From: Butyrivibrio sp. AE2015
Lineage (GTDB): Bacteria; Bacillota; Clostridia; Lachnospirales; Lachnospiraceae
Length of the DNA: 64,000 nucleotides
Direction of reading: 5' to 3'
Assembly (NCBI RefSeq): GCF_000420825.1
Contig: NZ_ATVR01000020.1
Location: 1 to 64,000 of the forward strand
This document shows positions 1 to 64,000 of the stretch, one piece after another; position 1 is the stretch's first letter, and each line of letters opens with the position of its first letter. The notes under the pieces are model-generated. The model was given only the letters and a program-made list of their open reading frames with translations. It was not told the DNA's origin and did no database searches. Made by a program: the position numbers and the translations under genes.

Positions 1-280
1 AAAGATGCTCGCGTCATGTCGAAAAAGATGTACAAGACATGAATAATAGAATAAATGCCAGATCTCATGCCAAACGATTCTATTCAAGGCATGAATTATG
101 AGAAAAAATCTGACACAGCATGTCGAATTACTAAGCAAAGACATGGTATCTGAGTCAAAATCACTAACAACATGTCTGAACCACTATACAAAGCATGTGA
201 TACTTGCAAAAAATCTCCAAATCATGTCAGAAGCCTCTGCACAAGGCATGAAAATCGAAAAAAAACTCTCGCAGCATGCT
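1..280 (+). repeat. Tandem array of inverted CATGTC/GACATG hairpins, 52-bp period
   Basis: CATG occurs at 15, 38, 66, 90, 119, 142, 171, 194, 223, 247 and 275, so spacings alternate 23-24 and 28-29 and the unit is 51-53 bp. Each unit is a left arm CATGYC, a 15-16 nt variable loop ending in CAA or AAA, a right arm RRCATG, and a 24-25 nt A-rich linker. Arms pair: units 1 and 3 are CATGTC/GACATG and unit 2 is CATGCC/GGCATG (both arms changed). Unit 5 (CATGTC/GGCATG) needs one U-G wobble; unit 4 (CATGTC/AGCATG) needs one wobble and has one mismatch. The wobbles fit a plus-strand RNA. Bases 1-14 resemble the end of a linker, so the array continues beyond the window. A 52-bp period is not a multiple of three, so it is not a coding repeat. 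Function unknown. Confidence 0.75.
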
Positions 281-324
281 ATAGCCAGGTAAATCTTTAT
301 GTTTTCAATATCCCAAGTCTCGAG

Positions 325-364
325 CTGATTCAATTTCAAACGCCCCTACTGTTCTCGGAATCAG
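325..364 (+). other. Inverted repeat CTGATTC/GAATCAG
   Basis: A perfect 7-bp inverted repeat (325-331 and 358-364) lies between the hairpin array and the rod-like element. It could be another helix of the same RNA. At this length chance is not excluded. Confidence 0.25.
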
Positions 365-397
365 AGTCAGAGGCCCTTATACCTAGCCACACCGAAG

Positions 398-536
398 GTG
401 CTTGCCATTGACGGGTTCTGGGGAAAACGCTACAATGCTGAATCCGACGGTGCATGAATCTAACTACTGTTCCCATCATCCTCACCGTCGGCAGAGCCTG
501 CAGGGCGTTTTCCTCAGGTTCAGTCAATGGTGGCGC
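398..536 (+). ncRNA. Candidate rod-like structured RNA
   Basis: Nested inverted repeats build a rod. CCATTGAC (405-412) pairs with GTCAATGG (523-530). 414-430 pairs with 505-521 over 17 positions with one mismatch if G-U is allowed. CCGACGGTG (444-452) pairs perfectly with CACCGTCGG (483-491) around a 30-nt loop. Between the helices is a symmetrical bubble of 13 nt per side (431-443 and 492-504), whose 3' side can form a small GCAG/CTGC hairpin with the last base of the inner stem. Every wobble is G-U on the plus strand and would be A-C on the minus strand, so plus is the likely transcribed strand. Helix-bubble-helix order resembles 6S RNA, but I recognise no 6S sequence. A transposon-like inverted repeat is the alternative. 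Confidence 0.45.
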
Positions 537-569
537 ATGGAGCCAGCTACTTACGCATATACAAAGGAA

Positions 570-610
570 GATGATTCTGATGTATGCTAATTGCAAACAT
601 CAGAATCATC
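570..610. terminator. Perfect 14-bp stem-loop downstream of the glp operon
   Basis: GATGATTCTGATGT (570-583) and its exact complement (597-610) enclose a 13-nt loop. It lies 21 bp beyond the stop of the last glp-operon gene, so it may end minus-strand transcription. It could equally end a plus-strand RNA from the array region. Neither side has a good T-tract, so it may act as a 3'-end-stabilising or Rho-assisted structure. Confidence 0.5.
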
Positions 611-631
611 TCACTAATCTACAGTCTTATA

Positions 632-997
632 TCAAACCGCAGCTATCTCTCTTGTAGCGATCACGCTTACTCCAGTTCCTGCAACATCTTCTATAAGTAC
701 ATCTCCAATATGAGCAGGAGCACTGACAACAGCTGCGTCTATATCTTTCATGACTTCAAAGATCTTGTCCTTTGGAATATCGCTTGCAGTTTTTACTGAT
801 ACTCTCTCTTTATCTCCACCGGTTATTCTAATAGTGCTTGTGACAATCCTGGTGGGATTAACAACTTCTTTTCTAGCATATATATCGCCCTTTGGGCAGG
901 TATTACCTGCGACTTCCAAAACCTCTCCGTTTTCCATAGATACAGTCAGCTGGCAGCCCATAGGACATCCTATACAGGTAAGTTCTCTTTTTTCCAT
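632..997 (-). CDS. DUF1667 cysteine-rich protein of the glycerol-3-phosphate oxidation operon
   Basis: A small 121-residue protein with Cys8, Cys11, Cys15 and Cys34 (CxxCxxxC plus a later CPKG), expected to hold an iron-sulfur centre. Proteins of this DUF1667 family are usually encoded beside FAD-dependent glycerol-3-phosphate dehydrogenases in Firmicutes and are presumed to work with them in electron transfer. It is the last gene of the glpK operon, 48 bp after the flavoprotein gene. I chose ATG at 997 because AGAGG is 8 bp upstream. The TTG at 1003 would leave only 2 bp. The family call is firm; the exact electron partner is not visible. Confidence 0.85.
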   Translation of the reverse strand: MEKRELTCIGCPMGCQLTVSMENGEVLEVAGNTCPKGDIYARKEVVNPTRIVTSTIRITGGDKERVSVKTASDIPKDKIFEVMKDIDAAVVSAPAHIGDVLIEDVAGTGVSVIATREIAAV

Positions 998-1045
998 CTC
1001 CAATACCTCTATTTCCCTGATCTTATTAAATAAGCTTTCATAGGC

Positions 1046-2314
1046 TTACTCATTTTCAATCTTAACCGTTATCTTCTTAAGTCCGCTATGTTCCTGAATC
1101 TGGCTCTTTCTCAAAATGATTTGTTCCATTTCACCGGGAGCCATAATCCTCTTCTGGTTATGCATGATGCGTTCATCATCAAAGTAAACACTGACAAAAG
1201 AGTTCTTGTAAACATCACCGACTCTGAATCTTACTGTCAAAAGATCATCCATACGTTCAGGATTGATTGAACTTGGAACTGTATATCTCGCGCCATCTGT
1301 CGCAGTGATCTCAATTGTTTCTGCACCGCTTTCATCCTTGCAGCCATCATTTATGTACTTAACAGCGTTCTGACCTGCTCTTTTTGCTTCTTCAGAAACA
1401 TAGTCAACAAGGTCATGAACGTGAAGAACATTGCCGCAGGCAAATACGCCCGGGATATTTGTCTCAAGGGACTCATTTACAACAGGGCCTGAAGTAACAG
1501 GGCTCATCTTTACGCCTGCTGATCTTGAAAGCTCATTCTCAGGGATAAGTCCGCAGGATAAAAGAAGTGTATCGCAAGTGTATCTCTCTTCTGTACCCTT
1601 GATTGGCTTTCTATCCGGGCCAACTTCTGCGATAGTTACGGCTGTCACATGGTCTTTTCCCTCGATGTCAACTACAGTATGTGAGAGCTTAAGAGGAATT
1701 CCATAGTCATCAAGACACTGAACTATATTTCTCTTAAGTCCGCCTGAGTAAGGCATAAGCTCAGCTACAACCTTTACCTTTGCACCTTCAAGTGTCATTC
1801 TTCGGGCCATAATAAGTCCGATGTCTCCAGATCCAAGGATAACAACCTCTCTTCCTGGCATATATCCTTCAATATTTACAAGTCTCTGAGCTGTTCCTGC
1901 AGAAAAGATACCTGCCGGTCTGTAACCCGGAATATTGAGGGCACCTCTTGGCCTTTCTCTGCATCCCATGGCAAGGATAACTGCCTTGGCTGCTATCTGG
2001 AAGCATCCGTCATCTTTATTTATTGCAGTTACAACCTTATCTGCTGAAATATCCATAACCATGGTATTAAGCTTATACTCAATGCCAAGATCCAAAGCCT
2101 TTTTGATAAATCTATAAGCATATTCAGGGCCTGTGAGCTCTTCCTTGAAAGTATGAAGGCCAAAACCATTGTGGATGCACTGATTTAAGATTCCACCAAG
2201 TTCATGGTCTCTCTCAAGGATAAGGATGCTGTCATTCCCTGCCTCTTTTGCTGCTACTGCGGCTGCAAGTCCTGCAGGACCGCCGCCTACAATTACTATG
2301 TCTACTGTCTTCAT
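1046..2314 (-). CDS. FAD/NAD(P)-dependent oxidoreductase, GlpB-like partner of glycerol-3-phosphate dehydrogenase
   Basis: A 422-residue two-dinucleotide-fold flavoprotein. GGGPAG at residues 10-15 binds FAD and a second Rossmann motif (LGSGDIGL, near residue 160) binds NAD(P). The C-terminal part has the CGN and HDLVDYV elements typical of pyridine nucleotide-disulfide oxidoreductase-like proteins, without a classical redox CxxC near the FAD site. Its start overlaps the stop of the preceding dehydrogenase gene by an ATGA junction, so the two are translationally coupled. By context it passes electrons from glycerol 3-phosphate oxidation to NAD or another acceptor. The specific acceptor is inference. 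Confidence 0.88.
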   Translation of the reverse strand: MKTVDIVIVGGGPAGLAAAVAAKEAGNDSILILERDHELGGILNQCIHNGFGLHTFKEELTGPEYAYRFIKKALDLGIEYKLNTMVMDISADKVVTAINKDDGCFQIAAKAVILAMGCRERPRGALNIPGYRPAGIFSAGTAQRLVNIEGYMPGREVVILGSGDIGLIMARRMTLEGAKVKVVAELMPYSGGLKRNIVQCLDDYGIPLKLSHTVVDIEGKDHVTAVTIAEVGPDRKPIKGTEERYTCDTLLLSCGLIPENELSRSAGVKMSPVTSGPVVNESLETNIPGVFACGNVLHVHDLVDYVSEEAKRAGQNAVKYINDGCKDESGAETIEITATDGARYTVPSSINPERMDDLLTVRFRVGDVYKNSFVSVYFDDERIMHNQKRIMAPGEMEQIILRKSQIQEHSGLKKITVKIENE

Positions 2315-3759
2315 GATAAACTTGCCTCCCCTTTTGTTCTTTCAAGGACAATGTACGATTTGCCACCACTCTTGGTTATCTTCTCGTAAGGGAGTCCCAG
2401 TTCTCTATTGATTATTTCCATTGTTCTTGGACTGCAGAAGCCTGCCTGACATCTTCCCATTCCTGCCCTTGTTCTGCGCTTTACTCCATCAAGTGAGCGT
2501 GCGCCGAGAGGTCTGTGGATAGCCTCAAGGATTTCTCCTTCTGTTATGGATTCACATCTGCATACGATTGTTCCATAAGCAGGATTCTTTTTAATGAGCT
2601 CATTCATCTCTTCAACAGAAAGTCCCTCTGTCTTCGTGATTCCTTTTCTTGTTCCGATCCAGTTTTCTTTTTCAGTTAAAGAGAGCTTTTCTTTTACCAT
2701 TTCTCCAACCATCTTTCCAATAGCAGGAGAAGCTGAAAGTCCAGGAGACTCGATTCCGGCTACATCGATAAAGCCAGGTGCATCCTTGACTTCCTCAATC
2801 ACGAACTCATGTCTCTCAAGATGAGCTCGAAGTCCTGCAAAAGAAGTAATGACATTCCTCATAGGAAGATTCTTTACGTTTTCACTTGCCTTTGAAACAA
2901 CTTCATCAAGCCCCTGTGCTGTTGTATTGTTGCCCTCTTTATTCTCAAGGTCGATTGCTGTAGGGCCCACAAGGAGGTTGCCGTGAACAGTAGGTGTAAC
3001 GAGTACGCCCTTACCATACCTAGTAGGCTGAGGGAAAATAGTGTGTGACACATATCCTCCAACCTGCTTATCAAGAAGGCAGTAATCTCCGCGTCTCTCA
3101 ATAATGTGCATCTTATCGCTGCTGACCATGTTGTGGATCTCATCGGCATGAACGCCTGCAGCATTTATAACCATACGGGTCACATATTCACCATTGTTTG
3201 TTCTTAAATGCCAAAGGCCATCCTCACCTCTTTTGATATCTTCAACTTCAGTGTTGAATCTAAACTCAACTCCGTTTACATTGGCGTTTTCAGCCATAGC
3301 TATCGTAAGCTCAAACGGGCAGATGATTCCGCCTGTAGGGGCAAATAAAGCACCCTCTACGTTATCTGAAAGATTAGGCTCCATCTTAAGAGCTTCCTCT
3401 TTTGAAAGGATCTTAAGACCCTTAACTCCATTTTTTACGCCTCTCTCATAGAGAGTCTTAAGGCCGTCAAGCTCCTCTTTGTGAACACAAACAACCATGG
3501 AACCGTTTCTCTTAAATGGGATATCAAGATCCTTTGAAAGCTGATCCATCATCTCATTTCCTTCCACGTTGAGTCTGGCCATAAGCGAGCCCTCTTCAGC
3601 GTCAAATCCGGCATGAACTATGGCAGAATTAGCCTTTGATGTGCCTTCGCATACATCTTCGCATTTTTCAAGCACACATACGTTAGCCTTGTATTTTGAT
3701 ACTTCTCTGGCAATGGCGCTTCCTGAAACCCCTGCGCCTATTATTAGACAATCGTACAT
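2311..3759 (-). CDS. glpA: FAD-dependent glycerol-3-phosphate dehydrogenase with C-terminal [2Fe-2S] domain (GlpA/GlpO type)
   Basis: A 482-residue flavoprotein of the DAO superfamily that should oxidise glycerol 3-phosphate to dihydroxyacetone phosphate. The N-terminal GAGVSG (residues 8-13) binds FAD. The C-terminal BFD-like domain carries Cys400, Cys402, Cys437 and Cys442 for a [2Fe-2S] cluster. It has no membrane segment, so any membrane contact must come through partners. It follows glpK by 17 bp and overlaps the next flavoprotein gene. ATG at 3759 is preferred over 3768 because AGGAG is 9 bp upstream of it and abuts the earlier ATG. The symbol is by family and context; NAD(P)/FAD-dependent oxidoreductase is the cautious name. 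Confidence 0.87.
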   Translation of the reverse strand: MYDCLIIGAGVSGSAIAREVSKYKANVCVLEKCEDVCEGTSKANSAIVHAGFDAEEGSLMARLNVEGNEMMDQLSKDLDIPFKRNGSMVVCVHKEELDGLKTLYERGVKNGVKGLKILSKEEALKMEPNLSDNVEGALFAPTGGIICPFELTIAMAENANVNGVEFRFNTEVEDIKRGEDGLWHLRTNNGEYVTRMVINAAGVHADEIHNMVSSDKMHIIERRGDYCLLDKQVGGYVSHTIFPQPTRYGKGVLVTPTVHGNLLVGPTAIDLENKEGNNTTAQGLDEVVSKASENVKNLPMRNVITSFAGLRAHLERHEFVIEEVKDAPGFIDVAGIESPGLSASPAIGKMVGEMVKEKLSLTEKENWIGTRKGITKTEGLSVEEMNELIKKNPAYGTIVCRCESITEGEILEAIHRPLGARSLDGVKRRTRAGMGRCQAGFCSPRTMEIINRELGLPYEKITKSGGKSYIVLERTKGEASLS

Positions 3760-3776
3760 ATTTACCATCTCCTAAA

Positions 3777-5276
<1,500 letters not shown>

Positions 5277-5320
5277 TTATTACTCCTACCCTTCCCCAAA
5301 AAATCTTAAATCATGCTATT

Positions 5321-5349
5321 ATGATAAGTCCATATTGTGCTATTTGCAA
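5321..5349 (-). promoter_or_regulatory. Promoter of the glpK operon
   Basis: On the minus strand, TTGCAA (5344-5349) is followed after 17 bp by TATCAT (5321-5326), about 45 bp before the glpK start. Both boxes match the housekeeping consensus in 4 of 6 positions. It is the only good pair in the gap. Confidence 0.5.
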
Positions 5350-5363
5350 TACATTCACAATAT
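5332..5363. promoter_or_regulatory. Dyad ATATTGTG-N16-CACAATAT at the glp promoter
   Basis: Perfect 8-bp arms (5332-5339 and 5356-5363) with a 16-bp spacer enclose the -35 box, the position expected of a repressor site. No regulator gene is adjacent, so the binding protein is unknown. Confidence 0.4.
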
Positions 5364-5391
5364 TCTAGCTCTATTTTTGTAGCATTTTAAC

Positions 5392-5434
5392 AAAAAGATA
5401 TATTAGTTTTTGTTGGAAACCAATATATCTTTTT
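5392..5434 (-). terminator. Terminator of the unknown membrane-protein gene
   Basis: AAAAAGATATATT (5392-5404) and AATATATCTTTTT (5422-5434) form a 13-bp stem 16 bp after the stop of the upstream minus-strand gene, ending in a U-tract on that strand. Confidence 0.75.
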
Positions 5435-5450
5435 CAGTTTTCTTGTGCTA

Positions 5451-6629
5451 TCAATCAGCTTCGATTGCTTCGTAAGCAGTATAGTAAGTTTCTATCCTGT
5501 CAAATTTGTAATAGGCATCGCCCTTTATTGTGGCAAGACTCCCCGGATTTATACAGACTTCATCAATGTTGTGCGGAATAAGCCAGATACAGTCCACAAG
5601 CTCATCTCCGTCAAAGAAAAGAATGTAGGCATCAACCTTGACCTTTATGTCTGAAGTATTGTCGGCCGCTAAAATAACCGAGTTGCCATCCACCTTCGTG
5701 TAGACGAGAACCTGATCAGTCATGTCCTTTTCGTAGGGAGTTCTTTTGGTAATGGTAAATTCATACATTGATGGGATCATACCATTTAAGTCGCTCTTAT
5801 CAAAACGCCCCTCAATCACAAACTTGGCCTCATCAGGCACCACCTCCGATGTTCTCTCAGAAACTGCCAGCTCATTCCCCTCGCTGTCTCTTGCTGTGAA
5901 CATACACTCATATCTGAATGTTTCTCCTGTCTTATTCTGGAGCACAATAACAGGATTACAGTTGTGATCGTCCTCTCTGAAATACTGGGCAACTATGATC
6001 GTCCCAAGAGGAAGTCCGCCATAAGATGGCATATCATCATCAGAAGCACCCACGAATCCGCTTACAGGTTTTGTATCATAGTCTTTTTCTATATCTTCAA
6101 ATTTCTCAAAGATGTTTTGAGGATAGTCCCTGTAATCAAGTGAATCCGCTTTTTCCTCTGAAGTCCCTGCACTACTTGCAGCTGTCCCGCTTACATATCC
6201 AGGTTTATCCTGAATCACACCGTCACTTACGTAGTAGAGGTCTTCACTTTCTTTTTCAGTCCCCTCGGTTTCATTTTGGGCTGTTTCTATGTGTTCAACA
6301 TTAAGATCCAGATTCTTTTTCCCTTTGAGAAAAGACATATCGAATCCCATGTTGGAATAATTCTCATATATTATCTGTTTCCAAAAAGGCATCCCCATCC
6401 CTTTATCAAAAGGTAACGAAATACCGTAGCAATTTAAATACATGATTATTGGAACAAGAACTCCTACAAAAGACATGCAAAGAGCTCTGACTATATTTAT
6501 TGATTTTTTCTGTAAATAACAATAAATACTCAGACAAAGAGCTATAATTGATGGAAATATTCCGACCAAAACAAAAGATGACAGAAGACCAAGTACAGAT
6601 AATAAAATTGTAATTACAAGCAATTGCAT
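5451..6629 (-). CDS. Unknown protein with N-terminal membrane segments and an extracellular FxLYD-like domain
   Basis: I do not recognise a named family. The 392-residue product has two or three hydrophobic helices in the first about 75 residues, then an acidic Ser/Thr/Glu-rich stretch (about 100-190) and a beta-rich C-terminal region of about 190 residues. Its end (aliphatic core, then FFDGDELVD) resembles the FxLYD/DUF5067-like beta-sandwiches of cell-surface proteins in Firmicutes. It is probably membrane-anchored with the C-terminal domain outside. GAGGGG sits 7 bp before ATG 6629, so the upstream ATG at 6644 is not the start. It is a monocistronic minus-strand gene with its own terminator. 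Confidence 0.7.
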   Translation of the reverse strand: MQLLVITILLSVLGLLSSFVLVGIFPSIIALCLSIYCYLQKKSINIVRALCMSFVGVLVPIIMYLNCYGISLPFDKGMGMPFWKQIIYENYSNMGFDMSFLKGKKNLDLNVEHIETAQNETEGTEKESEDLYYVSDGVIQDKPGYVSGTAASSAGTSEEKADSLDYRDYPQNIFEKFEDIEKDYDTKPVSGFVGASDDDMPSYGGLPLGTIIVAQYFREDDHNCNPVIVLQNKTGETFRYECMFTARDSEGNELAVSERTSEVVPDEAKFVIEGRFDKSDLNGMIPSMYEFTITKRTPYEKDMTDQVLVYTKVDGNSVILAADNTSDIKVKVDAYILFFDGDELVDCIWLIPHNIDEVCINPGSLATIKGDAYYKFDRIETYYTAYEAIEAD

Positions 6630-6711
6630 GAAATTACCCCTCATTTTATGTGCATATTACACAAAAGTTATTCTCAAATAAATGTCAATACTTGTATCTA
6701 TATTTTTTTAT

Positions 6712-6729
6712 ACTACAATATATTGTAGT
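6712..6729. promoter_or_regulatory. Perfect 18-bp palindrome ACTACAATATATTGTAGT
   Basis: An uninterrupted 18-bp palindrome lies 42 bp before the 56-residue gene and overlaps a -10-like TATACT (6709-6714). The TACA-N6-TGTA core looks like an operator for a dimeric repressor. No regulator is encoded next to it. Confidence 0.45.
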
Positions 6730-6771
6730 TAGAAAGTGTATGAATTTTCGTTTTTTGAGGAGGGTGTGATT

Positions 6772-6942
6772 ATGAATAGTGTTGCTACTTTGGAGGCTTC
6801 AGACCAGCTGATAATACGTAGCATTCTTCGTTCTATGGCCAATGAACACTGGTCAGTTGCCGAAGCACTGGATGAGTATGATATTCCCGAGGATCTTCGT
6901 GATGAATATGAAGCTCAGATAGAAGCCTGCTTTGTTGATTGA
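6772..6942 (+). CDS. Small acidic protein of unknown function
   Basis: A 56-residue acidic, mostly helical protein (many Glu and Asp, a single Cys near the end) that I cannot assign to a family. It is likely real because GAGGAGGG lies 5-9 bp before ATG 6772 and an 18-bp palindrome lies upstream. The longer reading from 6739 would place this ribosome binding site inside the gene and is rejected. It stands alone on the plus strand, convergent with the fucosidase gene whose stop is only 25 bp away. I see no clear terminator between them. Confidence 0.65.
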   Translation: MNSVATLEASDQLIIRSILRSMANEHWSVAEALDEYDIPEDLRDEYEAQIEACFVD

Positions 6943-6967
6943 AGCAAGCTTCTACCCGGATCATCCG

Positions 6968-8395
6968 TTATAACATTTCAATCTTAAATACGACTGGCAT
7001 ATCGCTCTTGTAATCTGTTTTTAAATGAAGACCATCGTCTTTTCTTTCAAAAGTTACAGGGCTATCGTTTGCCAGCACTTTGATGCCTCTGATTATACCT
7101 GAAAAACCGGTAGAACTGGCGGCATCTTTTTGTGTACCAAGGCTCTTTACTATGTATTCACCATTATCAGCGCATTTAAGAACATGCACATAGATATTGC
7201 CATGTGCCACTGTGAATCTGATATCTTCAGGCGTATAGTTTATCTTCTGCTTATCGGTAAACTGTCCGCCGCCCATCTTGGTTGGTCCTTCTTCTGCTAC
7301 TCTGTATGGCTTTGAATTATAGATAGCTTCGCCGTTTTCTGAGAGCCACTTACCTATTCCAAGTAATGTCTTTTTATCCTCATCAGAAATTGTCCCGTCA
7401 GGCTTTGGTCCGACATTTAAAAGCATATTTCCGTTCTTGGCCACTGCGTCGATAAGGTTGCATACTATTTCCTCAGAATCCTTGTACTCATTGTCGATAG
7501 TGTAACACCAGGAGCGTCTTCCTATCGCCGTATCAGTCTGCCAGATAAATGGCTGTGCCAGAGCCATCTGTCCCCTCTCCACATCAGGAACTGCAACTCC
7601 AAATGGGAATGCATCGTGCTTGTAGTTGATGACACCAACCTTTCCGATCTTCTCCATTTCGTTGTAATAGTAAGCTGCCATCTCTCTAAGGTATGGCTTT
7701 AAACAAGCTTCCTGTATCCACCAGTCAAAATAAAGAACTTCAGGATGATAGTTATCAATGATCTCTTTTGTCCTTAAAAGCCAGTCCTCCATAAACTCTT
7801 TTGTTGGAGTAGGCTCAGCATAGAGGTCGTAATGATCCTCAGGCTCTTTCATTGCAGGCCAGTAGAGGCTATCCTTTGTAATAGAGTCGTTTATATCACT
7901 CTCAAAATTTCTGCCGTGGCTCATAAAGAACCAGTGCTCTATTCTGTGTGAAGAAGCGCCAAGTCTCATGCCCTTTTTCTCAACGCTCTTTTTAAGCTCT
8001 CCAAGATAATCAATCTTTGGTCCCATCTCATAGGCATTCCATTTTGATATCTTGCTCTTGTACATCTGAAATCCGTCGTGGTGTTCTGCTACAGGAACTA
8101 CATATTTTGCTCCCGCCTTCTGGAAAAGATCTGCCCATTCATCGGCATTAAATTTCTCAGCCTTGAACATAGGAATAAAATCTTTATATCCAAAATCCTT
8201 ATGAGGGCCGTAGGTCTTAACATGATGTTCAAACTCTCTTGTGCCCTGAATATACATATTTCTTGAGTACCATTCATTGGCATATGCAGGAACGGAATAG
8301 ATTCCAAAATGGATGAATATTCCAAATCGTGCATCTGAGTACCACTGCGGCACTCTGTAATTTGATAGTGAATCCCAATCTGCTGTGTAAGTCAT
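6968..8395 (-). CDS. GH29 alpha-L-fucosidase, cytoplasmic
   Basis: A 475-residue glycoside hydrolase family 29 protein that removes alpha-L-fucose from oligosaccharides. The N-terminal RFGIFIHFG and WYSRNMY elements, VAEHHDGF, and the LYFDWW segment with the expected nucleophile Asp are all visible. There is no signal peptide, so it should act on imported oligosaccharides. Its ATG overlaps the stop of the esterase gene by four bases, so the two are coupled. It is the last gene of the five-gene locus beginning at 14323. The linkage specificity cannot be read from the sequence. Confidence 0.92.
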   Translation of the reverse strand: MTYTADWDSLSNYRVPQWYSDARFGIFIHFGIYSVPAYANEWYSRNMYIQGTREFEHHVKTYGPHKDFGYKDFIPMFKAEKFNADEWADLFQKAGAKYVVPVAEHHDGFQMYKSKISKWNAYEMGPKIDYLGELKKSVEKKGMRLGASSHRIEHWFFMSHGRNFESDINDSITKDSLYWPAMKEPEDHYDLYAEPTPTKEFMEDWLLRTKEIIDNYHPEVLYFDWWIQEACLKPYLREMAAYYYNEMEKIGKVGVINYKHDAFPFGVAVPDVERGQMALAQPFIWQTDTAIGRRSWCYTIDNEYKDSEEIVCNLIDAVAKNGNMLLNVGPKPDGTISDEDKKTLLGIGKWLSENGEAIYNSKPYRVAEEGPTKMGGGQFTDKQKINYTPEDIRFTVAHGNIYVHVLKCADNGEYIVKSLGTQKDAASSTGFSGIIRGIKVLANDSPVTFERKDDGLHLKTDYKSDMPVVFKIEML

Positions 8396-9624
8396 TTCTT
8401 TCTAGTCCTTGCTTTCCCCTTTTTATTATTTTCTTTATCTTCTCGTAAAAGATCCATTCCAACATCATAAACCTTACCTTCAACGGCATCAATAAGCCAG
8501 TTGGCCATAGATATGCCATTTTGGGTAAATGCGGTGAAATGGAGCTCTCTCACACTGGTGTGAACTGTTCCTCCCATGGTAATAAGCGGTAATTTCCAAT
8601 CATTTATGAAAATGCCAAAAGATGGAGTTATACTCTTTAGCTCTTTTACCATCTGAATAAGCTGGTGATAGTACTCATCCTGCACTTCAGAATCCGTCTC
8701 ATACTTTCTGCGGATAATATCGTTGTAATAAGCACTTAATAGATAATCTCTGGTGGAACTTGAATATAAAAATTTAAACCTGTCCCCATACTTGGCATAA
8801 AGAGCTTTATACCAGTCAAGGGTTATGTTATCGCTGACTATCGGCTTCCAAAGACTTTCCTTTGTCATCCAGATATTTTTAGCTGTCTTTCTCCAGTTTT
8901 TGTAAAGGAGCTGTCCGCTGTCAGAAAAAACCGTGATATTCCTGGCGTTTGGATAATAGTCATCAACAATCTCTCCAGCCAGGGCGGGAACCGCGAAGGC
9001 ACCTGCTGAATTACCGGCAATCAAAAGCTTTGATGGTGATGGAAAGAGCTTTTTAGCCACTTTCATACTCTCGCGGAAATTTACGTATCCATGGAAATGA
9101 AGGACTTCATCCTTACCCTCCTCTGATTTATATGGATAATCGTTGTTTCCGATATGGAAATCTCCTGTGGCATAAGTTATTACCACAAAGCTCCAGTCCT
9201 TAAAAGGATTTTTATCCGATGCTATGTCGGTTATACCAACGTTTATATTCATAAGCTGGGTAAAAGGTCTTAAATTATTCCAATAATAGTTTGGAAGTCC
9301 TGCCGCGACTTTGCCCCCTGTAACAGGTCTTGCTGCAGTGTACTCATTCCATGCTACTCCGCCTCCTGATAAAAAGACGCACAGCTTATCCGGATCAGCT
9401 TTTTTAACATAGATATAATACTCAGAACCATCTCCCGAAAGCCCCCTGTCCAGAGAGACTCTGTACCAGGTCATATCCTTGGGATCATCAGGAAGTTCAT
9501 CCGCCAGTTTGTTGCGGTCCTCCATTACCTTTCCAATGGAGTTCTCCACGAAGTCTCCCACTCTGTTTGCAAAGACGATTCCTCGTTTGAAATTGCTTTT
9601 GTTAAGTCTGTTCTTTAAACTCAT
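8392..9624 (-). CDS. Pectin acetylesterase-family serine hydrolase
   Basis: A 410-residue alpha/beta hydrolase resembling pectinacetylesterases (CE13/PF03283), which remove acetyl esters from pectin. The oxyanion GGGVAWN motif lies at residues 87-93 and the nucleophile Ser206 is in GNSAG. A later TRDYLL Asp and GGTVHTS His complete a plausible triad. No signal peptide is present, unlike plant-type secreted members, so it should be cytoplasmic and act on imported acetylated oligosaccharides. It overlaps the fucosidase gene. The substrate is inference: an ester on another fucose-containing glycan is equally possible. Confidence 0.78.
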   Translation of the reverse strand: MSLKNRLNKSNFKRGIVFANRVGDFVENSIGKVMEDRNKLADELPDDPKDMTWYRVSLDRGLSGDGSEYYIYVKKADPDKLCVFLSGGGVAWNEYTAARPVTGGKVAAGLPNYYWNNLRPFTQLMNINVGITDIASDKNPFKDWSFVVITYATGDFHIGNNDYPYKSEEGKDEVLHFHGYVNFRESMKVAKKLFPSPSKLLIAGNSAGAFAVPALAGEIVDDYYPNARNITVFSDSGQLLYKNWRKTAKNIWMTKESLWKPIVSDNITLDWYKALYAKYGDRFKFLYSSSTRDYLLSAYYNDIIRRKYETDSEVQDEYYHQLIQMVKELKSITPSFGIFINDWKLPLITMGGTVHTSVRELHFTAFTQNGISMANWLIDAVEGKVYDVGMDLLREDKENNKKGKARTRKK

Positions 9625-9638
9625 GAAACACCTATTAC

Positions 9639-9676
9639 ACTTTGTGATGATACTTTGTGTGATACTTTGTGATGAT
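9639..9676. repeat. Three tandem copies of ACTTTGTGATGAT
   Basis: Copies of 13, 12 and 13 bp (9639-9651, 9652-9663, 9664-9676) sit in the 80-bp gap between the DUF6320-like and esterase genes. The last GTGATGAT can pair with ATCATCAC at 9701-9708, which overlaps the upstream stop codon. It could be a processing site or a slippage-prone linker. Confidence 0.6.
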
Positions 9677-9704
9677 ATACGGATTGCTCCGCTTCGCTAC
9701 ATCA

Positions 9705-10370
9705 TCACATGTTAAACATTTTTTCTGAAGCATTCTTAAGGTCGCCGAACCTGAAGATGATAACTCCTGCAAAGAGGATCAGGTATATCATCACGCTGGT
9801 GACTGCAGGCCACGGAACCTTATTCATGCCATTTTTGATAAATAAAATCTGAAGAAGTACCATCACAAGGTCAAGTACAAGGTAAAGAATGTACTCATCA
9901 AGTCTTAGCTTTAACACAAGGGCTGTAATAATTGTTGCAATGGCGAGCCCTATAAGCGTCAGCGGTATCATCCACGCAAAACTCCACCCATAAAAACCTG
10001 TATGAAGATCAACATAAATATCTACAACAATAGCGACTATTACTTCCCATGTTATTACCTTTATCAGGTTGTTTCTAAGATACATGGTGGTTATTATCGT
10101 GATCCATCCTGCCAGAATTCCCAGCATAACGGGACTGATAAATGAGAACTTATTCTCAGTCATGATATTGATGGTTGCAAAAACTATTTCTGAAGCCACA
10201 AACAGGAAGGTACATACCTTCAAAAACGTGATATTACTGATCTTTTTTCTTCTTATTGTTGGAAAAGAAGGACTTGCTTCGCCTTCTACATTTTTAAGTT
10301 TCCCCTGGCATAATGGGCAACAGCTCTTATTTCCTCGTATATTAACTTTACACTTTGGGCATATCTGCAT
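9705..10370 (-). CDS. DUF6320-like membrane protein with N-terminal zinc ribbon
   Basis: A 221-residue protein starting with a four-cysteine zinc ribbon (CPKC, then CCPLC, in the first 25 residues) and followed by about six hydrophobic helices between about residue 45 and 210. This matches the DUF6320-type proteins found beside alcohol-acetyltransferase-like genes in Lachnospiraceae. Its start overlaps the stop of that partner here (GAGGAGG 10 bp upstream), so the two are co-translated. The function is unknown. The pairing with an acyltransferase and a hydrolase suggests work on an acylated substrate at the membrane, which is inference. Confidence 0.7.
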   Translation of the reverse strand: MQICPKCKVNIRGNKSCCPLCQGKLKNVEGEASPSFPTIRRKKISNITFLKVCTFLFVASEIVFATINIMTENKFSFISPVMLGILAGWITIITTMYLRNNLIKVITWEVIVAIVVDIYVDLHTGFYGWSFAWMIPLTLIGLAIATIITALVLKLRLDEYILYLVLDLVMVLLQILFIKNGMNKVPWPAVTSVMIYLILFAGVIIFRFGDLKNASEKMFNM

Positions 10371-11641
10371 CAGTCACTTACCTCCTCATCATAGTCATTT
10401 GACCCAAGCTCAACTTCTATTCCCTGCTCTGACAGGCATCTAAAGAAATTAAGCATTACCCTGTGGGTCTTAAATGGTGAGGCTTCGCCAAAAGTCATCT
10501 TATCGCCAAAAGAGCATACTGTTACCTGCTGTGATGCAGCGGTCATAAAGGCACTGAATCTGTCTATATATTCCTCAACCTCTTTGGGCATTTTGATCCT
10601 TCCAATGTTTGACATGGAAGTTGTTACACCCTTTTTGGCAGCAGCATCAAATCTTCCGATCGTAAAATCCTTTATAGGAAGTGGAACCACTTTAACGGCC
10701 AGATTGTGCTCAAGAGCAGAATAAGAATTCATGGTCTTTTCAATATTCTCAGCTGAGAGTTTTTCCTTAAAGGCTTTGTCAACAGGCTCTATTATCGTAT
10801 TCAGATTGCCGTCATAATTAGCAGGATCATAATCGATATTGATAACGCCAAAGAAATTCCTGGCTGTTCCACTGTGATAGAACTGTCTCAAATTTACAGG
10901 AACACTTACCACAACATGCCTTTTCTTTTGACCACGGTTCATGCTGAGTATGGCAGCCTTAATATAGATTGCAACGCATAAAACGCCAACTGTTGTGTTA
11001 TGCTGATGTGCAAGTTCCAGGAATTTACTGCTTGATACCGTTCCTTCAAGAAGATGCGGAAGGAGGTTTTCATCAAGCTCACCGCTTACCTGATATGCCT
11101 TAACAGCTGACATCTCCTTAAGCTGCTTGAGTCCCTTTTGCTTGCTGTAGTTATCAATGAATGCATCAACATTCTTTTCTTCCACAGAAAACTCATCAAC
11201 AGGCTTGATATCCTCGCTAAGTGAGTGTTTCAGCTGAAGGTAACGGATAATAAGAGTCTTAAAGAACATGAAGGCTCCGGTTCCATCCGCAAGAACGTGG
11301 AACATTTCAAGATTTATTCTTTTATCAAAATAGTTAACTCTGTATAAAAGATTTTTATGCCCCGGAATATAAAGCGGCATGCAGGCCGGTGTGTGCTCAA
11401 GTTCAACAACAGGCCTTAGATCACTGTCCTCAAGGTAATACCAGAAAATTCCCCTGTGAAGGACACAGTTAAAAAACGGAAATTCATCGATAGTCTCATC
11501 AAGAGCTATCTGAAGCATATCCTTTTCAACTTTTTCTTTTAACTCGCATGTAAGTCTGAATACCCTTGTGTTTGCTCCTCTGGCCGTAGAAGGAACAATC
11601 TTAGCGGCATTATCCAGTTTGTACCAATTTTTTCTCTCCAT
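10370..11641 (-). CDS. Condensation/alcohol acetyltransferase-like protein with HxxxDG motif
   Basis: A 423-residue protein of the CoA-dependent acyltransferase superfamily, related to alcohol acetyltransferases and NRPS condensation domains. The catalytic HVLADG motif is at residues 115-120. A bilobed fold of about 420 residues fits a stand-alone enzyme that moves an acyl group from CoA or a carrier to an alcohol or amine. No carrier protein is nearby, so acyl-CoA is the likelier donor. It lies 27 bp after the beta-helix gene and overlaps the DUF6320-like gene. ATG 11641 is preferred to TTG 11644; the ribosome binding site is weak (AAGGA, 12 bp away). Confidence 0.7.
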   Translation of the reverse strand: MERKNWYKLDNAAKIVPSTARGANTRVFRLTCELKEKVEKDMLQIALDETIDEFPFFNCVLHRGIFWYYLEDSDLRPVVELEHTPACMPLYIPGHKNLLYRVNYFDKRINLEMFHVLADGTGAFMFFKTLIIRYLQLKHSLSEDIKPVDEFSVEEKNVDAFIDNYSKQKGLKQLKEMSAVKAYQVSGELDENLLPHLLEGTVSSSKFLELAHQHNTTVGVLCVAIYIKAAILSMNRGQKKRHVVVSVPVNLRQFYHSGTARNFFGVINIDYDPANYDGNLNTIIEPVDKAFKEKLSAENIEKTMNSYSALEHNLAVKVVPLPIKDFTIGRFDAAAKKGVTTSMSNIGRIKMPKEVEEYIDRFSAFMTAASQQVTVCSFGDKMTFGEASPFKTHRVMLNFFRCLSEQGIEVELGSNDYDEEVSD

Positions 11642-11668
11642 CAAAACTTTTAATCCTTATCTATAGTT

Positions 11669-14323
11669 TTATAAATGCTCAATTCTTTCGGTCACTATAT
11701 CCATAGATGCTCTGCTTATCCTATAGATAACATCCTCCAGTGAAATGAACTTTTTCCCTCTTATAAATTTGAGATATTTGGGTTTAAATCTCATCTTTAT
11801 GCCCTTTGGCTCTATTCCGCTGTTGACCTTCTCTTCAATGGTACTGCAGGTATCAACAGGGTCGTGCGCCAGGCTCTTATTTAAAATGCAAAGAAGCGTT
11901 CCCGCTGTCCTTACAAGTCCCTCAGCGTTGGGGTCATCACTTACGTCAAGTGATTGCAGCGCTCCTACAGACCACTTCTTTAAACTATGATATATTCCGT
12001 ACTCACAGTCAAGCTCTACAAGCTTTTCATTGGTGGAATCATAGAGCCACACTTCGTTCCCCTTAACGAACATGTCGCTGACTATAAAGAGTTCGCCCTC
12101 AAATGGGAACTTTATTCCTACATTTGAGCACCCGGTCAAAAGAACATTCGCATTAACTTCTGCAACATAGTCGCCAAGGTCAGTCTCAAAGCCTGTGGTA
12201 TCTGCAACCATCTCAGGCTCTGACTCATACCTGATATCTTCTTCCTCTTTTTCTTTCTTTTCTTCTATTCTCGCATTCTCATCATGCTTTATCTTATAGG
12301 AATAGAACAAAGGAGTCTGGACTGTAAACCTGTCACTGCCGCATTCCTCGAAAGGCCCTGCAACAGGGAAGCGCCCTCTTTTTCTGCCAAAATAGTCTGT
12401 ATCAAACAGAATTGAGCTTCCATCAGGGTTCTCAAATCTCTCCTCCGGTTCAAAAGCAAGTCCTAAAGAATCGGAATTAACAGGAACTGTAAAGCTCCTT
12501 GGAAGATACTCATAAAGATTGGTATGAAGTGTATACCGTCCCTCTTCTTCATCCACATACAGGCTTATTTTGTGACCCTGATCCATATGAGCAGAGGTCT
12601 CAAAATCACAGCTCCTTGCGCCATTAAAATAGGCGTTGCCTCCGAAATAAACCGGCAGATGATCATAGTACAGATCATTAGAGCCTAAAGTCTTTTTTGC
12701 GTTCCTGCCAAATTTGCCAAAATATTCAGAAGGACTTGGATATGTGTTGTAAGGAACAGTTCCACATATAAAGTTGTTGCGGTCTATGGTATCAGCTTCT
12801 TTTGAAACACAGTAGTCCAAAAGATCCTGTCTTATTGGCTTTTGAACAAAAATGTTGTTATAAAATCTCGCGTCACCGTGAAGTATTGTCATAAAGCCTG
12901 CAATCTTCGTTGAATGCGGCACATGATATGGAGTATATCTGTTTGTAGCAAACTTTTTCCCGCCATTGTCTGTTCCATTTCCAACATAGGTAAAAGAGCC
13001 GGCTATAAGATTGTGCACAAAGGCAATTCCCTGAGCACTGATCCTTGCTGCAATATCAGACAAAAGCAGATTGTGATCAACAATTGTCGGGCCATGGGAT
13101 ACCTCGATAAATATATCTTCTCCAAGGGAGAGCCCGCTTTCTATGATAGTTCCCTTTGGCGGAACATTATCGTGAAGGAAGTTCTGGGTAACCCTTGTTC
13201 CCTGTGCCTCCCAGTCAAGCCATATTCCTCTTGTGCAGTGGTCGATATGGTTCCTTCTGATCTGCGTATCTATTGCAGCGTGGAACTTGATACCGCCAAT
13301 CTCCGCGCCTTCAAGGTTGTGCTTATTGTTTATATGATGGATGTGGTTGTCCTCGATGATTGAGAAAGCACATCCCATATGGCCTACAATTCCTGCCTGA
13401 CCGCAGTCATGTATATCACATCTTCTGACAATGTGAGATCCAACTGTTTCTTTATCCCAGCCATCATTAACTGCCTGGCACACTGCATCTCTCTGGGTCT
13501 GCGTGCCATCTTTTAACCAATAGGAAGTCCACTTGTTGTTATTGCCCTGCTGATAATACTTTCCAAGGCTTATTCCAACACATTTTGACTCAGCTATCTC
13601 GCACTCTTCTATGATCCATCCCTTTGACCAGTTTGGCCCTACCATACCTTCCTGCATTGCTGTAGGCGGCGCCCACTGAGTCGCAGCATTCCTGATCATA
13701 AAACCACTTACAGTAATATAATCCAAGCCTTTTTTCTCCGGGAAAAAGCAGGCCCTTCTGACAGAGATCTCTACATCCTCCTGATTCGGGTCTTTTCCCT
13801 GGAAGTTGGCATAGATGACCGTATTGTTGTCTTCCTGGGCTGTAAACCAGACATATTCTGAAAAATCAGGGTTCCAGGAACGCTTATCCTTATTTGGATG
13901 CATACAAAAAGACAGATCAAAAACTTCAGTCATTGATCTTCCATTTAGATATAATTCACCTGTGTGGGGATTTTTATCTGAAGTCTTGAACCAGTCGCCT
14001 GCAACTTCAGAAATATATGGATTGTAATCTCCGAAAAAGCTGTTTGGAATCCTGATCCTCCAGACATTTTCAAAGGCTTCAAAGCCCTTTAGTTCTTCGG
14101 AGCCTGTGATCACAGCTTCGCCCCTGGATGTACTCTTATAGACGATTCTCTCTTTTACGGTGCCTGAGTTTTTAGGTCTTACCCACTCTCTGTATATACC
14201 GGGAGCAACCAGGACAGTGTCACCAGCCACTGCTATATCAGCTGCTTCCTGAATAGTCTTAAAAGGATGATTAACGCTTCCGTCACCGCTCCTAAGCACA
14301 TTGCCCGCTACGTATATCTGCAT
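11669..14323 (-). CDS. Large right-handed parallel beta-helix protein
   Basis: An 884-residue protein with an N-terminal DUF1565-like opening (IYVAGN, then GDGSxxxPFKTIQEA and VAPGIYREW), followed by many short beta-helix coils with His/Asn ladders typical of polysaccharide lyases and glycan hydrolases of this fold. An acidic, Glu/Lys-rich insertion lies near residue 680. There is no signal peptide, so like the two hydrolases of this locus it appears cytoplasmic. ATG 14323 is used because AGGAGGGGG lies 4 bp upstream; the ATG at 14338 directly precedes that sequence. It is the first gene of the locus. Lyase or glycosidase activity cannot be told apart by eye. Confidence 0.85.
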   Translation of the reverse strand: MQIYVAGNVLRSGDGSVNHPFKTIQEAADIAVAGDTVLVAPGIYREWVRPKNSGTVKERIVYKSTSRGEAVITGSEELKGFEAFENVWRIRIPNSFFGDYNPYISEVAGDWFKTSDKNPHTGELYLNGRSMTEVFDLSFCMHPNKDKRSWNPDFSEYVWFTAQEDNNTVIYANFQGKDPNQEDVEISVRRACFFPEKKGLDYITVSGFMIRNAATQWAPPTAMQEGMVGPNWSKGWIIEECEIAESKCVGISLGKYYQQGNNNKWTSYWLKDGTQTQRDAVCQAVNDGWDKETVGSHIVRRCDIHDCGQAGIVGHMGCAFSIIEDNHIHHINNKHNLEGAEIGGIKFHAAIDTQIRRNHIDHCTRGIWLDWEAQGTRVTQNFLHDNVPPKGTIIESGLSLGEDIFIEVSHGPTIVDHNLLLSDIAARISAQGIAFVHNLIAGSFTYVGNGTDNGGKKFATNRYTPYHVPHSTKIAGFMTILHGDARFYNNIFVQKPIRQDLLDYCVSKEADTIDRNNFICGTVPYNTYPSPSEYFGKFGRNAKKTLGSNDLYYDHLPVYFGGNAYFNGARSCDFETSAHMDQGHKISLYVDEEEGRYTLHTNLYEYLPRSFTVPVNSDSLGLAFEPEERFENPDGSSILFDTDYFGRKRGRFPVAGPFEECGSDRFTVQTPLFYSYKIKHDENARIEEKKEKEEEDIRYESEPEMVADTTGFETDLGDYVAEVNANVLLTGCSNVGIKFPFEGELFIVSDMFVKGNEVWLYDSTNEKLVELDCEYGIYHSLKKWSVGALQSLDVSDDPNAEGLVRTAGTLLCILNKSLAHDPVDTCSTIEEKVNSGIEPKGIKMRFKPKYLKFIRGKKFISLEDVIYRISRASMDIVTERIEHL

Positions 14324-14476
14324 ATTCCCCCTCCTCATAAAACTGTGTTCAGAATTCTTTATTTACAGACACAAATATAGCTACAATACTAGTATATCAC
14401 TAAAAGTGTATGCTATACTTACTGATAATTCAAAAAATAGAAAGCAAACAAAACTTTACACGGGAGAATAAAATAT

Positions 14477-14569
14477 ATGGCACGAATGAAGTTTATATAT
14501 GCGATTGCGATTATTGCAGCACTTATTATAGGGGGATTGATTATCAATTTGGTTAGTTCTTTATTTTGA
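14477..14569 (+). CDS. 30-residue single-span membrane peptide
   Basis: ATG 14477 opens a 30-codon frame with GGGAG about 10 bp upstream. The peptide has three positive residues near the N-terminus (Arg3, Lys5 and the amino end) and then about 20 aliphatic residues with a GG pair, ending SLF. This is one transmembrane helix with cytoplasmic N-terminus. It resembles small stress peptides or type I toxins but has no recognisable family. A hairpin starts 9 bp after the stop codon. It stands alone between a minus-strand operon and a minus-strand cyclase gene. Confidence 0.5.
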   Translation: MARMKFIYAIAIIAALIIGGLIINLVSSLF

Positions 14570-14572
14570 GAA

Positions 14573-14616
14573 TAAAAAAGCATGCGATATAACCTTAACA
14601 GGTTAAATGCATGCTT
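14573..14616 (-). terminator. Terminator of the diguanylate cyclase gene
   Basis: AAGCATGC (14578-14585) pairs with GCATGCTT (14609-14616), with an inner AACCT/AGGTT helix. On the minus strand the stem is followed by CTTTTTTATT. It can also end the small plus-strand gene. Confidence 0.8.
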
Positions 14617-14622
14617 ATTATT

Positions 14623-15768
14623 TCAATTTATTTTCTTTTGCTTATAAAGATCTGAATCCGCTCTTGCGATGAAGGACTGGAGCGATATTGGTGACTCGAA
14701 GTCGTACTGGGCGATTCCTACGCTTACTGACAGATCATAGTTGGTATTATAGTTTTCAGTAATGCGTTTTACATTGTTCTTTATCTGATCTGCAAGCCAC
14801 GTAGCTTCTGCCCTGTAGGACATCTCTGCAACTACCACGAACTCATCTCCGCCATACCTTGATACAAAGAACCTGCTTCTAGGGCCCTGACATGCTTCCT
14901 TGATGGCGTCTGAAATTCTGATAAGAGCGTTATCTCCTTCAAGATGTCCATATGTTTCATTAACAGTTCTGAAATGATCAATATCAATAAGAAGTATAAA
15001 AAGAGACATCCCAGGCTCTTCTTCTCTCATCTTTCTGGCAAGATATCTGAACATCTGATTCTTGTTATTTAACTGAGTAAGCGGATCCAAAGAAATCAGA
15101 CTCTCTGTCTGAGTAATATATGCATAAAAAACTGCGGCTACAATTCCATAGCACAAAAACGGTATTCTCCAGTATACTGCCTGTAAAATACCAAGAATGA
15201 TCGGCATACATGGAAATACGCCTATCATAAAGTACATGCCCCTATCAGCATATCTGTCCTTATCAAGAGCCCTGTAAAACGCCTTTGCTGAAGATGCAAG
15301 AAGATATCCGAAAGGAACTATAATAAGTACCAGATAGAGGTTTCCACCCACAAGGACATTATTCTCATCCACATAAAATACCAACCCTGTTCTGTAGGCT
15401 GATACACATAAAATCGCAGAAACCCAGACAGGTATACTTATCAGAAGTCTTGCTATGTCATTCTCTACCATTTTTCCTTTTTGCAGAGTTTCAGACAAAA
15501 TGAACCAAAGATATGCATCTACACTTATAAGCAAATATGTAAATATGTTGGATAAATAAAGGAAAGGCTTAGAGTTGCTGATGATACCGCTATCAACAAG
15601 TGCCCAGAATATCTCTGCTATAAAATAAAGCATTGTAACAAAGACTATATCGCCAAGGTAAACTGTTGAAAGGTCTTTATTAACGCCTCTAACAATTTTA
15701 AAAAGAATTATTCCAAGTAAGAAAAAACAAGCCAAATAGGCCTCAATGTAGTAAAATTCGTACCCCAA
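14623..15768 (-). CDS. Membrane diguanylate cyclase (GGDEF)
   Basis: A 381-residue protein with about seven hydrophobic helices (residues about 5-215) resembling a sensor-kinase-type 7TM input module, then a complete GGDEF domain with intact GGDEF at residues 306-310. It should make cyclic di-GMP from two GTP. The I-site Arg is present but its Asp is replaced by Phe (RSRF), so product inhibition is probably absent. I placed the start at TTG 15768 because GGAGG is 6 bp upstream. The earlier GTG at 15813 has no ribosome binding site. It is monocistronic with its own terminator. Confidence 0.85.
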   Translation of the reverse strand: MGYEFYYIEAYLACFFLLGIILFKIVRGVNKDLSTVYLGDIVFVTMLYFIAEIFWALVDSGIISNSKPFLYLSNIFTYLLISVDAYLWFILSETLQKGKMVENDIARLLISIPVWVSAILCVSAYRTGLVFYVDENNVLVGGNLYLVLIIVPFGYLLASSAKAFYRALDKDRYADRGMYFMIGVFPCMPIILGILQAVYWRIPFLCYGIVAAVFYAYITQTESLISLDPLTQLNNKNQMFRYLARKMREEEPGMSLFILLIDIDHFRTVNETYGHLEGDNALIRISDAIKEACQGPRSRFFVSRYGGDEFVVVAEMSYRAEATWLADQIKNNVKRITENYNTNYDLSVSVGIAQYDFESPISLQSFIARADSDLYKQKKIN

Positions 15769-15873
15769 AGTAAAACCTCCGCCATACTTGTGCAATTGAA
15801 TGAATTTTATCACGATTTTTTTTGCTTGTAACCAAAATTCATTCGATTTAATACTTTGTTTATAATTTGGGGT

Positions 15874-16146
15874 TCACGCTCCTCCGGCAATAGCCTTAAG
15901 CGCATCAAATTCAGACTCGTAGACGCCTCCCATGGCCTCCAGATCTTCCCATGAGTACCATGCTCCGCTAAGCTGAACACCTTTGATAGAAATATCGGTA
16001 GCAATGACCATGAATGGCTTATGATTAACAACAATATATGCTGTTCTGTTAAGCCCAAAAGGAGTAACAAAAACATGCCCCGTTTCAATCAGATGATTGA
16101 TCTGATCTATTGTGTAATTCTTATTTAATGGAGTAGTTTTTAGCAT
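15874..16146 (-). CDS. Conserved small protein of unknown function
   Basis: A 90-residue soluble protein that I cannot name. The first half is basic and polar, and the middle has alternating hydrophobic strands (AYIVVN, FMVIATDIS) that suggest a compact alpha/beta fold. The C-terminus is acidic with a short helix. AAGGGCGAG precedes the ATG by 5-6 bp. It sits between the yggS terminator and the diguanylate cyclase gene on the same strand and could be cotranscribed with the latter. An overlapping frame at 15810-16088 is a shadow. Confidence 0.65.
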   Translation of the reverse strand: MLKTTPLNKNYTIDQINHLIETGHVFVTPFGLNRTAYIVVNHKPFMVIATDISIKGVQLSGAWYSWEDLEAMGGVYESEFDALKAIAGGA

Positions 16147-16180
16147 ATATCTCGCCCTTCAAAAATCGAATTGCTCCCTC

Positions 16181-16231
16181 AAAAAAGAAAGAGTCAAATA
16201 GTATAAAATCATTATACTATCTGGCTCTTTT
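16181..16231 (-). terminator. Terminator of yggS
   Basis: A long imperfect stem (AAAGAG, 16188-16193, with CTCTTT, 16225-16230; inner ATAGTATA/TATACTAT) ends on the minus strand in CTTTCTTTTTTG. It lies 20 bp after the yggS stop. Confidence 0.7.
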
Positions 16232-16250
16232 AGTGTAAATTCGTTTATAT

Positions 16251-16955
16251 TTATTTAATATTTGAATAATCTCTTTCTCCAAAAATGCCGGTTCCCACAC
16301 GTACAAATGTTGCGCCTTCCTCGATAGCGACCTGGTAATCACCCGTCATTCCCATAGATAAAGTGTCCATTTTAACACCCTGTATATTTGCTGCATTTAT
16401 CTCATCTTTCAACTCTCTAAGTCCTTTGAAAAAGACTCTGTTGCTCTCCGGATCATCTGTATAAGGAGCAATGGTCATAAGCCCTCTTATCTTTAGATGT
16501 TCAAGACTACTGATTGTCTTAACAAAGTCCAACGCCTCATCCGGTGCAAGTCCAAACTTGGTGTCCTCACCGGCCATATTCACCTCTATAAGTACATCTG
16601 CCACAATACCTGCTTTTGCAAACTGCTTCTCTATCTCAAGTGCCAGCTTTTCATTGTCCACAGAATGGATCATCTTAACTATGCCGGGCAGATATTTAAC
16701 CTTATTGGCCTGAAGATGGCCTATCATATGCCAGTCCACATCCTCTGTTATCACTTCGTGCTTATCCCTGATTTCCTGGACTTTATTCTCACCAAAAACT
16801 CTTATCCCGCAGTCCATGGCCTGTCTGATATCGCTTACAGGTTTTGTCTTGCTGACTGCAATAAGAGTAACTTCGCTTCTGTCTCTCCCGGCTTTTTCGC
16901 ATGCCTCACAGATTTTTTTCTCTACAAATTCAAGATTATCCTTGATCATGATCAT
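16251..16955 (-). CDS. yggS: YggS-family pyridoxal phosphate homeostasis protein
   Basis: A 234-residue PLP-binding TIM-barrel protein, normal length for YggS/PROSC. The PLP lysine motif (LIAVSKTKP, near residue 35), FGENKVQE, WHMIGHLQxNK and the C-terminal LSMGMTGDY motif are all present. It buffers free PLP and influences amino-acid metabolism; it has no strong catalytic activity. ATG 16955 has only 2 bp from GGGG, while ATG 16949 has 8 bp, so either may be used. It diverges from the PilZ gene. Confidence 0.94.
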   Translation of the reverse strand: MIMIKDNLEFVEKKICEACEKAGRDRSEVTLIAVSKTKPVSDIRQAMDCGIRVFGENKVQEIRDKHEVITEDVDWHMIGHLQANKVKYLPGIVKMIHSVDNEKLALEIEKQFAKAGIVADVLIEVNMAGEDTKFGLAPDEALDFVKTISSLEHLKIRGLMTIAPYTDDPESNRVFFKGLRELKDEINAANIQGVKMDTLSMGMTGDYQVAIEEGATFVRVGTGIFGERDYSNIK

Positions 16956-17073
16956 ATCCCCATTTAATAATCGAACGTTTTTCCGCTTTATTTTTTCTGG
17001 GGCTTATTATATCATAATTCTAGGGGATACGAATACATATACTATATGAAACGTAACATGAGGGGTTACCAAA

Positions 17074-17955
17074 ATGAATGTCAACGACATTGCTAATGGT
17101 TCTGAAATAAAGATCTATGCAGCGATCGGCGGTCATAGTATTGTCCTTATGACAGAGGCAATATTCGGAGTATCCGCTGGTCTCCTTGTAAAGCCAATGG
17201 AGTACTTTGGCAAATACATGCAGTTCCTTGAACCATCGCAGGTCCAGGTTCTCAACAAGCGCGATGGCCGTATCTACAGATTCATGTCCACAACTATCAC
17301 TCCTGTTAAAACAAGATATGGATATTTTCACCTTATAAGAGCATCTTCAAAGCTCGAGCCTGAGAACTCCAGAAAAGCTGAAAGGTTCTACATTGAAAAA
17401 CTCGGCCTTATGTCCATAAATGGAAATAACCTCGATTTAAAGAACTGTCTCGTTCATGACATTTCGCTCAGAGGCCTTTCCCTTGTTCTTGATAAAAACA
17501 CCAGCCTAAAGCCCGGAGATCACTTAAATGTCATGTTCAGATATGGTGCTACACTGCATAACTATGAGGTAAGCACTGTGGTAGTAAGAAACTTTGAAAT
17601 TCAGGGAAAAAAAGCTGTAGGATGCAGCATATCCAATTTGAATGTTGATCTTATTGGTCTTCTATCTGAAAAGAGAAATGAGAAACACAGCGCATCTGCA
17701 GAGTCACAGGAGATCAATCTTAATCCTGAGATATCACAGGCTCAGCAGATCCAGGAAGTTGAAGAAGACCTTGCAAAAGATATATCGCCATCAGAGAAAA
17801 AATCTCTCAATATTACTTCAAACGGAACCAATCCTTTGGATCCTGCCAACTTAGAACACATAACCGATAAATCTCTTCGTCAAAAGAAGAAGGAAGAAAA
17901 AATGGCACAGCAGGCAAGGGATATTGCGAATCTCCTCGATCTGCGCGATATCTGA
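17074..17955 (+). CDS. PilZ-domain cyclic di-GMP effector, YcgR-like
   Basis: A 293-residue protein with a YcgR-like N-terminal beta domain (about 1-95) and a PilZ domain carrying R100xxxR104 and D129xSxxG134, the residues that bind cyclic di-GMP. The last about 85 residues are charged and probably disordered or coiled. In flagellated Firmicutes such proteins brake motility or adjust secretion when c-di-GMP rises. No flagellar gene is next to it. GAGGGG lies 8 bp before ATG. The gene is convergent with rho and shares a terminator with it. Confidence 0.87.
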   Translation: MNVNDIANGSEIKIYAAIGGHSIVLMTEAIFGVSAGLLVKPMEYFGKYMQFLEPSQVQVLNKRDGRIYRFMSTTITPVKTRYGYFHLIRASSKLEPENSRKAERFYIEKLGLMSINGNNLDLKNCLVHDISLRGLSLVLDKNTSLKPGDHLNVMFRYGATLHNYEVSTVVVRNFEIQGKKAVGCSISNLNVDLIGLLSEKRNEKHSASAESQEINLNPEISQAQQIQEVEEDLAKDISPSEKKSLNITSNGTNPLDPANLEHITDKSLRQKKKEEKMAQQARDIANLLDLRDI

Positions 17956-17992
17956 GCTGATCAGAAAATATCATCATAGAAATATCTAAGAA

Positions 17993-18018
17993 AAGCCCAT
18001 GTCGTATGACATGGGCTT
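17993..18018. terminator. Bidirectional terminator between the PilZ gene and rho
   Basis: A perfect 11-bp stem, AAGCCCATGTC and GACATGGGCTT, with a GTAT loop. It is followed by AATATTTTT on the plus strand and CTTTTCTTAG on the minus strand. Confidence 0.85.
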
Positions 18019-18025
18019 AATATTT

Positions 18026-19543
18026 TTAATAACGGATCTGCTTTTCAACCATGCGAACAAATTCCACATTGTTCCTTGTCTTTGAGAAGAGGTTGATACA
18101 CTGGTCAACTGCATCGTCTGCCTTCATACCATTGAATCCCTTTCTCAGGCTGTTGATAGCTGCAAGCTCCTCCTTTGAAAGAAGGAGGTCTTCTCTTCTG
18201 GTGCTTGACTTTGGAATATTGATAGCAGGGAAGATTCTCTTTTCCTGAAGCTTTCTGTCGAGAACCATTTCCATGTTACCTGTTCCCTTGAATTCCTCGT
18301 AGATAACATCATCCATCTTGGAACCTGTCTCAATAAGAGCTGTTGCAAGGATTGTAAGGCTTCCGCCCTCTCTCATATTTCTGGCAGCACCAAAGAACTT
18401 TTTAGGCATATGAAGAGCTGCCGGATCAAGACCACCTGAAAGAGTTCTTCCTGATGGCGGAACTACGATGTTATACGCTCTTGTAAGACGAGTGATGGAA
18501 TCAAGGAGGATTACAACATCCTTACCGTGCTCAACAAGACGCTTTGCCCTCTCCATAACCATTTCTGCAACTCTCTTATGATGCTCAGGAAGCTCGTCAA
18601 ATGTTGAATAGATAACTTCTACATTTGAACCCTCAATTGACTCCTTAATATCTGTAACTTCCTCAGGACGCTCATCAATAAGAAGGATAAGAAGGTGCAT
18701 ATCAGGGCTATTCTTTAAGATTGATTTTGCAACATCTTTAAGAAGTGTTGTTTTACCAGCCTTAGGAGGTGATACGATCATACCTCTCTGTCCCTTACCG
18801 ATTGGGCTTATAAGGTCCATGATTCTCATGGCAACAGATGAACCTGGCTGCTCAAGCTTAATTCTTGAATTAGGGAAAATAGGTGTCATATTCTCAAAGT
18901 TCCATCTTCCCATTGCAACTTCAGGCTTGTATCCGTTTACAGAATCAAGAACTGCAAGTGCTGCAAACTTATCAGATTCTTTTTTCTCTCTGCATCTGCC
19001 CTTAAGGATGTCTCCGGTTTTCAGATTAAACTTTCTGATCACGCTTGGTGCAACATATACATCATTCTCACCGGGCAGATAATTCTCACATCTGATGAAA
19101 CCATAGCCATCCTGCATAACTTCAAGGATTCCATCTGCAGGATCTCCATCCGCAACAGGAGCCTCTGCAGGTGCTGTTGCAGCTGTATCTTCCTTTTTAG
19201 GCTCAGATTTAGCACTCTCATTCTGCTCATCTTTTTTTACTGTCTTAACCACAATGTTTTTCTTGTGAATTCCGCTTTTCTCATGGTTCTGAGCCTTCTC
19301 TGCAGGGGCATCAGACCTTTCTGTTTTTTCAGTTTTTTCAGTCTTCTCTACTTTTGCAGGCTTTGCGGCCTTTACAGGTTTTTCTTCCTTGTGTTCAGAC
19401 TTCTTATCTGATTCTTTTTCATCCATCTCGCACATAAGATCAATGATTTCTGCCTTTTTCATGGATGACGCGCCTTTAATACCTCTGGTCTTCGCAATTT
19501 CCCTTAGATCACTAAGTTTTAAAGTTTCGTATTTTTCTCTCAA
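18026..19543 (-). CDS. rho: Transcription termination factor Rho
   Basis: A 505-residue ring ATPase that terminates transcripts at unstructured C-rich RNA. Order: N-terminal SAP-like Rho_N helices (about 1-45), a Lys/Glu/Ala-rich low-complexity insertion of about 85 residues (about 45-130), the OB-fold RNA-binding domain, and the ATPase core with PPKAGKTT Walker [14 protein letters not shown], and [16 protein letters not shown] (R and Q loops). The insertion is common in Lachnospiraceae and other anaerobes. TTG 19543 is chosen because GGAG lies 5 bp upstream. The GTG at 19570 has no ribosome binding site, and the chosen start gives the usual [13 protein letters not shown] opening. Confidence 0.95.
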
Positions 19544-19812
19544 ATTAACTCCATTCCGTGCACAATGCACTATTCAAACAATACCTATATCCTATAAACA
19601 ACAATTGTTAACGTGGGATCTTCGAACGATGTACGTCGAATAGACGAATTATGTCCAATTAGAAATAACTTATACTGTAAGCTATCGTTACGTCACAAAT
19701 ACATTACAACATACTAAAAAGAAAATCAACTAGTTTTTATAATTTTTGTCATTTAAAATTATAAAATATTATTTTTTACAATCTATATTATTCTCTAAGA
19801 TCAGTAGAAACC
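19544..19812 (-). promoter_or_regulatory. Leader and possible promoter of rho
   Basis: This AT-rich stretch holds no gene. TTGTGA (19693-19698) and TATAAG (19669-19674) on the minus strand are 18 bp apart and give a leader of about 120 nt, which is long enough for Rho autoregulation. The leader has several short TTCG/CGAA dyads. I recognise no riboswitch. The rest, up to the hflC terminator, shows nothing specific. Confidence 0.3.
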
Positions 19813-19848
19813 TAAAAAAGCTCCCTGTACAAAAATGTACAGAGAGCT
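19813..19848 (-). terminator. Terminator of hflKC
   Basis: AGCTCCCTGTAC and GTACAGAGAGCT form a 12-bp stem with one mismatch and a 6-nt loop. On the minus strand it is followed by TTTTTTAGG. It lies 13 bp after the hflC stop. Confidence 0.85.
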
Positions 19849-19860
19849 AGAAAAGTTGTT

Positions 19861-20742
19861 TTAATTAAAATTTCCGTAAAGAATCTTTGCAAGTTCTGAG
19901 TTTTTATCAAGTACCAGTGTCTTGTCTCCTGTAAGTGATCCCTTAAGAGCATCAAGACCTCTTATATAGCTGTAGAACTCTGCTTTATCCTCTGTGTCAT
20001 AGGCTTTAGAGAGGGTCTCCATATATGCTGCCTCTCCTTCTGCCTCAAGAACCGCTGCATCTTTTTCAGCCTGAGCCTTTATGATGGCAACCTGCTTATC
20101 AGTTTCATTCTGGATCTTCTGGGCTTCAGCATTACCCTGAGCTGTGTAAGAAGCTGCTATATTGTTTCTCTCAGAGATCATTCTATCATATACAGCCTGC
20201 TTGTTATCATCAGGAAGGTCCAAGGCCTTAATCTGAGCCTGAACAATTGAAATTCCATAACCGGCCATATCAGAATTGGCTTCTGATGTAATGAGCTGTG
20301 TAAGCATCTCACCTCTTGCCTCAATAACCTCATCCTGTGTCATGGATGAAATTGCATTCTTTGTTGCGTTATATACAGAAGCCTCAATTCGTTCCTCTGC
20401 TCTTGTCTCAATAGCATTAAGTGTCTGAACAAACTTAAGAGGTTCTGCAACCTTCCACAGTACATATGTGTCTGTTATCATTGACTTTTTGTCCTTTGTG
20501 ATAACATCTGACTGAGGAATATCATATAAAATAACCTTTGCTGAAATTGACTGGGTGCTGTCAATAAAAGGTGTCTTGAAATGAAGACCGGGATCCTGCG
20601 CTATAGCGATGATCTTTCCAAATCTTCTTACTGTAACATATTCATTCTGATGTACTACGTATGTTGATGATCCCACAAGAACCGCTGCAAGGAGAACAAC
20701 AACAATGATCACATAACCTAAAATACCTTTTTTCTCGTTCAT
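19861..20742 (-). CDS. hflC: HflC, SPFH/band-7 membrane protease modulator
   Basis: A 293-residue single-span protein with an N-terminal hydrophobic anchor (about 8-28), a band-7/SPFH domain starting YVVHQNEYVTVRRFGK, and a long charged coiled-coil with many Ala/Glu/Lys repeats. HflC and HflK form a membrane cage that controls the FtsH protease. It follows hflK by 14 bp on the minus strand and ends at a strong terminator, so the two form an operon. Length and motifs match the family. FtsH is not in the window. Confidence 0.9.
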   Translation of the reverse strand: MNEKKGILGYVIIVVVLLAAVLVGSSTYVVHQNEYVTVRRFGKIIAIAQDPGLHFKTPFIDSTQSISAKVILYDIPQSDVITKDKKSMITDTYVLWKVAEPLKFVQTLNAIETRAEERIEASVYNATKNAISSMTQDEVIEARGEMLTQLITSEANSDMAGYGISIVQAQIKALDLPDDNKQAVYDRMISERNNIAASYTAQGNAEAQKIQNETDKQVAIIKAQAEKDAAVLEAEGEAAYMETLSKAYDTEDKAEFYSYIRGLDALKGSLTGDKTLVLDKNSELAKILYGNFN

Positions 20743-20756
20743 TGTCTCAATCCTCC

Positions 20757-21689
20757 TTAACCATTAAAACTGTCTAGCGGAAGCATCTGCTGAGTGTTTC
20801 CATCTGTGATGATAACCTTCAGATCAGGAAGAAGTTCTTCCATTGTCTCGTAGAAAAGTCTTTTCTTTGTAATGTATGGCTGAAGCTTATACTGTTCATA
20901 CATCTCATTGAATCTGGCAACCTGACCTTCAGCTTCTGCTATTCTTGCCTGCTTGGCAGCTTCTGCGTCCTGAAGTATCTTATCAGCAGCTGCTTCTGCC
21001 TTAGGAAGCTCCTCGCTCTGATACTTTTTAGCATTGTTTACAGCTGTCTCTTTTCCCTGCTTAGCTGTTTCAACAGACTTAAATGCCTGAACGATTTCCT
21101 CTGTCGGAGGCTCAGCGTCCTGAACAGAGATATTAACAACAGACATACCAATATTCTTTTCAGCAAGCTCTGTTGTAAGTCTCTCTTTTACCTCTGCCTG
21201 GATCTGTCCCTTTGCAGTTGTGATAACGTCATCTACAGGGTAATTGACAACAGTATTTCTGATGCTTGCAAGCGCCATGTTCTTCATGATCATCTCTGGA
21301 TCTTCGCTGTTGTAATATGCAGCTACAGGGTCGCTTACTTTATATTCCAAATAGAAATCGATATCTACAAAGTTAAAATCTGAAGTTATCATAACGCCTT
21401 CATCATCAACAGTTATGTTCTGTCCATCCTTAAGAACATATCCGATACCAATACCATGAGTAGTCATATCTACCAAATGTACCTGCTGAATATAAGGAAT
21501 CTTAAAATACAAACCGGCAGTATCAACGCGCACAACCTTACCAAACATAGTAAGGATTGCCTGCTCCTGCTCTTTTACAGAGTAGAAACTGCCATTTACT
21601 ATTGTCAGCGCAAAAAGAGCCACGATTACTATGAGGACTACTTTAAGGCTGATCTTCTTTTTTACAAAGCCATTTTTATTTTTTCCCAT
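20757..21689 (-). CDS. hflK: HflK, SPFH/band-7 membrane protease modulator
   Basis: A 310-residue partner of HflC. The N-terminus is basic (GKNKNGFVKKK), then comes one membrane span (about 13-32), the SPFH domain (FYSVKEQEQAILTMFGKV onward) and a coiled-coil rich in AEAEGQ repeats. ATG 21689 is chosen because GGAG is about 10 bp upstream and this gives the typical short cytoplasmic head. The frame extends to 21770 through the preceding terminator hairpin, which argues against an earlier start. It is the first gene of the hflKC pair. Confidence 0.88.
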   Translation of the reverse strand: MGKNKNGFVKKKISLKVVLIVIVALFALTIVNGSFYSVKEQEQAILTMFGKVVRVDTAGLYFKIPYIQQVHLVDMTTHGIGIGYVLKDGQNITVDDEGVMITSDFNFVDIDFYLEYKVSDPVAAYYNSEDPEMIMKNMALASIRNTVVNYPVDDVITTAKGQIQAEVKERLTTELAEKNIGMSVVNISVQDAEPPTEEIVQAFKSVETAKQGKETAVNNAKKYQSEELPKAEAAADKILQDAEAAKQARIAEAEGQVARFNEMYEQYKLQPYITKKRLFYETMEELLPDLKVIITDGNTQQMLPLDSFNG

Positions 21690-21724
21690 TAATACTTTTC
21701 TCCAAATCCTCAAAAAAACAACTA

Positions 21725-21770
21725 ATGAAAAACGGCTGGCATACACGCAAGCACGCCAGCCATTTTTCAT
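21725..21770 (-). terminator. Terminator of the purine permease gene
   Basis: GGCTGGC (21734-21740) pairs with GCCAGCC (21755-21761), extended by ATGAAAA/TTTTCAT. The minus strand then reads GTTTTTCATTAG. Confidence 0.8.
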
Positions 21771-21790
21771 ATATTCAATATTTCATTTAA

Positions 21791-23140
21791 TTACTGGAAG
21801 TTTGCTACAAGGGCTACGATTCTAAGAGCAAAGAGAACAAATACTACCCACATGATTGGGCTGATATCCTTTGCCTTCTTAGTAACAACCTTAAGAATAA
21901 CCCATGCAAGAACTGCAAACATGATACCTGTAGCGATTGAATATGCAAGAGGCATCATAACTACTGCAAGGTAAGCACCTACTGAATCAGCGATGTCGCC
22001 ATCAAACTTAACCTTTGCAATTGACATAAGCATAAGCATACCAACATAGATAAGTGCCGGAGCTGTTGCAAATGAAGGAATAGCAAGGAACAGTGGGCTA
22101 AGAACGATTGAAACAAGGAACATTACACCAGTTGTAAAAGCTGTGAGACCAGTTCTACCACCTGCTGCTACACCTGCACTTGACTCAACGAAACTTGTTA
22201 CTGTTGATGTACCAAGTAATGCACCACATGTTGTACCTACAGCGTCAGCCATGAATACCTGACCAACTCTTGGAAGGTTACCATCCTTATCAAGAAGACC
22301 TGCCTTATCAGCAACACCTACTACTGTTCCAACTGTGTCGAAAAGATCAACATAGAGGAAGCTGAATGTGATAGCAATGAACTGAATAAGGTGTTTTGCA
22401 GCCCAACCAAAGTTAAGCTTAAATGCTGTCTCCGAAATAGCGCCAAGCTGAAGTCCCTGTGAGAAATCTGGGAAGAGATTAGCTGCTGTGTAAACACCGG
22501 CTGCCTGAAGAATCATACCGATGATCCATGTAACAATGATTCCGATAAGAACACCGCCTGTTACATTGTAGTGTACAAGTGCTGCGATAATGATGAGTCC
22601 TACAAGTGCAAGAACCATATCAAGATCAGAGAAGCTTCCAAGTCCTACTACTGTTGCATCATTAGCAACAATAATGTGTGCATTCTGCATACCGATGAAT
22701 GCTACAAAAAGACCGATACCTGCTGAAATACCAAACTTAAGATTCTGTGGGATGCTGTTGATGATCTGCTCACGGAATTTAAAGAATGAAAGAACAATGA
22801 AGATAATACCTTCACAGAATACTGCTGTAAGAGCAATTGTGAAAGGATTCTCCTCTCCGGCAAGTTCACCAAGACAAACTGTATATGCAAAGTAAGCATT
22901 AAGACCAAGTCCTGCTGAAAGACCGATTGGATAATTGGCAAAGAAAGCCATTACAAATGTTGCAATTGCAGAAGCAAGCGCAGTTGCAACGAATACGCCG
23001 TTTGCATTCATTACTGTGCCCAAAATGTTAGGGTTTACGGCAAGAATATATGCCATAGTAAGGAATGTAGTTAAGCCGGCAAGCACCTCCCTCTTTACGG
23101 TAGTGCCATGCTCATTGAGTTTGAAACACTTCTCCAACAT
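21791..23140 (-). CDS. NCS2-family purine (guanine/hypoxanthine) permease
   Basis: A 449-residue integral membrane protein of the NCS2/AzgA (PbuG-like) family that should import hypoxanthine, guanine or adenine by proton symport. The start (FKLNEHGTTVKREVLAGLTTFLTMAYIL) and the GTSTVTSFVESSAGVAAGGRTG segment are diagnostic of this branch. About 12-14 hydrophobic helices are present. ATG 23140 has AAGGAGAGG about 8 bp upstream; the earlier start at 23167 would lie upstream of this site. The gap to the CPBP gene is 56 bp, leaving no room for a purine riboswitch, and none is seen. Exact substrate unresolved. Confidence 0.92.
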   Translation of the reverse strand: MLEKCFKLNEHGTTVKREVLAGLTTFLTMAYILAVNPNILGTVMNANGVFVATALASAIATFVMAFFANYPIGLSAGLGLNAYFAYTVCLGELAGEENPFTIALTAVFCEGIIFIVLSFFKFREQIINSIPQNLKFGISAGIGLFVAFIGMQNAHIIVANDATVVGLGSFSDLDMVLALVGLIIIAALVHYNVTGGVLIGIIVTWIIGMILQAAGVYTAANLFPDFSQGLQLGAISETAFKLNFGWAAKHLIQFIAITFSFLYVDLFDTVGTVVGVADKAGLLDKDGNLPRVGQVFMADAVGTTCGALLGTSTVTSFVESSAGVAAGGRTGLTAFTTGVMFLVSIVLSPLFLAIPSFATAPALIYVGMLMLMSIAKVKFDGDIADSVGAYLAVVMMPLAYSIATGIMFAVLAWVILKVVTKKAKDISPIMWVVFVLFALRIVALVANFQ

Positions 23141-23196
23141 ACTTTTTTCCTCTCCTTTGAAAAACATTTATAAATTTGTTTATTAAACACCGGACA

Positions 23197-23829
23197 TTAT
23201 CTTTTTAAGATTCTGCCAACAGTGTAAAGAACCTCATATATATTGTCGTAAAACTCGAATAATACGTGAGCCATTACAGATATATAAATGTTCTTAGTAG
23301 CGATATATGCAATTGTAACCGGAAGAGCCATGATAGCCCATTCCAAAATCCCCAAAGGTCCATGAGCTCTTGTAAGAGCACAAAGGACTAAACTAAGTAC
23401 AGCAAAAATGATAGTCTGCTTTTTATTATCAAATCTGATAAGAGCCTTTCTAAAGAAAAGTTCCTCTGCCACAGGCTTGATAACGATCATCATAAGCGCA
23501 TAAAAGAAAGTTGGAACCAGATCATTGTGAACTATTATACTTACAGCACCTTCATCAATGTGAAAAGAAAACTGCGAAGATATCAGCATTCTAAGCTTTC
23601 CTGCAAGTAAAAGACCAATAAAGGTAAACGCAACCGGAACCCAGAATCCTAATACTCTGCCAAAGTTTTTATAAAGTTTTCTAAAAGAAAACTGTTTGTA
23701 TATAAAATAAAAGTATGTAAGTAATCCAAAATAGAATGCAAAGAATAAATGAAAAGCCTGCTTGGGCCAGATTATTGTAGCAACTACAAAAACAATTTCC
23801 CATGCAATAGGTATATATATTCGTTTCAA
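23197..23829 (-). CDS. CPBP-family intramembrane glutamic endopeptidase
   Basis: A 210-residue multi-span membrane protein with the CPBP/Abi signature: EELFFRKALIR (EExxxR) near residue 137 and a final HVLFEFYDN. These motifs belong to CAAX-protease-like intramembrane proteases, which in bacteria often cleave or protect against peptides; the substrate here is unknown. The start is TTG 23829, with AAAGGAG 6 bp upstream. It lies upstream of the purine permease on the same strand and diverges from the ABC-F gene. Confidence 0.85.
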   Translation of the reverse strand: MKRIYIPIAWEIVFVVATIIWPKQAFHLFFAFYFGLLTYFYFIYKQFSFRKLYKNFGRVLGFWVPVAFTFIGLLLAGKLRMLISSQFSFHIDEGAVSIIVHNDLVPTFFYALMMIVIKPVAEELFFRKALIRFDNKKQTIIFAVLSLVLCALTRAHGPLGILEWAIMALPVTIAYIATKNIYISVMAHVLFEFYDNIYEVLYTVGRILKR

Positions 23830-23920
23830 GGCAAACTCCTTTAAACAATCAAAAAAATCAATTCATATTATATATATAGCTCTTTGCAAGGTCAATCTAT
23901 TTATCCAATTATTATTAGTT

Positions 23921-23949
23921 TTGTAAGTTTTTACTTATCATGCTAAAAT
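23921..23949 (+). promoter_or_regulatory. Promoter of the ABC-F gene
   Basis: TTGTAA (23921-23926), 17 bp, TAAAAT (23944-23949). The predicted leader is about 30 nt. TAAAATG (23944-23950) also has an inverted copy CATTTTA 11 bp downstream, so the early transcript can fold. Confidence 0.5.
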
Positions 23950-23984
23950 GTGTTGGCATAGCATTTTAACATGGAGTAAGAACA

Positions 23985-26003
23985 ATGATTTTATCAGTAC
24001 ATAATTTATGCAAATCCTTTGACGGAAAAGATATATTAAGCGGTGCGTCTTTTCATATAGAGAATAATGAAAAAGCTGCTATTGTAGGAATAAACGGTGC
24101 AGGCAAGACCACACTTATCAAAATGATAATCGGTCAGCTCTCTCCCGACGATGGCGAAGTTACTTTTTCCAAAGATACAACGTGGGGTTACCTTGCCCAG
24201 AACCAGAATATCACTTCAGAAAACACCATCCTAGACGAACTCACAGAGGTAAAAAGAGATATCATAAACCTTGAGCAGGAAATCAGAGATGCTGAAGAGG
24301 CAATGAAGCACACTACAGGCGATGACCTTACAAAGCTCATGGAAAAGTACACTCAGATGCATGAGAAATTCCAGAGAGAGTCAGGCTATGCATGGCGAAG
24401 TGAAGTTCTCGGTGTTGCCAAGGGCCTTGGCTTTATTCAGGAAGAGTTCGATAAAAAGATATCTACCCTCTCCGGCGGTCAGAAAACAAGAGTCGCTCTT
24501 GGAAAGCTTCTTTTACAAAAGCCTGACCTCATCATCCTGGATGAGCCTACCAACCATCTTGATATGAACTCTATCAGATGGCTTGAAAACTATCTCTTAA
24601 ACTACAAGGGTGCAGTACTTATCGTCTCCCACGACAGATACTTTCTCGATAAGATCGCAGGTAAGATCATCGAAGTTGAAAATACAAAAGTTAGTTCTTT
24701 TACCGGAAACTACAGCACCTATGCAGTAAAGAAAGAACAGGTGCGCGCCGCTGAGCTTGCAGCATATGTCAAACAGCAGCAGGAAATCAAGCATCAGGAA
24801 GAAGTCATCACCAAATTAAAGAGCTTCAACAGAGAAAAATCCATTAAACGTGCTGAAAGCCGTGAAAAGATGCTTGATAAGATTGAGGTACTCGATAAGC
24901 CAACTACCATCGATGACAAAATGAAGATTTCACTTAAGCCGTCCAGTGAAAGTGCCAAGGACGTTCTTACAGTTACAGGTATTTCCAAGTCATTTGGCAG
25001 TGAACAACTCTTTTCCAACATAAGCTTTGAGATCAAAAAGGGCGAACATGTTGCTATCATCGGAGACAACGGCACCGGTAAGACAACCATGCTCAAGATG
25101 ATAAATGGCATAGAATCCCTTGATAACGGTAAAATTGAACTTGGTGTAAAAGTAAAGATTGGATACTACGATCAGGAGCATCACGTTCTTCACGATGAAA
25201 AGACTTTATTTGAAGAGATATCAGATGCTTATCCTGCTTTGAACAATACAGAGATACGTAACACTCTCGCTGCTTTTCTTTTTACAGGAGATGACGTATT
25301 TAAGAGGATCGGCGATCTTTCAGGTGGTGAAAAGGGCAGAGTTTCTCTAGCAAAGCTAATGCTTTCTGACGCAAACTTCCTTATCCTCGATGAGCCTACA
25401 AACCACCTTGATATAACAAGTAAGGAAATCCTTGAAAGTGCGATATCAGGCTATGAAGGAACTGTCCTCTATGTAAGCCACGACAGATATTTTATCAATA
25501 AAACAGCCACCAGGATTCTTGACCTTACCCATGGTCAGGTAGTCAATTACATAGGCAACTATGATTATTACATGGAACATGCGGATGAACAGAATTCAAG
25601 GCTCTTTGGAGAAACATCTGCAAATGACGGAAGCAGTCTTGGCTCCGGAAGCTTTAAATATTCTTCTTCCCAGCCAGATGGTGTTTCTTCAAACGCATCA
25701 GCTTCTGCATCTTCATTAAATGGCAGCTCTACCGCTTCAACTCAAAGTTCCTCAAATGGCGCTATGGACTGGAAAGCCCAGAAAGAGGCTCAGGCTCAAA
25801 AGCGTAAACAGGAAGCTGCACTCAAAAAATGTGAGGAAGAAATTGCCAAGTTAGAAGCCCGCGATGGTGAAATAAACGAACTTCTCGCTGATCCATCTAT
25901 TGGAACAGACCTTGCCAAACTCAGAAAGCTCTCAGACGAGCAGACTGAAATTCAGGATAAACTTGCTGCTCTCTATGATGAATGGGAAACATTATCAGAA
26001 TGA
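23985..26003 (+). CDS. ABC-F family ATPase (ribosome-associated, Uup/YdiF-like)
   Basis: A 672-residue soluble protein with two ABC ATPase domains and no membrane span. Domain 1 has Walker A GINGAGKTT (near residue 35), LSGGQKTR and ILDEPTNHLD. Domain 2 has GDNGTGKTT, LSGGEKGR and ILDEPTNHLD. A linker with a coiled helix pair lies between them. The C-terminus has a Ser-rich spacer and a Lys/Glu coiled coil, as in Uup/YdiF/YfmR-type members. ABC-F proteins act at the ribosomal E site to relieve stalling; some give antibiotic resistance, but the long C-terminal coil suggests a housekeeping class. It is monocistronic. Confidence 0.93.
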   Translation: MILSVHNLCKSFDGKDILSGASFHIENNEKAAIVGINGAGKTTLIKMIIGQLSPDDGEVTFSKDTTWGYLAQNQNITSENTILDELTEVKRDIINLEQEIRDAEEAMKHTTGDDLTKLMEKYTQMHEKFQRESGYAWRSEVLGVAKGLGFIQEEFDKKISTLSGGQKTRVALGKLLLQKPDLIILDEPTNHLDMNSIRWLENYLLNYKGAVLIVSHDRYFLDKIAGKIIEVENTKVSSFTGNYSTYAVKKEQVRAAELAAYVKQQQEIKHQEEVITKLKSFNREKSIKRAESREKMLDKIEVLDKPTTIDDKMKISLKPSSESAKDVLTVTGISKSFGSEQLFSNISFEIKKGEHVAIIGDNGTGKTTMLKMINGIESLDNGKIELGVKVKIGYYDQEHHVLHDEKTLFEEISDAYPALNNTEIRNTLAAFLFTGDDVFKRIGDLSGGEKGRVSLAKLMLSDANFLILDEPTNHLDITSKEILESAISGYEGTVLYVSHDRYFINKTATRILDLTHGQVVNYIGNYDYYMEHADEQNSRLFGETSANDGSSLGSGSFKYSSSQPDGVSSNASASASSLNGSSTASTQSSSNGAMDWKAQKEAQAQKRKQEAALKKCEEEIAKLEARDGEINELLADPSIGTDLAKLRKLSDEQTEIQDKLAALYDEWETLSE

Positions 26004-26004
26004 G

Positions 26005-26046
26005 AAAAATAGCACTGATCCCCTATAGGAAATCAGTGCTATTTTT
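26005..26046 (+). terminator. Terminator of the ABC-F gene
   Basis: AAAAATAGCACTGAT (26005-26019) pairs with ATCAGTGCTATTTTT (26032-26046), a 15-bp stem ending in a U-tract 2 bp after the stop codon. Confidence 0.88.
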
Positions 26047-26090
26047 ATGGGTCAAATCACAAATGCGCCATTTTTATCAAAATTGCATTT

Positions 26091-26642
26091 TCACTTAAGC
26101 TGCGCCCCGTCTTTGAATGCATTTCCAACTTTTTCACCAATGCCATAATAAGCATTTGCAAATGGATCAAAGCTGATTGGTTTTACCTTTTTAACATCAA
26201 CAGCTCCATCAGTAACTACGCTCTCATCTGCAGAAACATTTACAATCTCTCCGATAAGGATGCCGTCATTAAAGCTCTTTACCTTACATTCAAGAGCAAC
26301 AGGAAGTTCATCTATAAGAGGTGCATCTACAAAATCACTCTTGGTTGCATGGAATCCAGCTTTCTCAAACTTATCAGGAACCTTTCTTCCTGATTCAATT
26401 CCTACATAATCACAGGCAATCACCTGATCTTCAGTAGCAAGACTTACTGTGAAAGCGCCTCTATTAGCCAAATTGTCAGTAGTCTTATGTTCAGACAGAC
26501 TGATCGTAATTTCCTTAAAATCCGTCGTAATGCCCCAAGCTGCATTCATGGCATTTGGTACTCCGTTCTCATCATAAGTTGCAATGATAAGAACCGGCTG
26601 CGGATACATAAGTGGTTTTGCGCCAAAATTTACTCTGCTCAT
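26091..26642 (-). CDS. Flavin reductase-like FMN-binding protein
   Basis: A 183-residue split-barrel flavoprotein of the flavin reductase-like family. The opening (KPLMYPQPVLI, then NAMNAAWG) and the NRGAFTVSLAT strand are typical of FMN-binding members found in anaerobes. It probably uses FMN in a redox or oxygen-protection role; no partner is adjacent. AAAGGAGG lies 6 bp before the ATG. No Cys-rich rubredoxin extension is present. Confidence 0.85.
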   Translation of the reverse strand: MSRVNFGAKPLMYPQPVLIIATYDENGVPNAMNAAWGITTDFKEITISLSEHKTTDNLANRGAFTVSLATEDQVIACDYVGIESGRKVPDKFEKAGFHATKSDFVDAPLIDELPVALECKVKSFNDGILIGEIVNVSADESVVTDGAVDVKKVKPISFDPFANAYYGIGEKVGNAFKDGAQLK

Positions 26643-26732
26643 TTGATTCCTCCTTTGATATACCTCATATTAATCTTCCATTTTGTTATAGGAAGTATTC
26701 TGGTCAAACATAACTCATCAATGCATAAAACA

Positions 26733-27017
26733 TCATTTTATACTTCCAAGTGTTTTTAGCATTTCCATTGCTTTCTCATAGGATTCTTTCATCTTCTGTG
26801 GGCTATTTACACTCATGCCTTTCTCTCTTGCTTTATTAGCCAAGCCTTCGTCGTCACTTATGAATAATGCATCCTCTTCACCCGCTGATATTATGCTTTC
26901 AGCCTCATCGAAAGTTACCCTTTTTACAGTAGCGTTATGCCTTTCCTTAAGCATAGAAACCTGCTTTGCAAGGATCTCATCTTCTTCGCCCATCAGGCAT
27001 ATGATTATATTCTTCAT
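26733..27017 (-). CDS. Small protein of unknown function
   Basis: A 94-residue soluble alpha/beta protein with an opening strand (IIICLMG), a helix, then VKRVTFDEAE and ALFISDDEGLANKAREKG. The last part resembles the helix-strand alternation of HAD-like or receiver-like folds, with acidic residues in SDDEG. This is not enough to assign a family. The ribosome binding site is weak. It lies between the IDH operon terminator and the flavin reductase gene on the same strand. Confidence 0.55.
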   Translation of the reverse strand: MKNIIICLMGEEDEILAKQVSMLKERHNATVKRVTFDEAESIISAGEEDALFISDDEGLANKAREKGMSVNSPQKMKESYEKAMEMLKTLGSIK

Positions 27018-27106
27018 AGCTCACGTTTCTTTCTTATACTTAGTTCTGCGTATATCTGGTTATATTTAATATAGCATATCAAATTAGGAAGAAATTTCCT
27101 ATGTTA

Positions 27107-27143
27107 TAAAAAAGCTTTCGCACCAAATAATCAGTGCGAAAGC
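27107..27143 (-). terminator. Terminator of the Re-citrate synthase/IDH operon
   Basis: GCTTTCGCAC (27114-27123) and GTGCGAAAGC (27134-27143) form a perfect 10-bp stem with a 10-nt loop. The minus strand then reads TTTTTTATAAC. It lies 26 bp after the IDH stop. Confidence 0.9.
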
Positions 27144-27169
27144 CTCTCTATTATCATGATATTCAATTA

Positions 27170-28375
27170 TCAAGCCCTCTCAAATTCCTCCGCAATTGCA
27201 TCAAGGAATTCTTCGCTTCCGAGTTTTACTGGGTTTGGAAGTGATGTGATAAGTGCAAGGTCACCTGTCATGCGGCCTGACTCGATAACTGAAAGAGTTG
27301 CTCTTTCCATCTTGTCAGCCCAATCGCAAAGAGCTTTGATTCCATCAAGCTCTCCTCTCTTTCTGAGAGCTCCTGTCCAGGCAAAGATCGTTGCTACAGG
27401 GTTTGTTGATGTAGGTTCACCCTTGAGGTACTTGTAGTAGTGACGCTGCACTGTTCCGTGAGCCGCCTCATACTCATAAACACCTGTTGGTGATACAAGA
27501 ACTGATGTCATCATGGCAAGTGAACCGAATGCTGATGAAACCATATCGCTCATTACATCGCCATCATAGTTCTTGCATGCCCATATGAATCCGCCCTTTG
27601 ACTTCATAACGCGGGCTACAGCATCATCTATAAGCGTATAGAAGTATGTGATTCCTGCCTTTTCAAATTCAGCTTTGAACTCATTTTCATAGACTTCATC
27701 GAAGATTTCTCTGAATCTTCTGTCGTAAGTCTTACTGATAGTATCCTTTGTTCCAAGCCAGAGTTCCTTCTTCTCAGAAAGTGCATATTTAAAACATGCT
27801 CTTGCAAAGCTCTTGATTGATGAATCCTTATTGTGGATTCCCTGAATGATACCGGGCTCATCAAACTCATGAATAGTTTCTCTTACTTCTTTCCCGTCAG
27901 CTCCTGTAAATACAAGCTCAGCCTTTCCAGGACCTGGAACTCTTATTTCAACATTCTTATAAACATCGCCATATGCGTGACGGGCAAGAGTGATCGGCTC
28001 TACCCAGCTTCTTACGTTGGGCTCGATGCCCTTTACCATGATAGGTGTACGGAAAACTGTTCCATCAAGGATTGCCCTGATTGTTCCGTTAGGGCTCTTC
28101 CACATTTTCTTAAGATTATATTCCTTAACACGCTCGTTGTTAGGAGTAATGGTTGCGCACTTTACGGCAACTCCGTACTTAAGAGTGGCATTGGCACTGT
28201 CAACTGTGACCTGATCATCAGTTTCATCTCTGTGCTTAAGTCCAAGATCGTAATACTCACTTTTAAGGTCAATATATGGCAAGATCAGCTTATCTTTGAT
28301 CATCTGCCATAAAACTCTTGTCATCTCATCCCCATCCATCTCAACGATAGGAGTTGTCATTACAATTTTGCTCAT
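27170..28375 (-). CDS. icd: NADP-dependent isocitrate dehydrogenase (dimeric, eukaryote-like type)
   Basis: A 401-residue enzyme oxidising isocitrate to 2-oxoglutarate with NADP. The opening ([21 protein letters not shown]), substrate-binding segments ([26 protein letters not shown]) and metal-binding Asp residues match subfamily II IDH of the eukaryote-like type. ATG 28375 has AAGGAG 9 bp upstream. It is the third gene of an operon with Re-citrate synthase and a GntR regulator, so the unit makes 2-oxoglutarate for glutamate synthesis. Aconitase must be encoded elsewhere. Confidence 0.95.
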
Positions 28376-28404
28376 ATCCCATTTCTCCTTCAAGTCATTA
28401 TTAT

Positions 28405-29088
28405 TTACTGTTCATAAAGCTCCAAAAGCCCCTTATCAAGCATATTTTCATAGGCATTGATCATATGCTGATTAGCAAGCTCTTCTGCCTTATCAGGGTT
28501 ATTCTCTTTAATGGCTTCCATAATAAATTTGTGCTCGACGTTTGAAACAGCACCTCTGCTGCTTGAAAGAGTCTGCTGTCTTACTCTCCAAACGTACTGA
28601 TGGTAGTCTTTTAAAAGATGCTCAAGCATCTTGGAATTACATGACTCATATAAAATATTGTGGAATCTGTTATCAAGCTCAGCCATCTGCTCCATGTGGC
28701 CTCTTGCAGCATGGAACTCTGCGAGATAGATATTCTCTTCCATCTCTTCAAGCTGCTCTTTTGTGATATTCTCACATGCCCATCTGGCACATAATCCCTC
28801 AAGTTTGGATCTTATCATATAGATATCCTGAATATCCTTTACCTTAATTCCGGTAACATAAGCTCCTCTGTTAGGGATGATCTGAATAAGCCCTTCAAGC
28901 TCAAGCTGTCTGAAAGCCTCTCTTACAGGTGTCCTGCTTACTCCAAGTTCCTGACCGATCGCAACTTCTTTAAGTTCCTCATGGTCTTTGTATTTGCCGT
29001 TTAGTATATCTTCTCTTATTCGGTGAAAAACACGTCCTCTAAGAGAATACTTGTCTGTCACTTCCTGTTTTAAGTCTTGATTTTCCAT
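28405..29088 (-). CDS. GntR-family regulator, FCD (FadR-like) subfamily
   Basis: A 227-residue repressor-type protein. The N-terminal winged helix ([12 protein letters not shown], then [22 protein letters not shown] and NRGAYV) reads DNA as a dimer. The all-helical FCD domain has the expected acidic and His positions (such as [16 protein letters not shown]) for metal-dependent ligand binding. It lies 14 bp after the citrate synthase gene and 29 bp before IDH. By context it controls its own operon through the TTGTATACAA site at its promoter, and its ligand may be a tricarboxylate or an amino acid. The ligand is inference. Confidence 0.9.
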
Positions 29089-29102
29089 GTCTCTCCTTTA
29101 GT

Positions 29103-30536
29103 TTATACAGCCCCTACTATCTCTCCCTCTTTAACTACGATACCTAGTTCTTTTGAAACTTTATCTATCTCACGAACAAGCTCGTTATCAGTCATAACCG
29201 TAACTCGTCCGTTTGCATACTCGTTATCAACCCACTCTTTAATTTTGGTTACAAGCGGTGATGTCTTTGAGAGGGCATGCTCCTGTCTTAATTTGTAATG
29301 GATATTTATCCAATGAGCAATGCCTGCAAGCCCTGAAGTATTGGAAACAGCGCTTACAGGAGGTCTCTTCAAGAATTTCTCAGTATCAAAAATATTATAG
29401 ATCTCTTCATTCTTGAGAAGTCCGTCAGCATGAATACCTGCCCTTGTAACATTAAAGTTCTTACCGACAAATGGAGTGTTGGCAGGAACAGTAAATCCAA
29501 TCTCTTTCTCATAGTACTCAGCAAGATCAGTGATCACTGTTGTATTCATACCATCCAAAGTGCCCTTAAGCTGGGCATATTCAAATACCATGGCCTCTAG
29601 TGGTGTGTTACCTGTTCTCTCACCAATTCCAAACAGTGATGTATTAACAGATGAACAGCCATAAAGCCATGCAGTTGTAGAGTTTGTAACTGCTTTATAA
29701 AAATCGTTATGTCCGTGCCATTCGATGAGTTCGCTGGGAACACTGGCGTTTGTATTGATCGCGTAGATGATTCCCTGAACACTTCTGGGAATAACGGCAC
29801 CTGAGAAGTTTACTCCATATCCCATAGTATCGCAAGCACGAATTTTAACCGGTATGCCGTATTCTTCCTTAAGCTTCATAAGTTCAATACAGAACGGAAC
29901 AACAAAACCATAAATATCCGCACGGGTAATGTCTTCCAAATGGCATCTCGGGCTGATACCTGCCTCCAGGCAGGAACGTATAACACTTAAGTAATGCTCA
30001 AGAGCCTGCTTTCTGGTCATTTTAAGTTTAAGGAAAATATGATAATCAGAACAAGAAACAAGGATACCAGTTTCCTTCATACCAATTTCTTTTACAAGCT
30101 TAAAATCCTCTTCGCTTGCCCTTATCCAGCTTGTTACCTCCGGGAATCTGTAGCCCCTTTCCATACATTTAAGGGCTGCATCTCTGTCGCTCTTACTATA
30201 TAAAAAGAACTCACTCTGTCTGATAAGTCCGTTTGGACCGCCAAGTTCATGGAGCATATCATATATCTTTACAATCTGTTCTGTAGTATATGGTGCTCTG
30301 GATTGCTGACCATCTCTAAAAGTTGTATCAGTTATCCATATTTCTTTTGGCATGTTGTGGGGAACAATCCTGTCGTTAAAAGGAATCTTAGGAATTTCCT
30401 CGTAAGGAAACATGTTTCTGAAGACGTTTGGTTTTTTTACATCGTCAAGAATATAAATATGCTCTTCAATCTTGAGCAGATTATTCTTGTCATTCATTGT
30501 TACGGGTCTACTTTGGAACGCTGATGTATCACTCAT
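29103..30536 (-). CDS. Re-citrate synthase (2-isopropylmalate synthase-like)
   Basis: A 477-residue HMGL-like TIM-barrel enzyme. D70TTFRDGQQ, RCHLEDITRADIYG and EWHGHNDFYKA supply metal and catalytic residues. The N-terminal extension with FPYEEIPKIPF and the variant segments match the Re-face citrate synthases described from Clostridium kluyveri rather than ordinary isopropylmalate synthase, and the LeuA regulatory domain is absent. It condenses acetyl-CoA with oxaloacetate to citrate. Adjacent IDH supports this. ATG 30536 follows AGGTGAGG by 8 bp. Homocitrate or isopropylmalate synthase activity is the less likely alternative. Confidence 0.82.
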   Translation of the reverse strand: MSDTSAFQSRPVTMNDKNNLLKIEEHIYILDDVKKPNVFRNMFPYEEIPKIPFNDRIVPHNMPKEIWITDTTFRDGQQSRAPYTTEQIVKIYDMLHELGGPNGLIRQSEFFLYSKSDRDAALKCMERGYRFPEVTSWIRASEEDFKLVKEIGMKETGILVSCSDYHIFLKLKMTRKQALEHYLSVIRSCLEAGISPRCHLEDITRADIYGFVVPFCIELMKLKEEYGIPVKIRACDTMGYGVNFSGAVIPRSVQGIIYAINTNASVPSELIEWHGHNDFYKAVTNSTTAWLYGCSSVNTSLFGIGERTGNTPLEAMVFEYAQLKGTLDGMNTTVITDLAEYYEKEIGFTVPANTPFVGKNFNVTRAGIHADGLLKNEEIYNIFDTEKFLKRPPVSAVSNTSGLAGIAHWINIHYKLRQEHALSKTSPLVTKIKEWVDNEYANGRVTVMTDNELVREIDKVSKELGIVVKEGEIVGAV

Positions 30537-30575
30537 AAAAATAACCTCACCTTCTTGCAATGTATCTCTCGTATA

Positions 30576-30587
30576 ATTGTATACAAT
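30576..30587. promoter_or_regulatory. Palindrome ATTGTATACAAT, likely GntR operator
   Basis: A perfect 12-bp palindrome overlaps the last bases of the -10 box and the start region of the operon promoter. TTGTATACAA fits the TNGTNNNACNA-type sites of FCD-GntR regulators, and such a regulator is the second gene of this operon. Confidence 0.6.
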
Positions 30588-30615
30588 CATACTATCCTTT
30601 ATACATTGCTGTCAA
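30586..30615 (-). promoter_or_regulatory. Promoter of the Re-citrate synthase operon
   Basis: On the minus strand, TTGACA (30610-30615) is followed after 18 bp by TATGAT (30586-30591). The -35 box is a perfect consensus. The start codon is about 50 bp downstream. Confidence 0.65.
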
Positions 30616-30629
30616 GGCAAGGTTCTTTC

Positions 30630-32576
30630 TTAAAAACTGCTCTTTCTGTTAAAAAACTTCTTTATTTCTTCTATAGGAGTCGGCTTGGCATAAAGATATC
30701 CCTGAATATAGTCAAATCCACGGTCTACACTGTACTGTTTCTGGGATTCATCCTCTACTCCTTCGATAAGTGTTATAAAGCCGTTCTTTTTGAAAACTTC
30801 TATCATGTAGCTGAGGATGTCGTTCATCCTGTCATCGTGAAGAGATTTATAAAGAAGTGTCTTATCAAATTTAATGGTCTTGAAAGGACAATTCATAACC
30901 CTTTCAAGTGATGAATATCCAGTGCCAAAGTCATCCAGATAAAACTGTATTCCCTCCGCAGAAAGAACTTCCATGTTTTTATTGGCGCTGTCATAGTTTT
31001 CAAACATAGCTGTTTCAGTCACTTCAAGTCTGATCTTGGATGCGTCAATGTCATATTTCTCGATGATCTCCATAAAATCTCTGTTGAGATTTTCCATAGA
31101 AAGCTCTTTTGCCGAGCAGTTAATGGATATGGCATCGAAATCATAGTATTCGTCAAAAGAACTTATGGCTCTGCAGACCTTATTAAGGATTATGCAGGTG
31201 AGCATGTGTATTGAGCCGCTGCTTTCAGCGATAGGTATAAATACCTCCGGAGAAATAAGCTTATCACCGACTTTAAGTCTCATGAGCGCTTCTGCTGATT
31301 TAAAGCTGCCGGTTTCCACGCTGTAGATAGGCTGCGCATATACCACGACTCTCTCATCATCAAGGTTCTCTCTTAGCCTTATATCCCTGATAACAGAAGA
31401 TATCTCATAGTGCTCGCTAAAGCCTTTATAATCGCTTTCCTTTGTAATATAGAACTGACTGCTATTTTGGTCTACTAATCTTTTGCTTATGAATTCAAAG
31501 AACTGACGCACCTTCAAAATAGTGTCTGTCTCCGGCCTAAGTTCTCCTGCAATGATCGTGTAATTAAATGGAACATCAAGATCAACTCTGCTCTTGTCAA
31601 AGATACCTCTTATCTCCTGAATGATCTGCTTGGCTTTCTCCGGATCATTCTCCTCAAGAGTATTGACAAATTTATTATCAGACATTTTATAAAGCCTTAA
31701 AGAAGGACTTAAATTCTCAAGATTTCTGCAAATGCTGATACCATAGTACAAAGAATCAATATCTTTTTTTATAAAGTTCTCAATATCCAAAGTCTTAAGG
31801 ATAACGTACACTACCCAGATTTTCTTTTTGCCCATATTCTTCATAAGATAAGCATCAAGCGCATAGATACTCTGAGTTCCTGAAAGCTCATCATACGGGA
31901 CATTATGGAACAGCAAGAATCCAATCATGAAAATAGGAACATAAGTGGTGGCTGAAAAAATATAATGGGCCTTAACTACATATATCATCTGACCGATCAG
32001 GACAACAAGGCTTGCGGGAACAAAAAGACATACTGCATGCCATGTGATCCTGCTTATCTCTCGCCTGTTCAGGGCACTGGCTATAAAACATACAACAGCG
32101 CAGACAATACCCGCTGAAATGTAGTATCTGGTGAAATGTCTGATATCAATGCCGTCTAATGTAAATGTGTAGAGGCCACTGGCAGCTATCTCAATAATAA
32201 TTCCAATGACGTAGATAATTGACAGAACAGCGTACATCAAAATAAACTCTTTTCGCTGATTGCGTCTCACCACCGACATCATATTTACGTAGGAAAAAAT
32301 GCAGTAAAGAATTCCATTATAAACCAGTAAAAAAGAAATCAGCTGTATTCCGAATAGGTTTTTGTTGTAGTACTGATCGGGATGATTGGCTACTTTGAGA
32401 ATAGAAATCTGAAAAAGAATGGCAACTATCGAAAGAATGGTGCCATTAAAAATATACTTAAAAAGAAGAGTCTTTTTAGGTCTTACATATAACATCACAA
32501 ATAGCAGGAGCCCTGAAAGAAGGAGTCCTGCTATTTCACCTATGTAGTTATACTCTACAAATGATTCAATATACAT
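30630..32576 (-). CDS. Membrane EAL-domain c-di-GMP phosphodiesterase
   Basis: A 648-residue protein with about eight hydrophobic helices (residues about 10-240), a degenerate central region of about 130 residues with no GGDEF motif, and a full EAL domain (about 385-645). EALMR, NCSAKELS, EVTETA, DDFGTGYSS, KFDKTL and EGVED give all metal and catalytic residues, so it should hydrolyse cyclic di-GMP to pGpG. No convincing ribosome binding site precedes ATG 32576, so a slightly different start is possible. It follows the sugar ABC operon by 48 bp and could receive readthrough. Confidence 0.87.
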   Translation of the reverse strand: MYIESFVEYNYIGEIAGLLLSGLLLFVMLYVRPKKTLLFKYIFNGTILSIVAILFQISILKVANHPDQYYNKNLFGIQLISFLLVYNGILYCIFSYVNMMSVVRRNQRKEFILMYAVLSIIYVIGIIIEIAASGLYTFTLDGIDIRHFTRYYISAGIVCAVVCFIASALNRREISRITWHAVCLFVPASLVVLIGQMIYVVKAHYIFSATTYVPIFMIGFLLFHNVPYDELSGTQSIYALDAYLMKNMGKKKIWVVYVILKTLDIENFIKKDIDSLYYGISICRNLENLSPSLRLYKMSDNKFVNTLEENDPEKAKQIIQEIRGIFDKSRVDLDVPFNYTIIAGELRPETDTILKVRQFFEFISKRLVDQNSSQFYITKESDYKGFSEHYEISSVIRDIRLRENLDDERVVVYAQPIYSVETGSFKSAEALMRLKVGDKLISPEVFIPIAESSGSIHMLTCIILNKVCRAISSFDEYYDFDAISINCSAKELSMENLNRDFMEIIEKYDIDASKIRLEVTETAMFENYDSANKNMEVLSAEGIQFYLDDFGTGYSSLERVMNCPFKTIKFDKTLLYKSLHDDRMNDILSYMIEVFKKNGFITLIEGVEDESQKQYSVDRGFDYIQGYLYAKPTPIEEIKKFFNRKSSF

Positions 32577-32624
32577 ATATTAATAGTAACACAAACTAAA
32601 GGATATTGGTAAAAAATAATTAAA

Positions 32625-33461
32625 TTATCCTTTAACTGAACCTGTAGTGATTCCGGCAACAAAGTATTTCTGAAGCGAAATGAACACAATAAATACAGGT
32701 ATAAGCGAAAGAACTGAAGCTGCCATGATTAGTCCATACTCAGCTGAGTACTGTGAAATAAACATTTTCAGTCCGATCTGAAGTGTTTTCTTGGACTCAG
32801 TTGTCAAATAAATGAGAGGTCCAAGGAAGTCATTCCAGGTATTAACAAAAGTAAAAATGATAAGTGTTGAAAGTGCAGGCTTTGAAAGAGGAAGCATGAT
32901 TTTGGCGTATATGCCATACTCTGTCATTCCATCGATCCTGGCTGCTTCGCAAAGAGAATCAGGGATTCCCTCATAGAACTGTCTCATCATAAATACTCCA
33001 AATGCAGAAAAGGCCTGAAGTATGATAATTGCAAGGTGGGTATCCGCAAGTCCAAGGCTTCTCATGAACATGAACTGAGGAACCATGTATACCTGCCAAG
33101 GCACAGCGATTGTAGCTACATATGCAAGGAACAGCACGTTGCGGCCCTTGAACTCAAGTTTTGCAAAAGCATATGCTGCAAAGCTTGAGGTAAGAAGCTG
33201 AAGGAAAGTAACTATTAGCGTCAGCTTTGCTGTGTTAAGCGTAAACTTTGCAAGAGGTATCTTTGTCCAGATATCAAGGTAGTTCTGCCATCTTGGCTCC
33301 TTTGGAATCCACTCAAAAGGTATTACAAAAACGTCTTTGTTAAACTTAAGTGATGCTGATAACATCCATACGAAAGGCACTAACATTAAAAGTGCCAGGA
33401 GGATTAGCAGCACATAGACAATTGTCTGTCCGATAATTCTGTTTCTTCTTTTGCTTTTCAC
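32625..33461 (-). CDS. Sugar ABC transporter permease, MalG type
   Basis: A 278-residue inner-membrane permease with six helices and the EAA loop (CEAARIDGMTEYGIYAKIMLPLSKPALSTL in short pieces) that docks to an ATPase. It belongs to the CUT1 family importing oligosaccharides. It starts at GTG 33461 with GGGAGG 9 bp upstream and lies 17 bp after the MalF-type partner. No ATPase is encoded in the operon, so a shared MsmK-like ATPase elsewhere must energise it. Confidence 0.94.
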   Translation of the reverse strand: MKSKRRNRIIGQTIVYVLLILLALLMLVPFVWMLSASLKFNKDVFVIPFEWIPKEPRWQNYLDIWTKIPLAKFTLNTAKLTLIVTFLQLLTSSFAAYAFAKLEFKGRNVLFLAYVATIAVPWQVYMVPQFMFMRSLGLADTHLAIIILQAFSAFGVFMMRQFYEGIPDSLCEAARIDGMTEYGIYAKIMLPLSKPALSTLIIFTFVNTWNDFLGPLIYLTTESKKTLQIGLKMFISQYSAEYGLIMAASVLSLIPVFIVFISLQKYFVAGITTGSVKG

Positions 33462-33478
33462 TTTTTCTATCCTCCCGA

Positions 33479-34402
33479 TCAGTCATTAGCATAGTTCTTT
33501 TCACCCTTAAACTGGATAAGGGTAACAACGAGAACTATTGCAAAAAGAACCAGTGCTGATGCCGATGCTTTTCCAAGCTTCCAGTTTCTGAAAGCCTCTT
33601 CGTAGATATAGTAAACAAGTACCATTGCGCTCTTATTTACTACACCGTTAGAACCACCAGCCAACATGTATACGATGTCATAAACCTTAAAGCAGTTGAT
33701 CGTCAGCATGATAGTCACAAAGAATGTTGTTGGTTTAAGCTGAGGAACAGTGATATGTCTGAATTTCTGCCAGGCATTGGCTCCGTCAAGTGAAGCTGCC
33801 TCATAGAGATCCTCACTGATGCCCTGTAATCCGGCAAGATAGATTACCATATAATATCCCATGTTTTTCCATACGGAGAACATGATAATAGTCAACATTA
33901 CAGTACTTGAAGATGCTGCCCATTTTGAAGGTGCAACATGAAGTACATTCATAAGGAACTGGTTAACAATTCCACCTTTTGCTGGTGTAAAGAGCATATT
34001 CCATACTGCTGCTACTGCAACCAGTGATGCTACATAAGGGAAGAATGTAACTGTTCTAAAGAAATTTCTTCCTTTTATTTTCTGATTCAATAAAATCGCA
34101 AGTCCAAGTGCTATCACAAGAGTGATCGGCACAGTAAACAGGCTGTAGATAATTGTATTTTTTAGTGATGCAATGAATCTGTCATCCTTAAAGATCTCTA
34201 CGAAATTCGAAAGACCTATGAATTTCATCTCATTACTTCCATCCCATTCAGCAAATGACATGAGAAGTGCAAGTACTATTGGTCCCAATGTAAATATTGC
34301 AAAACCTAGAAAGTTTGGAGCGATGAAGGAATATGCTACAAGATTCCTTCTGCGCTGTCTTTTTTTCATATTTTTTTCCATAGCGGATAGCTGTGCTGCC
34401 AT
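33479..34402 (-). CDS. Sugar ABC transporter permease, MalF type
   Basis: A 307-residue CUT1 permease with a basic cytoplasmic head (KKRQRRRN), six helices and the EAA motif (YEAASLDGANAWQKFRHITVPQL). It pairs with the MalG-type protein to form the membrane channel. GAGG lies 8 bp before ATG 34402. A 10-bp stem-loop with a U-tract between this gene and the binding-protein gene may lower its expression relative to the binding protein. Confidence 0.94.
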   Translation of the reverse strand: MAAQLSAMEKNMKKRQRRRNLVAYSFIAPNFLGFAIFTLGPIVLALLMSFAEWDGSNEMKFIGLSNFVEIFKDDRFIASLKNTIIYSLFTVPITLVIALGLAILLNQKIKGRNFFRTVTFFPYVASLVAVAAVWNMLFTPAKGGIVNQFLMNVLHVAPSKWAASSSTVMLTIIMFSVWKNMGYYMVIYLAGLQGISEDLYEAASLDGANAWQKFRHITVPQLKPTTFFVTIMLTINCFKVYDIVYMLAGGSNGVVNKSAMVLVYYIYEEAFRNWKLGKASASALVLFAIVLVVTLIQFKGEKNYAND

Positions 34403-34416
34403 GTCTTTTTCCTCTT

Positions 34417-34458
34417 AAAAAGGCACTTGAACTCAAGCTGCCTTGAAATTCAAGTGCC
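34417..34458 (-). terminator. Stem-loop between binding protein and permease genes (partial terminator)
   Basis: GGCACTTGAA (34422-34431) and TTCAAGTGCC (34449-34458) form a perfect 10-bp stem. On the minus strand it is followed by TTTTTAAG and then directly by the permease ribosome binding site. This is the usual place for attenuation or mRNA stabilisation that keeps binding-protein levels high. Confidence 0.7.
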
Positions 34459-34481
34459 GGTTATTTTTATCTAGCTAATAA

Positions 34482-35855
34482 TTACTTTCCGATGATTGCA
34501 GAAACGCCTTCGTTCATAGCTGCGATAGCATCATCTACGCTTACTTCTTCATTCATGATAAGATCATGCTGTTCATTAAGAACTGTCTCAATCTCAGAAG
34601 ACTTGTCATTTGCAGGCATCTCAAGATATGTGTGGCTTGGTACAAGAGCTTCCTTTGAAGCTTCATCTGTTGGGAAACCATCCATTGAAGCGATAAGATC
34701 AACGATCTTGTCGTTTGTCATAGCTGGGATGTTACCTGTTGAAGCCATAACTTCTGCACCCTTCTCACCACTTACGAACTTAACGAATTCCCAAGCCATA
34801 TCCTTGTTAGGAGCTGATGTAGGAATTGCAAGAGCTGTGATTGTTGAAAGAGTTGAGCCAGGCTCTACACCTTCTGCGTGAGGATACTTAACCATACCCC
34901 AGTTAGTGCAATCTGTGTACTCACCATCTTTGATCTTCTGGATAAGTGTTGCGATGAACCATGTACCCATGTTCATTGTTGCTACGTTACCCTGAGCAAA
35001 TGCTGCTGAATAGTGAAGTCCCTGTGTCTTAAGTGTTGCATAATCCATGCAGACACCATCTTTCTGCTGTGCAAGAACCATCTCGTAGTAAGGCTTTGTG
35101 AACTCATAGTTGCCATCAACGATTGTGTTCTTTCCATCAAGAATACCATCAAGCTGGATTGTTGATCTCCATGTGTGGTAGTGAGAACCATAAACCTCAG
35201 CGCCAGGAGTTGTATCTGTTACGCTTCTTGCAAGCTTGTCATACTCTTCCCAAGTCATATCGTTTGTAGGATATGCAACGCCTGCTTTATCAAAGATATC
35301 CTTGTTGTAGTAAAGAACCCAGATATCTGAACGGAAAGGAAGTTCATAAAGATTTCCGTCGATTGTTACCTGATCTGTAACGCCGTTGTAAAGTGAAAGG
35401 TCAACGCCATCCTTTGAGATAAGATCTCCTAAAGGCTCAAGAACGCCCTTGTTAACAAGTGATACGTAACCTGGAACATCCTTAACTGTTACTACGTCAA
35501 AATCCGAACCAGCACCTGAAAGCTGTGTTCCAAGAACTGTGCTGTAATCTGTAGATCCAAGGTCTACCATCTCAACTGTTACATTTGGATGCTCAGCTGT
35601 GAAAGCATCGATAAGTGGCTGATAGTAAACTGTGCTTGATACATCCCAAAGTGCCCACTTAAGTGTTACAGGCTCATCAGATGTAGCCTCTGCTGTTTCT
35701 GTAGTTGCTTCCGCAGCAGGTGCCTCTGTTGCTGCCGGTGTTTCTTCCTTTGCAGGTGCCTCAGCTTCAGGTGCCTGTGAAGCACTTCCGCATCCAACGA
35801 TGCTTGCTGCGATCATTGAAACTGCAAGTAAAGAACTGATAATTCTCTTTTTCAT
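34482..35855 (-). CDS. Extracellular sugar-binding lipoprotein of an ABC importer
   Basis: A 457-residue solute-binding protein (family 1, CUT1). The N-terminus is a lipoprotein signal (KKRIISSLLAVSMIAASIVGC; lipobox Cys at residue 22), followed by an Ala/Glu/Pro/Thr-rich linker (about 23-65) and the two-lobed binding domain (VTLKWALWD onward). It captures an oligosaccharide outside the cell; the ligand is not readable, though nearby GH29 and pectin-related enzymes in the window suggest plant glycans. GGGAGG is 6 bp before the ATG. It is the first gene of the operon, divergent from YesM/YesN regulators. Confidence 0.93.
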   Translation of the reverse strand: MKKRIISSLLAVSMIAASIVGCGSASQAPEAEAPAKEETPAATEAPAAEATTETAEATSDEPVTLKWALWDVSSTVYYQPLIDAFTAEHPNVTVEMVDLGSTDYSTVLGTQLSGAGSDFDVVTVKDVPGYVSLVNKGVLEPLGDLISKDGVDLSLYNGVTDQVTIDGNLYELPFRSDIWVLYYNKDIFDKAGVAYPTNDMTWEEYDKLARSVTDTTPGAEVYGSHYHTWRSTIQLDGILDGKNTIVDGNYEFTKPYYEMVLAQQKDGVCMDYATLKTQGLHYSAAFAQGNVATMNMGTWFIATLIQKIKDGEYTDCTNWGMVKYPHAEGVEPGSTLSTITALAIPTSAPNKDMAWEFVKFVSGEKGAEVMASTGNIPAMTNDKIVDLIASMDGFPTDEASKEALVPSHTYLEMPANDKSSEIETVLNEQHDLIMNEEVSVDDAIAAMNEGVSAIIGK

Positions 35856-35912
35856 TTTTTGCCTCCCTTTTAATAATTGCTACCCCATTGGCAGTTTTTT
35901 GTTTCTATAGAA

Positions 35913-35941
35913 ATTGTAGCAAAGCCTCTTATTTCCAAGAA
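35913..35941 (-). promoter_or_regulatory. Promoter of the sugar ABC operon
   Basis: TTCTTG (35936-35941) is followed after 17 bp by TACAAT (35913-35918) on the minus strand. The -35 box is poor, as expected for an activated promoter, and overlaps the palindrome at 35937-35952. Confidence 0.5.
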
Positions 35942-35952
35942 TGTACATTCTT
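35937..35952. promoter_or_regulatory. Perfect 16-bp palindrome AAGAATGTACATTCTT
   Basis: It lies over the -35 box of the ABC promoter and about 20 bp from the divergent kinase promoter. It is a candidate operator for a dimer. The adjacent AraC-type response regulator would more often use direct repeats, so the binder is open. Confidence 0.5.
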
Positions 35953-35961
35953 TAACATTTA

Positions 35962-35990
35962 TTGGTAAAAAAATGCAATTTTTTTATATA
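35962..35990 (+). promoter_or_regulatory. Possible promoter of the YesM/YesN operon
   Basis: TTGGTA (35962-35967), 17 bp, TATATA (35985-35990). It lies within an inverted repeat of AATGCAATTTT (35972-35982) and AAAATTGTATT (35990-36000), which matches at 10 of 11 positions. Confidence 0.35.
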
Positions 35991-36033
35991 AAATTGTATT
36001 TTCTTTATTTTTCCTCTGCTCTAATATATATCT

Positions 36034-37764
36034 ATGCGTAAAAATAGTCATTCAATCAGATTAAAAATTGTCATATGGGCAGTGGGTCTGTCTCTTGTTC
36101 TTGCCTTATTTATAGCTACAACAAGTTACATTCTCTCCATGCGCTATTTAAAAGAAAATCAGCATCAATCAGCCCTGACCAACATCCATGTCCTTGGAAA
36201 CAACATAGATTCCAACATCAATACAGTTATGACTTTTTCTAACTGGATATGCCTGGACAGTACTATCAATAACTACGTCCAGTCTGTAGCTGAGACCTAT
36301 ACCGAGGACAAGATTCTTGGCAGAAAGCTTTCCATGATGACCTGGAATCACTTAAACAATGAATTCAATATAGTCGGAGTCAGAAATTACGTTGACCGCG
36401 TAGTAATATCCACTATTGATGGCAAAAATTTCCTGCAGGACATCGCAGGGGGCGGTGCATCAAGCAGTTCAAGCACTCCTCAGATGATTATGGCTTCAAG
36501 TTTTTATGAGCCTCTAATTTCATCTCCGTCCTTTAGCTGGTATGGAATATGTAAAAATCCAATGTCCAAAAGTGGCAACCCTCCTATCATTCCAATTATC
36601 AGAGCAATTTACAAGGCTGATTCCTCTGAAGTTCTGGGCTGGGTCTATATGGACATCCCTGTATCTGTGATAATAGATTCTCTAAAAAGCTTTGTCTTTG
36701 AAAATGATGATGCTCTATATCTTACATTTTCCGAAGGCGTATCCTACCGATATGATGGCAGGTCTTTTGTGAAAGACTCACTTCCTGCCGATCTTGTAAC
36801 CTACACTTTGCCGGAAACCGGATGGAAGCTCTCATATCTGCCATCAGAAAGCGTCCTCAAAGCCCGAATGAAGCTGTATCTGGCACTGATCATACTTATA
36901 TTTACGGTCATTCTTTTTGCAGGAATAATTCTTTCTCTTTCCCTGCACAGGATCATTACAAAGCCAGTATCCAAGCTAATTGACAGACTTGATCAGATCG
37001 GACTTGGCGATTTTTCAAGAGATTCATCCATAGAATGGCCCAACGAGCTTGGTGAGATTGGAATAGGAATCAACAGCCTCTCACAGAACGTCTCCGATCT
37101 TATGGAAAAAAGAATTTTAGATGAAAAGACAAAACACGACCTGGAATACCAGGTTCTGCAGTCCCAGATAAACCCTCACTTTTTGTACAACACTTTAAAT
37201 ACAATAAAGTGGATGGCAACGATTCAGGGCTCAGAAGGCATCGCAGACATGTCAACTGCCCTCTCCCGTCTTATGAAGAATATCGCAAAGGGAACTGAGA
37301 GTGCTATTTCTCTGAAGGATGAGTTTGCCCTATTAGATGACTATTTTACCATTATGAAATACAGGTATGGCGGGACTATTGAGCTGGAATACGAAACTGA
37401 GGATGAAGCTCTTTTACAATGTAAAATAAACCGCTTCTCTCTCCAGCCGATCATAGAGAATTCCATATTCCACGGAATCGAGCCAAAGGGAAGCGCTGGA
37501 AAGATTGTAGTCCACACCTATAAAAATGATGATAAGCTTTTCATTGATGTCACTGACAACGGAGTCGGCATGACTAAAGAAACTATTGATAATGTCCTTA
37601 GCGGCAAAGCCAAGTCATCCAACGAATTCTTTAGACAGATTGGTGTCAGCAACGTAAATGAAAGAATCAAATATACTTTCGGCGAAGAATATGGAATGCA
37701 CATAACAAGCGAAGTTGGATTCTTCACAACTACCACACTTATTCTTCCACTTAAATATATGTAA
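36034..37764 (+). CDS. YesM-type sensor histidine kinase
   Basis: A 576-residue kinase: N-terminal helix (about 10-32), an extracellular sensor of about 240 residues, a second helix (about 285-310), HAMP (SKLIDRLDQIGLGDF), a His_kinase domain with the phospho-accepting HFLYNTLN motif, and an ATPase domain with DNGVGM. Such LytS/YesM kinases detect extracellular sugars or binding-protein complexes and phosphorylate an adjacent AraC-type regulator. There is no clear ribosome binding site before ATG 36034, so initiation may be weak or nearly leaderless. It is cotranscribed with the regulator 18 bp downstream. Confidence 0.92.
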   Translation: MRKNSHSIRLKIVIWAVGLSLVLALFIATTSYILSMRYLKENQHQSALTNIHVLGNNIDSNINTVMTFSNWICLDSTINNYVQSVAETYTEDKILGRKLSMMTWNHLNNEFNIVGVRNYVDRVVISTIDGKNFLQDIAGGGASSSSSTPQMIMASSFYEPLISSPSFSWYGICKNPMSKSGNPPIIPIIRAIYKADSSEVLGWVYMDIPVSVIIDSLKSFVFENDDALYLTFSEGVSYRYDGRSFVKDSLPADLVTYTLPETGWKLSYLPSESVLKARMKLYLALIILIFTVILFAGIILSLSLHRIITKPVSKLIDRLDQIGLGDFSRDSSIEWPNELGEIGIGINSLSQNVSDLMEKRILDEKTKHDLEYQVLQSQINPHFLYNTLNTIKWMATIQGSEGIADMSTALSRLMKNIAKGTESAISLKDEFALLDDYFTIMKYRYGGTIELEYETEDEALLQCKINRFSLQPIIENSIFHGIEPKGSAGKIVVHTYKNDDKLFIDVTDNGVGMTKETIDNVLSGKAKSSNEFFRQIGVSNVNERIKYTFGEEYGMHITSEVGFFTTTTLILPLKYM

Positions 37765-37782
37765 AAGAGATCAGGAGTTTTT

Positions 37783-39075
37783 ATGTACCGAATACTAATA
37801 GTAGATGATGAGCCCTTGGTGCAGATTGGGCTTAAGACCATGATTGCCAAGGATCATTCCGACAACTGTGAAATAATTGGAACTGCTTCAAATGGGCAGG
37901 AAGCCTGGGATATGATCTGTAATGATACTCCGGACATTGTCATTGCAGATATTAGAATGCCCGTAATGACCGGACTTGAACTGCTTGATAAGTGCCACAA
38001 AAAATACGGAAATACTCCGGCTTTTATCATGCTCACAGCCTATGAAGAATTTGAAATGGTAAGACAGGCTCTTGTATGTGAGGCAGTTGATTACCTTGTA
38101 AAAATAGAGCTAAACTCCGAAACTTTGACCTTTGCTCTAAATAAAGCAATCCAAAGAGTTGATGAATCAAATCCTGTAAGAAAAGCTTCTATTCCAAGCG
38201 AAAGTTCTCTCGAAGACCTCAGGCAGAAGTTTTTGATAAAATTGTTCAACCACCTGATCACCTCTGAAAGTGATCTTACAAAAGAAACAAAGGCTCTGGA
38301 TCTCAAGCTTGATTACAACAGGTATATTGTAGTGTATGGCGAAATCAAGACGCCCTCTCCTGCACTCTCTGACTCATCAAGTGATGCTATTGGAATATAT
38401 TCATCAAGTATAGGTATGGCAAAAGAGATAATATCCCGCCACGCGCCTTGCCAGATAGTATCCATAGACCCTACGCACTTTGCTATCATCTTCCTTTTTA
38501 ATGAAGAAAAACCTATTGCTTCAATAATGGATCTGATCACTGAGGCACTTGAAAACGCCAGAACCATGATCACAAGCTACTTTAAGACAACACTTACCTT
38601 TGGTATAGGAAGCGCTGTATCAACACCGCTTGACATAGCTGTTTCTTTTGACGAAGCAAAAACAGCCCAGTCCCAGTCTGATTCTGCCGCACCAATAAGA
38701 CTCTTTAGCCACATCGTTGGCAGCAACAGGCGCTCAGGAAAAGACAAACTGATCTTTACCATACAGCAGTATATAGACAGCAACTTAAACGGCAAACTCC
38801 AGTTAAATGAAGTAGCTGAAGTATTCGGACTATCTCCCGCTTATCTGTCAGTTCTTTTTAAGAAGACAACAGATACCGGTTTCTCCGAATATGTTTACAC
38901 CAAAAAAATAGATAAGGCAAAAGAAATGCTCTTATCAGGCGATATGAAAATATATGAAGTTGCAGATGCCCTTGGATTTGAGTCGGCCTACTATTTTTCC
39001 AAGGTCTTTAAAAAAGTTGATGGCCACTCACCAAGGGAATATATCCAAAATAAAAGCGAAGGTCAGTCTTTCTGA
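37783..39075 (+). CDS. YesN-type response regulator with AraC DNA-binding domain
   Basis: A 430-residue regulator: receiver domain (1-120) with Asp56 as phosphoacceptor in IADIRMP, a middle domain of about 200 residues typical of YesN proteins, and an AraC helix-turn-helix pair at the C-terminus (LNEVAEVFGLSPAYLSVLFKK and YEVADALGFESAYYFSKVFKK). It should activate the divergent sugar ABC operon in response to the YesM kinase. AGGAG lies 5 bp before ATG. Confidence 0.93.
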   Translation: MYRILIVDDEPLVQIGLKTMIAKDHSDNCEIIGTASNGQEAWDMICNDTPDIVIADIRMPVMTGLELLDKCHKKYGNTPAFIMLTAYEEFEMVRQALVCEAVDYLVKIELNSETLTFALNKAIQRVDESNPVRKASIPSESSLEDLRQKFLIKLFNHLITSESDLTKETKALDLKLDYNRYIVVYGEIKTPSPALSDSSSDAIGIYSSSIGMAKEIISRHAPCQIVSIDPTHFAIIFLFNEEKPIASIMDLITEALENARTMITSYFKTTLTFGIGSAVSTPLDIAVSFDEAKTAQSQSDSAAPIRLFSHIVGSNRRSGKDKLIFTIQQYIDSNLNGKLQLNEVAEVFGLSPAYLSVLFKKTTDTGFSEYVYTKKIDKAKEMLLSGDMKIYEVADALGFESAYYFSKVFKKVDGHSPREYIQNKSEGQSF

Positions 39076-39083
39076 ATAAAAAA

Positions 39084-39118
39084 GAGGATGAAGAAAAGCT
39101 CTTCATCCTCTTTTTATT
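39084..39118. terminator. Bidirectional terminator between yesN-type gene and EF-G paralogue
   Basis: GAGGATGAAGA (39084-39094) and TCTTCATCCTC (39100-39110) form an 11-bp stem with a 5-nt loop, with TTTTTATT on the plus strand and CTTTTTTATT on the minus strand. Confidence 0.9.
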
Positions 39119-39126
39119 AGTCCTTA

Positions 39127-41217
39127 TTATTCTTCTGAGTTTGCTGCTGCAACCTTATCTGCTCTGTCGGCAACTTCTTTTGCCTGAACATCTGATGGTG
39201 CCTGCTCATATCTGTTAAACTCATACTCATATTCACCGCTTCCACCTGTCATTGAGCGAAGCTGAGTGTTATATCCAAAGAGCTCCATCATAGGAACTTC
39301 TGCTTCAATAACCTGCTTGCCTGTAAGAGAAGGATTCATGCCGAGCACTCTTCCTCTTCTCTTATTGAGGTCTCCCATTACATCACCGGTATATGAATCC
39401 GGAACTGTAACCTTAAGAGAAACAATAGGCTCAAGGAGTACAGGAGAAGCATCCATGAAACCTTTCTTGAATGCGCCTGATGCAGCTACTTTGAATGCCA
39501 TTTCTGAAGAGTCAACCGGATGATAAGATCCATCGTAAAGAACTGCCTTAACGCCTACTACAGGATAAGCTGCAAGAGGTCCTCTCAATACTGACTCAGC
39601 AAGTCCCTTTTCAACTGCCGGGAAGTAGTTCTTTGGAACTGCTCCACCAACAACTTCCTGCTCAAATACATATGGAGTAGTTGGATCTCCTGAAGGCTCA
39701 AAGCGCATCTTTACATGTCCATACTGGCCATGGCCACCTGTCTGTTTTTTATACTTGTACTCAACATCAGATTTCTTTCTGATCGTCTCTCTGAATGCAA
39801 CCTTTGGCTTTGTGAGATCGATTGCAACCTTATACACATTCTGAAGCTTACTCTGGATAACCTCAAGATGCATATCACCGATACCATAAAGAAGTGTCTG
39901 GCGGTTTTCTGCATCGTTAACTACCTTAAGTGTCTGATCCTCAGCTGCAAGCTTAGCAAGAGACTGAGAAATCTTATCAATATCTGCCTTGTTCTGAGCA
40001 TGATATCTCATTGCTGTATATGGAGTTGAAATATCCATCTTAGCGTACTGAATAGGATTAGCCTTTGTTGAAAGGGTATCTCCTGTTGCAATCTCAAGCT
40101 TCTGGAGTGCGCCAAGATCTCCTGCGTGAAGCTCAGGAACTTCAGTGGTCTTATTGCCCTGAAGAATATAGAGCTTACCAATCTTAACTTCAACATCCTT
40201 ATTGGCTACATACATAAGATCATCAGGTTTAATGACACCTGAACGAACCTTGATAAGTGAGTACTTACCAATAAAAGGATCGATCATTGTCTTAAATACA
40301 AAAGCTGTCTTTGGCTTTGAGAAGTCGAAATCTGCTTCGAAAATCTCATTAGTACTTGTATTGATGCCAGCCATCTTGCGATTCTCAGGACTTGGCATGT
40401 ACTTAACGATATCATCAAGAAGTGTGTAGATACCCTGGCAGAGAGTACTTGAACCCATTTCAATAGGAACTATACTTCCATCACATACATTACCTCTTAC
40501 AGCCGCTCTTATCTCAGCTTCTGAGAATGTATCACCATTAAAGTATCTCTCCATGAACTCTTCTGAAGTCTCAGCAACAGATTCAAGAAGTGTATCTCTA
40601 AAGAGCTTAAGGTTCGCCTGGTTGTATTCCGGAACCGGACACTCTACAACCTCTTTTCCTTCCCATCTAAAGCCCTTTTCCTGAATAACGTTTACATATC
40701 CAACAAACTTTTCATTCTCACGGATTGGCAGGTTAAATGGAGCCATTTTCTTACCGTATTTGTCAGTAAGATCCTGAACTACCTGTCTATAAGAAACATC
40801 ATCGATATCCATGTCAGCTACAAAGAACATACGTGGAATCTTGTACTTTTCGCACATTTCCCAAGCCTTCTCTGTTCCAACTTCGATACCAGCCTTACCT
40901 GAAACAACGATGATCGCTGCATCAGCAACACTGATAGCTTCCTCAACTTCACCTACAAAATCAAAGAATCCCGGAGTATCCAGAATATTGATCTTGTGAC
41001 CATCCCACTCGAGAGGGATAGTTGAAGTACTGATTGAGAAGTGACGCTTCTGTTCTTCCTTATCGAAATCACTTAAAGTGTTTCCATCTTCTACCTTCCC
41101 CATCCTTGATGTAAGTCCGGCAAGATATCCCATAGCCTCTGCTAAAGTTGTTTTGCCAGCGCCACCATGTCCAAGCAGTACTACGTTTCTAATCTTGTCA
41201 GTTGTGTAAACGTTCAT
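39127..41217 (-). CDS. EF-G paralogue (elongation factor G-like GTPase)
   Basis: A 696-residue five-domain GTPase of the EF-G family. Walker A is G16HGGAGKT and G3 is D80TPG, but G2 is the atypical SISTST and the guanine-specificity motif NKxD is A134DMD. Canonical FusA of Firmicutes keeps NKMD, so this is the divergent second EF-G found in many Clostridia and probably not the main translocase. Domain IV and the C-terminal domain look complete. ATG 41217 has GGAGG 7 bp upstream. It is monocistronic. A role in ribosome recycling, stress or storage is possible but not shown. It is not TetM-like by N-terminus. Confidence 0.83.
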   Translation of the reverse strand: MNVYTTDKIRNVVLLGHGGAGKTTLAEAMGYLAGLTSRMGKVEDGNTLSDFDKEEQKRHFSISTSTIPLEWDGHKINILDTPGFFDFVGEVEEAISVADAAIIVVSGKAGIEVGTEKAWEMCEKYKIPRMFFVADMDIDDVSYRQVVQDLTDKYGKKMAPFNLPIRENEKFVGYVNVIQEKGFRWEGKEVVECPVPEYNQANLKLFRDTLLESVAETSEEFMERYFNGDTFSEAEIRAAVRGNVCDGSIVPIEMGSSTLCQGIYTLLDDIVKYMPSPENRKMAGINTSTNEIFEADFDFSKPKTAFVFKTMIDPFIGKYSLIKVRSGVIKPDDLMYVANKDVEVKIGKLYILQGNKTTEVPELHAGDLGALQKLEIATGDTLSTKANPIQYAKMDISTPYTAMRYHAQNKADIDKISQSLAKLAAEDQTLKVVNDAENRQTLLYGIGDMHLEVIQSKLQNVYKVAIDLTKPKVAFRETIRKKSDVEYKYKKQTGGHGQYGHVKMRFEPSGDPTTPYVFEQEVVGGAVPKNYFPAVEKGLAESVLRGPLAAYPVVGVKAVLYDGSYHPVDSSEMAFKVAASGAFKKGFMDASPVLLEPIVSLKVTVPDSYTGDVMGDLNKRRGRVLGMNPSLTGKQVIEAEVPMMELFGYNTQLRSMTGGSGEYEYEFNRYEQAPSDVQAKEVADRADKVAAANSEE

Positions 41218-41436
41218 ATCTTGTCCTCCAGTCGCATTATTTTGAGGAAATCCCAAAGCACTATTAATTTGTAAATGTGAAAAAGTATTGAATTCCCCCA
41301 AAAGATTTATAAGGATATTTTACTAAAAATAATGCACCATAACAAGTATTTGTGTTATTTTTGCACAAATATCTCATTATAATGTGGGTCTTATATCTTC
41401 AAGGCAAAAAACGGTAAGAATCATGCATGAATAGTA

Positions 41437-41465
41437 TTGTTTTTCACACGTTAAAGTGATATAGT
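41437..41465 (+). promoter_or_regulatory. Promoter of tyrA-aroA
   Basis: TTGTTT (41437-41442), 17 bp, TATAGT (41460-41465), giving a leader of about 30 nt. An additional -10-like TATAAT at 41378 with an ATTTGTG/CACAAAT dyad (41348-41370) may mark an upstream promoter. No T-box or terminator is seen. Confidence 0.45.
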
Positions 41466-41501
41466 GAAATGAAAGACGCTTTCTTCGGGGGAATTTAACT
41501 A

Positions 41502-42599
41502 ATGTCATTTAATAAATTTGGATTTTTAGGACTTGGTCTTATTGGTGGTTCTATTGCAAGAGCCATCAAAAAAAATCATCCTGATTCTTTTATAGTAGCT
41601 TATACACCACACAAAGAAACCGTAGACAAGGCTCATGACGAAGGCATTGTAGATATGCCTGTATATGAGATAGGAAAAGATTTTTCTGAATGCGATATCA
41701 TCTTTTTATGTGCTCCGGTAGAAATAAACAACGATAATCTTGAAAAACTTGTTCCATTTTTAAATGAGAATACATTACTCACTGATATCGGCAGCGTTAA
41801 GACCGGTATTCATGAGAAGGTAAAAGAGCTTGGCCTTGAAAAGCAGTTTATCGGCGGTCATCCAATGGCTGGTACAGAACGCATAGGTTTTGGCAATTCC
41901 AAGGCATCTCTTTTTGAAAATGCCTACTATATTCTCACAAAAACAGAGAATACAAATGAAGAGAAACTACAGTATTACTATGAACTGGTAAAAGAAATAG
42001 GTGCCATTCCTCTGGTGATTCCTTACATGCAGCATGATTACATCACTGCAGCCATAAGCCACGTTCCACATGTAGTCTCTGCAAGCCTTGTGAATCTTGT
42101 CAGGAACAATGATTCCGAGGACCAGCTGATGAAACTCATCGCCGCAGGTGGATTTAAGGATATCACAAGAATATCCTCCTCTTCTCCTGTTATGTGGCAA
42201 CAGATCTGCACTACAAACTCATATAACATTTCAGATTTGCTTTCAAAGTACATTGATTCACTTATCGATATCAAGCTCGCAATTGATGAGCACGACAACG
42301 ATAAGCTCTTTGACTTTTTTAGCTCAGCCAGAGAGTACAGAGAATCCTTCATAGAGACCAGCAGCGGTCCTATTATGCAGACCTTTACTATCCACGTCGA
42401 CATCGCTGATAAGCCCGGTAATCTCGCAAGGGTGGCAACTCTTTTATCAGACAATGATATCAATATCAAAAATATCGGCATAGTCCATAACAGGGAGTAT
42501 GAACGAGGAACTCTTCGTATAGAGCTGCATGACCAGACCGGAAAAGATGCTGCATTAAAAATACTTAACGAAAACGGATATCCCATCAGAAACAGCTAA
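41502..42599 (+). CDS. tyrA: Prephenate dehydrogenase with ACT domain
   Basis: A 365-residue enzyme of tyrosine synthesis that oxidatively decarboxylates prephenate to 4-hydroxyphenylpyruvate. The NAD-binding GLGLIGGS lies at residues 9-16, the substrate/catalytic GGHPMAGTE near 118, and a helical dimerisation domain follows. A C-terminal ACT domain (FTIHVDIADKPGNLARVATLL) suggests feedback by tyrosine. It is first in an operon with aroA (18 bp gap). The ribosome binding site GGGGG is about 11 bp from ATG. Confidence 0.94.
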   Translation: MSFNKFGFLGLGLIGGSIARAIKKNHPDSFIVAYTPHKETVDKAHDEGIVDMPVYEIGKDFSECDIIFLCAPVEINNDNLEKLVPFLNENTLLTDIGSVKTGIHEKVKELGLEKQFIGGHPMAGTERIGFGNSKASLFENAYYILTKTENTNEEKLQYYYELVKEIGAIPLVIPYMQHDYITAAISHVPHVVSASLVNLVRNNDSEDQLMKLIAAGGFKDITRISSSSPVMWQQICTTNSYNISDLLSKYIDSLIDIKLAIDEHDNDKLFDFFSSAREYRESFIETSSGPIMQTFTIHVDIADKPGNLARVATLLSDNDINIKNIGIVHNREYERGTLRIELHDQTGKDAALKILNENGYPIRNS

Positions 42600-42616
42600 T
42601 TCAAAGGAGAAGCAAC

Positions 42617-43948
42617 ATGATAGCGTTAGAAAAAGCAAAACACCCATTAAAAGGTGACGTTTTTGTTCCAGGCGACAAGTCCATATCTCACAGAAGTATC
42701 ATGTTTGGCGCTCTCGCTAAAGGAACAACAGAGATCACAGGCTTTCTTAACAGTGCTGACTGCCTTTCAACCATCGACTGTTTCAGAAAACTTGGCATCA
42801 ATATAGATCACACAATACGCCCTACGAACGGCGTTCCAACCATCACGGTGCATGGCAATGGTCTTCAGGGCTTAAAGGCCCCATCTGAAACTTTATACAC
42901 AGGAAACAGCGGTACTACTACAAGACTCATGTCAGGTATTCTTGTGGCACAGCCTTTTGATTCCAATATCACAGGTGATATGTCCATAGAAAAGCGCCCC
43001 ATGAACCGCATTATAAAGCCTCTTTCGCAGATGGGAGCTGATATTTCATCTCTCATGGATAATGGCTGCGCTCCACTCGTTATTAAAGGAGGTAAGCGCC
43101 TTAGAGGCATAACCTATAGAAATCCAATCGCTTCAGCTCAGGTAAAATCTGCTATTGTACTGGCAGGTCTCTATGCTGACGGCGACACTGTAGTTTATGA
43201 GCCTGCACTGTCACGAAATCACACAGAGACTATGCTCACAATGTTCGGAGCTGACATTCACAATGAACTTGCAAGAGATGGAAGTGCCGCAGCAATACTG
43301 CATCCCGGCATGCCACTTCATGGCATTAAGATAAATGTCCCTGGAGACATCTCTTCTGCTGCTTATTTCATGGCTGCTGCTCTCATGGTTCCTGATTCTG
43401 AGCTTCTTATCAGAAATGTAGGTATCAACCAGACCAGAACCGGTATCATTACTGTACTCAGGCAGATGGGAGCTGATATCACTCTTCTTAACGAAACCAA
43501 TGACAGCGAGCCAAGAGCCGACATACTTGTTAAATACAGCGAGCTCCACGGAAATGAAAACGGCATTTTTGAAATTGGCGGAAAAGACATACCGACTATG
43601 ATAGATGAACTTCCTGTCGTTGCCGTTGTTGCTGCCACAGGTAACTTTGATACCATAATAAAAGATGCAGCAGAGCTCAAGGCAAAAGAGTCTGACAGAA
43701 TAGCTACTGTAGTTGATAACTTAAAGGCTATGGGATGCGACATAGAAGCAACAGATGACGGCATGATCATCCATGGAGGAAAACCTCTCCACGGCGCTGA
43801 CATTCATTCACATGATGACCATCGTCTTGCTATGTCATTTGCTGTAGCTTCACTTGCTGCAACAGGAACCACAAGAATCCTCGATGATGGCTGTGTAGGA
43901 ATCTCCTATCCATCATTTTTCAAAGATTTTCAGACAATAATTAACTGA
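42617..43948 (+). CDS. aroA: 3-phosphoshikimate 1-carboxyvinyltransferase (EPSP synthase)
   Basis: A 443-residue enzyme joining shikimate 3-phosphate and phosphoenolpyruvate in the shikimate pathway. PGDKSISHR at the N-terminus, GNSGTTTRL, the RNHTETML segment and the C-terminal DDHRLAMSF are all intact. AAAGGAG lies 7 bp before ATG. It shares an operon with tyrA and supplies the same aromatic pathway as the trpEG genes 19 kb away. Confidence 0.97.
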   Translation: MIALEKAKHPLKGDVFVPGDKSISHRSIMFGALAKGTTEITGFLNSADCLSTIDCFRKLGINIDHTIRPTNGVPTITVHGNGLQGLKAPSETLYTGNSGTTTRLMSGILVAQPFDSNITGDMSIEKRPMNRIIKPLSQMGADISSLMDNGCAPLVIKGGKRLRGITYRNPIASAQVKSAIVLAGLYADGDTVVYEPALSRNHTETMLTMFGADIHNELARDGSAAAILHPGMPLHGIKINVPGDISSAAYFMAAALMVPDSELLIRNVGINQTRTGIITVLRQMGADITLLNETNDSEPRADILVKYSELHGNENGIFEIGGKDIPTMIDELPVVAVVAATGNFDTIIKDAAELKAKESDRIATVVDNLKAMGCDIEATDDGMIIHGGKPLHGADIHSHDDHRLAMSFAVASLAATGTTRILDDGCVGISYPSFFKDFQTIIN

Positions 43949-43953
43949 AAACA

Positions 43954-43990
43954 GAGGGAAGAAAGAGGGACGGTTCTTCCCTCTTATTTT
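43954..43990 (+). terminator. Terminator of tyrA-aroA
   Basis: GAGGGAAGAA (43954-43963) and TTCTTCCCTC (43974-43983) form a 10-bp stem with a 10-nt loop, followed by TTATTTTTAT. Confidence 0.8.
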
Positions 43991-45717
43991 TATGTTTCCC
44001 ACTTAAGTCCTTTTTCCCTGGTAAATGCCCTGCTCTCTTCCATGGGCATCGGTTTTCCAAAGAAATACCCTTGCGCTTTTTCACAGCCTGCTCTCTTTAG
44101 AAAATCAAAGTGTTCCTGAGTCTCCACTCCTTCTGAAAGAGGATAGATTCCAAGCACCCTTGCTCCATTTATAATAAAGCGCATGAGATCAGCTGTTTTT
44201 GGGTTATTATCAAGGCTTCTTAAAAAGACCATATCAAGCTTTAACACATCAAACTCATAGTCCGCAATGGTATTAAGTGATGAATAGCCACTCCCAAAAT
44301 CATCGATCCAGATCTGATAACCTGCATCCCTTATCTTTTTGCACTCCTGCTTGATAAGACCGGAGTTGTCATTAAATGCACTCTCTGTGATCTCAACATC
44401 GATCAAATTGCTGGGCATATCATACATCTTCCGCCATTTCTCCAGCGTTTCGAAAACATCACAGATTTCAAAATCAAGTCGCGAAATATTTACTGAAACA
44501 GGAACAAGCGCTTCTCCCTTGTCTCTAAGTCTTGCATAATCTTCGCAGACTTTTCTGATAACAAAAATATCAACCAGATGTATGAGATGGAACTGCTCTA
44601 ATGTCTCAATGAAATCTCCCGGATTTATCATTCCTATTTCCGGATCAACCCATCGAACAAGCGCTTCATAGCCACATATTTCACCTGTTTTTACTCTTAT
44701 GACAGGCTGGTAAAAGACCTTTATATACTCTTTTTCTACCGCTTCATCAATATTATCAACGACGTACTGCTGTCGTATCATCTTTTTCCTGAGCATGTCA
44801 TCGTAAATACAATAATTTACATCGTGCCTGCCTTTTATGCTATTGCAGGCAAGTCTTGCATGATCGCAGGCAAGGCCTATCTCGGCTCTGGCATCATCAA
44901 GTATATATATGCCGGCCTTAACTCTTACCTTTTTGTTCACATCCTCAGACAAGAGCATCTGCTTAAAAACGGTCTCAACTTTGCTGATTACTTTCTCTCT
45001 CGATGCTGATACACACACAACAAAGTGATCGTCTGAAAAACGGGAAATTGTTGCTCCCGAAAAGACCTCTCTTATTATCTTTGCAAGGCTCACCAAGAGC
45101 TCGTCTCCCATTTTAAAGCCAAAGCGCTCATTATAAAGTTTAAAATTTGGAATATCAAAATGGATAAATGCTACTTCTTTTCTCCAAAACTCAGGAGAAT
45201 TCAGCATATTTTGAACGATATGATAGAAAAAAGACATGGTAAAAAGACCAGTAAGCTGATCTGTTTCCTTGATTCTTGACAATAGCTCCGCCTCAGCAAA
45301 AGAGTTCCGGCTATTATTGAAATACTCATTTTGATCCACATCTACTATAAATACATAGAAATAGCTTCTTCCCCCCTCGGAGTGAAGAAGATGACCAAAA
45401 TCCTCAATATACTTGACATCACCTTTTTTGGTGATTATCCTGTAACGCACATAATCATGGCGTTTTTCACCAAAAATAGTCTGTGCTTTTATCTGGGTCT
45501 GAACTTTTTGGATGTCATCGGGATGGACCATTCCCGAAAAAGTACCGCCGGTATATTCCTTAAACTCTTCGAATGACCTGCATCCGAAGATTTCAACGAT
45601 ATTGTTCTCCGCAAAAAGTATCTTTTCATCTCCCTCGGCCTCATAGATAAAGAATCCACCGGGAAGATTATTGGGAACAATACCACACATACCGGTATCA
45701 TAGAACTCTTCTCTCAT
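43990..45717 (-). CDS. PAS-GGDEF(degenerate)-EAL c-di-GMP phosphodiesterase
   Basis: A 575-residue cytoplasmic protein: PAS domain (about 15-135), a GGDEF domain whose signature is SDDHF instead of GGDEF (about 145-300), and an EAL domain (about 310-570). EALVRW, NISRLD, EITESA, DDFGSGYSS, KLDMVF and EGVE are kept, so phosphodiesterase activity is likely and cyclase activity is not. The PAS/degenerate GGDEF could sense redox or GTP. GAGGGG lies 7 bp before ATG. It is the last gene of a possible unit with the WYL regulator and the Fe-S oxidoreductase. Confidence 0.88.
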   Translation of the reverse strand: MREEFYDTGMCGIVPNNLPGGFFIYEAEGDEKILFAENNIVEIFGCRSFEEFKEYTGGTFSGMVHPDDIQKVQTQIKAQTIFGEKRHDYVRYRIITKKGDVKYIEDFGHLLHSEGGRSYFYVFIVDVDQNEYFNNSRNSFAEAELLSRIKETDQLTGLFTMSFFYHIVQNMLNSPEFWRKEVAFIHFDIPNFKLYNERFGFKMGDELLVSLAKIIREVFSGATISRFSDDHFVVCVSASREKVISKVETVFKQMLLSEDVNKKVRVKAGIYILDDARAEIGLACDHARLACNSIKGRHDVNYCIYDDMLRKKMIRQQYVVDNIDEAVEKEYIKVFYQPVIRVKTGEICGYEALVRWVDPEIGMINPGDFIETLEQFHLIHLVDIFVIRKVCEDYARLRDKGEALVPVSVNISRLDFEICDVFETLEKWRKMYDMPSNLIDVEITESAFNDNSGLIKQECKKIRDAGYQIWIDDFGSGYSSLNTIADYEFDVLKLDMVFLRSLDNNPKTADLMRFIINGARVLGIYPLSEGVETQEHFDFLKRAGCEKAQGYFFGKPMPMEESRAFTREKGLKWET

Positions 45718-45758
45718 TTACATACCCCTCAAAGCAAAGCAAATACTATTTAAGCCGC

Positions 45759-46748
45759 TTAAGAATACCTCTCTGTTATCTTAAGAAGTTCCTGTCTGTA
45801 TCTGTCTTTCACGTCTTCCGGAGAAGCTATGATAACCCCATCCGACAGGGCAAAGAGCCATCCAAAGAACTGATCGCTTATCGCAACATCAACGCTTGTC
45901 TCTGACCATCCCTCTTCATCTGACTTTCTGATACTTATGTCTTTGCCAAACCTGTCTATCAAAACTCCAACTAAGTCGTTTTTGAATTTCAGTTTTACTT
46001 TGGTTTCTGTTCCCCCGAACATTCCAAAATTCATCTTGGAATAAGCAGCCATATCAAAAGCTTTAAAATGCTCTTTTCCAAGTCTCCTGTCATCCATGAT
46101 ACGGATGTTTCTCATTTTATCAACACGGTAATGTTTTATCTTATCAGCCTCAGCATCAAATGCAATGAGGTAATAATTCTCATCATCCCAGGTAAGTGCC
46201 CATGGACTCACTTCATATAAGCCTTCTTTTCTCGGAACAAGTTCTTTATTCAGATTCCATTTAAGGTACTCAAATTGTATGCGTCTGTTAGTGGATATGG
46301 CAGTATGTATCTCATCTACAATGTAGTAGATACTCTCGTTCATGGTCTTTATTCTGCCCTGAACCTCCACCTGCCTTTTAAGCTGCATTGCCTCATATTC
46401 ACTGACAAGAGCTGTGAGCTTTTTGATAAGCTCATTGGATTTTTTCTCTGTAATGAATTTGGAAGACTGTATCGCATCCACCAAAAGCTTAAGCTCTGCT
46501 ATTTCAAAATGCTTGCTGCCAACGTGGTAGTAATAATTTCTTCCAACCTGTTCCAGAATAACGTCAATGCCCAGGGTGCGGAGAGCCTCCATATCATCGT
46601 AGAGACTCTTCCTGTCCGCAGTTATCCCACACTCTTCTAACCGTTCCTTTATCTGAGGCATTGTTAGAAAATGCTCATCGTCAGTCATCTTGACCATTAT
46701 TTTAGCGAGATAATACAGTTTTAATTTTTGATTGGCACCCTTTGGCAT
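45759..46748 (-). CDS. WYL-domain transcriptional regulator (YafY-like)
   Basis: A 329-residue regulator with an N-terminal HTH (MPQIKERLEECGITADRKSLYDDMEALRTLG in outline) and a C-terminal WYL domain (INRRIQFEY, VSPWALTWDDENYYLIAFD, HYRVDKM) plus WCX extension. WYL domains bind ligands or nucleic acid and switch DNA binding. It lies 22 bp after the Fe-S flavoprotein gene, so it may be cotranscribed with and control it; the target is not visible. AGGGG precedes ATG by 9 bp. Confidence 0.88.
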   Translation of the reverse strand: MPKGANQKLKLYYLAKIMVKMTDDEHFLTMPQIKERLEECGITADRKSLYDDMEALRTLGIDVILEQVGRNYYYHVGSKHFEIAELKLLVDAIQSSKFITEKKSNELIKKLTALVSEYEAMQLKRQVEVQGRIKTMNESIYYIVDEIHTAISTNRRIQFEYLKWNLNKELVPRKEGLYEVSPWALTWDDENYYLIAFDAEADKIKHYRVDKMRNIRIMDDRRLGKEHFKAFDMAAYSKMNFGMFGGTETKVKLKFKNDLVGVLIDRFGKDISIRKSDEEGWSETSVDVAISDQFFGWLFALSDGVIIASPEDVKDRYRQELLKITERYS

Positions 46749-46770
46749 TTTGACTTACCCCTGAAGCTTA

Positions 46771-49593
46771 TTAGTTTTTGTCACCAACAATCTTGTTGAT
46801 AAGAATCTTTCCTGCTCTCTTTGCTGCATATGGTCCAACCTTTTTAAGTTTGTCCTCAGATCTGACCATAGTGCTTGCTGCAGGCATATCTCTTGTAAGA
46901 TGGATAGCATCAAATTCACACTTTGTTGTGCAAAGTCCGCATCCGATACAACGGTTCTCATCTACAGTTGTAGCTCCGCAGCCAAGGCATCTGTTTGCTT
47001 CGGCCTTAACCTGATCTTCAGTAAATACAAGTCGAAGATCATCAAAGGTCTTGCTTGCAACACCGGCTTTTTTACCTGGAATCTGTCTCTTGGCATCGTC
47101 GAAGCCTTCAACCTTTATATCGTCCTTATCAAGCTCAATAAATTCTCTTCTATCACGAGCAAGGTCAAGACGATTTCCTTTATGTACGAAACGGTTAATG
47201 GAAACGCTTCCTTCTCTACCACCGGCAATAGCATCAATAGCAAATCTTGCACCTGTAAATACATCACCGCCAACGAAGATATCAGGTTCTGCTGTCTGTC
47301 TTGTGAGCTTATCAGCAACTGCTGTGCCATTTCTGTTAAGTTCAACCTTTGTGCCCTCAAGAAGGCCGCCCCACTGAACTGACTGACCAATTGACAAAAG
47401 AAGATTCTCACAAGGGATTTCTATTGTCTCTTCCTCATTGTACTTAGGACTGAAGCGATGCTCTGAATCGAATACGCTCACGCATCTCTTAAAGATAACG
47501 GACTTAACATGACCATTTTCAGTAACAACTTCCTTTGGTCCCCATCCATTCTTAACTTCAATTCCTTCTTCTTTTGCTTCTGCAACTTCATCAGCTGCTG
47601 CAGGCATCTCTTTTTCACCCTCAAGGCAAAGCATTGTAACTTTGGATGCTCCTGCTCTCACAGCTGTTCTGGCTACGTCTATAGCAACATTTCCGCCGCC
47701 GATAACAACAGTGTCGCCATTTAACTTAATGGAATGATCCTGATTTATGTTTCTAAGGAAATCAACACCTGTCTGAACGCCCTCAGCATCCTCGCCAGGA
47801 ACTCCGGCTTTTCTTCCGCCCTGCATACCAATAGCGATAAAGAATGCCTTGTAGCCTTCCTCACGGAGTTTCTGTATAGTAATGTCTTTTCCTACCTCAA
47901 CTCCACACTTGAACTCAACGCCCATCTGGCGGATAACATCAATTTCAGCATCGATAATGTCTTTTTCAAGACGATAGCTTGGAATACCATTCATAAGCAT
48001 TCCGCCAGGTCTCTTCTCTTTTTCAAAAACTGTAACAGGATAGCCGTCTCTTCTAAGGAAGTAAGCTGCAGCAAGACCTGCAGGTCCTCCTCCAATAACA
48101 GCAACCTTATAATCATCAGACCACATTCCGCCATCATGCTTCTCGCAAAGTGGAATGTACTTTTTATCACTCTTAAGGTCCAAAGAAGCAATGAACTTCT
48201 TGATCTCATCGATAGCAAGTGGCTGATCGATAGTTCCTCTTGTGCAGGCATCCTCACAGCGTCTGTTACATACAGCACCACAGATATATGGGAATGGGTT
48301 ATCCTGCTTGATAAGCTTAAGAGCGTCCTCATATCTGCCCTCTGCAGCCATCTTGATATAGCCCTGAACTGAAAGGTGTACAGGACACGCTGTCTTACAT
48401 GGAGCTGTACCTGTGTCATAGCAGTTAATCTTGGCATCATCTCTGTAGTTGTAGTTCCACTTTTCAGGTCCCCACTTTTTAGCGTTAGGAAGCTCTGTCT
48501 TAGGATACTTAACTTCTGATCCGTCTTTTTTGCAAAGCTTCTGACCAAGCTTGGCAGCACCAACAGGACAAACCTCTACGCACTTACCGCAGGCAACACA
48601 CTTATCTTTTTCAACATGTGCTCTGTATGCAGAAGCTGACATATTAGGTGTGTTAAAGAGCTGTGATGTTCTAAGAGCATTACATACGCCGGGAGCACAG
48701 TTACAAATAGCAACAATCTTGCCTTCACCGTCGATATTGGTAATCTGGTGAACATAGCCATGTCTCTCTGCTCTCTCAAGGATCTCATAAACTTCTTCCT
48801 TGGAGATATAGTGACCGATTCCACGATCATCCATATACTCAGCCATGTCGCCCATACCTATGCAGTAATCTCCACGGATCTCTCCGCTTCCTTCACCACG
48901 CATAGCCTGCTGTTTACGGCATGAGCACTCTGAAATACCGTATTTATCGTACATGTCGATCCATCTTGAAAGATGCTCAACAGGAACTGACTGATTCTCA
49001 AGTGAAATAGCCTTCTCAACAGGAATAACATGCATTCCTATTCCGGCTCCTCCGGGTGGAACCATCTGTGTGATGCCGGCAAGCGGAAGCTGTGTCATAA
49101 GGTTAAAGAATGTAGCAAGCTGTGGGAATTCATCAGTGAGCTTTTCCTGCATCATCATGAACTCTGCAGATCCCGGAACAAAGATAGGGAGCTCATACTG
49201 AAGATGTTTATCAGCTGTCTTAGCACGATTCTGCTCTATGATACCGATCCATCTAAGACGCTCTACCATCTTCTTGGTATCTTCCACGCTCATATTGTTC
49301 ATGGTTGCGAGTTCTTCAATAGAATATGGAACACGTGTCTTCTTAAAGTTCAAAAGAAACTTCACCTGCTCCTTATTAAGAATAAGATCAAGCATCCAAT
49401 ACTCCGGATCTCTGTTGTTGATCTTATTTGTGAGTTTTTTTACATAACGGTCAGTAATGAGCTTAGCAAGCTCAAGAACCAGTTTCTCTTTTTCCGGATC
49501 CTCTGCCTTATAATTTGGATCCTGCCAATAATCATTTTCATTGATCATTGGATCGCCGATCTTCCAATCAGCCATAGTCTTTACTTTAGCCAT
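46771..49593 (-). CDS. Multidomain Fe-S/FAD oxidoreductase with GltD-like module
   Basis: A 940-residue soluble protein. The N-terminal part has a winged-helix-like segment (about 75-125) and unusual cysteine pairs C223xC and C298xC with single C244 and C304. A 2[4Fe-4S]-type motif follows (C332xxCxxC to C342). The centre is GltD-like: Cys clusters at about 399-450, FAD motif GGGPAG (501-506) and a second NAD(P)-binding GGGNVAIDVA. A C-terminal ferredoxin domain (CLGCG, CIGCGLC) ends it. It resembles anaerobe oxidoreductases that move electrons between NAD(P)H and low-potential carriers. Not glutamate synthase: no GltB partner is here. AAGGGG precedes ATG. Confidence 0.82.
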   Translation of the reverse strand: MAKVKTMADWKIGDPMINENDYWQDPNYKAEDPEKEKLVLELAKLITDRYVKKLTNKINNRDPEYWMLDLILNKEQVKFLLNFKKTRVPYSIEELATMNNMSVEDTKKMVERLRWIGIIEQNRAKTADKHLQYELPIFVPGSAEFMMMQEKLTDEFPQLATFFNLMTQLPLAGITQMVPPGGAGIGMHVIPVEKAISLENQSVPVEHLSRWIDMYDKYGISECSCRKQQAMRGEGSGEIRGDYCIGMGDMAEYMDDRGIGHYISKEEVYEILERAERHGYVHQITNIDGEGKIVAICNCAPGVCNALRTSQLFNTPNMSASAYRAHVEKDKCVACGKCVEVCPVGAAKLGQKLCKKDGSEVKYPKTELPNAKKWGPEKWNYNYRDDAKINCYDTGTAPCKTACPVHLSVQGYIKMAAEGRYEDALKLIKQDNPFPYICGAVCNRRCEDACTRGTIDQPLAIDEIKKFIASLDLKSDKKYIPLCEKHDGGMWSDDYKVAVIGGGPAGLAAAYFLRRDGYPVTVFEKEKRPGGMLMNGIPSYRLEKDIIDAEIDVIRQMGVEFKCGVEVGKDITIQKLREEGYKAFFIAIGMQGGRKAGVPGEDAEGVQTGVDFLRNINQDHSIKLNGDTVVIGGGNVAIDVARTAVRAGASKVTMLCLEGEKEMPAAADEVAEAKEEGIEVKNGWGPKEVVTENGHVKSVIFKRCVSVFDSEHRFSPKYNEEETIEIPCENLLLSIGQSVQWGGLLEGTKVELNRNGTAVADKLTRQTAEPDIFVGGDVFTGARFAIDAIAGGREGSVSINRFVHKGNRLDLARDRREFIELDKDDIKVEGFDDAKRQIPGKKAGVASKTFDDLRLVFTEDQVKAEANRCLGCGATTVDENRCIGCGLCTTKCEFDAIHLTRDMPAASTMVRSEDKLKKVGPYAAKRAGKILINKIVGDKN

Positions 49594-49720
49594 AAGATAT
49601 CCCCTTCTAACAAAAAATTAATCTCCTTTTAACATTGTACAATAAAGGAAACTGCATGACTAGACGAGATTTTCCATAAATATTCACGCTATTTTTTGTC
49701 TGAAATGCTCTTTGAAGCTA

Positions 49721-49766
49721 AAAAACTCCCTCAACCGGGGGCGGCGCCCCGGTTGGAGGAGTTTTT
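49721..49766 (-). terminator. GC-rich terminator of the MATE/NRPS/DUF1622 operon
   Basis: AAAAACTCCCTCAACCGGGG (49721-49740) pairs with CCCCGGTTGGAGGAGTTTTT (49747-49766) with one mismatch, giving a 20-bp stem with a U-tract in either direction. It is the most GC-rich short segment nearby and lies 9 bp after the DUF1622 stop. Confidence 0.9.
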
Positions 49767-49774
49767 AAGACTGC

Positions 49775-50122
49775 TTAGTCGCTTTTCTTGGGTTCAAGGG
49801 CTTTTTCTTCGTTTTTGATTTCCCAGTGGATGAGGAAGGTCAGGGCGGCTCTTAGGGCAATGATGGCGCCAAGGATTCCGAGTTCTGCCCACTCTCTGAC
49901 TACGACTGTTCGAAGAACCTCGCCGCCGAGTTTAAATTCCAGTGCAAGTGCAATGCCCTGTGCAAGTTGAAGCCTGATGGAATCATCTTTTTTAATCCAG
50001 AATACGAAGCTCCTTACAGCAGTGAAAACCAGGATACATATGCCAAACATTTCCAGAATAAGAGTTGAAAACTCTACGATATATCTTAGGATGTTTTCTG
50101 AAGCAAGATATACATTTTCCAT
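49775..50122 (-). CDS. DUF1622 membrane protein
   Basis: A 115-residue protein with three hydrophobic helices (about 10-38, 58-72 and 80-100), matching DUF1622-type proteins of unknown role. The first helix follows an acidic head and the tail is charged. AAAGGGGG lies 5 bp before the ATG, which is 22 bp after the NRPS-like gene, so it belongs to that operon. The role in the operon is unknown; a helper for export or membrane insertion is only speculation. Confidence 0.78.
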   Translation of the reverse strand: MENVYLASENILRYIVEFSTLILEMFGICILVFTAVRSFVFWIKKDDSIRLQLAQGIALALEFKLGGEVLRTVVVREWAELGILGAIIALRAALTFLIHWEIKNEEKALEPKKSD

Positions 50123-50144
50123 AAGTGCCCCCTTTACTCATTTT

Positions 50145-53102
50145 TTAAGTAGTCTTCTTAATCTCTTCTATAACTTCCATAACTGAGACAGATGCGGAAT
50201 TGTCTTTAACTTTTAATAGCTCACAGCAGGCTTTACAGAACGTATCAGCAAATGCCTCTGCCGTGCTTCTTTCATAGACTCCGGCATCATAATCTACCAA
50301 AACTCCAAATTCGTCGCGGCTGTCAAGAATTTCCAAATCCATTTTATTGTCACATGCCTTATTTTGCGATGGCAGTTCGGATATACTCCTCACTATATCA
50401 TCACTATTCCCATAATCATATATATCGCCCTGAAAAATAAGGCAAAGCAAATCCTCTCCTGAATAGGATCCTATTTCTTCCCAATATGACAACCTTCCGT
50501 TGGCAATTCCGTCTTTAATCTGATCAGCAACTTCCTTCAAAAATTCCTCAACGGACAAACTTTCTTCTAGAGCAAAAGTCACCGGCAGATCAATTATGAA
50601 ACAGCCGATTGAATCCACTCTTCTTATATCATACCTGCCGTTCCAGGTCCATTCGAAGGCTACATTCTTGTTGTTACGATTACCCGAAAGGGCAAGAGCT
50701 GCAGCTGCAACGTAAAACCCGACTCTGCCAAATCCATATATATCACTGATTTTCTCCACTTCTTCTCTGGTGAATTGGAAATCAAAAACAAACTTATCAT
50801 CCACATTTTCCCGGCTACTATGATCTGTCGCAGGAAGCGTGACACAGCCTGCCCTGTCATAGCGTTCTCTGAAGTAGTCCATCGTTTTGCTGTACGCATC
50901 TGAGTCTCTGAAGCTGTTTTCCTCATTACGAATAACTATGTAATCATCCCTTGCAACCGGCTCATTTCTGTAAATATTTCCAACATCCTCTAAAAGCTTA
51001 TGATATGAACTTCCGTCACATATTGCGTGACAAATATCAAGCAAACCTATCTTTGACTTCTGCGTTTCTATGAGCCTGCAGTGAAACATTGGGGTATTGT
51101 CAAATCTAAAGGGCCTTACAAAGTCATTCACCGTAAGCTCAAGCTCGCTTTCGCTCATCTTTTCCGGAACAATCTTTGGAATGATGGTCTTATCAAATTT
51201 CTGTATGAAACCATCTGCTGTTTCCTCTATGGTACTATAAAGCGACGGATGCAAAAGAATCGCCTTTTCTATAGCATTCGCCATCCTGGCAAGATCAACT
51301 AAAGGGTCAAAAACAAATCTTACCGGAAGGTTTAATACTGAGGATTCAGGATTTTGGGCCTGAACACGGAGCAAATAGTCCTGCGACGCATTAACCCGCA
51401 CAAAAGGAGCCTCTGTATCAGATAAAGCCACATCTTTTTTAACTGAAGTTTTTATGAGCTCATCTATTCTTTTTGCGGTTCTTCCTTCATATATATTCTG
51501 AACACATAAGTCCTTAAGACTGCACTTAATAATTACAAGCATGGCCTTTACAGAATCTCCGCCAAGCTCAAAAAAATCATCATTTATACCGATTTTTTTA
51601 TTACTCTCAAGAACTGTCTCAAATGCTTCACATATTGTCCTTTGTATATCATTCTCCGGTTCCTCATACGTGTCGCATATATCAGAATCATCAGGATTCG
51701 GAAGTCTTAATTTATCAACCTTTCCGTTTTGATTAAGAGGTATTTCCAGTATTCTTACAAAGCGCTGTGGTATCATATAGCCCGGAAGGTAGGAAGTCAA
51801 AATTCTGGAAATGTTTTCAGATGAAAGCTCACTCTCAGCCTTATAATATGCGCAAAGAAGTGGTGTACCATTCTTTTTCTTAAACGCCTTTACGGAACAA
51901 AACTCTATGTTAAGAGCTTTTTTAACGGCACTTTCCACTTCCGCTAATTCCACACGATTTCCGTTTATCTTGACCATTTCATCGATTCGGCCAAGGATAG
52001 TATATCTGCCATTTTTATCCACAGAAGCATAATCAGACGTTCTTAAGAAACGCCTTCCCTGTATCATAACAAATGCTCTTTCATTTTCACCTGGAAGCTT
52101 ATTGTATCCGCGAAAGAATGGAAGATATATACACAACTCTCCTTCATCTGAAAAATTGCCATTTTCATCAAGGAGCACTATCTCACTGCCTTCTGTAGGA
52201 TATCCAATGGGAGTATTGTCGTATGATCTGTCAAGCTTAAAGTGGCATGTCGGATATCCAAACTCACTCGGACCATAAATATTTACGACATCAAATCCTT
52301 TTCTTTCAACACCGGATACGATTTCACCACCGGTATATCCGACGCGCATAGATGCTATGTTAAGCTGCTGTAGCACTTTAAGAAAAGTTGGAGTCATAAA
52401 TGTAGAATCAATCATGTGTTTGTTAAAATATGCCCCGAGCTTTACGGGATCCTTAGCTGTCTCCCACGAAAGGACGTGAAGCGTACATCCAAATCCAAGA
52501 AGCCCTACGGTCATATACACCCCGCCAACAAAGGATTCAGGAATGACATTTGCAAATTTCAATAATTCTTCTCTTTTTTCATCTCCCTCAGGATAAACAT
52601 ACTCATACAGAAAACCTTTACCCAATCCAGCCCACATAAGGTCATATATCCCATATTCCTGTATAGCACCCTTAGGCCTGCCAATGCTTCCTGAAGTATA
52701 AATATAAAAGGCAAGATCATGCGGATCTGCCTTTCTAAAATCCGGACACTCAGAAAGCTCCATAGCTTCTTCCCATTCCTTGCCACTCATCACCAGAACG
52801 CAGCTACAATCATTTACAACATAGTCTATGCGTTCCTTCCCCATAAGGTCCTCAAGCGCAACCCAGGCAGCACCAGCCATCATAACCCCAATACGTGTGG
52901 CAATATACTCCATTCCCTTAGGATAATATATACCGACTGTATCCTCTTTACCGATACCTCTATTCTGAAGATACCGATTGACTCTCATTGCATAACAAAA
53001 GAGCTCCCTATATGATGTACTGCGCGCTCCATCATGATCCACGACAGCTATGCGATCCGGATGCTGCCTGGCTATTCTTTTTAGTCTTTCAATAAATTCC
53101 AT
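50145..53102 (-). CDS. NRPS-like protein, A-PCP-C architecture
   Basis: A 985-residue single-module protein: adenylation domain (1-470), peptidyl carrier (about 480-555) and a condensation-type domain (about 560-985). Motifs: T136SGSIGRPKG, YGPSE near 276-280, GRIDEMVKINGNRVELAEVE (371-390), NGK(461)VDK, carrier Ser517 in LGGDS and catalytic H692AICDG. The position that is usually Asp in FD-x-S-type substrate motifs reads PES (188-190), so an ordinary alpha-amino acid may not be the substrate. No thioesterase is fused. ATG 53102 gives the normal A-domain opening; GTG 53126 is the alternative. The product is unknown. Confidence 0.87.
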   Translation of the reverse strand: MEFIERLKRIARQHPDRIAVVDHDGARSTSYRELFCYAMRVNRYLQNRGIGKEDTVGIYYPKGMEYIATRIGVMMAGAAWVALEDLMGKERIDYVVNDCSCVLVMSGKEWEEAMELSECPDFRKADPHDLAFYIYTSGSIGRPKGAIQEYGIYDLMWAGLGKGFLYEYVYPEGDEKREELLKFANVIPESFVGGVYMTVGLLGFGCTLHVLSWETAKDPVKLGAYFNKHMIDSTFMTPTFLKVLQQLNIASMRVGYTGGEIVSGVERKGFDVVNIYGPSEFGYPTCHFKLDRSYDNTPIGYPTEGSEIVLLDENGNFSDEGELCIYLPFFRGYNKLPGENERAFVMIQGRRFLRTSDYASVDKNGRYTILGRIDEMVKINGNRVELAEVESAVKKALNIEFCSVKAFKKKNGTPLLCAYYKAESELSSENISRILTSYLPGYMIPQRFVRILEIPLNQNGKVDKLRLPNPDDSDICDTYEEPENDIQRTICEAFETVLESNKKIGINDDFFELGGDSVKAMLVIIKCSLKDLCVQNIYEGRTAKRIDELIKTSVKKDVALSDTEAPFVRVNASQDYLLRVQAQNPESSVLNLPVRFVFDPLVDLARMANAIEKAILLHPSLYSTIEETADGFIQKFDKTIIPKIVPEKMSESELELTVNDFVRPFRFDNTPMFHCRLIETQKSKIGLLDICHAICDGSSYHKLLEDVGNIYRNEPVARDDYIVIRNEENSFRDSDAYSKTMDYFRERYDRAGCVTLPATDHSSRENVDDKFVFDFQFTREEVEKISDIYGFGRVGFYVAAAALALSGNRNNKNVAFEWTWNGRYDIRRVDSIGCFIIDLPVTFALEESLSVEEFLKEVADQIKDGIANGRLSYWEEIGSYSGEDLLCLIFQGDIYDYGNSDDIVRSISELPSQNKACDNKMDLEILDSRDEFGVLVDYDAGVYERSTAEAFADTFCKACCELLKVKDNSASVSVMEVIEEIKKTT

Positions 53103-53127
53103 AACTGCCTGTAGTCTCCATGTCACA

Positions 53128-54843
53128 TTATTCTATCTCAAATGCATTACGGTTAAAGCTAAGTGACGCAAAATTGATCTTCTTATAAACAAGCTTCTCA
53201 GTGAGCCCTGAAACAACAAATGTTCTAAAAGAATCCACCTTATGATCTGTATCCGTGAGATCATAGTACACGCCGTTATCCTTGGTTATGATATGTACAT
53301 TGTTTCCAACTTCAACGATACACTCCGCAAGCACAGTCTTTCCACGATTAAGATCATATACGAGCATAAATAGTTCTTCGAAAAGCACCATAACTCTGTT
53401 TACGGTACTACTGCTCTGACCGTTATCCTTAAGTGTCTTGCCTATCTGATCTCTTGTTGCAACAATCAGATCAGGCCTGACTTCAAACTCATACATCCAT
53501 ATGTGGCGTTCTTTCTCCATTGGAGGAATAAACAAGACGTAACTGTCCTTATCATATCTTAGGCAAATATATATGTATGATAAAAGATAGCCCAATGCCG
53601 GAGCAATCATCAGTCCTATGAACATTCCATATATGCCCCAAAGCCAGCCTCCAAAAACAGCAAGCGGAGCAGCGATAACCAGATCTCTTAATGCACATAT
53701 AAAAACACCCAAAGGAATTTTATCTATAAGAATAAAATAAGAGGAGTCAAGATACATCCTGCTTGTAAATATTAGTGTAAGAGACATAATGCGTAATCCC
53801 CACATAGCAATCTGTGCCTTTTGCAGATCCTCAATTCCAAGAAAACCAACGATAACGGGCGCGCCAATAATTATTACAGCCGTAACGATAATACTCTCGA
53901 TCACAGCTGTCTTCCTGGCCAATTTCCACACCTCGTTCACTCCCTGATATGTTTTCTCACCAAGATACACGCTTATTATCGGTGTTAGGGCATCCCCTAC
54001 CCCATCGAATACAAACTGCACTTCTTTAACAAATGACACTATAACAATCAGAATCAGCATTCCGCTACCAAAATTCTTTACAACATACCTATTCATAATG
54101 GCAAGGAATATCATAAGAAACAAATATGTACTGGAATCAACGATACTATATCTGACAATATTTCTTAGCTTTGCGGCTGAAAAATAGAAATTGAGATGAA
54201 GTGAATTTCCTTTCTTAATAAAATGAATAAAGGATACGGCTACCGATCCTACAAGACTCAAAAATGAAGCTAAGCCCAAACCACTAGTTCCCATCACCCC
54301 CGCAAGAATAATTGAAAGAATTATATTACCAACAGCTGCTATCATATTTGCCAAGGTACTCAATAATTCATCGCCATCAGCAAAGACCATGCCTGAAAGA
54401 AGTGCTTCAAACGGTGTGATCAAAGCAACATATTTTATCCAAAACAAATAGTTCCGCGCTGCTAAAAGCCCTGAGCTCCCCGCACCGAACCAGTCAAGAT
54501 ACATATTCCCACAAACAGATAACAAAACAAATAGCACGCTCCCTGCGATAGTCGTTCCAAGAACACCCACGCCAAAAGTGCGGTCAGCTTCTTTTCTATC
54601 GAAAGCTCCAATTTCCTTAGAATAAAGGATAGGAACGCCTATAGAGAACAAAAGGGCAAAAAAACTTGCAAACGAGTATACCGGAAGGACCAGATTAACT
54701 CCGATTACCGCATCCTCACCAAGAACGATACCCGCAATAAAAGCATCTGCCATAACTGTAAAAGTAAGAAGAAAAGATGTTACTATTCCACCCGCAAGCA
54801 TGGAATAAAATTTAGATGAGATAAAGGTCTTTTTTGTCAACAT
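53128..54843 (-). CDS. MATE-family transporter fused to a C-terminal ATPase-like domain
   Basis: A 571-residue protein. About residues 1-435 form a 12-helix MATE/MOP transporter. The last about 130 residues resemble an anti-sigma/HATPase-type domain: VMVLFEELFMLV in place of the N-box (the usual Asn is Met) and ITKDNGVYYDLTD with the DNG of the G1 box. It is probably degenerate and may bind rather than hydrolyse ATP. It is the first gene of the operon and is followed after 25 bp by the NRPS-like gene, so export of its product is plausible. AGGAG is 11 bp before ATG. Confidence 0.85.
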   Translation of the reverse strand: MLTKKTFISSKFYSMLAGGIVTSFLLTFTVMADAFIAGIVLGEDAVIGVNLVLPVYSFASFFALLFSIGVPILYSKEIGAFDRKEADRTFGVGVLGTTIAGSVLFVLLSVCGNMYLDWFGAGSSGLLAARNYLFWIKYVALITPFEALLSGMVFADGDELLSTLANMIAAVGNIILSIILAGVMGTSGLGLASFLSLVGSVAVSFIHFIKKGNSLHLNFYFSAAKLRNIVRYSIVDSSTYLFLMIFLAIMNRYVVKNFGSGMLILIVIVSFVKEVQFVFDGVGDALTPIISVYLGEKTYQGVNEVWKLARKTAVIESIIVTAVIIIGAPVIVGFLGIEDLQKAQIAMWGLRIMSLTLIFTSRMYLDSSYFILIDKIPLGVFICALRDLVIAAPLAVFGGWLWGIYGMFIGLMIAPALGYLLSYIYICLRYDKDSYVLFIPPMEKERHIWMYEFEVRPDLIVATRDQIGKTLKDNGQSSSTVNRVMVLFEELFMLVYDLNRGKTVLAECIVEVGNNVHIITKDNGVYYDLTDTDHKVDSFRTFVVSGLTEKLVYKKINFASLSFNRNAFEIE

Positions 54844-54921
54844 ATCGCATTTTACTCCTAAAGCTCCCTATTTAATATCATTATATCATATTATTTATGC
54901 CGCTATTTCATGTATTAAAAA

Positions 54922-54948
54922 AATGCTTACGCCAGGCGCGTAAGCATT
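54922..54948 (-). terminator. Terminator of the chromate-family transporter operon
   Basis: AATGCTTACGC and GCGTAAGCATT form a perfect 11-bp stem with a CAGGC loop, followed on the minus strand by TTTTTTTAATAC. It lies 20 bp after the last stop codon. Confidence 0.88.
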
Positions 54949-54967
54949 AATAATAAGGATCAATTAT

Positions 54968-55534
54968 TTAAAATACCAGCGAAGCTATGACTTCAACAAC
55001 TCCGCATAGAACCATCACATGGATGGGATTTAATTTCCATTTTCTCAAAGCAAAGATAGAAAGGACAAACAAGATAAAAGGTCTTACAGAAAAATTCCCA
55101 TCTGTAAATTCAACACTTCCTGATTTAAATATAGTCGGGATCAAGATCATAAGGCCAGCTGCAAATATCATGGATACAACTGCAGGTCGAAGGGATAAAA
55201 GCGCATCTTTTAACACCGGCAGCTCTTTGTATTTTGTATAAAGGAGCGCCAGAATAGTCACAAAGATGCATGAAGGAAGAACAACTCCTAATGTTGCCAC
55301 TATTGCTCCTGGGATTCCTGCTGTCTGGTTGCCTACAAAAGTTGCCGCATTTACAGCTATTGGTCCCGGTGTCATCTCTGCTATAGTTACAAGGTCTGCA
55401 AAGTCACCTGCACTTAGCCAACCATATTTTTCAACTACCTGCGAACTGATAAGTGGCATTGCTGCATAGCCGCCTCCAAAGCTAAATGCTCCCACCTGCA
55501 AGAAGGCAAAAAATAATTCTAAATATATACTCAT
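54968..55534 (-). CDS. Chromate-family transporter, half-size subunit 2
   Basis: A 188-residue, about five- or six-helix protein of the CHR family. FSFGGGYAAMPLI at the N-terminus and EMTPGPIAVNAATFVG are the diagnostic motifs. Short CHR proteins work as pairs, and the partner gene overlaps this start by four bases (ATGA). The true ion is unknown; chromate resistance is a family name, and a native anion is as likely. Confidence 0.9.
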   Translation of the reverse strand: MSIYLELFFAFLQVGAFSFGGGYAAMPLISSQVVEKYGWLSAGDFADLVTIAEMTPGPIAVNAATFVGNQTAGIPGAIVATLGVVLPSCIFVTILALLYTKYKELPVLKDALLSLRPAVVSMIFAAGLMILIPTIFKSGSVEFTDGNFSVRPFILFVLSIFALRKWKLNPIHVMVLCGVVEVIASLVF

Positions 55535-56088
55535 ACTCTTTCACCTCTTGCTTTTATAAGTGACCTGAAAATACCTATTATAAGCGTAGCAACTATAATG
55601 AGTATCACATTCACCTTAAGATAGTAATTGAGAATAAATGCTGCAACCATGATAACTATAAGGAACACATCTTTCTTTTTTACAATTCCAAAGGCCATAT
55701 CCCATACTACTGAAACAATAACTGCGCTTACTCCTGACTTCATACCAGACAAAAGCGACTGTATATATGGATTGGTCTTAAAAGCCGCATAGAAAGCAGA
55801 TATAACCGTAAGGATGACGAAAGGAGGAATTATGGCTCCCAACACTGCAACCAGTATCCCCGGGAATCCACATATTTTATAGCCTATTACTATTGCTCCA
55901 TTTACTGCAATAGGGCCCGGTGATGACTGGGCAATGGCAACAAAGTCCAGCATTTCCTCTTCACTTATCCATTTCAGTTCATCTACAAATATATTTTTCA
56001 GAAGAGTTATGATCACATAACCGCCTCCAAAGGTAAATGCACTAAGATATAAGGTTGATAAAAAAAGTGTCTTTAACTTGTCTTTCAA
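55531..56088 (-). CDS. Chromate-family transporter, half-size subunit 1
   Basis: A 185-residue half transporter with FTFGGGYVIITLL and AQSSPGPIAVNGAIVIG. It is homologous to the next gene, and together they form the two-subunit CHR transporter common in Clostridia. The start is TTG 56088, with GGAGG 8 bp upstream; the TTG at 56109 has no site. It is first in the pair and shares its short upstream region with the GlsB-like terminator. Confidence 0.88.
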   Translation of the reverse strand: MKDKLKTLFLSTLYLSAFTFGGGYVIITLLKNIFVDELKWISEEEMLDFVAIAQSSPGPIAVNGAIVIGYKICGFPGILVAVLGAIIPPFVILTVISAFYAAFKTNPYIQSLLSGMKSGVSAVIVSVVWDMAFGIVKKKDVFLIVIMVAAFILNYYLKVNVILIIVATLIIGIFRSLIKARGERV

Positions 56089-56110
56089 AACAAGACCTCC
56101 AAATATCAAG

Positions 56111-56141
56111 AAAAAACTCCGAAAGAGCTTTTCTTTCGGAG
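56111..56141 (-). terminator. Terminator of the GlsB-like gene
   Basis: CTCCGAAAG (56117-56125) and CTTTCGGAG (56133-56141) form a 9-bp stem. The minus strand continues TTTTTTCTTG. Confidence 0.85.
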
Positions 56142-56151
56142 CTTTCCAAAA

Positions 56152-56400
56152 TTACTTTAAAAGCTTTTTACCTGCATAGATAACGATGCAGGAACCGATA
56201 ACACCGACGATCAGGTTACCAATGATGCCGCTTCCATGGATACCAACAAGTCCAAGAACAAGATTTCCTACGAAGCCACCTACAACACCAAGAATGATGT
56301 TTCTTAAAAGGCTGCCTTCATTTTTCATAAATCTTCCTGCAATCCATCCTGCAATAGCACCAATAATAAGACCTGTGATAAGTCCCATTCCATTGATCAT
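56152..56400 (-). CDS. GlsB/YeaQ/YmgE-family stress membrane protein
   Basis: An 82-residue protein with three Gly-rich helices (GLITGLIIGAIAGWIAGRFM, NIILGVVGGFVGNLVLGL and IIGNLIVGVIGSCIVIY), the hallmark of transglycosylase-associated/GlsB proteins linked to envelope stress. ATG 56400 is used because AAAGGGG is 8 bp upstream of it; the TTG at 56418 precedes that site. It is monocistronic, divergent from trxA. Confidence 0.88.
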   Translation of the reverse strand: MINGMGLITGLIIGAIAGWIAGRFMKNEGSLLRNIILGVVGGFVGNLVLGLVGIHGSGIIGNLIVGVIGSCIVIYAGKKLLK

Positions 56401-56548
56401 ATCAATATCCCCTTTCAATTACTTTTTTTCAAAACCTAGTATAACATATACTTCCCAATATACATATTTCTTTTTTACCAAAAAAGCTTGAAATAATCGC
56501 ATATTATCGCACTTTACCGACGTTTATTTTTCTTTAACATTTTAATTG

Positions 56549-56577
56549 TTGACAATCAAATTAAATTGTGTTAAATT
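56549..56577 (+). promoter_or_regulatory. Promoter of trxA
   Basis: TTGACA (56549-56554, perfect consensus), 17 bp, TAAATT (56572-56577). The leader is about 38 nt. Confidence 0.7.
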
Positions 56578-56622
56578 TAATTTATCGAAAACAAATAATT
56601 GATTAAGCGGAGGTAATATACT

Positions 56623-56940
56623 ATGGAATATAAATTTACAAGAGCAAATTTTGAAGAAGAAGTAATAAAAAGTGACATCCCTGTTCTCGTAGATTTCTAC
56701 GCAGACTGGTGCGGTCCTTGCAAAATGATGATGCCAATCGTAGATAAGATGGCAGAGAAATATGATGGAAAGATCAAGGTTGGTAAGGTTAATTCCGACG
56801 AAGAAAACCAGCTTGCAGCTAAATATAACATAATGTCAATTCCAAGTTTCCTTTTGTTCAAAAACGGCGAGCTTGTTGATACACTTACCGGTGCTATGCC
56901 AGCAGATATTTTGGCTAGCAAACTTGATTCTTTATTATAA
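56623..56940 (+). CDS. trxA: Thioredoxin
   Basis: A 105-residue thioredoxin with the active site WC30GPC33 and cis-Pro in SIPSFLLF, full length. It reduces protein disulfides with thioredoxin reductase, which is not in the window. GGAGG lies 9 bp before ATG. It is a single-gene unit with its own promoter and terminator. Confidence 0.97.
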   Translation: MEYKFTRANFEEEVIKSDIPVLVDFYADWCGPCKMMMPIVDKMAEKYDGKIKVGKVNSDEENQLAAKYNIMSIPSFLLFKNGELVDTLTGAMPADILASKLDSLL

Positions 56941-56954
56941 TTTTTCCTCTAATT

Positions 56955-56998
56955 AAAGCGCTCCGTCCTGCATAATACAGGATGGAGCGTTTTAGTTT
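56955..56998 (+). terminator. Terminator of trxA
   Basis: CGCTCCGTCCTG (56959-56970) pairs with CAGGATGGAGCG (56978-56989) with one G-T pair, loop CATAATA, followed by TTTTAGTTT. It may also serve the convergent tannase-like gene. Confidence 0.85.
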
Positions 56999-57006
56999 AT
57001 CATTCT

Positions 57007-59316
57007 TTAGCCTTTGTTAAAAAGAGCTTCCAACTCATCTTTATGTTCTTCAAGAACCTTCAGTACCCATTTACTCCAGTGTCTTGCATCAGTTTCAGAA
57101 TCGCCAAAGACATAATCTTCCTGGCCATAATCTATAACATCAAATCCAGGAGTTGATTTACTTGCTCCCTTTGTTCTGTAACTTACTGCATCAGCAAGTG
57201 TAAATGAAACATTTGTTGTATCGTCATAGTTTACCCAGCTACTAATGTCAGTTCCTGTAGCTTCTGTTGCATCTCCGTTAGTTGTCTGCTTTTCTGCTGC
57301 CTGTTTTGTGATCTTTACAGCTCCGTCAACGTATTCGCCATACATTGTATCAACAGTAAGGGCAAGTGATTCGCCGAGTACTTCAGATGGAACATGTCCA
57401 CCATCCCACTGCCACTCAATAGTTGCATCCACTCCTGATGAAAGGAATGCAAGCTGCAGGTTAAGTGAGTTAAACATTGATATATCACCCTCAGATGCTC
57501 CGCAGACCATTCTTATCCAGGTAGGATCTGAGCCATCTGTGTCACCAATATAATTAAGCGGATTATAAAGCTCCACTATAACATTTCCATACTTGTCGCC
57601 GGAATATACTTCCTCAACATCACTCTGATAAGCTGCAAGCATTTCCTCGTAAGTTGCATAGTTGGAGGAATCAGTTGTGCTGCCCGCTGACTGGGTTGTT
57701 CCTGCATCAGGAGTTCCTACATCCATTGTGTCTCCTGCTGAGTTAGCAGCAACATCAGAATTGGCAAAGTTTCTGCCTTCTCCACCGGGACCTCCAGCCA
57801 TGTCGCCAGGGCCGCCAGCCATATTACCGGGTGCTCCACCAGGGCCACCCATTCCGCCCTTTGAGGAAGTGCTCTTAGCATATCTGCCTTCGATGAACGC
57901 CTTTGCCTTATCTTCGGAAGTCATAGCTGCAACTTCTTCATCAGAAAGAGCATTTCCGTCACTGTCAAACCATGTCCAGTCTTCAGCGTAATCAAGGTTA
58001 TCAAGGTACCACTGAAGGTTAGATTCAAACTCAGCAAGATAGAAATCTACATAAGTTCCGCCATATCCATTGGTATCAGCATATTTCTGCTCGTCATATT
58101 CGATGCTGAGAGCAATAATATCATCTGTATCGCCATCTCCATTGATATCAAGCGCTACATCACTTTCATTTACTGACAGATTCTGGCCATTGATATATTC
58201 CATGTATTCTTCTGAAAGATATTTTGCCATCTGCTCCTGGAATGAAGTATTAAAGTCATAGTCCACATCCATGTAATATTCAAAAGCCATGGCCATATCT
58301 GCTTCATACAGTGAGGTAATCGGCGAATATGCTACAGCACCCCATGCTCCGTCAGAAAGATCATAGGTTGTTCCATCTATCGTTACTGTTGTGTCATATG
58401 TTCCATCTTCATTTACATATACACCCACAGCGCCAACAGCTACCTGGTAGTCATAAAAATCTGAACTGTCAGAAGTTGCGGCAAACATTGTAGCATGCGC
58501 TCCACCGCCGCTTCCTCCTGTAGATACCCAGTACTGTGTACTTCCCGGAAGATTTCCAAGAAGAATATTATATCTTACAAATCTGGCTGCTGCTTTCTGA
58601 TCAACAAGGCATGATGGTGCATCACCTGTGTAATACTCTTCACCATTTTCATCTGTGGCTGTATCATTTATTCCTCTGTTACCGCAGGAAACATTTATGT
58701 AGCCCTCTGAAGCATAACTTGTAGCAGCTGTGGTGTTAGTTGAAGAGCTATAACCAGCAGCACCTGTATTCAAAATAACCGGAGCTGTAGAAGCTGTATA
58801 AACCTGTCCATTAGAGCTTGTTACCTGTGCTTCGTAATCAATTACCAGCTGCCCGTGAACAGCATCAGTATAGTTTTGTGAAGTAATATCTGCAGCTCCA
58901 TCGCCGTCTGTATCGATTCCCTTGATATATGCTCCGGGAACACAAACTGAAACGCCTTCTTCGTCTTCAATTTCCGCATTGGCAACTGCTGTAACAATAC
59001 TCATTACCCAGGCATCTGCATCAGCATCATAAGTCCAGGTGACTTCTTCATTATTTGCCAGATCAAGAGCTGCCTCTATCTGCTCTCTCTCTTCCTGTGA
59101 AGTAGCCTGCAATGAAGAAACCTTTGTTTCACTCTCTGTCTCTTCAGTATCAGCAGTACTTTCTGCTTGAGATTCCTCTGATTCTGAGCTTGTCGCATTT
59201 TCACTGGTAGTAGCTTCACTAGTAGTTGAAGTAGTTGTATCAGTACTGCCACAGCCTATTGCCTGTGCTGCAACAGCTGCTGTTGCAATAAGTGCAAGAA
59301 TTTTCTTTCTATTCAT
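57007..59316 (-). CDS. Tannase-family (subtype B-like) secreted lipoprotein esterase
   Basis: A 769-residue lipoprotein: signal peptide with lipobox Cys22 (AIGC), a Ser/Thr/Glu-rich linker (about 23-70), then a tannase-like alpha/beta hydrolase. SVCVPGAYIKG, APVILNTGAAGY, CGNRG and VSTGGS269GG match the tannase layout; D611 and H641 complete a likely triad. Two Asp/Gly loops (DTDGDGAAD, 135-143; DINGDGDTDD, 390-399) may bind calcium. A Gly/Met/Pro repeat (487-515) is inserted before the Asp/His part. It should cleave ester bonds of plant phenolics at the surface. GGAGG is 5 bp before ATG 59316. Alternative: another large carboxylesterase. Confidence 0.8.
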   Translation of the reverse strand: MNRKKILALIATAAVAAQAIGCGSTDTTTSTTSEATTSENATSSESEESQAESTADTEETESETKVSSLQATSQEEREQIEAALDLANNEEVTWTYDADADAWVMSIVTAVANAEIEDEEGVSVCVPGAYIKGIDTDGDGAADITSQNYTDAVHGQLVIDYEAQVTSSNGQVYTASTAPVILNTGAAGYSSSTNTTAATSYASEGYINVSCGNRGINDTATDENGEEYYTGDAPSCLVDQKAAARFVRYNILLGNLPGSTQYWVSTGGSGGGAHATMFAATSDSSDFYDYQVAVGAVGVYVNEDGTYDTTVTIDGTTYDLSDGAWGAVAYSPITSLYEADMAMAFEYYMDVDYDFNTSFQEQMAKYLSEEYMEYINGQNLSVNESDVALDINGDGDTDDIIALSIEYDEQKYADTNGYGGTYVDFYLAEFESNLQWYLDNLDYAEDWTWFDSDGNALSDEEVAAMTSEDKAKAFIEGRYAKSTSSKGGMGGPGGAPGNMAGGPGDMAGGPGGEGRNFANSDVAANSAGDTMDVGTPDAGTTQSAGSTTDSSNYATYEEMLAAYQSDVEEVYSGDKYGNVIVELYNPLNYIGDTDGSDPTWIRMVCGASEGDISMFNSLNLQLAFLSSGVDATIEWQWDGGHVPSEVLGESLALTVDTMYGEYVDGAVKITKQAAEKQTTNGDATEATGTDISSWVNYDDTTNVSFTLADAVSYRTKGASKSTPGFDVIDYGQEDYVFGDSETDARHWSKWVLKVLEEHKDELEALFNKG

Positions 59317-59349
59317 TTTGACCTCCATGTGTTTTCATCTGATGGTCAT

Positions 59350-59383
59350 ATAATAGATAATAAAGCTTTAAGAAAGCTTGAAG
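59350..59383 (-). promoter_or_regulatory. Direct-repeat operator and -10 box of the tannase-like gene
   Basis: On the minus strand, CTTCAAGCTTT and CTTAAAGCTTT are adjacent 11-bp direct repeats with one mismatch (59362-59383). Exactly 6 bp later comes the -10 box TATTAT (59350-59355). No -35 is needed for an OmpR-type activated promoter. The same arrangement occurs at the response regulator gene (18 of 22 operator bases shared). Confidence 0.7.
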
Positions 59384-59400
59384 TTTTTTTTAAAAAAGTA

Positions 59401-60654
59401 TTATCTGGCAATTGGTATCCTGACAACAAAAGCTGTTATCCCATCCCTGCACTCAACCTCTATACTGCCATTATGGTTCATTACTATGGCCTTTGCTATT
59501 GCAAGACCAAGTCCGTAATGACCATTCAAATTCCTCGAACTGTCTGTTCTGTAAAAGCGTTCAAATATCCTCTCTCTGTCCTCTTTAGGGATCTCTTTTC
59601 CAGGATTAGAAACTTCCAAAATCGCATTTTTTTCTTTTTGAGAAAGACTGATCATGACATGTTTCTCATTTGCCTCAGAAATCTCAGCATGAGATATGGC
59701 GTTATCAATGAGAGTAGAAATAAGTTTACCAAGTTCGCCTGCATCTCCCATTACATGGATATCCGGCGTTATATTACTTTCAATCAAAAGACCTTTCTCA
59801 AAAGCAACAGAATCAAAAGGAAGCATCCCACCTGTTACAAGCTTAGACAAGTCCACATCTTCTCTGACTATACTTACATTTTCCGTTCTTGAAAGGTCAA
59901 GCAGCTCCTTTACAAGCTCTTTCATCCTCTTATTTTCAAATATTATATTGTCAAGCCATCTGTTTTTCCCTATTTCACGTTCTAATAGCTCTGCATTGGC
60001 ACTTACTGTTGATATTGGAGTCTTTAGTTCATGACCTGCATCAGAAATAAAAAGCTTTTGTTTCTGATACATTTCGTCAATTGGCTGCATTATCTTGTCT
60101 GCAACTTTTAATGAAACAAAAAACAAAATGACAAGCGCTATAAAGCCAAAAATAATAGTATTTAAGATAAGTGCTTTCATACTGCTGGTGATAAGGGAAT
60201 TATCCATCATAACTACATAGGTGTTTCCTTCAGTTTCCGTAACGCAGTAAATAAGTCTTCCTATAACACCACTTGTCTTTTGGGCGTCTATAAGAGATTT
60301 AGCCAGCGTCTTAAGTTCTTCATCACTCATAACCGGTTTAACGTCGTTCATGATATCTGTTACTTCGCCGTCCTGTGAAAATCCCACAAGATATATAACT
60401 GAGGAATTTTCAATCACCCTCATTTCAGGTATCCTGGCAGTGTCATCAGGCACTCCCTTGGGACCATTCCCCTTAATGTAGTCACTGGTAAATACTTTAA
60501 GAATATTCTGACTGTTCCTGTAGACAGCACTGTATGTCGTAAAGTAAATGGTCATCAGCGTGCCCAGCAGAATAAGACCTAAAGCTCCCATAATGGTCAC
60601 TATTATCTTATTTCGTGATGACTTCAAAAGTTTACTCATGTTTTGTCTTATCAT
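59401..60654 (-). CDS. Sensor histidine kinase
   Basis: A 417-residue membrane kinase with helices at about 16-38 and 160-182, a periplasm-side sensor of about 120 residues, no clear HAMP domain, a HisKA box with His208 (SDAGHELKTP) and an ATPase domain with N (LIDNAISHAE), GLGLAIAK and other motifs. Its ATG overlaps the stop of the response regulator gene (ATGA), so the two are coupled. The signal is unknown; control of the tannase-like gene suggests a plant phenolic or cell-surface cue. Confidence 0.94.
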   Translation of the reverse strand: MIRQNMSKLLKSSRNKIIVTIMGALGLILLGTLMTIYFTTYSAVYRNSQNILKVFTSDYIKGNGPKGVPDDTARIPEMRVIENSSVIYLVGFSQDGEVTDIMNDVKPVMSDEELKTLAKSLIDAQKTSGVIGRLIYCVTETEGNTYVVMMDNSLITSSMKALILNTIIFGFIALVILFFVSLKVADKIMQPIDEMYQKQKLFISDAGHELKTPISTVSANAELLEREIGKNRWLDNIIFENKRMKELVKELLDLSRTENVSIVREDVDLSKLVTGGMLPFDSVAFEKGLLIESNITPDIHVMGDAGELGKLISTLIDNAISHAEISEANEKHVMISLSQKEKNAILEVSNPGKEIPKEDRERIFERFYRTDSSRNLNGHYGLGLAIAKAIVMNHNGSIEVECRDGITAFVVRIPIAR

Positions 60655-61346
60655 GACGTCCCCTTTTGGCGAAGTTCATAGCCTAGTCCTCTTACCGCCT
60701 TGATCTCCATTTTTGAATCAAGATACTGGAGCTTTTTTCTGGTAAAAGAAATATATACTTCCACGTTATTGTACTCTGCCTCATTTTCATATCCCCAGAT
60801 TTTTACTGCCAACTGCTCTTTACTTATAATATTGCCTGCATTGGTCATAAATATCTCAATGATATGAAGCTCTTTTTCTGAGAGCCTGACATCCATTCCA
60901 TTTTCAGTATTAATGAGCATGGATTTTCCCTGATCAAGTTTAAGGTCTCCGGCAGATAGATTTCCTGTATCATCCGTGCTCTGTATATTGTTTCTTCTGA
61001 GCATAGCGCGTATTCTGGCCAGAAGCTCTTTTGTCTCAAAGGGCTTTGTAAGATAATCATCCGCACCACTGTCAAGCCCTTCTACCTTGTCATCTGTATC
61101 AGCCTTTGCAGTAAGCATGAGCACCGGCGTCTGTATACCTTCTTTTCTGATGTTTCTGGCAATTTCAAAACCATTCATACCGGGAAGCATCACATCAAGT
61201 ATTATCAGGTCATAGATATCGCTCCTGGCAGCCTCTAAGCCGCCAAATCCGTCATAATACGCATCGACATCATACTTCTCCTGCCTCAAAATGGCGCAAA
61301 CAGCTTCAGACATTCTTTTTTCATCTTCAACAATTAAAAGCTTCAT
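60651..61346 (-). CDS. OmpR-family response regulator
   Basis: A 231-residue regulator: receiver domain with Asp51 (LIILDVMLPGMNG) and Lys in LTKPF, and a winged-helix C-terminal domain ending GLGYELR. It probably binds the 11-bp direct repeats at 61391 and 59362. AAGGAG lies 7 bp before ATG. It is first in the pair with the kinase. Confidence 0.95.
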   Translation of the reverse strand: MKLLIVEDEKRMSEAVCAILRQEKYDVDAYYDGFGGLEAARSDIYDLIILDVMLPGMNGFEIARNIRKEGIQTPVLMLTAKADTDDKVEGLDSGADDYLTKPFETKELLARIRAMLRRNNIQSTDDTGNLSAGDLKLDQGKSMLINTENGMDVRLSEKELHIIEIFMTNAGNIISKEQLAVKIWGYENEAEYNNVEVYISFTRKKLQYLDSKMEIKAVRGLGYELRQKGTS

Positions 61347-61378
61347 CCAGTATCTCCTTATATATCTGCTATAAGGAT

Positions 61379-61412
61379 ATTATACTAAATGAAGCTTTAA
61401 AAAAGATTGAAT
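61379..61412 (-). promoter_or_regulatory. Direct-repeat operator and -10 box of the response regulator gene
   Basis: On the minus strand, ATTCAATCTTT and TTTAAAGCTTC (61391-61412) form imperfect 11-bp direct repeats. After 6 bp comes TATAAT (61379-61384). It matches the tannase operator at 18 of 22 positions with identical spacing, so autoregulation is likely. Confidence 0.7.
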
Positions 61413-61426
61413 TTTGTTAAGTTTAA

Positions 61427-62194
61427 TCAGCCAAGTCCCACATCGAGAGCCATCATAATGATGAATCCAAGGGCAAAAGAAATGGTTCCAATATTAGAGT
61501 GCTTTCCTTCTGCCATCTCCGGTATGAGTTCCTCTACTACAACGTAGATCATGGCTCCTGCAGCAAAGCTTAAGAAATATGGCATAAGTGGCACAAACAG
61601 TCCAGCTGCCATAACAACTAAAAGTGCTCCGATAGGCTCAACTATTCCCGATAATACACCATACAAAAACGTCTTGCCTTTGGATTCACCCTCGGCAAGC
61701 AGTGGCATCGACACAATTGCGCCCTCAGGGAAGTTCTGAATAGCGATACCTATGGCAAGGGACAAAGCTCCGAGAAAACTTGTTGTCTCACTTCCATAAA
61801 GCCAACCTGCACATACTACACCGACAGCCATTCCTTCGGGAATATTGTGAAGAGTTACAGCAAGTACAAGCTTTGTGGTCCTCTTAAGTCCCGACTTTAC
61901 ACCCTCTTCACTACTATCCATATGCATATGAGGTACAAGTACGTCCAGACACAAGAGGAAAAGCATTCCAACCGCAAATCCTATAGATGCAGGTAAAAAG
62001 CCAAGCTTTCCCAGATCTTGTGACTGATCTATCGCAGGAATCAGCAGGCTGAAAAACGAAGCTGAAACCATGACTCCTGCAGCAAATCCGGTAAATGCCT
62101 TCTGAAGATTCTCACCAATTGAATTCTTAAAAAAGAAAACACAGGCTGCACCTAAACTTGTTCCCAAAAATGGAATAATTATAATTGGCCACAT
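61427..62194 (-). CDS. ZIP-family metal transporter
   Basis: A 255-residue, eight-helix divalent-metal importer. HNIPEGMAVGV and NFPEGAIVSMPL carry the His and Glu residues of the ZIP binuclear site. A His/Met-rich loop (HMHMD) lies between helices 3 and 4. It likely imports zinc or iron. AGGAGG is 8 bp before ATG. It follows trpG by 70 bp on the same strand and may have its own promoter. Metal preference cannot be read. Confidence 0.93.
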   Translation of the reverse strand: MWPIIIIPFLGTSLGAACVFFFKNSIGENLQKAFTGFAAGVMVSASFFSLLIPAIDQSQDLGKLGFLPASIGFAVGMLFLLCLDVLVPHMHMDSSEEGVKSGLKRTTKLVLAVTLHNIPEGMAVGVVCAGWLYGSETTSFLGALSLAIGIAIQNFPEGAIVSMPLLAEGESKGKTFLYGVLSGIVEPIGALLVVMAAGLFVPLMPYFLSFAAGAMIYVVVEELIPEMAEGKHSNIGTISFALGFIIMMALDVGLG

Positions 62195-62264
62195 AAAACA
62201 GTCCTCCTATTCTATTCCATTATCCGCTATTATTCGCACTATAACAAGAAGTTAAAGCATAATA

Positions 62265-62831
62265 TCATAATGCCAAAAAGTTCTTGAGCATCTTCTTGCC
62301 TTCCGGAGTCAGAATAGATTCAGGATGAAACTGAAGTCCATAAACAGCTTTTGACACATGGCTTACTGCCATGATCTCCCCTTCAACAGTTTTTGCAATG
62401 ACCTTTAGTTCATCCGGAAGAGTCTTTTCGTTTGCCGCAAGAGAATGATATCTGGCCACATTAGTCTTTTTATCACATCCTGCAAATATAGGGGATGTGA
62501 CATCAAGCTCTGTGAGCGATTGTTTCCCATGCATGAGCCTGTTTGCATAAGTGATCTCAGCACCAAAGGCTGCGCAGATGGCCTGATGTCCAAGGCATAC
62601 GCCAAGAATAGGAAATTCACCTGAAAGCTCTTTTACCACATCTATTATCACTCCGGCATTCTCTGGTCTCCCGGGCCCCGGTGAAAGAATGATGTGACTT
62701 GGCTTCATGGCTCTTATCTCTTCAATTGTCTTTTCATCATTTCGGATAACTTTAATATCTGGATTTATCTCACCAACATACTGATACAGGTTGTAAGAAA
62801 AGCTGTCGTAATTATCAATCAGTAAGATCAT
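62265..62831 (-). CDS. trpG: Anthranilate synthase component II (glutamine amidotransferase)
   Basis: A 188-residue class I glutamine amidotransferase: Cys79 in GVCLGHQ, His169 and Glu171 in FHPES, and the N-terminal DNYDSFSYN. It supplies ammonia to TrpE. It overlaps trpE by an ATGA junction with AGGAGG 8 bp upstream. It could also serve aminodeoxychorismate synthase (PabA), as these subunits are often shared. Confidence 0.93.
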   Translation of the reverse strand: MILLIDNYDSFSYNLYQYVGEINPDIKVIRNDEKTIEEIRAMKPSHIILSPGPGRPENAGVIIDVVKELSGEFPILGVCLGHQAICAAFGAEITYANRLMHGKQSLTELDVTSPIFAGCDKKTNVARYHSLAANEKTLPDELKVIAKTVEGEIMAVSHVSKAVYGLQFHPESILTPEGKKMLKNFLAL

Positions 62832-64000
62832 AGTTCTTCCTCCTGTGCCAGGTTAAGGGCTGAAAGGCAGGCCTTTGCCTTGTTAAGGCACTCCTCATAT
62901 TCATTCTCGGGAACTGAATCTGCCACTATCCCTGCTCCGCTCCTTACAAAAACTTTGCCATTTTTCTTATAAAGGATCCTGATAGCGATGCAGGTATCCA
63001 TATTCCCGGTAAAGTCGATATAACCTATTGCGCCGCCATATATGCCTCTTTTATTATTCTCAAGTTCTCCGATAAGCTGACAGGCCCTGATCTTGGGCGC
63101 GCCGGACAAAGTCCCCGCAGGAAGCACTGACTCTATAGCATTTAGCGCATCCTTATCATCTCTTATAATTCCCTTAACTGTAGAGCCAATATGCATAACG
63201 TGGGAAAATCTCACAACTTCTCTGAGCTTTTCAACTTCAACAGTTCCGAATTTACTGATCTTTCCTATATCATTGCGGCCAAGATCCACAAGCATATTGT
63301 GCTCTGCGAGCTCTTTTTCATCTGCAATAAGCTCTTTTTCAAGCTCTATATCCTCATTTTCTGTGGCGCCTCTTTTTCTGGTTCCCGCCAAAGGGAATGT
63401 GTGAAGCACGCCGTCTTCAAGCTTTACCAGTGTCTCAGGAGAAGCCCCTGCCACCTCTATATCCGTCCCTGAAAAATAGAACATGTAAGGCGATGGATTA
63501 ACTGTTCTAAGCACTCTGTAGGTATCAAGAAGACTGCCTTCAAATGGGGCAGAAAGCCTGTTAGATAGAACTATTTGGAAAATATCGCCCTCCCTGATGT
63601 AGCCCTTTGCCTTTTCAACCATGCTGCAGTACTCATCTTTGGTAAAAAGAGCTGTCACATCTCCCAAAAGTTTTCCTGATTGCTTTTCTTTCTTTTCACC
63701 TGTACGGATGAGCCTTACAAGGTTTTCAATGGAAGCTACAGCGCTATTGTAACCCTCTTCCTCATCCTTCAGGAACATATTTACTATTACAACGATTTTC
63801 TGCTTTATATGATCAAAGGCAATTACCTTGTCAAACAGCATAAGATCTGCATCAAAAAATCCTTCTGAATCCTCTACTTTTACCTTTGTCTCCGGCTCAC
63901 TGTATTTTAAATAGTCATAGGCAAAATATCCCACAAGGCCGCCGATAAATGAAGGAAGTCTTTCAAGTCTTGGGCTTTTGTAATCATCTAATATCTGCCT
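62828..64000 (-). CDS. trpE: Anthranilate synthase component I, partial at the window edge
   Basis: The frame is open to 64000, so the N-terminal part (with the tryptophan-binding region) lies outside. The visible 390 residues hold the chorismate-binding domain: FSGTDIEVAGASPETLV, PLAGTRKRG, LVDLGRNDIG, SGAPKIRA and GAIGYIDFTGN. It makes anthranilate from chorismate for tryptophan. Pairing with trpG supports TrpE over PabB. Confidence 0.92.
   Translation of the reverse strand, partial: RQILDDYKSPRLERLPSFIGGLVGYFAYDYLKYSEPETKVKVEDSEGFFDADLMLFDKVIAFDHIKQKIVVIVNMFLKDEEEGYNSAVASIENLVRLIRTGEKKEKQSGKLLGDVTALFTKDEYCSMVEKAKGYIREGDIFQIVLSNRLSAPFEGSLLDTYRVLRTVNPSPYMFYFSGTDIEVAGASPETLVKLEDGVLHTFPLAGTRKRGATENEDIELEKELIADEKELAEHNMLVDLGRNDIGKISKFGTVEVEKLREVVRFSHVMHIGSTVKGIIRDDKDALNAIESVLPAGTLSGAPKIRACQLIGELENNKRGIYGGAIGYIDFTGNMDTCIAIRILYKKNGKVFVRSGAGIVADSVPENEYEECLNKAKACLSALNLAQEEEL

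Follow-up and report, generated by a model that had tools for sequence, protein, structure and literature searches.

The window analysed here, the whole stretch of 64,000 nucleotides from Butyrivibrio sp. AE2015, begins in a row of short CATG sites of alternating orientation, and the question raised by this locus is whether these sites are the arms of RNA hairpins or are recognised as double-stranded DNA, and which gene they might serve. That the window holds a real CATG array is confirmed. As the sequence-only reading of this DNA had described, eleven alternating CATG sites start at positions 15, 38, 66, 90, 119, 142, 171, 194, 223, 247 and 275, with successive gaps of 23, 28, 24, 29, 23, 29, 23, 29, 24 and 28 bp. 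Dinucleotide shuffles of positions 1-290 gave a mean of 2.8 CATG and a maximum of 8, so that eleven was never reached in 2000 shuffles, and the remainder of the window has 1.15 CATG per 290 bp. Tandem Repeats Finder at a score of 50 gave no report on the window array, in which the short sites alone repeat and the spacers do not; the description of variable loops between constant arms is likewise correct for this array. The individual sites are as follows.

Positions 1-290, no strand assigned: orphan array of alternating RRCATG / CATGYY candidate recognition sites, with a 52-bp period, continuing leftward to a twelfth CATG
Positions 15-20, minus strand: site 1, CATGTC
Positions 36-41, plus strand: site 2, GACATG
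Positions 66-71, minus strand: site 3, CATGCC
Positions 88-93, plus strand: site 4, GGCATG
Positions 119-124, minus strand: site 5, CATGTC
Positions 140-145, plus strand: site 6, GACATG
Positions 171-176, minus strand: site 7, CATGTC
Positions 192-197, plus strand: site 8, AGCATG (weak)
Positions 223-228, minus strand: site 9, CATGTC
Positions 245-250, plus strand: site 10, GGCATG
Positions 275-280, minus strand: site 11, CATGCT (weak)

Positions 1-290 are the interior of a dispersed, non-coding, MITE-like mosaic element of about 0.7 kb with inverted ends, the right-hand part of which also lies in the window together with a hairpin that follows it.

Positions 341-545, plus strand: right end of this mosaic element, a conserved segment whose inverted counterpart is the left end
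Positions about 404-534: long imperfect hairpin within the right end, read by eye
Positions 569-611, no strand assigned: self-complementary hairpin just beyond the element's right end, matching itself inverted

When positions 1-400 were used as a query, 42 places were found in the same genome. All 19 places with array sequence lie no more than about 110 bp from a contig end, indicating that the assembly breaks inside the repeat, and the remaining places lie within about 1 kb of a contig end with the exception of C28:3340. The orphan arrays partly account for where the assembly of this genome breaks. In 13 places (C20, C9, C49, C38, C19, C4, C33, C53, C48, C22, C27, C30 and C60) the array runs into the conserved right end, and in six (C55, C16, C26, C47, C2 and C52) parts of the array are read from the opposite side; since one copy may have been counted from both sides, the safe figure is at least 13 copies. 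The earlier observation that the array runs off the window was borne out, as the C9 copy has one further CATG to the left (12 in total), and leftward extension through other copies brought the left end of the element into view in C55, C47, C2 and C28; in C55 this end starts some 170 bp to the left of window position 1. Just outside the element, the left flank of the G000:C2 copy (L023) contains CATGTTGA-like direct repeats (TTTCATGTTGACTTTGG, TTACATGTTGATTTTTGG), and several copies of the carrier appear to have received insertions of what we take to be IS3-like elements, ending in AGTAGTTTA.

Positions 1-640 of the window are matched in 15 of the 79 genomes of the genus, the source genome included, and beyond that genome it is the right end that finds matches, not the array; plasmid and phage records gave no match to the same query. 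In ten loci of genomes G067 and G008 the right end is found as inverted pairs about 0.45-1.2 kb apart. The interiors of these elements contain different arrays of short inverted motifs from one element to another, the array types being CATGTC, TTATCCTAC or TTATCCCAC, TTACCC, TAGGTCATG and a bipartite GGTGGC/GCTATATGCCC, and two types may be joined, as with the CATG array and a TTACCC (GGGTAA) array on contig C26 and the TTATCCCAC and TAGGTCATG sites on contig C11. The element family as a whole is large, dispersed and non-coding, with long inverted ends and nested hairpins (window 341-625; loci L063-L081 of G008, G052, G067 and G021).

A search of the source genome with the unit pattern identified a second array, at C41:22443-22626, which has the motif CATGTC/GACATG and gaps of 23-24 and 28-29 bp as in the window, with 14 CATG in the stretch. 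Only one 12-bp match is shared between this array and the C9 copy of the window array, and the spacers are unrelated. The C41 array lies directly upstream of a gene for a nuclease-like protein of 265 aa, for which Pfam and NCBIfam have no match. The linked gene, which the sequence-only reading had placed beyond its view, lies elsewhere in this genome and is of the PD-(D/E)XK nuclease type. Three further homologues of the C41 protein are encoded in this genome. The C40 gene has an alternating TGCAGTA/TACTGCA array upstream and the C13 gene an upstream GGGTGCAGTT/AACTGCACCC array consisting of two inverted blocks with 52-bp steps; beside the C38 gene, which is shorter and looks 5'-truncated, no array is visible. 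The motif caller gave chains of only 2 at both C41 and C13. At C41 this is because the palindromic CATG core confuses the orientation, and sites there were then counted exactly; at C13, as in its relatives L205 and L210, it is because the sites form two inverted blocks without simple alternation. Arrays of the C13 type (L115, 3290-3610; L205; L210) are characterised in general by inverted blocks with 52-bp steps, strict alternation being absent.

The association of gene and array extends well beyond this genome. A scan of genome_contigs with one genome per species (84,980 species) gave at least 583 pattern matches, of which at least 530 encode relatives, and the survey set consists of the best 80 loci of these relatives. 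Hosts of family matches are Butyrivibrio, Pseudobutyrivibrio, Lachnospira, Oribacterium and other Lachnospiraceae. The family is present in 70 of the 79 genomes of the genus (43 of the 47 good ones), with 1-11 matches per positive genome, and a search across the order at E 1e-20 was positive in 63 of 294 genomes, which belong to 31 of 145 genera. A motif finder was applied to 75 of the 80 loci, five with less than 300 bp upstream having been dropped. A chain of at least 7 alternating sites was found upstream in 56 of the 75, as against 0 of 225 dinucleotide shuffles, and no chain of 7 in the other 19. Downstream regions had a chain in 4 of 71 cases, and two of the four (L165, L169) bear the motif of their own upstream array. 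An earlier k-mer survey, in which three loci with short upstream sequence were dropped, had found arrays in 54 of 77 loci. When intergenic regions of at least 300 bp were compared at the same loci, arrays were present in 34 of 53 directly upstream and in 9 of 73 elsewhere (p 1e-9); for eight of the nine the upstream motif had been called and looks identical, three being parts of the upstream array itself and five second arrays of that motif. Second arrays of the same motif downstream of the nuclease gene are seen at L163, L165, L166, L169 and L191. In a wider independent sample of 20 genes from 20 genomes of the order, a chain was found in 8 and no chain of 7 in 12, compared with 0 of 100 shuffles. 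The link between gene and array is broad but not universal, and the sequences show that genes of this family are usually preceded by an array of a single short motif whose orientation as a rule alternates.

In the surveyed arrays the conserved sites are about 6-8 bp long and occur in either orientation, with site-to-site distances of 15-66 bp. Across the 56 arrays the median is 12.5 sites, the median span 330 bp, and the gene-side end is separated from the start codon by a median of 46 bp. From locus to locus the motifs vary widely, also among relatives. Clustering of 365 neighbour ORFs gave no general partner, the commonest cluster, which we take to be guaA-like, covering only 14 of the 80 loci (L118, L122, L124, L127, L132, L145, L148, L149, L155, L158, L161 and L162 among them). 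This neighbour lies upstream of the nuclease gene, at about 1.7-2.7 kb in the ten loci shown, and the array motifs of these loci differ, which suggests both that the recognition word has been rewritten at a fixed locus and that the locus has descended vertically.

The family protein of about 265 aa is predicted to consist of two long helices with a beta-hairpin between them, followed by a PD-(D/E)XK / EDxHD-like domain (predicted structure with mean pLDDT 92). Residues 147-264 align best among nucleases, by Z, with the catalytic domain of the homing endonuclease I-Bth0305I (3r3p; Z 8.7, rmsd 2.9, 90 of 98 aligned), although a Z of that size may, by the tool's own note, reflect a common arrangement; the same residues match Bax1 with Z 8.3. 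The first Foldseek row is chain B of the XPB-Bax1 complex (E 0.0026), none being at 0.001 or better. Four residues, E161, D192, E207 and H208, are the same in all 54 sequences compared, and the patterns used to search for the family span the E161 region and not D192-H208; catalytic activity has therefore probably been kept. A conserved acidic active site and a predicted alpha-beta fold place the family within the PD-(D/E)XK superfamily, and a PADLOC PD-(D/E)XK model matches three of the four proteins of the source genome at E 7e-5 to 0.002. The best PDC-S68 model of PADLOC matches all four at E 5e-23 to 4e-28; PDC-S68 and PDC-S69 have a similar C-terminal nuclease domain, but the PDC-S68 models span about 1200 positions, of which only the last 120 or so match. 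Searches with single family members gave scattered weak Pfam matches, and a sequence search of the PDB gave one weak coiled-coil match (E 0.14). For the N-terminal domain no clear solved or DNA-binding relative was found (Foldseek E of 0.4 at best; highest Z 9.0, at an rmsd of 10), and since its matches are mostly coiled-coil no fold is named for it. The likeness to I-Bth0305I is confined to the catalytic domain: here no intron or split target gene is seen, the N-terminal domain is unlike, and an array of sites stands beside the gene.

Motif and protein diverge together. Over the 56 arrays motif similarity rises with protein identity, from a median of 0.34 below 30% N-terminal identity to a median of 0.97 for the five pairs above 80% identity. 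With the identity of the rest of the protein removed, a sliding window gave one sharp peak of co-divergence, at residues 31-55 (0.265 for pairs less than 50% identical, where 95% of permutation maxima were below 0.121; p 0.005, 200 permutations), with weaker rises at residues 156-180 and 236-250. In the predicted structure residues 31-55 are the beta-hairpin between the two long helices. The arrays are very probably phased cognate sites of this nuclease family, and the CATG array itself is likely to be one such row, recognised as double-stranded DNA by a sequence-specific nuclease whose family is apparently undescribed.

The survey also bears on whether such sites act as RNA or as DNA. The arm changes named in the sequence-only reading are present in units 2, 4 and 5, but as evidence of pairing they fail across many arrays. 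Differences between short-gap arms in the 56 arrays are of G-U type in 82 cases and of A-C type in 82 on the sense strand, so that no excess of wobble is seen, and arms mismatch at a rate of 0.110 where the short gap separates them, compared with 0.111 for the long gap and 0.119 for sites far apart. This equality of mismatch across gap classes argues against selection for pairing, which should separate them. A phased protein-binding array with a period of about five helical turns had been put forward as well, and the commonest period is indeed 52 or 53 bp in 41 of the 56 arrays. The distances between sites of like orientation, 157 distinct values counted per array, cluster at 52-53, 62-63, 72-74, 83-85 and 93-95 bp, and for the pooled distances, which are not independent values, 10.5 bp is the best-fitting period between 8 and 14. 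A test with one step per array (26 arrays, values hand-picked, one large homologous group counted once) gave zero-phase at 10.5 bp with p 0.012, but its resultant is larger off the helical repeat (0.47-0.51 at 12-13 bp as against 0.36 at 10.5), and the wider sample favours 10.0 (0.71) over 10.5 (0.63). It is therefore chiefly the pooled distances that carry the helical reading. Taken together, the pairing, distance and mismatch tests speak for double-stranded DNA over RNA, and the interpretation offered by the sequence-only reading is partly supported.

Sites and spacers change at different rates. In 27 pairs of related arrays, 280 of 2328 site positions differ (12%) as against 2658 of 5819 spacer positions (46%), 21 of the pairs coming from seven loci of one motif group; L145 and L183, two loci of the groups intended for this comparison, are absent from the 56 arrays and so lie outside it. 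Gap columns number at most 16 in 21 of the 27 pairs and 17-106 in the other six. In the near-identical pairs L159/L160 and L161/L162 sites and spacers are equally different, and the spacers of two close pairs differ by 29 substitutions in 244 with no gap columns (L165/L169) and by 30 in 297 with one gap column (L180/L185). Near nuclease genes the sites are thus maintained while the spacer letters drift, unlike what would be seen with acquired spacers or guides. Among the copies of the window array, 0 of 473 CATG cells have changed, as against 12 of 471 cells for the two letters beside CATG and 40 of 2037 spacer cells; when columns are counted instead, the difference between CATG (0 of 44) and spacers (11 of 188) is not significant. 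These counts hint at a constraint in the orphan copies that may be confined to the CATG core.

On the evidence of motif and spacing, orphan arrays correspond to arrays beside nuclease genes for three motif types. The TTATCCTAC sites of a G008 element are spaced 29 and 44-45 bp apart, like those of the G008 nuclease array at C34 (L217); TTACCCG arrays in elements of the source genome have gaps of 27 and 24, like the G052 nuclease array at C76 (L220); and the window array has the gaps of the C41 nuclease array. When orphan arrays were ranked blind against 104 motif models, the L070 array ranked L217 first (0.87, the next being 0.61), the C26 and C60 arrays ranked L220 first (0.94 and 0.78), and the TTATCCCAC array of C18 ranked L217 first (0.73). 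For the window, of which the caller used only six sites, C41 came third (0.70) after L176 (0.77) and L116 (0.74); the L116 protein and the C41 nuclease are 63% relatives, and the gaps of the L176 and L116 arrays are different. Nothing above 0.60 was found for the TAGGTCATG array, and GGGCATATAGC-type arrays were traced to no nuclease. The TAGGTCATG pattern is found in 6 of the 79 genomes, a match in G004 looking like a lone hairpin behind a gene, and its orphan arrays have no nuclease within up to 1.5 kb on each side in 11 loci (8 places). These arrays, at G067:C11:24753-25013 and elsewhere (L243), have gaps of 29 and 45 bp and a 74-bp period, with 26 pattern matches in G067.

The mechanism that we propose begins with the nuclease itself, which would bind the sites of its array through the beta-hairpin, probably as dimers on inverted sites that stack cooperatively along one face of the helix. 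As the array ends a median of 46 bp before the start codon, such binding would shut off the nuclease's own promoter and keep the enzyme parked at the array; that autorepression and parking are the main role is plausible but somewhat doubtful. In 110 kb of host DNA no depletion of the array motifs is seen, and cutting at single sites is therefore improbable. With the window-type orphan array carried at least 13-fold, there would be many remote putative binding sites for the C41 nuclease, whether as decoy, substrate or passenger, and orphan arrays may compete for the nuclease or serve as its substrate. In operator and iteron arrays, which lie near promoters with sites at whole helical turns, binding is cooperative and helically phased; what differs here is that the presumed binder is a nuclease and that the motifs vary widely between loci. 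In the wider reading, for which we see nearly an even chance, several nuclease-array pairs per genome would be rapidly rewritten DNA addresses in which the beta-hairpin and a word of 6-8 bp change together, a phased array of roughly 7-22 sites would keep the enzyme off at home, and mobile non-coding elements would gather the arrays of several nucleases, interfering with them, feeding on them or being shaped by them. If true, it would add a new type of system for controlling nucleases or for conflict, and its DNA-reading hairpins would form a natural catalogue open to re-coding; a common group of gut and rumen bacteria would possess it, often as several copies in one genome, with no name in Pfam or NCBIfam and with a readable target array beside the gene. 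With the 56 natural protein-motif pairs from one survey, the code by which the beta-hairpin recognises its motif could be put to a direct test. A further question raised is what benefit mobile elements might draw from carrying such arrays. No description of a nuclease-array system of this kind was found in the literature searched, most subscription papers being outside its scope; as far as the families tested here go, the earlier statement that no known class fits is borne out.

Among known cases REP/BIME repeats and the REP-associated tyrosine transposases (RAYTs) come closest, although enzyme class and hairpin property differ. There, regularly spaced alternating repeats have dispersed cognate copies, and repeat and nuclease co-diverge (PMC2817692). 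The same co-divergence and dispersed cognate copies are found in the nuclease-array family. RAYT is a tyrosine transposase (IS200/IS605-like, HUH/Y1), while here a PD-(D/E)XK-type fold with invariant acidic residues is predicted and no Y1 transposase is present among the 25 of 51 Pfam families listed for 54 members; and REP repeats are pairing palindromes, while here there is no pairing signal and the array is helically phased and mostly upstream only. A selfish pair of this kind, in which the nuclease mobilises its cognate arrays and the orphans are non-autonomous offspring, would explain the many copies of cognate-type orphan arrays and the co-divergence of protein and motif, and would suit a nuclease domain resembling the catalytic domain of a homing endonuclease. 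However, matches between the window array and the C41 and L116 arrays are no longer than 12-13 bp, the orphans lie inside a larger element with inverted ends of its own, the right end of which is absent from the nuclease loci searched, and the guaA-like neighbour common to 14 loci with differing motifs suggests vertical descent. We regard such a selfish pair as unlikely.

A system of defence and counter-defence, in which the nuclease attacks DNA with multiple phased sites and mobile mosaic elements carry the arrays of several nucleases as decoys, would be in keeping with the joined arrays of C26 and C11, with the resemblance of the C-terminal domain to the ends of the candidate defence proteins PDC-S68 and PDC-S69, and with the wide variation of motifs among relatives. 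It is rendered rather improbable by the absence of motif depletion in host DNA and by a search of viral_contigs, which gave only 8 relatives, all matching the C-terminal part.

Less probable still is that the sites are subterminal transposase-binding repeats of an insertion sequence or a passive minisatellite within a MITE. The array does lie inside a MITE-like element, and the letters flanking CATG have changed as often as the spacers in the window copies. A model for such repeats is provided by G021 (L079, L080, L081), where an IS30-family transposase element of about 1.93 kb, partly tandem, has several copies of its terminal motif, GTGGAATTTA, repeated at its ends, and contains, on the downstream side of its transposase gene, a relative of window 349-545 that does not form both of its ends. 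Against this, C41 has the same motif and spacing beside a nuclease gene, and CATG itself is unchanged in the window copies where spacers are not, a difference that is not significant by column. Transposases of insertion sequences were considered as binders and set aside: two full IS30-family genes were read, with no adjoining CATG array, and the third match in the genome is a C24 fragment.

A type III toxin-antitoxin-like pair, with the upstream repeats as RNA antitoxin of an endonuclease toxin, would account for repeats directly upstream of a nuclease gene and near its start codon, but is very improbable given that whole units are not repeated directly in tandem, that the spacers are free, that no RNA pairing signal is seen and that the best fold matches of the nuclease domain are DNA nucleases. 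A CRISPR- or TIGR-like guide or memory array, with spacers acquired or encoding guides for the nuclease, is hardly credible. Short repeats, variable spacers of near-constant length and an adjoining nuclease gene do recall TIGR-Tas, which likewise combines short repeats and fixed-length spacers with an adjoining effector gene, and which has two distinct alternating repeats, 9-nt spacers and a Nop-domain protein (PMC12045711). Here there is a single inverted motif rather than two direct repeats, the spacers are longer and differ between close relatives by substitutions (L165/L169, L180/L185), and neither a Nop nor a Cas domain is present among the 25 of 51 Pfam families listed (54 members, E up to 1). 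CRISPR-Cas arrays have repeats of at least 25 nt and acquired spacers, as against sites of about 6-8 bp and drifting spacers here.

The array of RNA hairpins, with arms that pair in a transcript and are maintained through compensatory change, has in its favour the inverted arms and the change of both arms in unit 2, but can be given scarcely any probability with wobble types equally frequent, mismatch across the short gap not below that across the long gap in 56 arrays, distances near helical turns and no match of Rfam covariance models at gathering score in the 64 kb. The three Rfam matches in positions 1-1200, far below the gathering score, all fall on a hairpin at 556-624 (best E 0.005).
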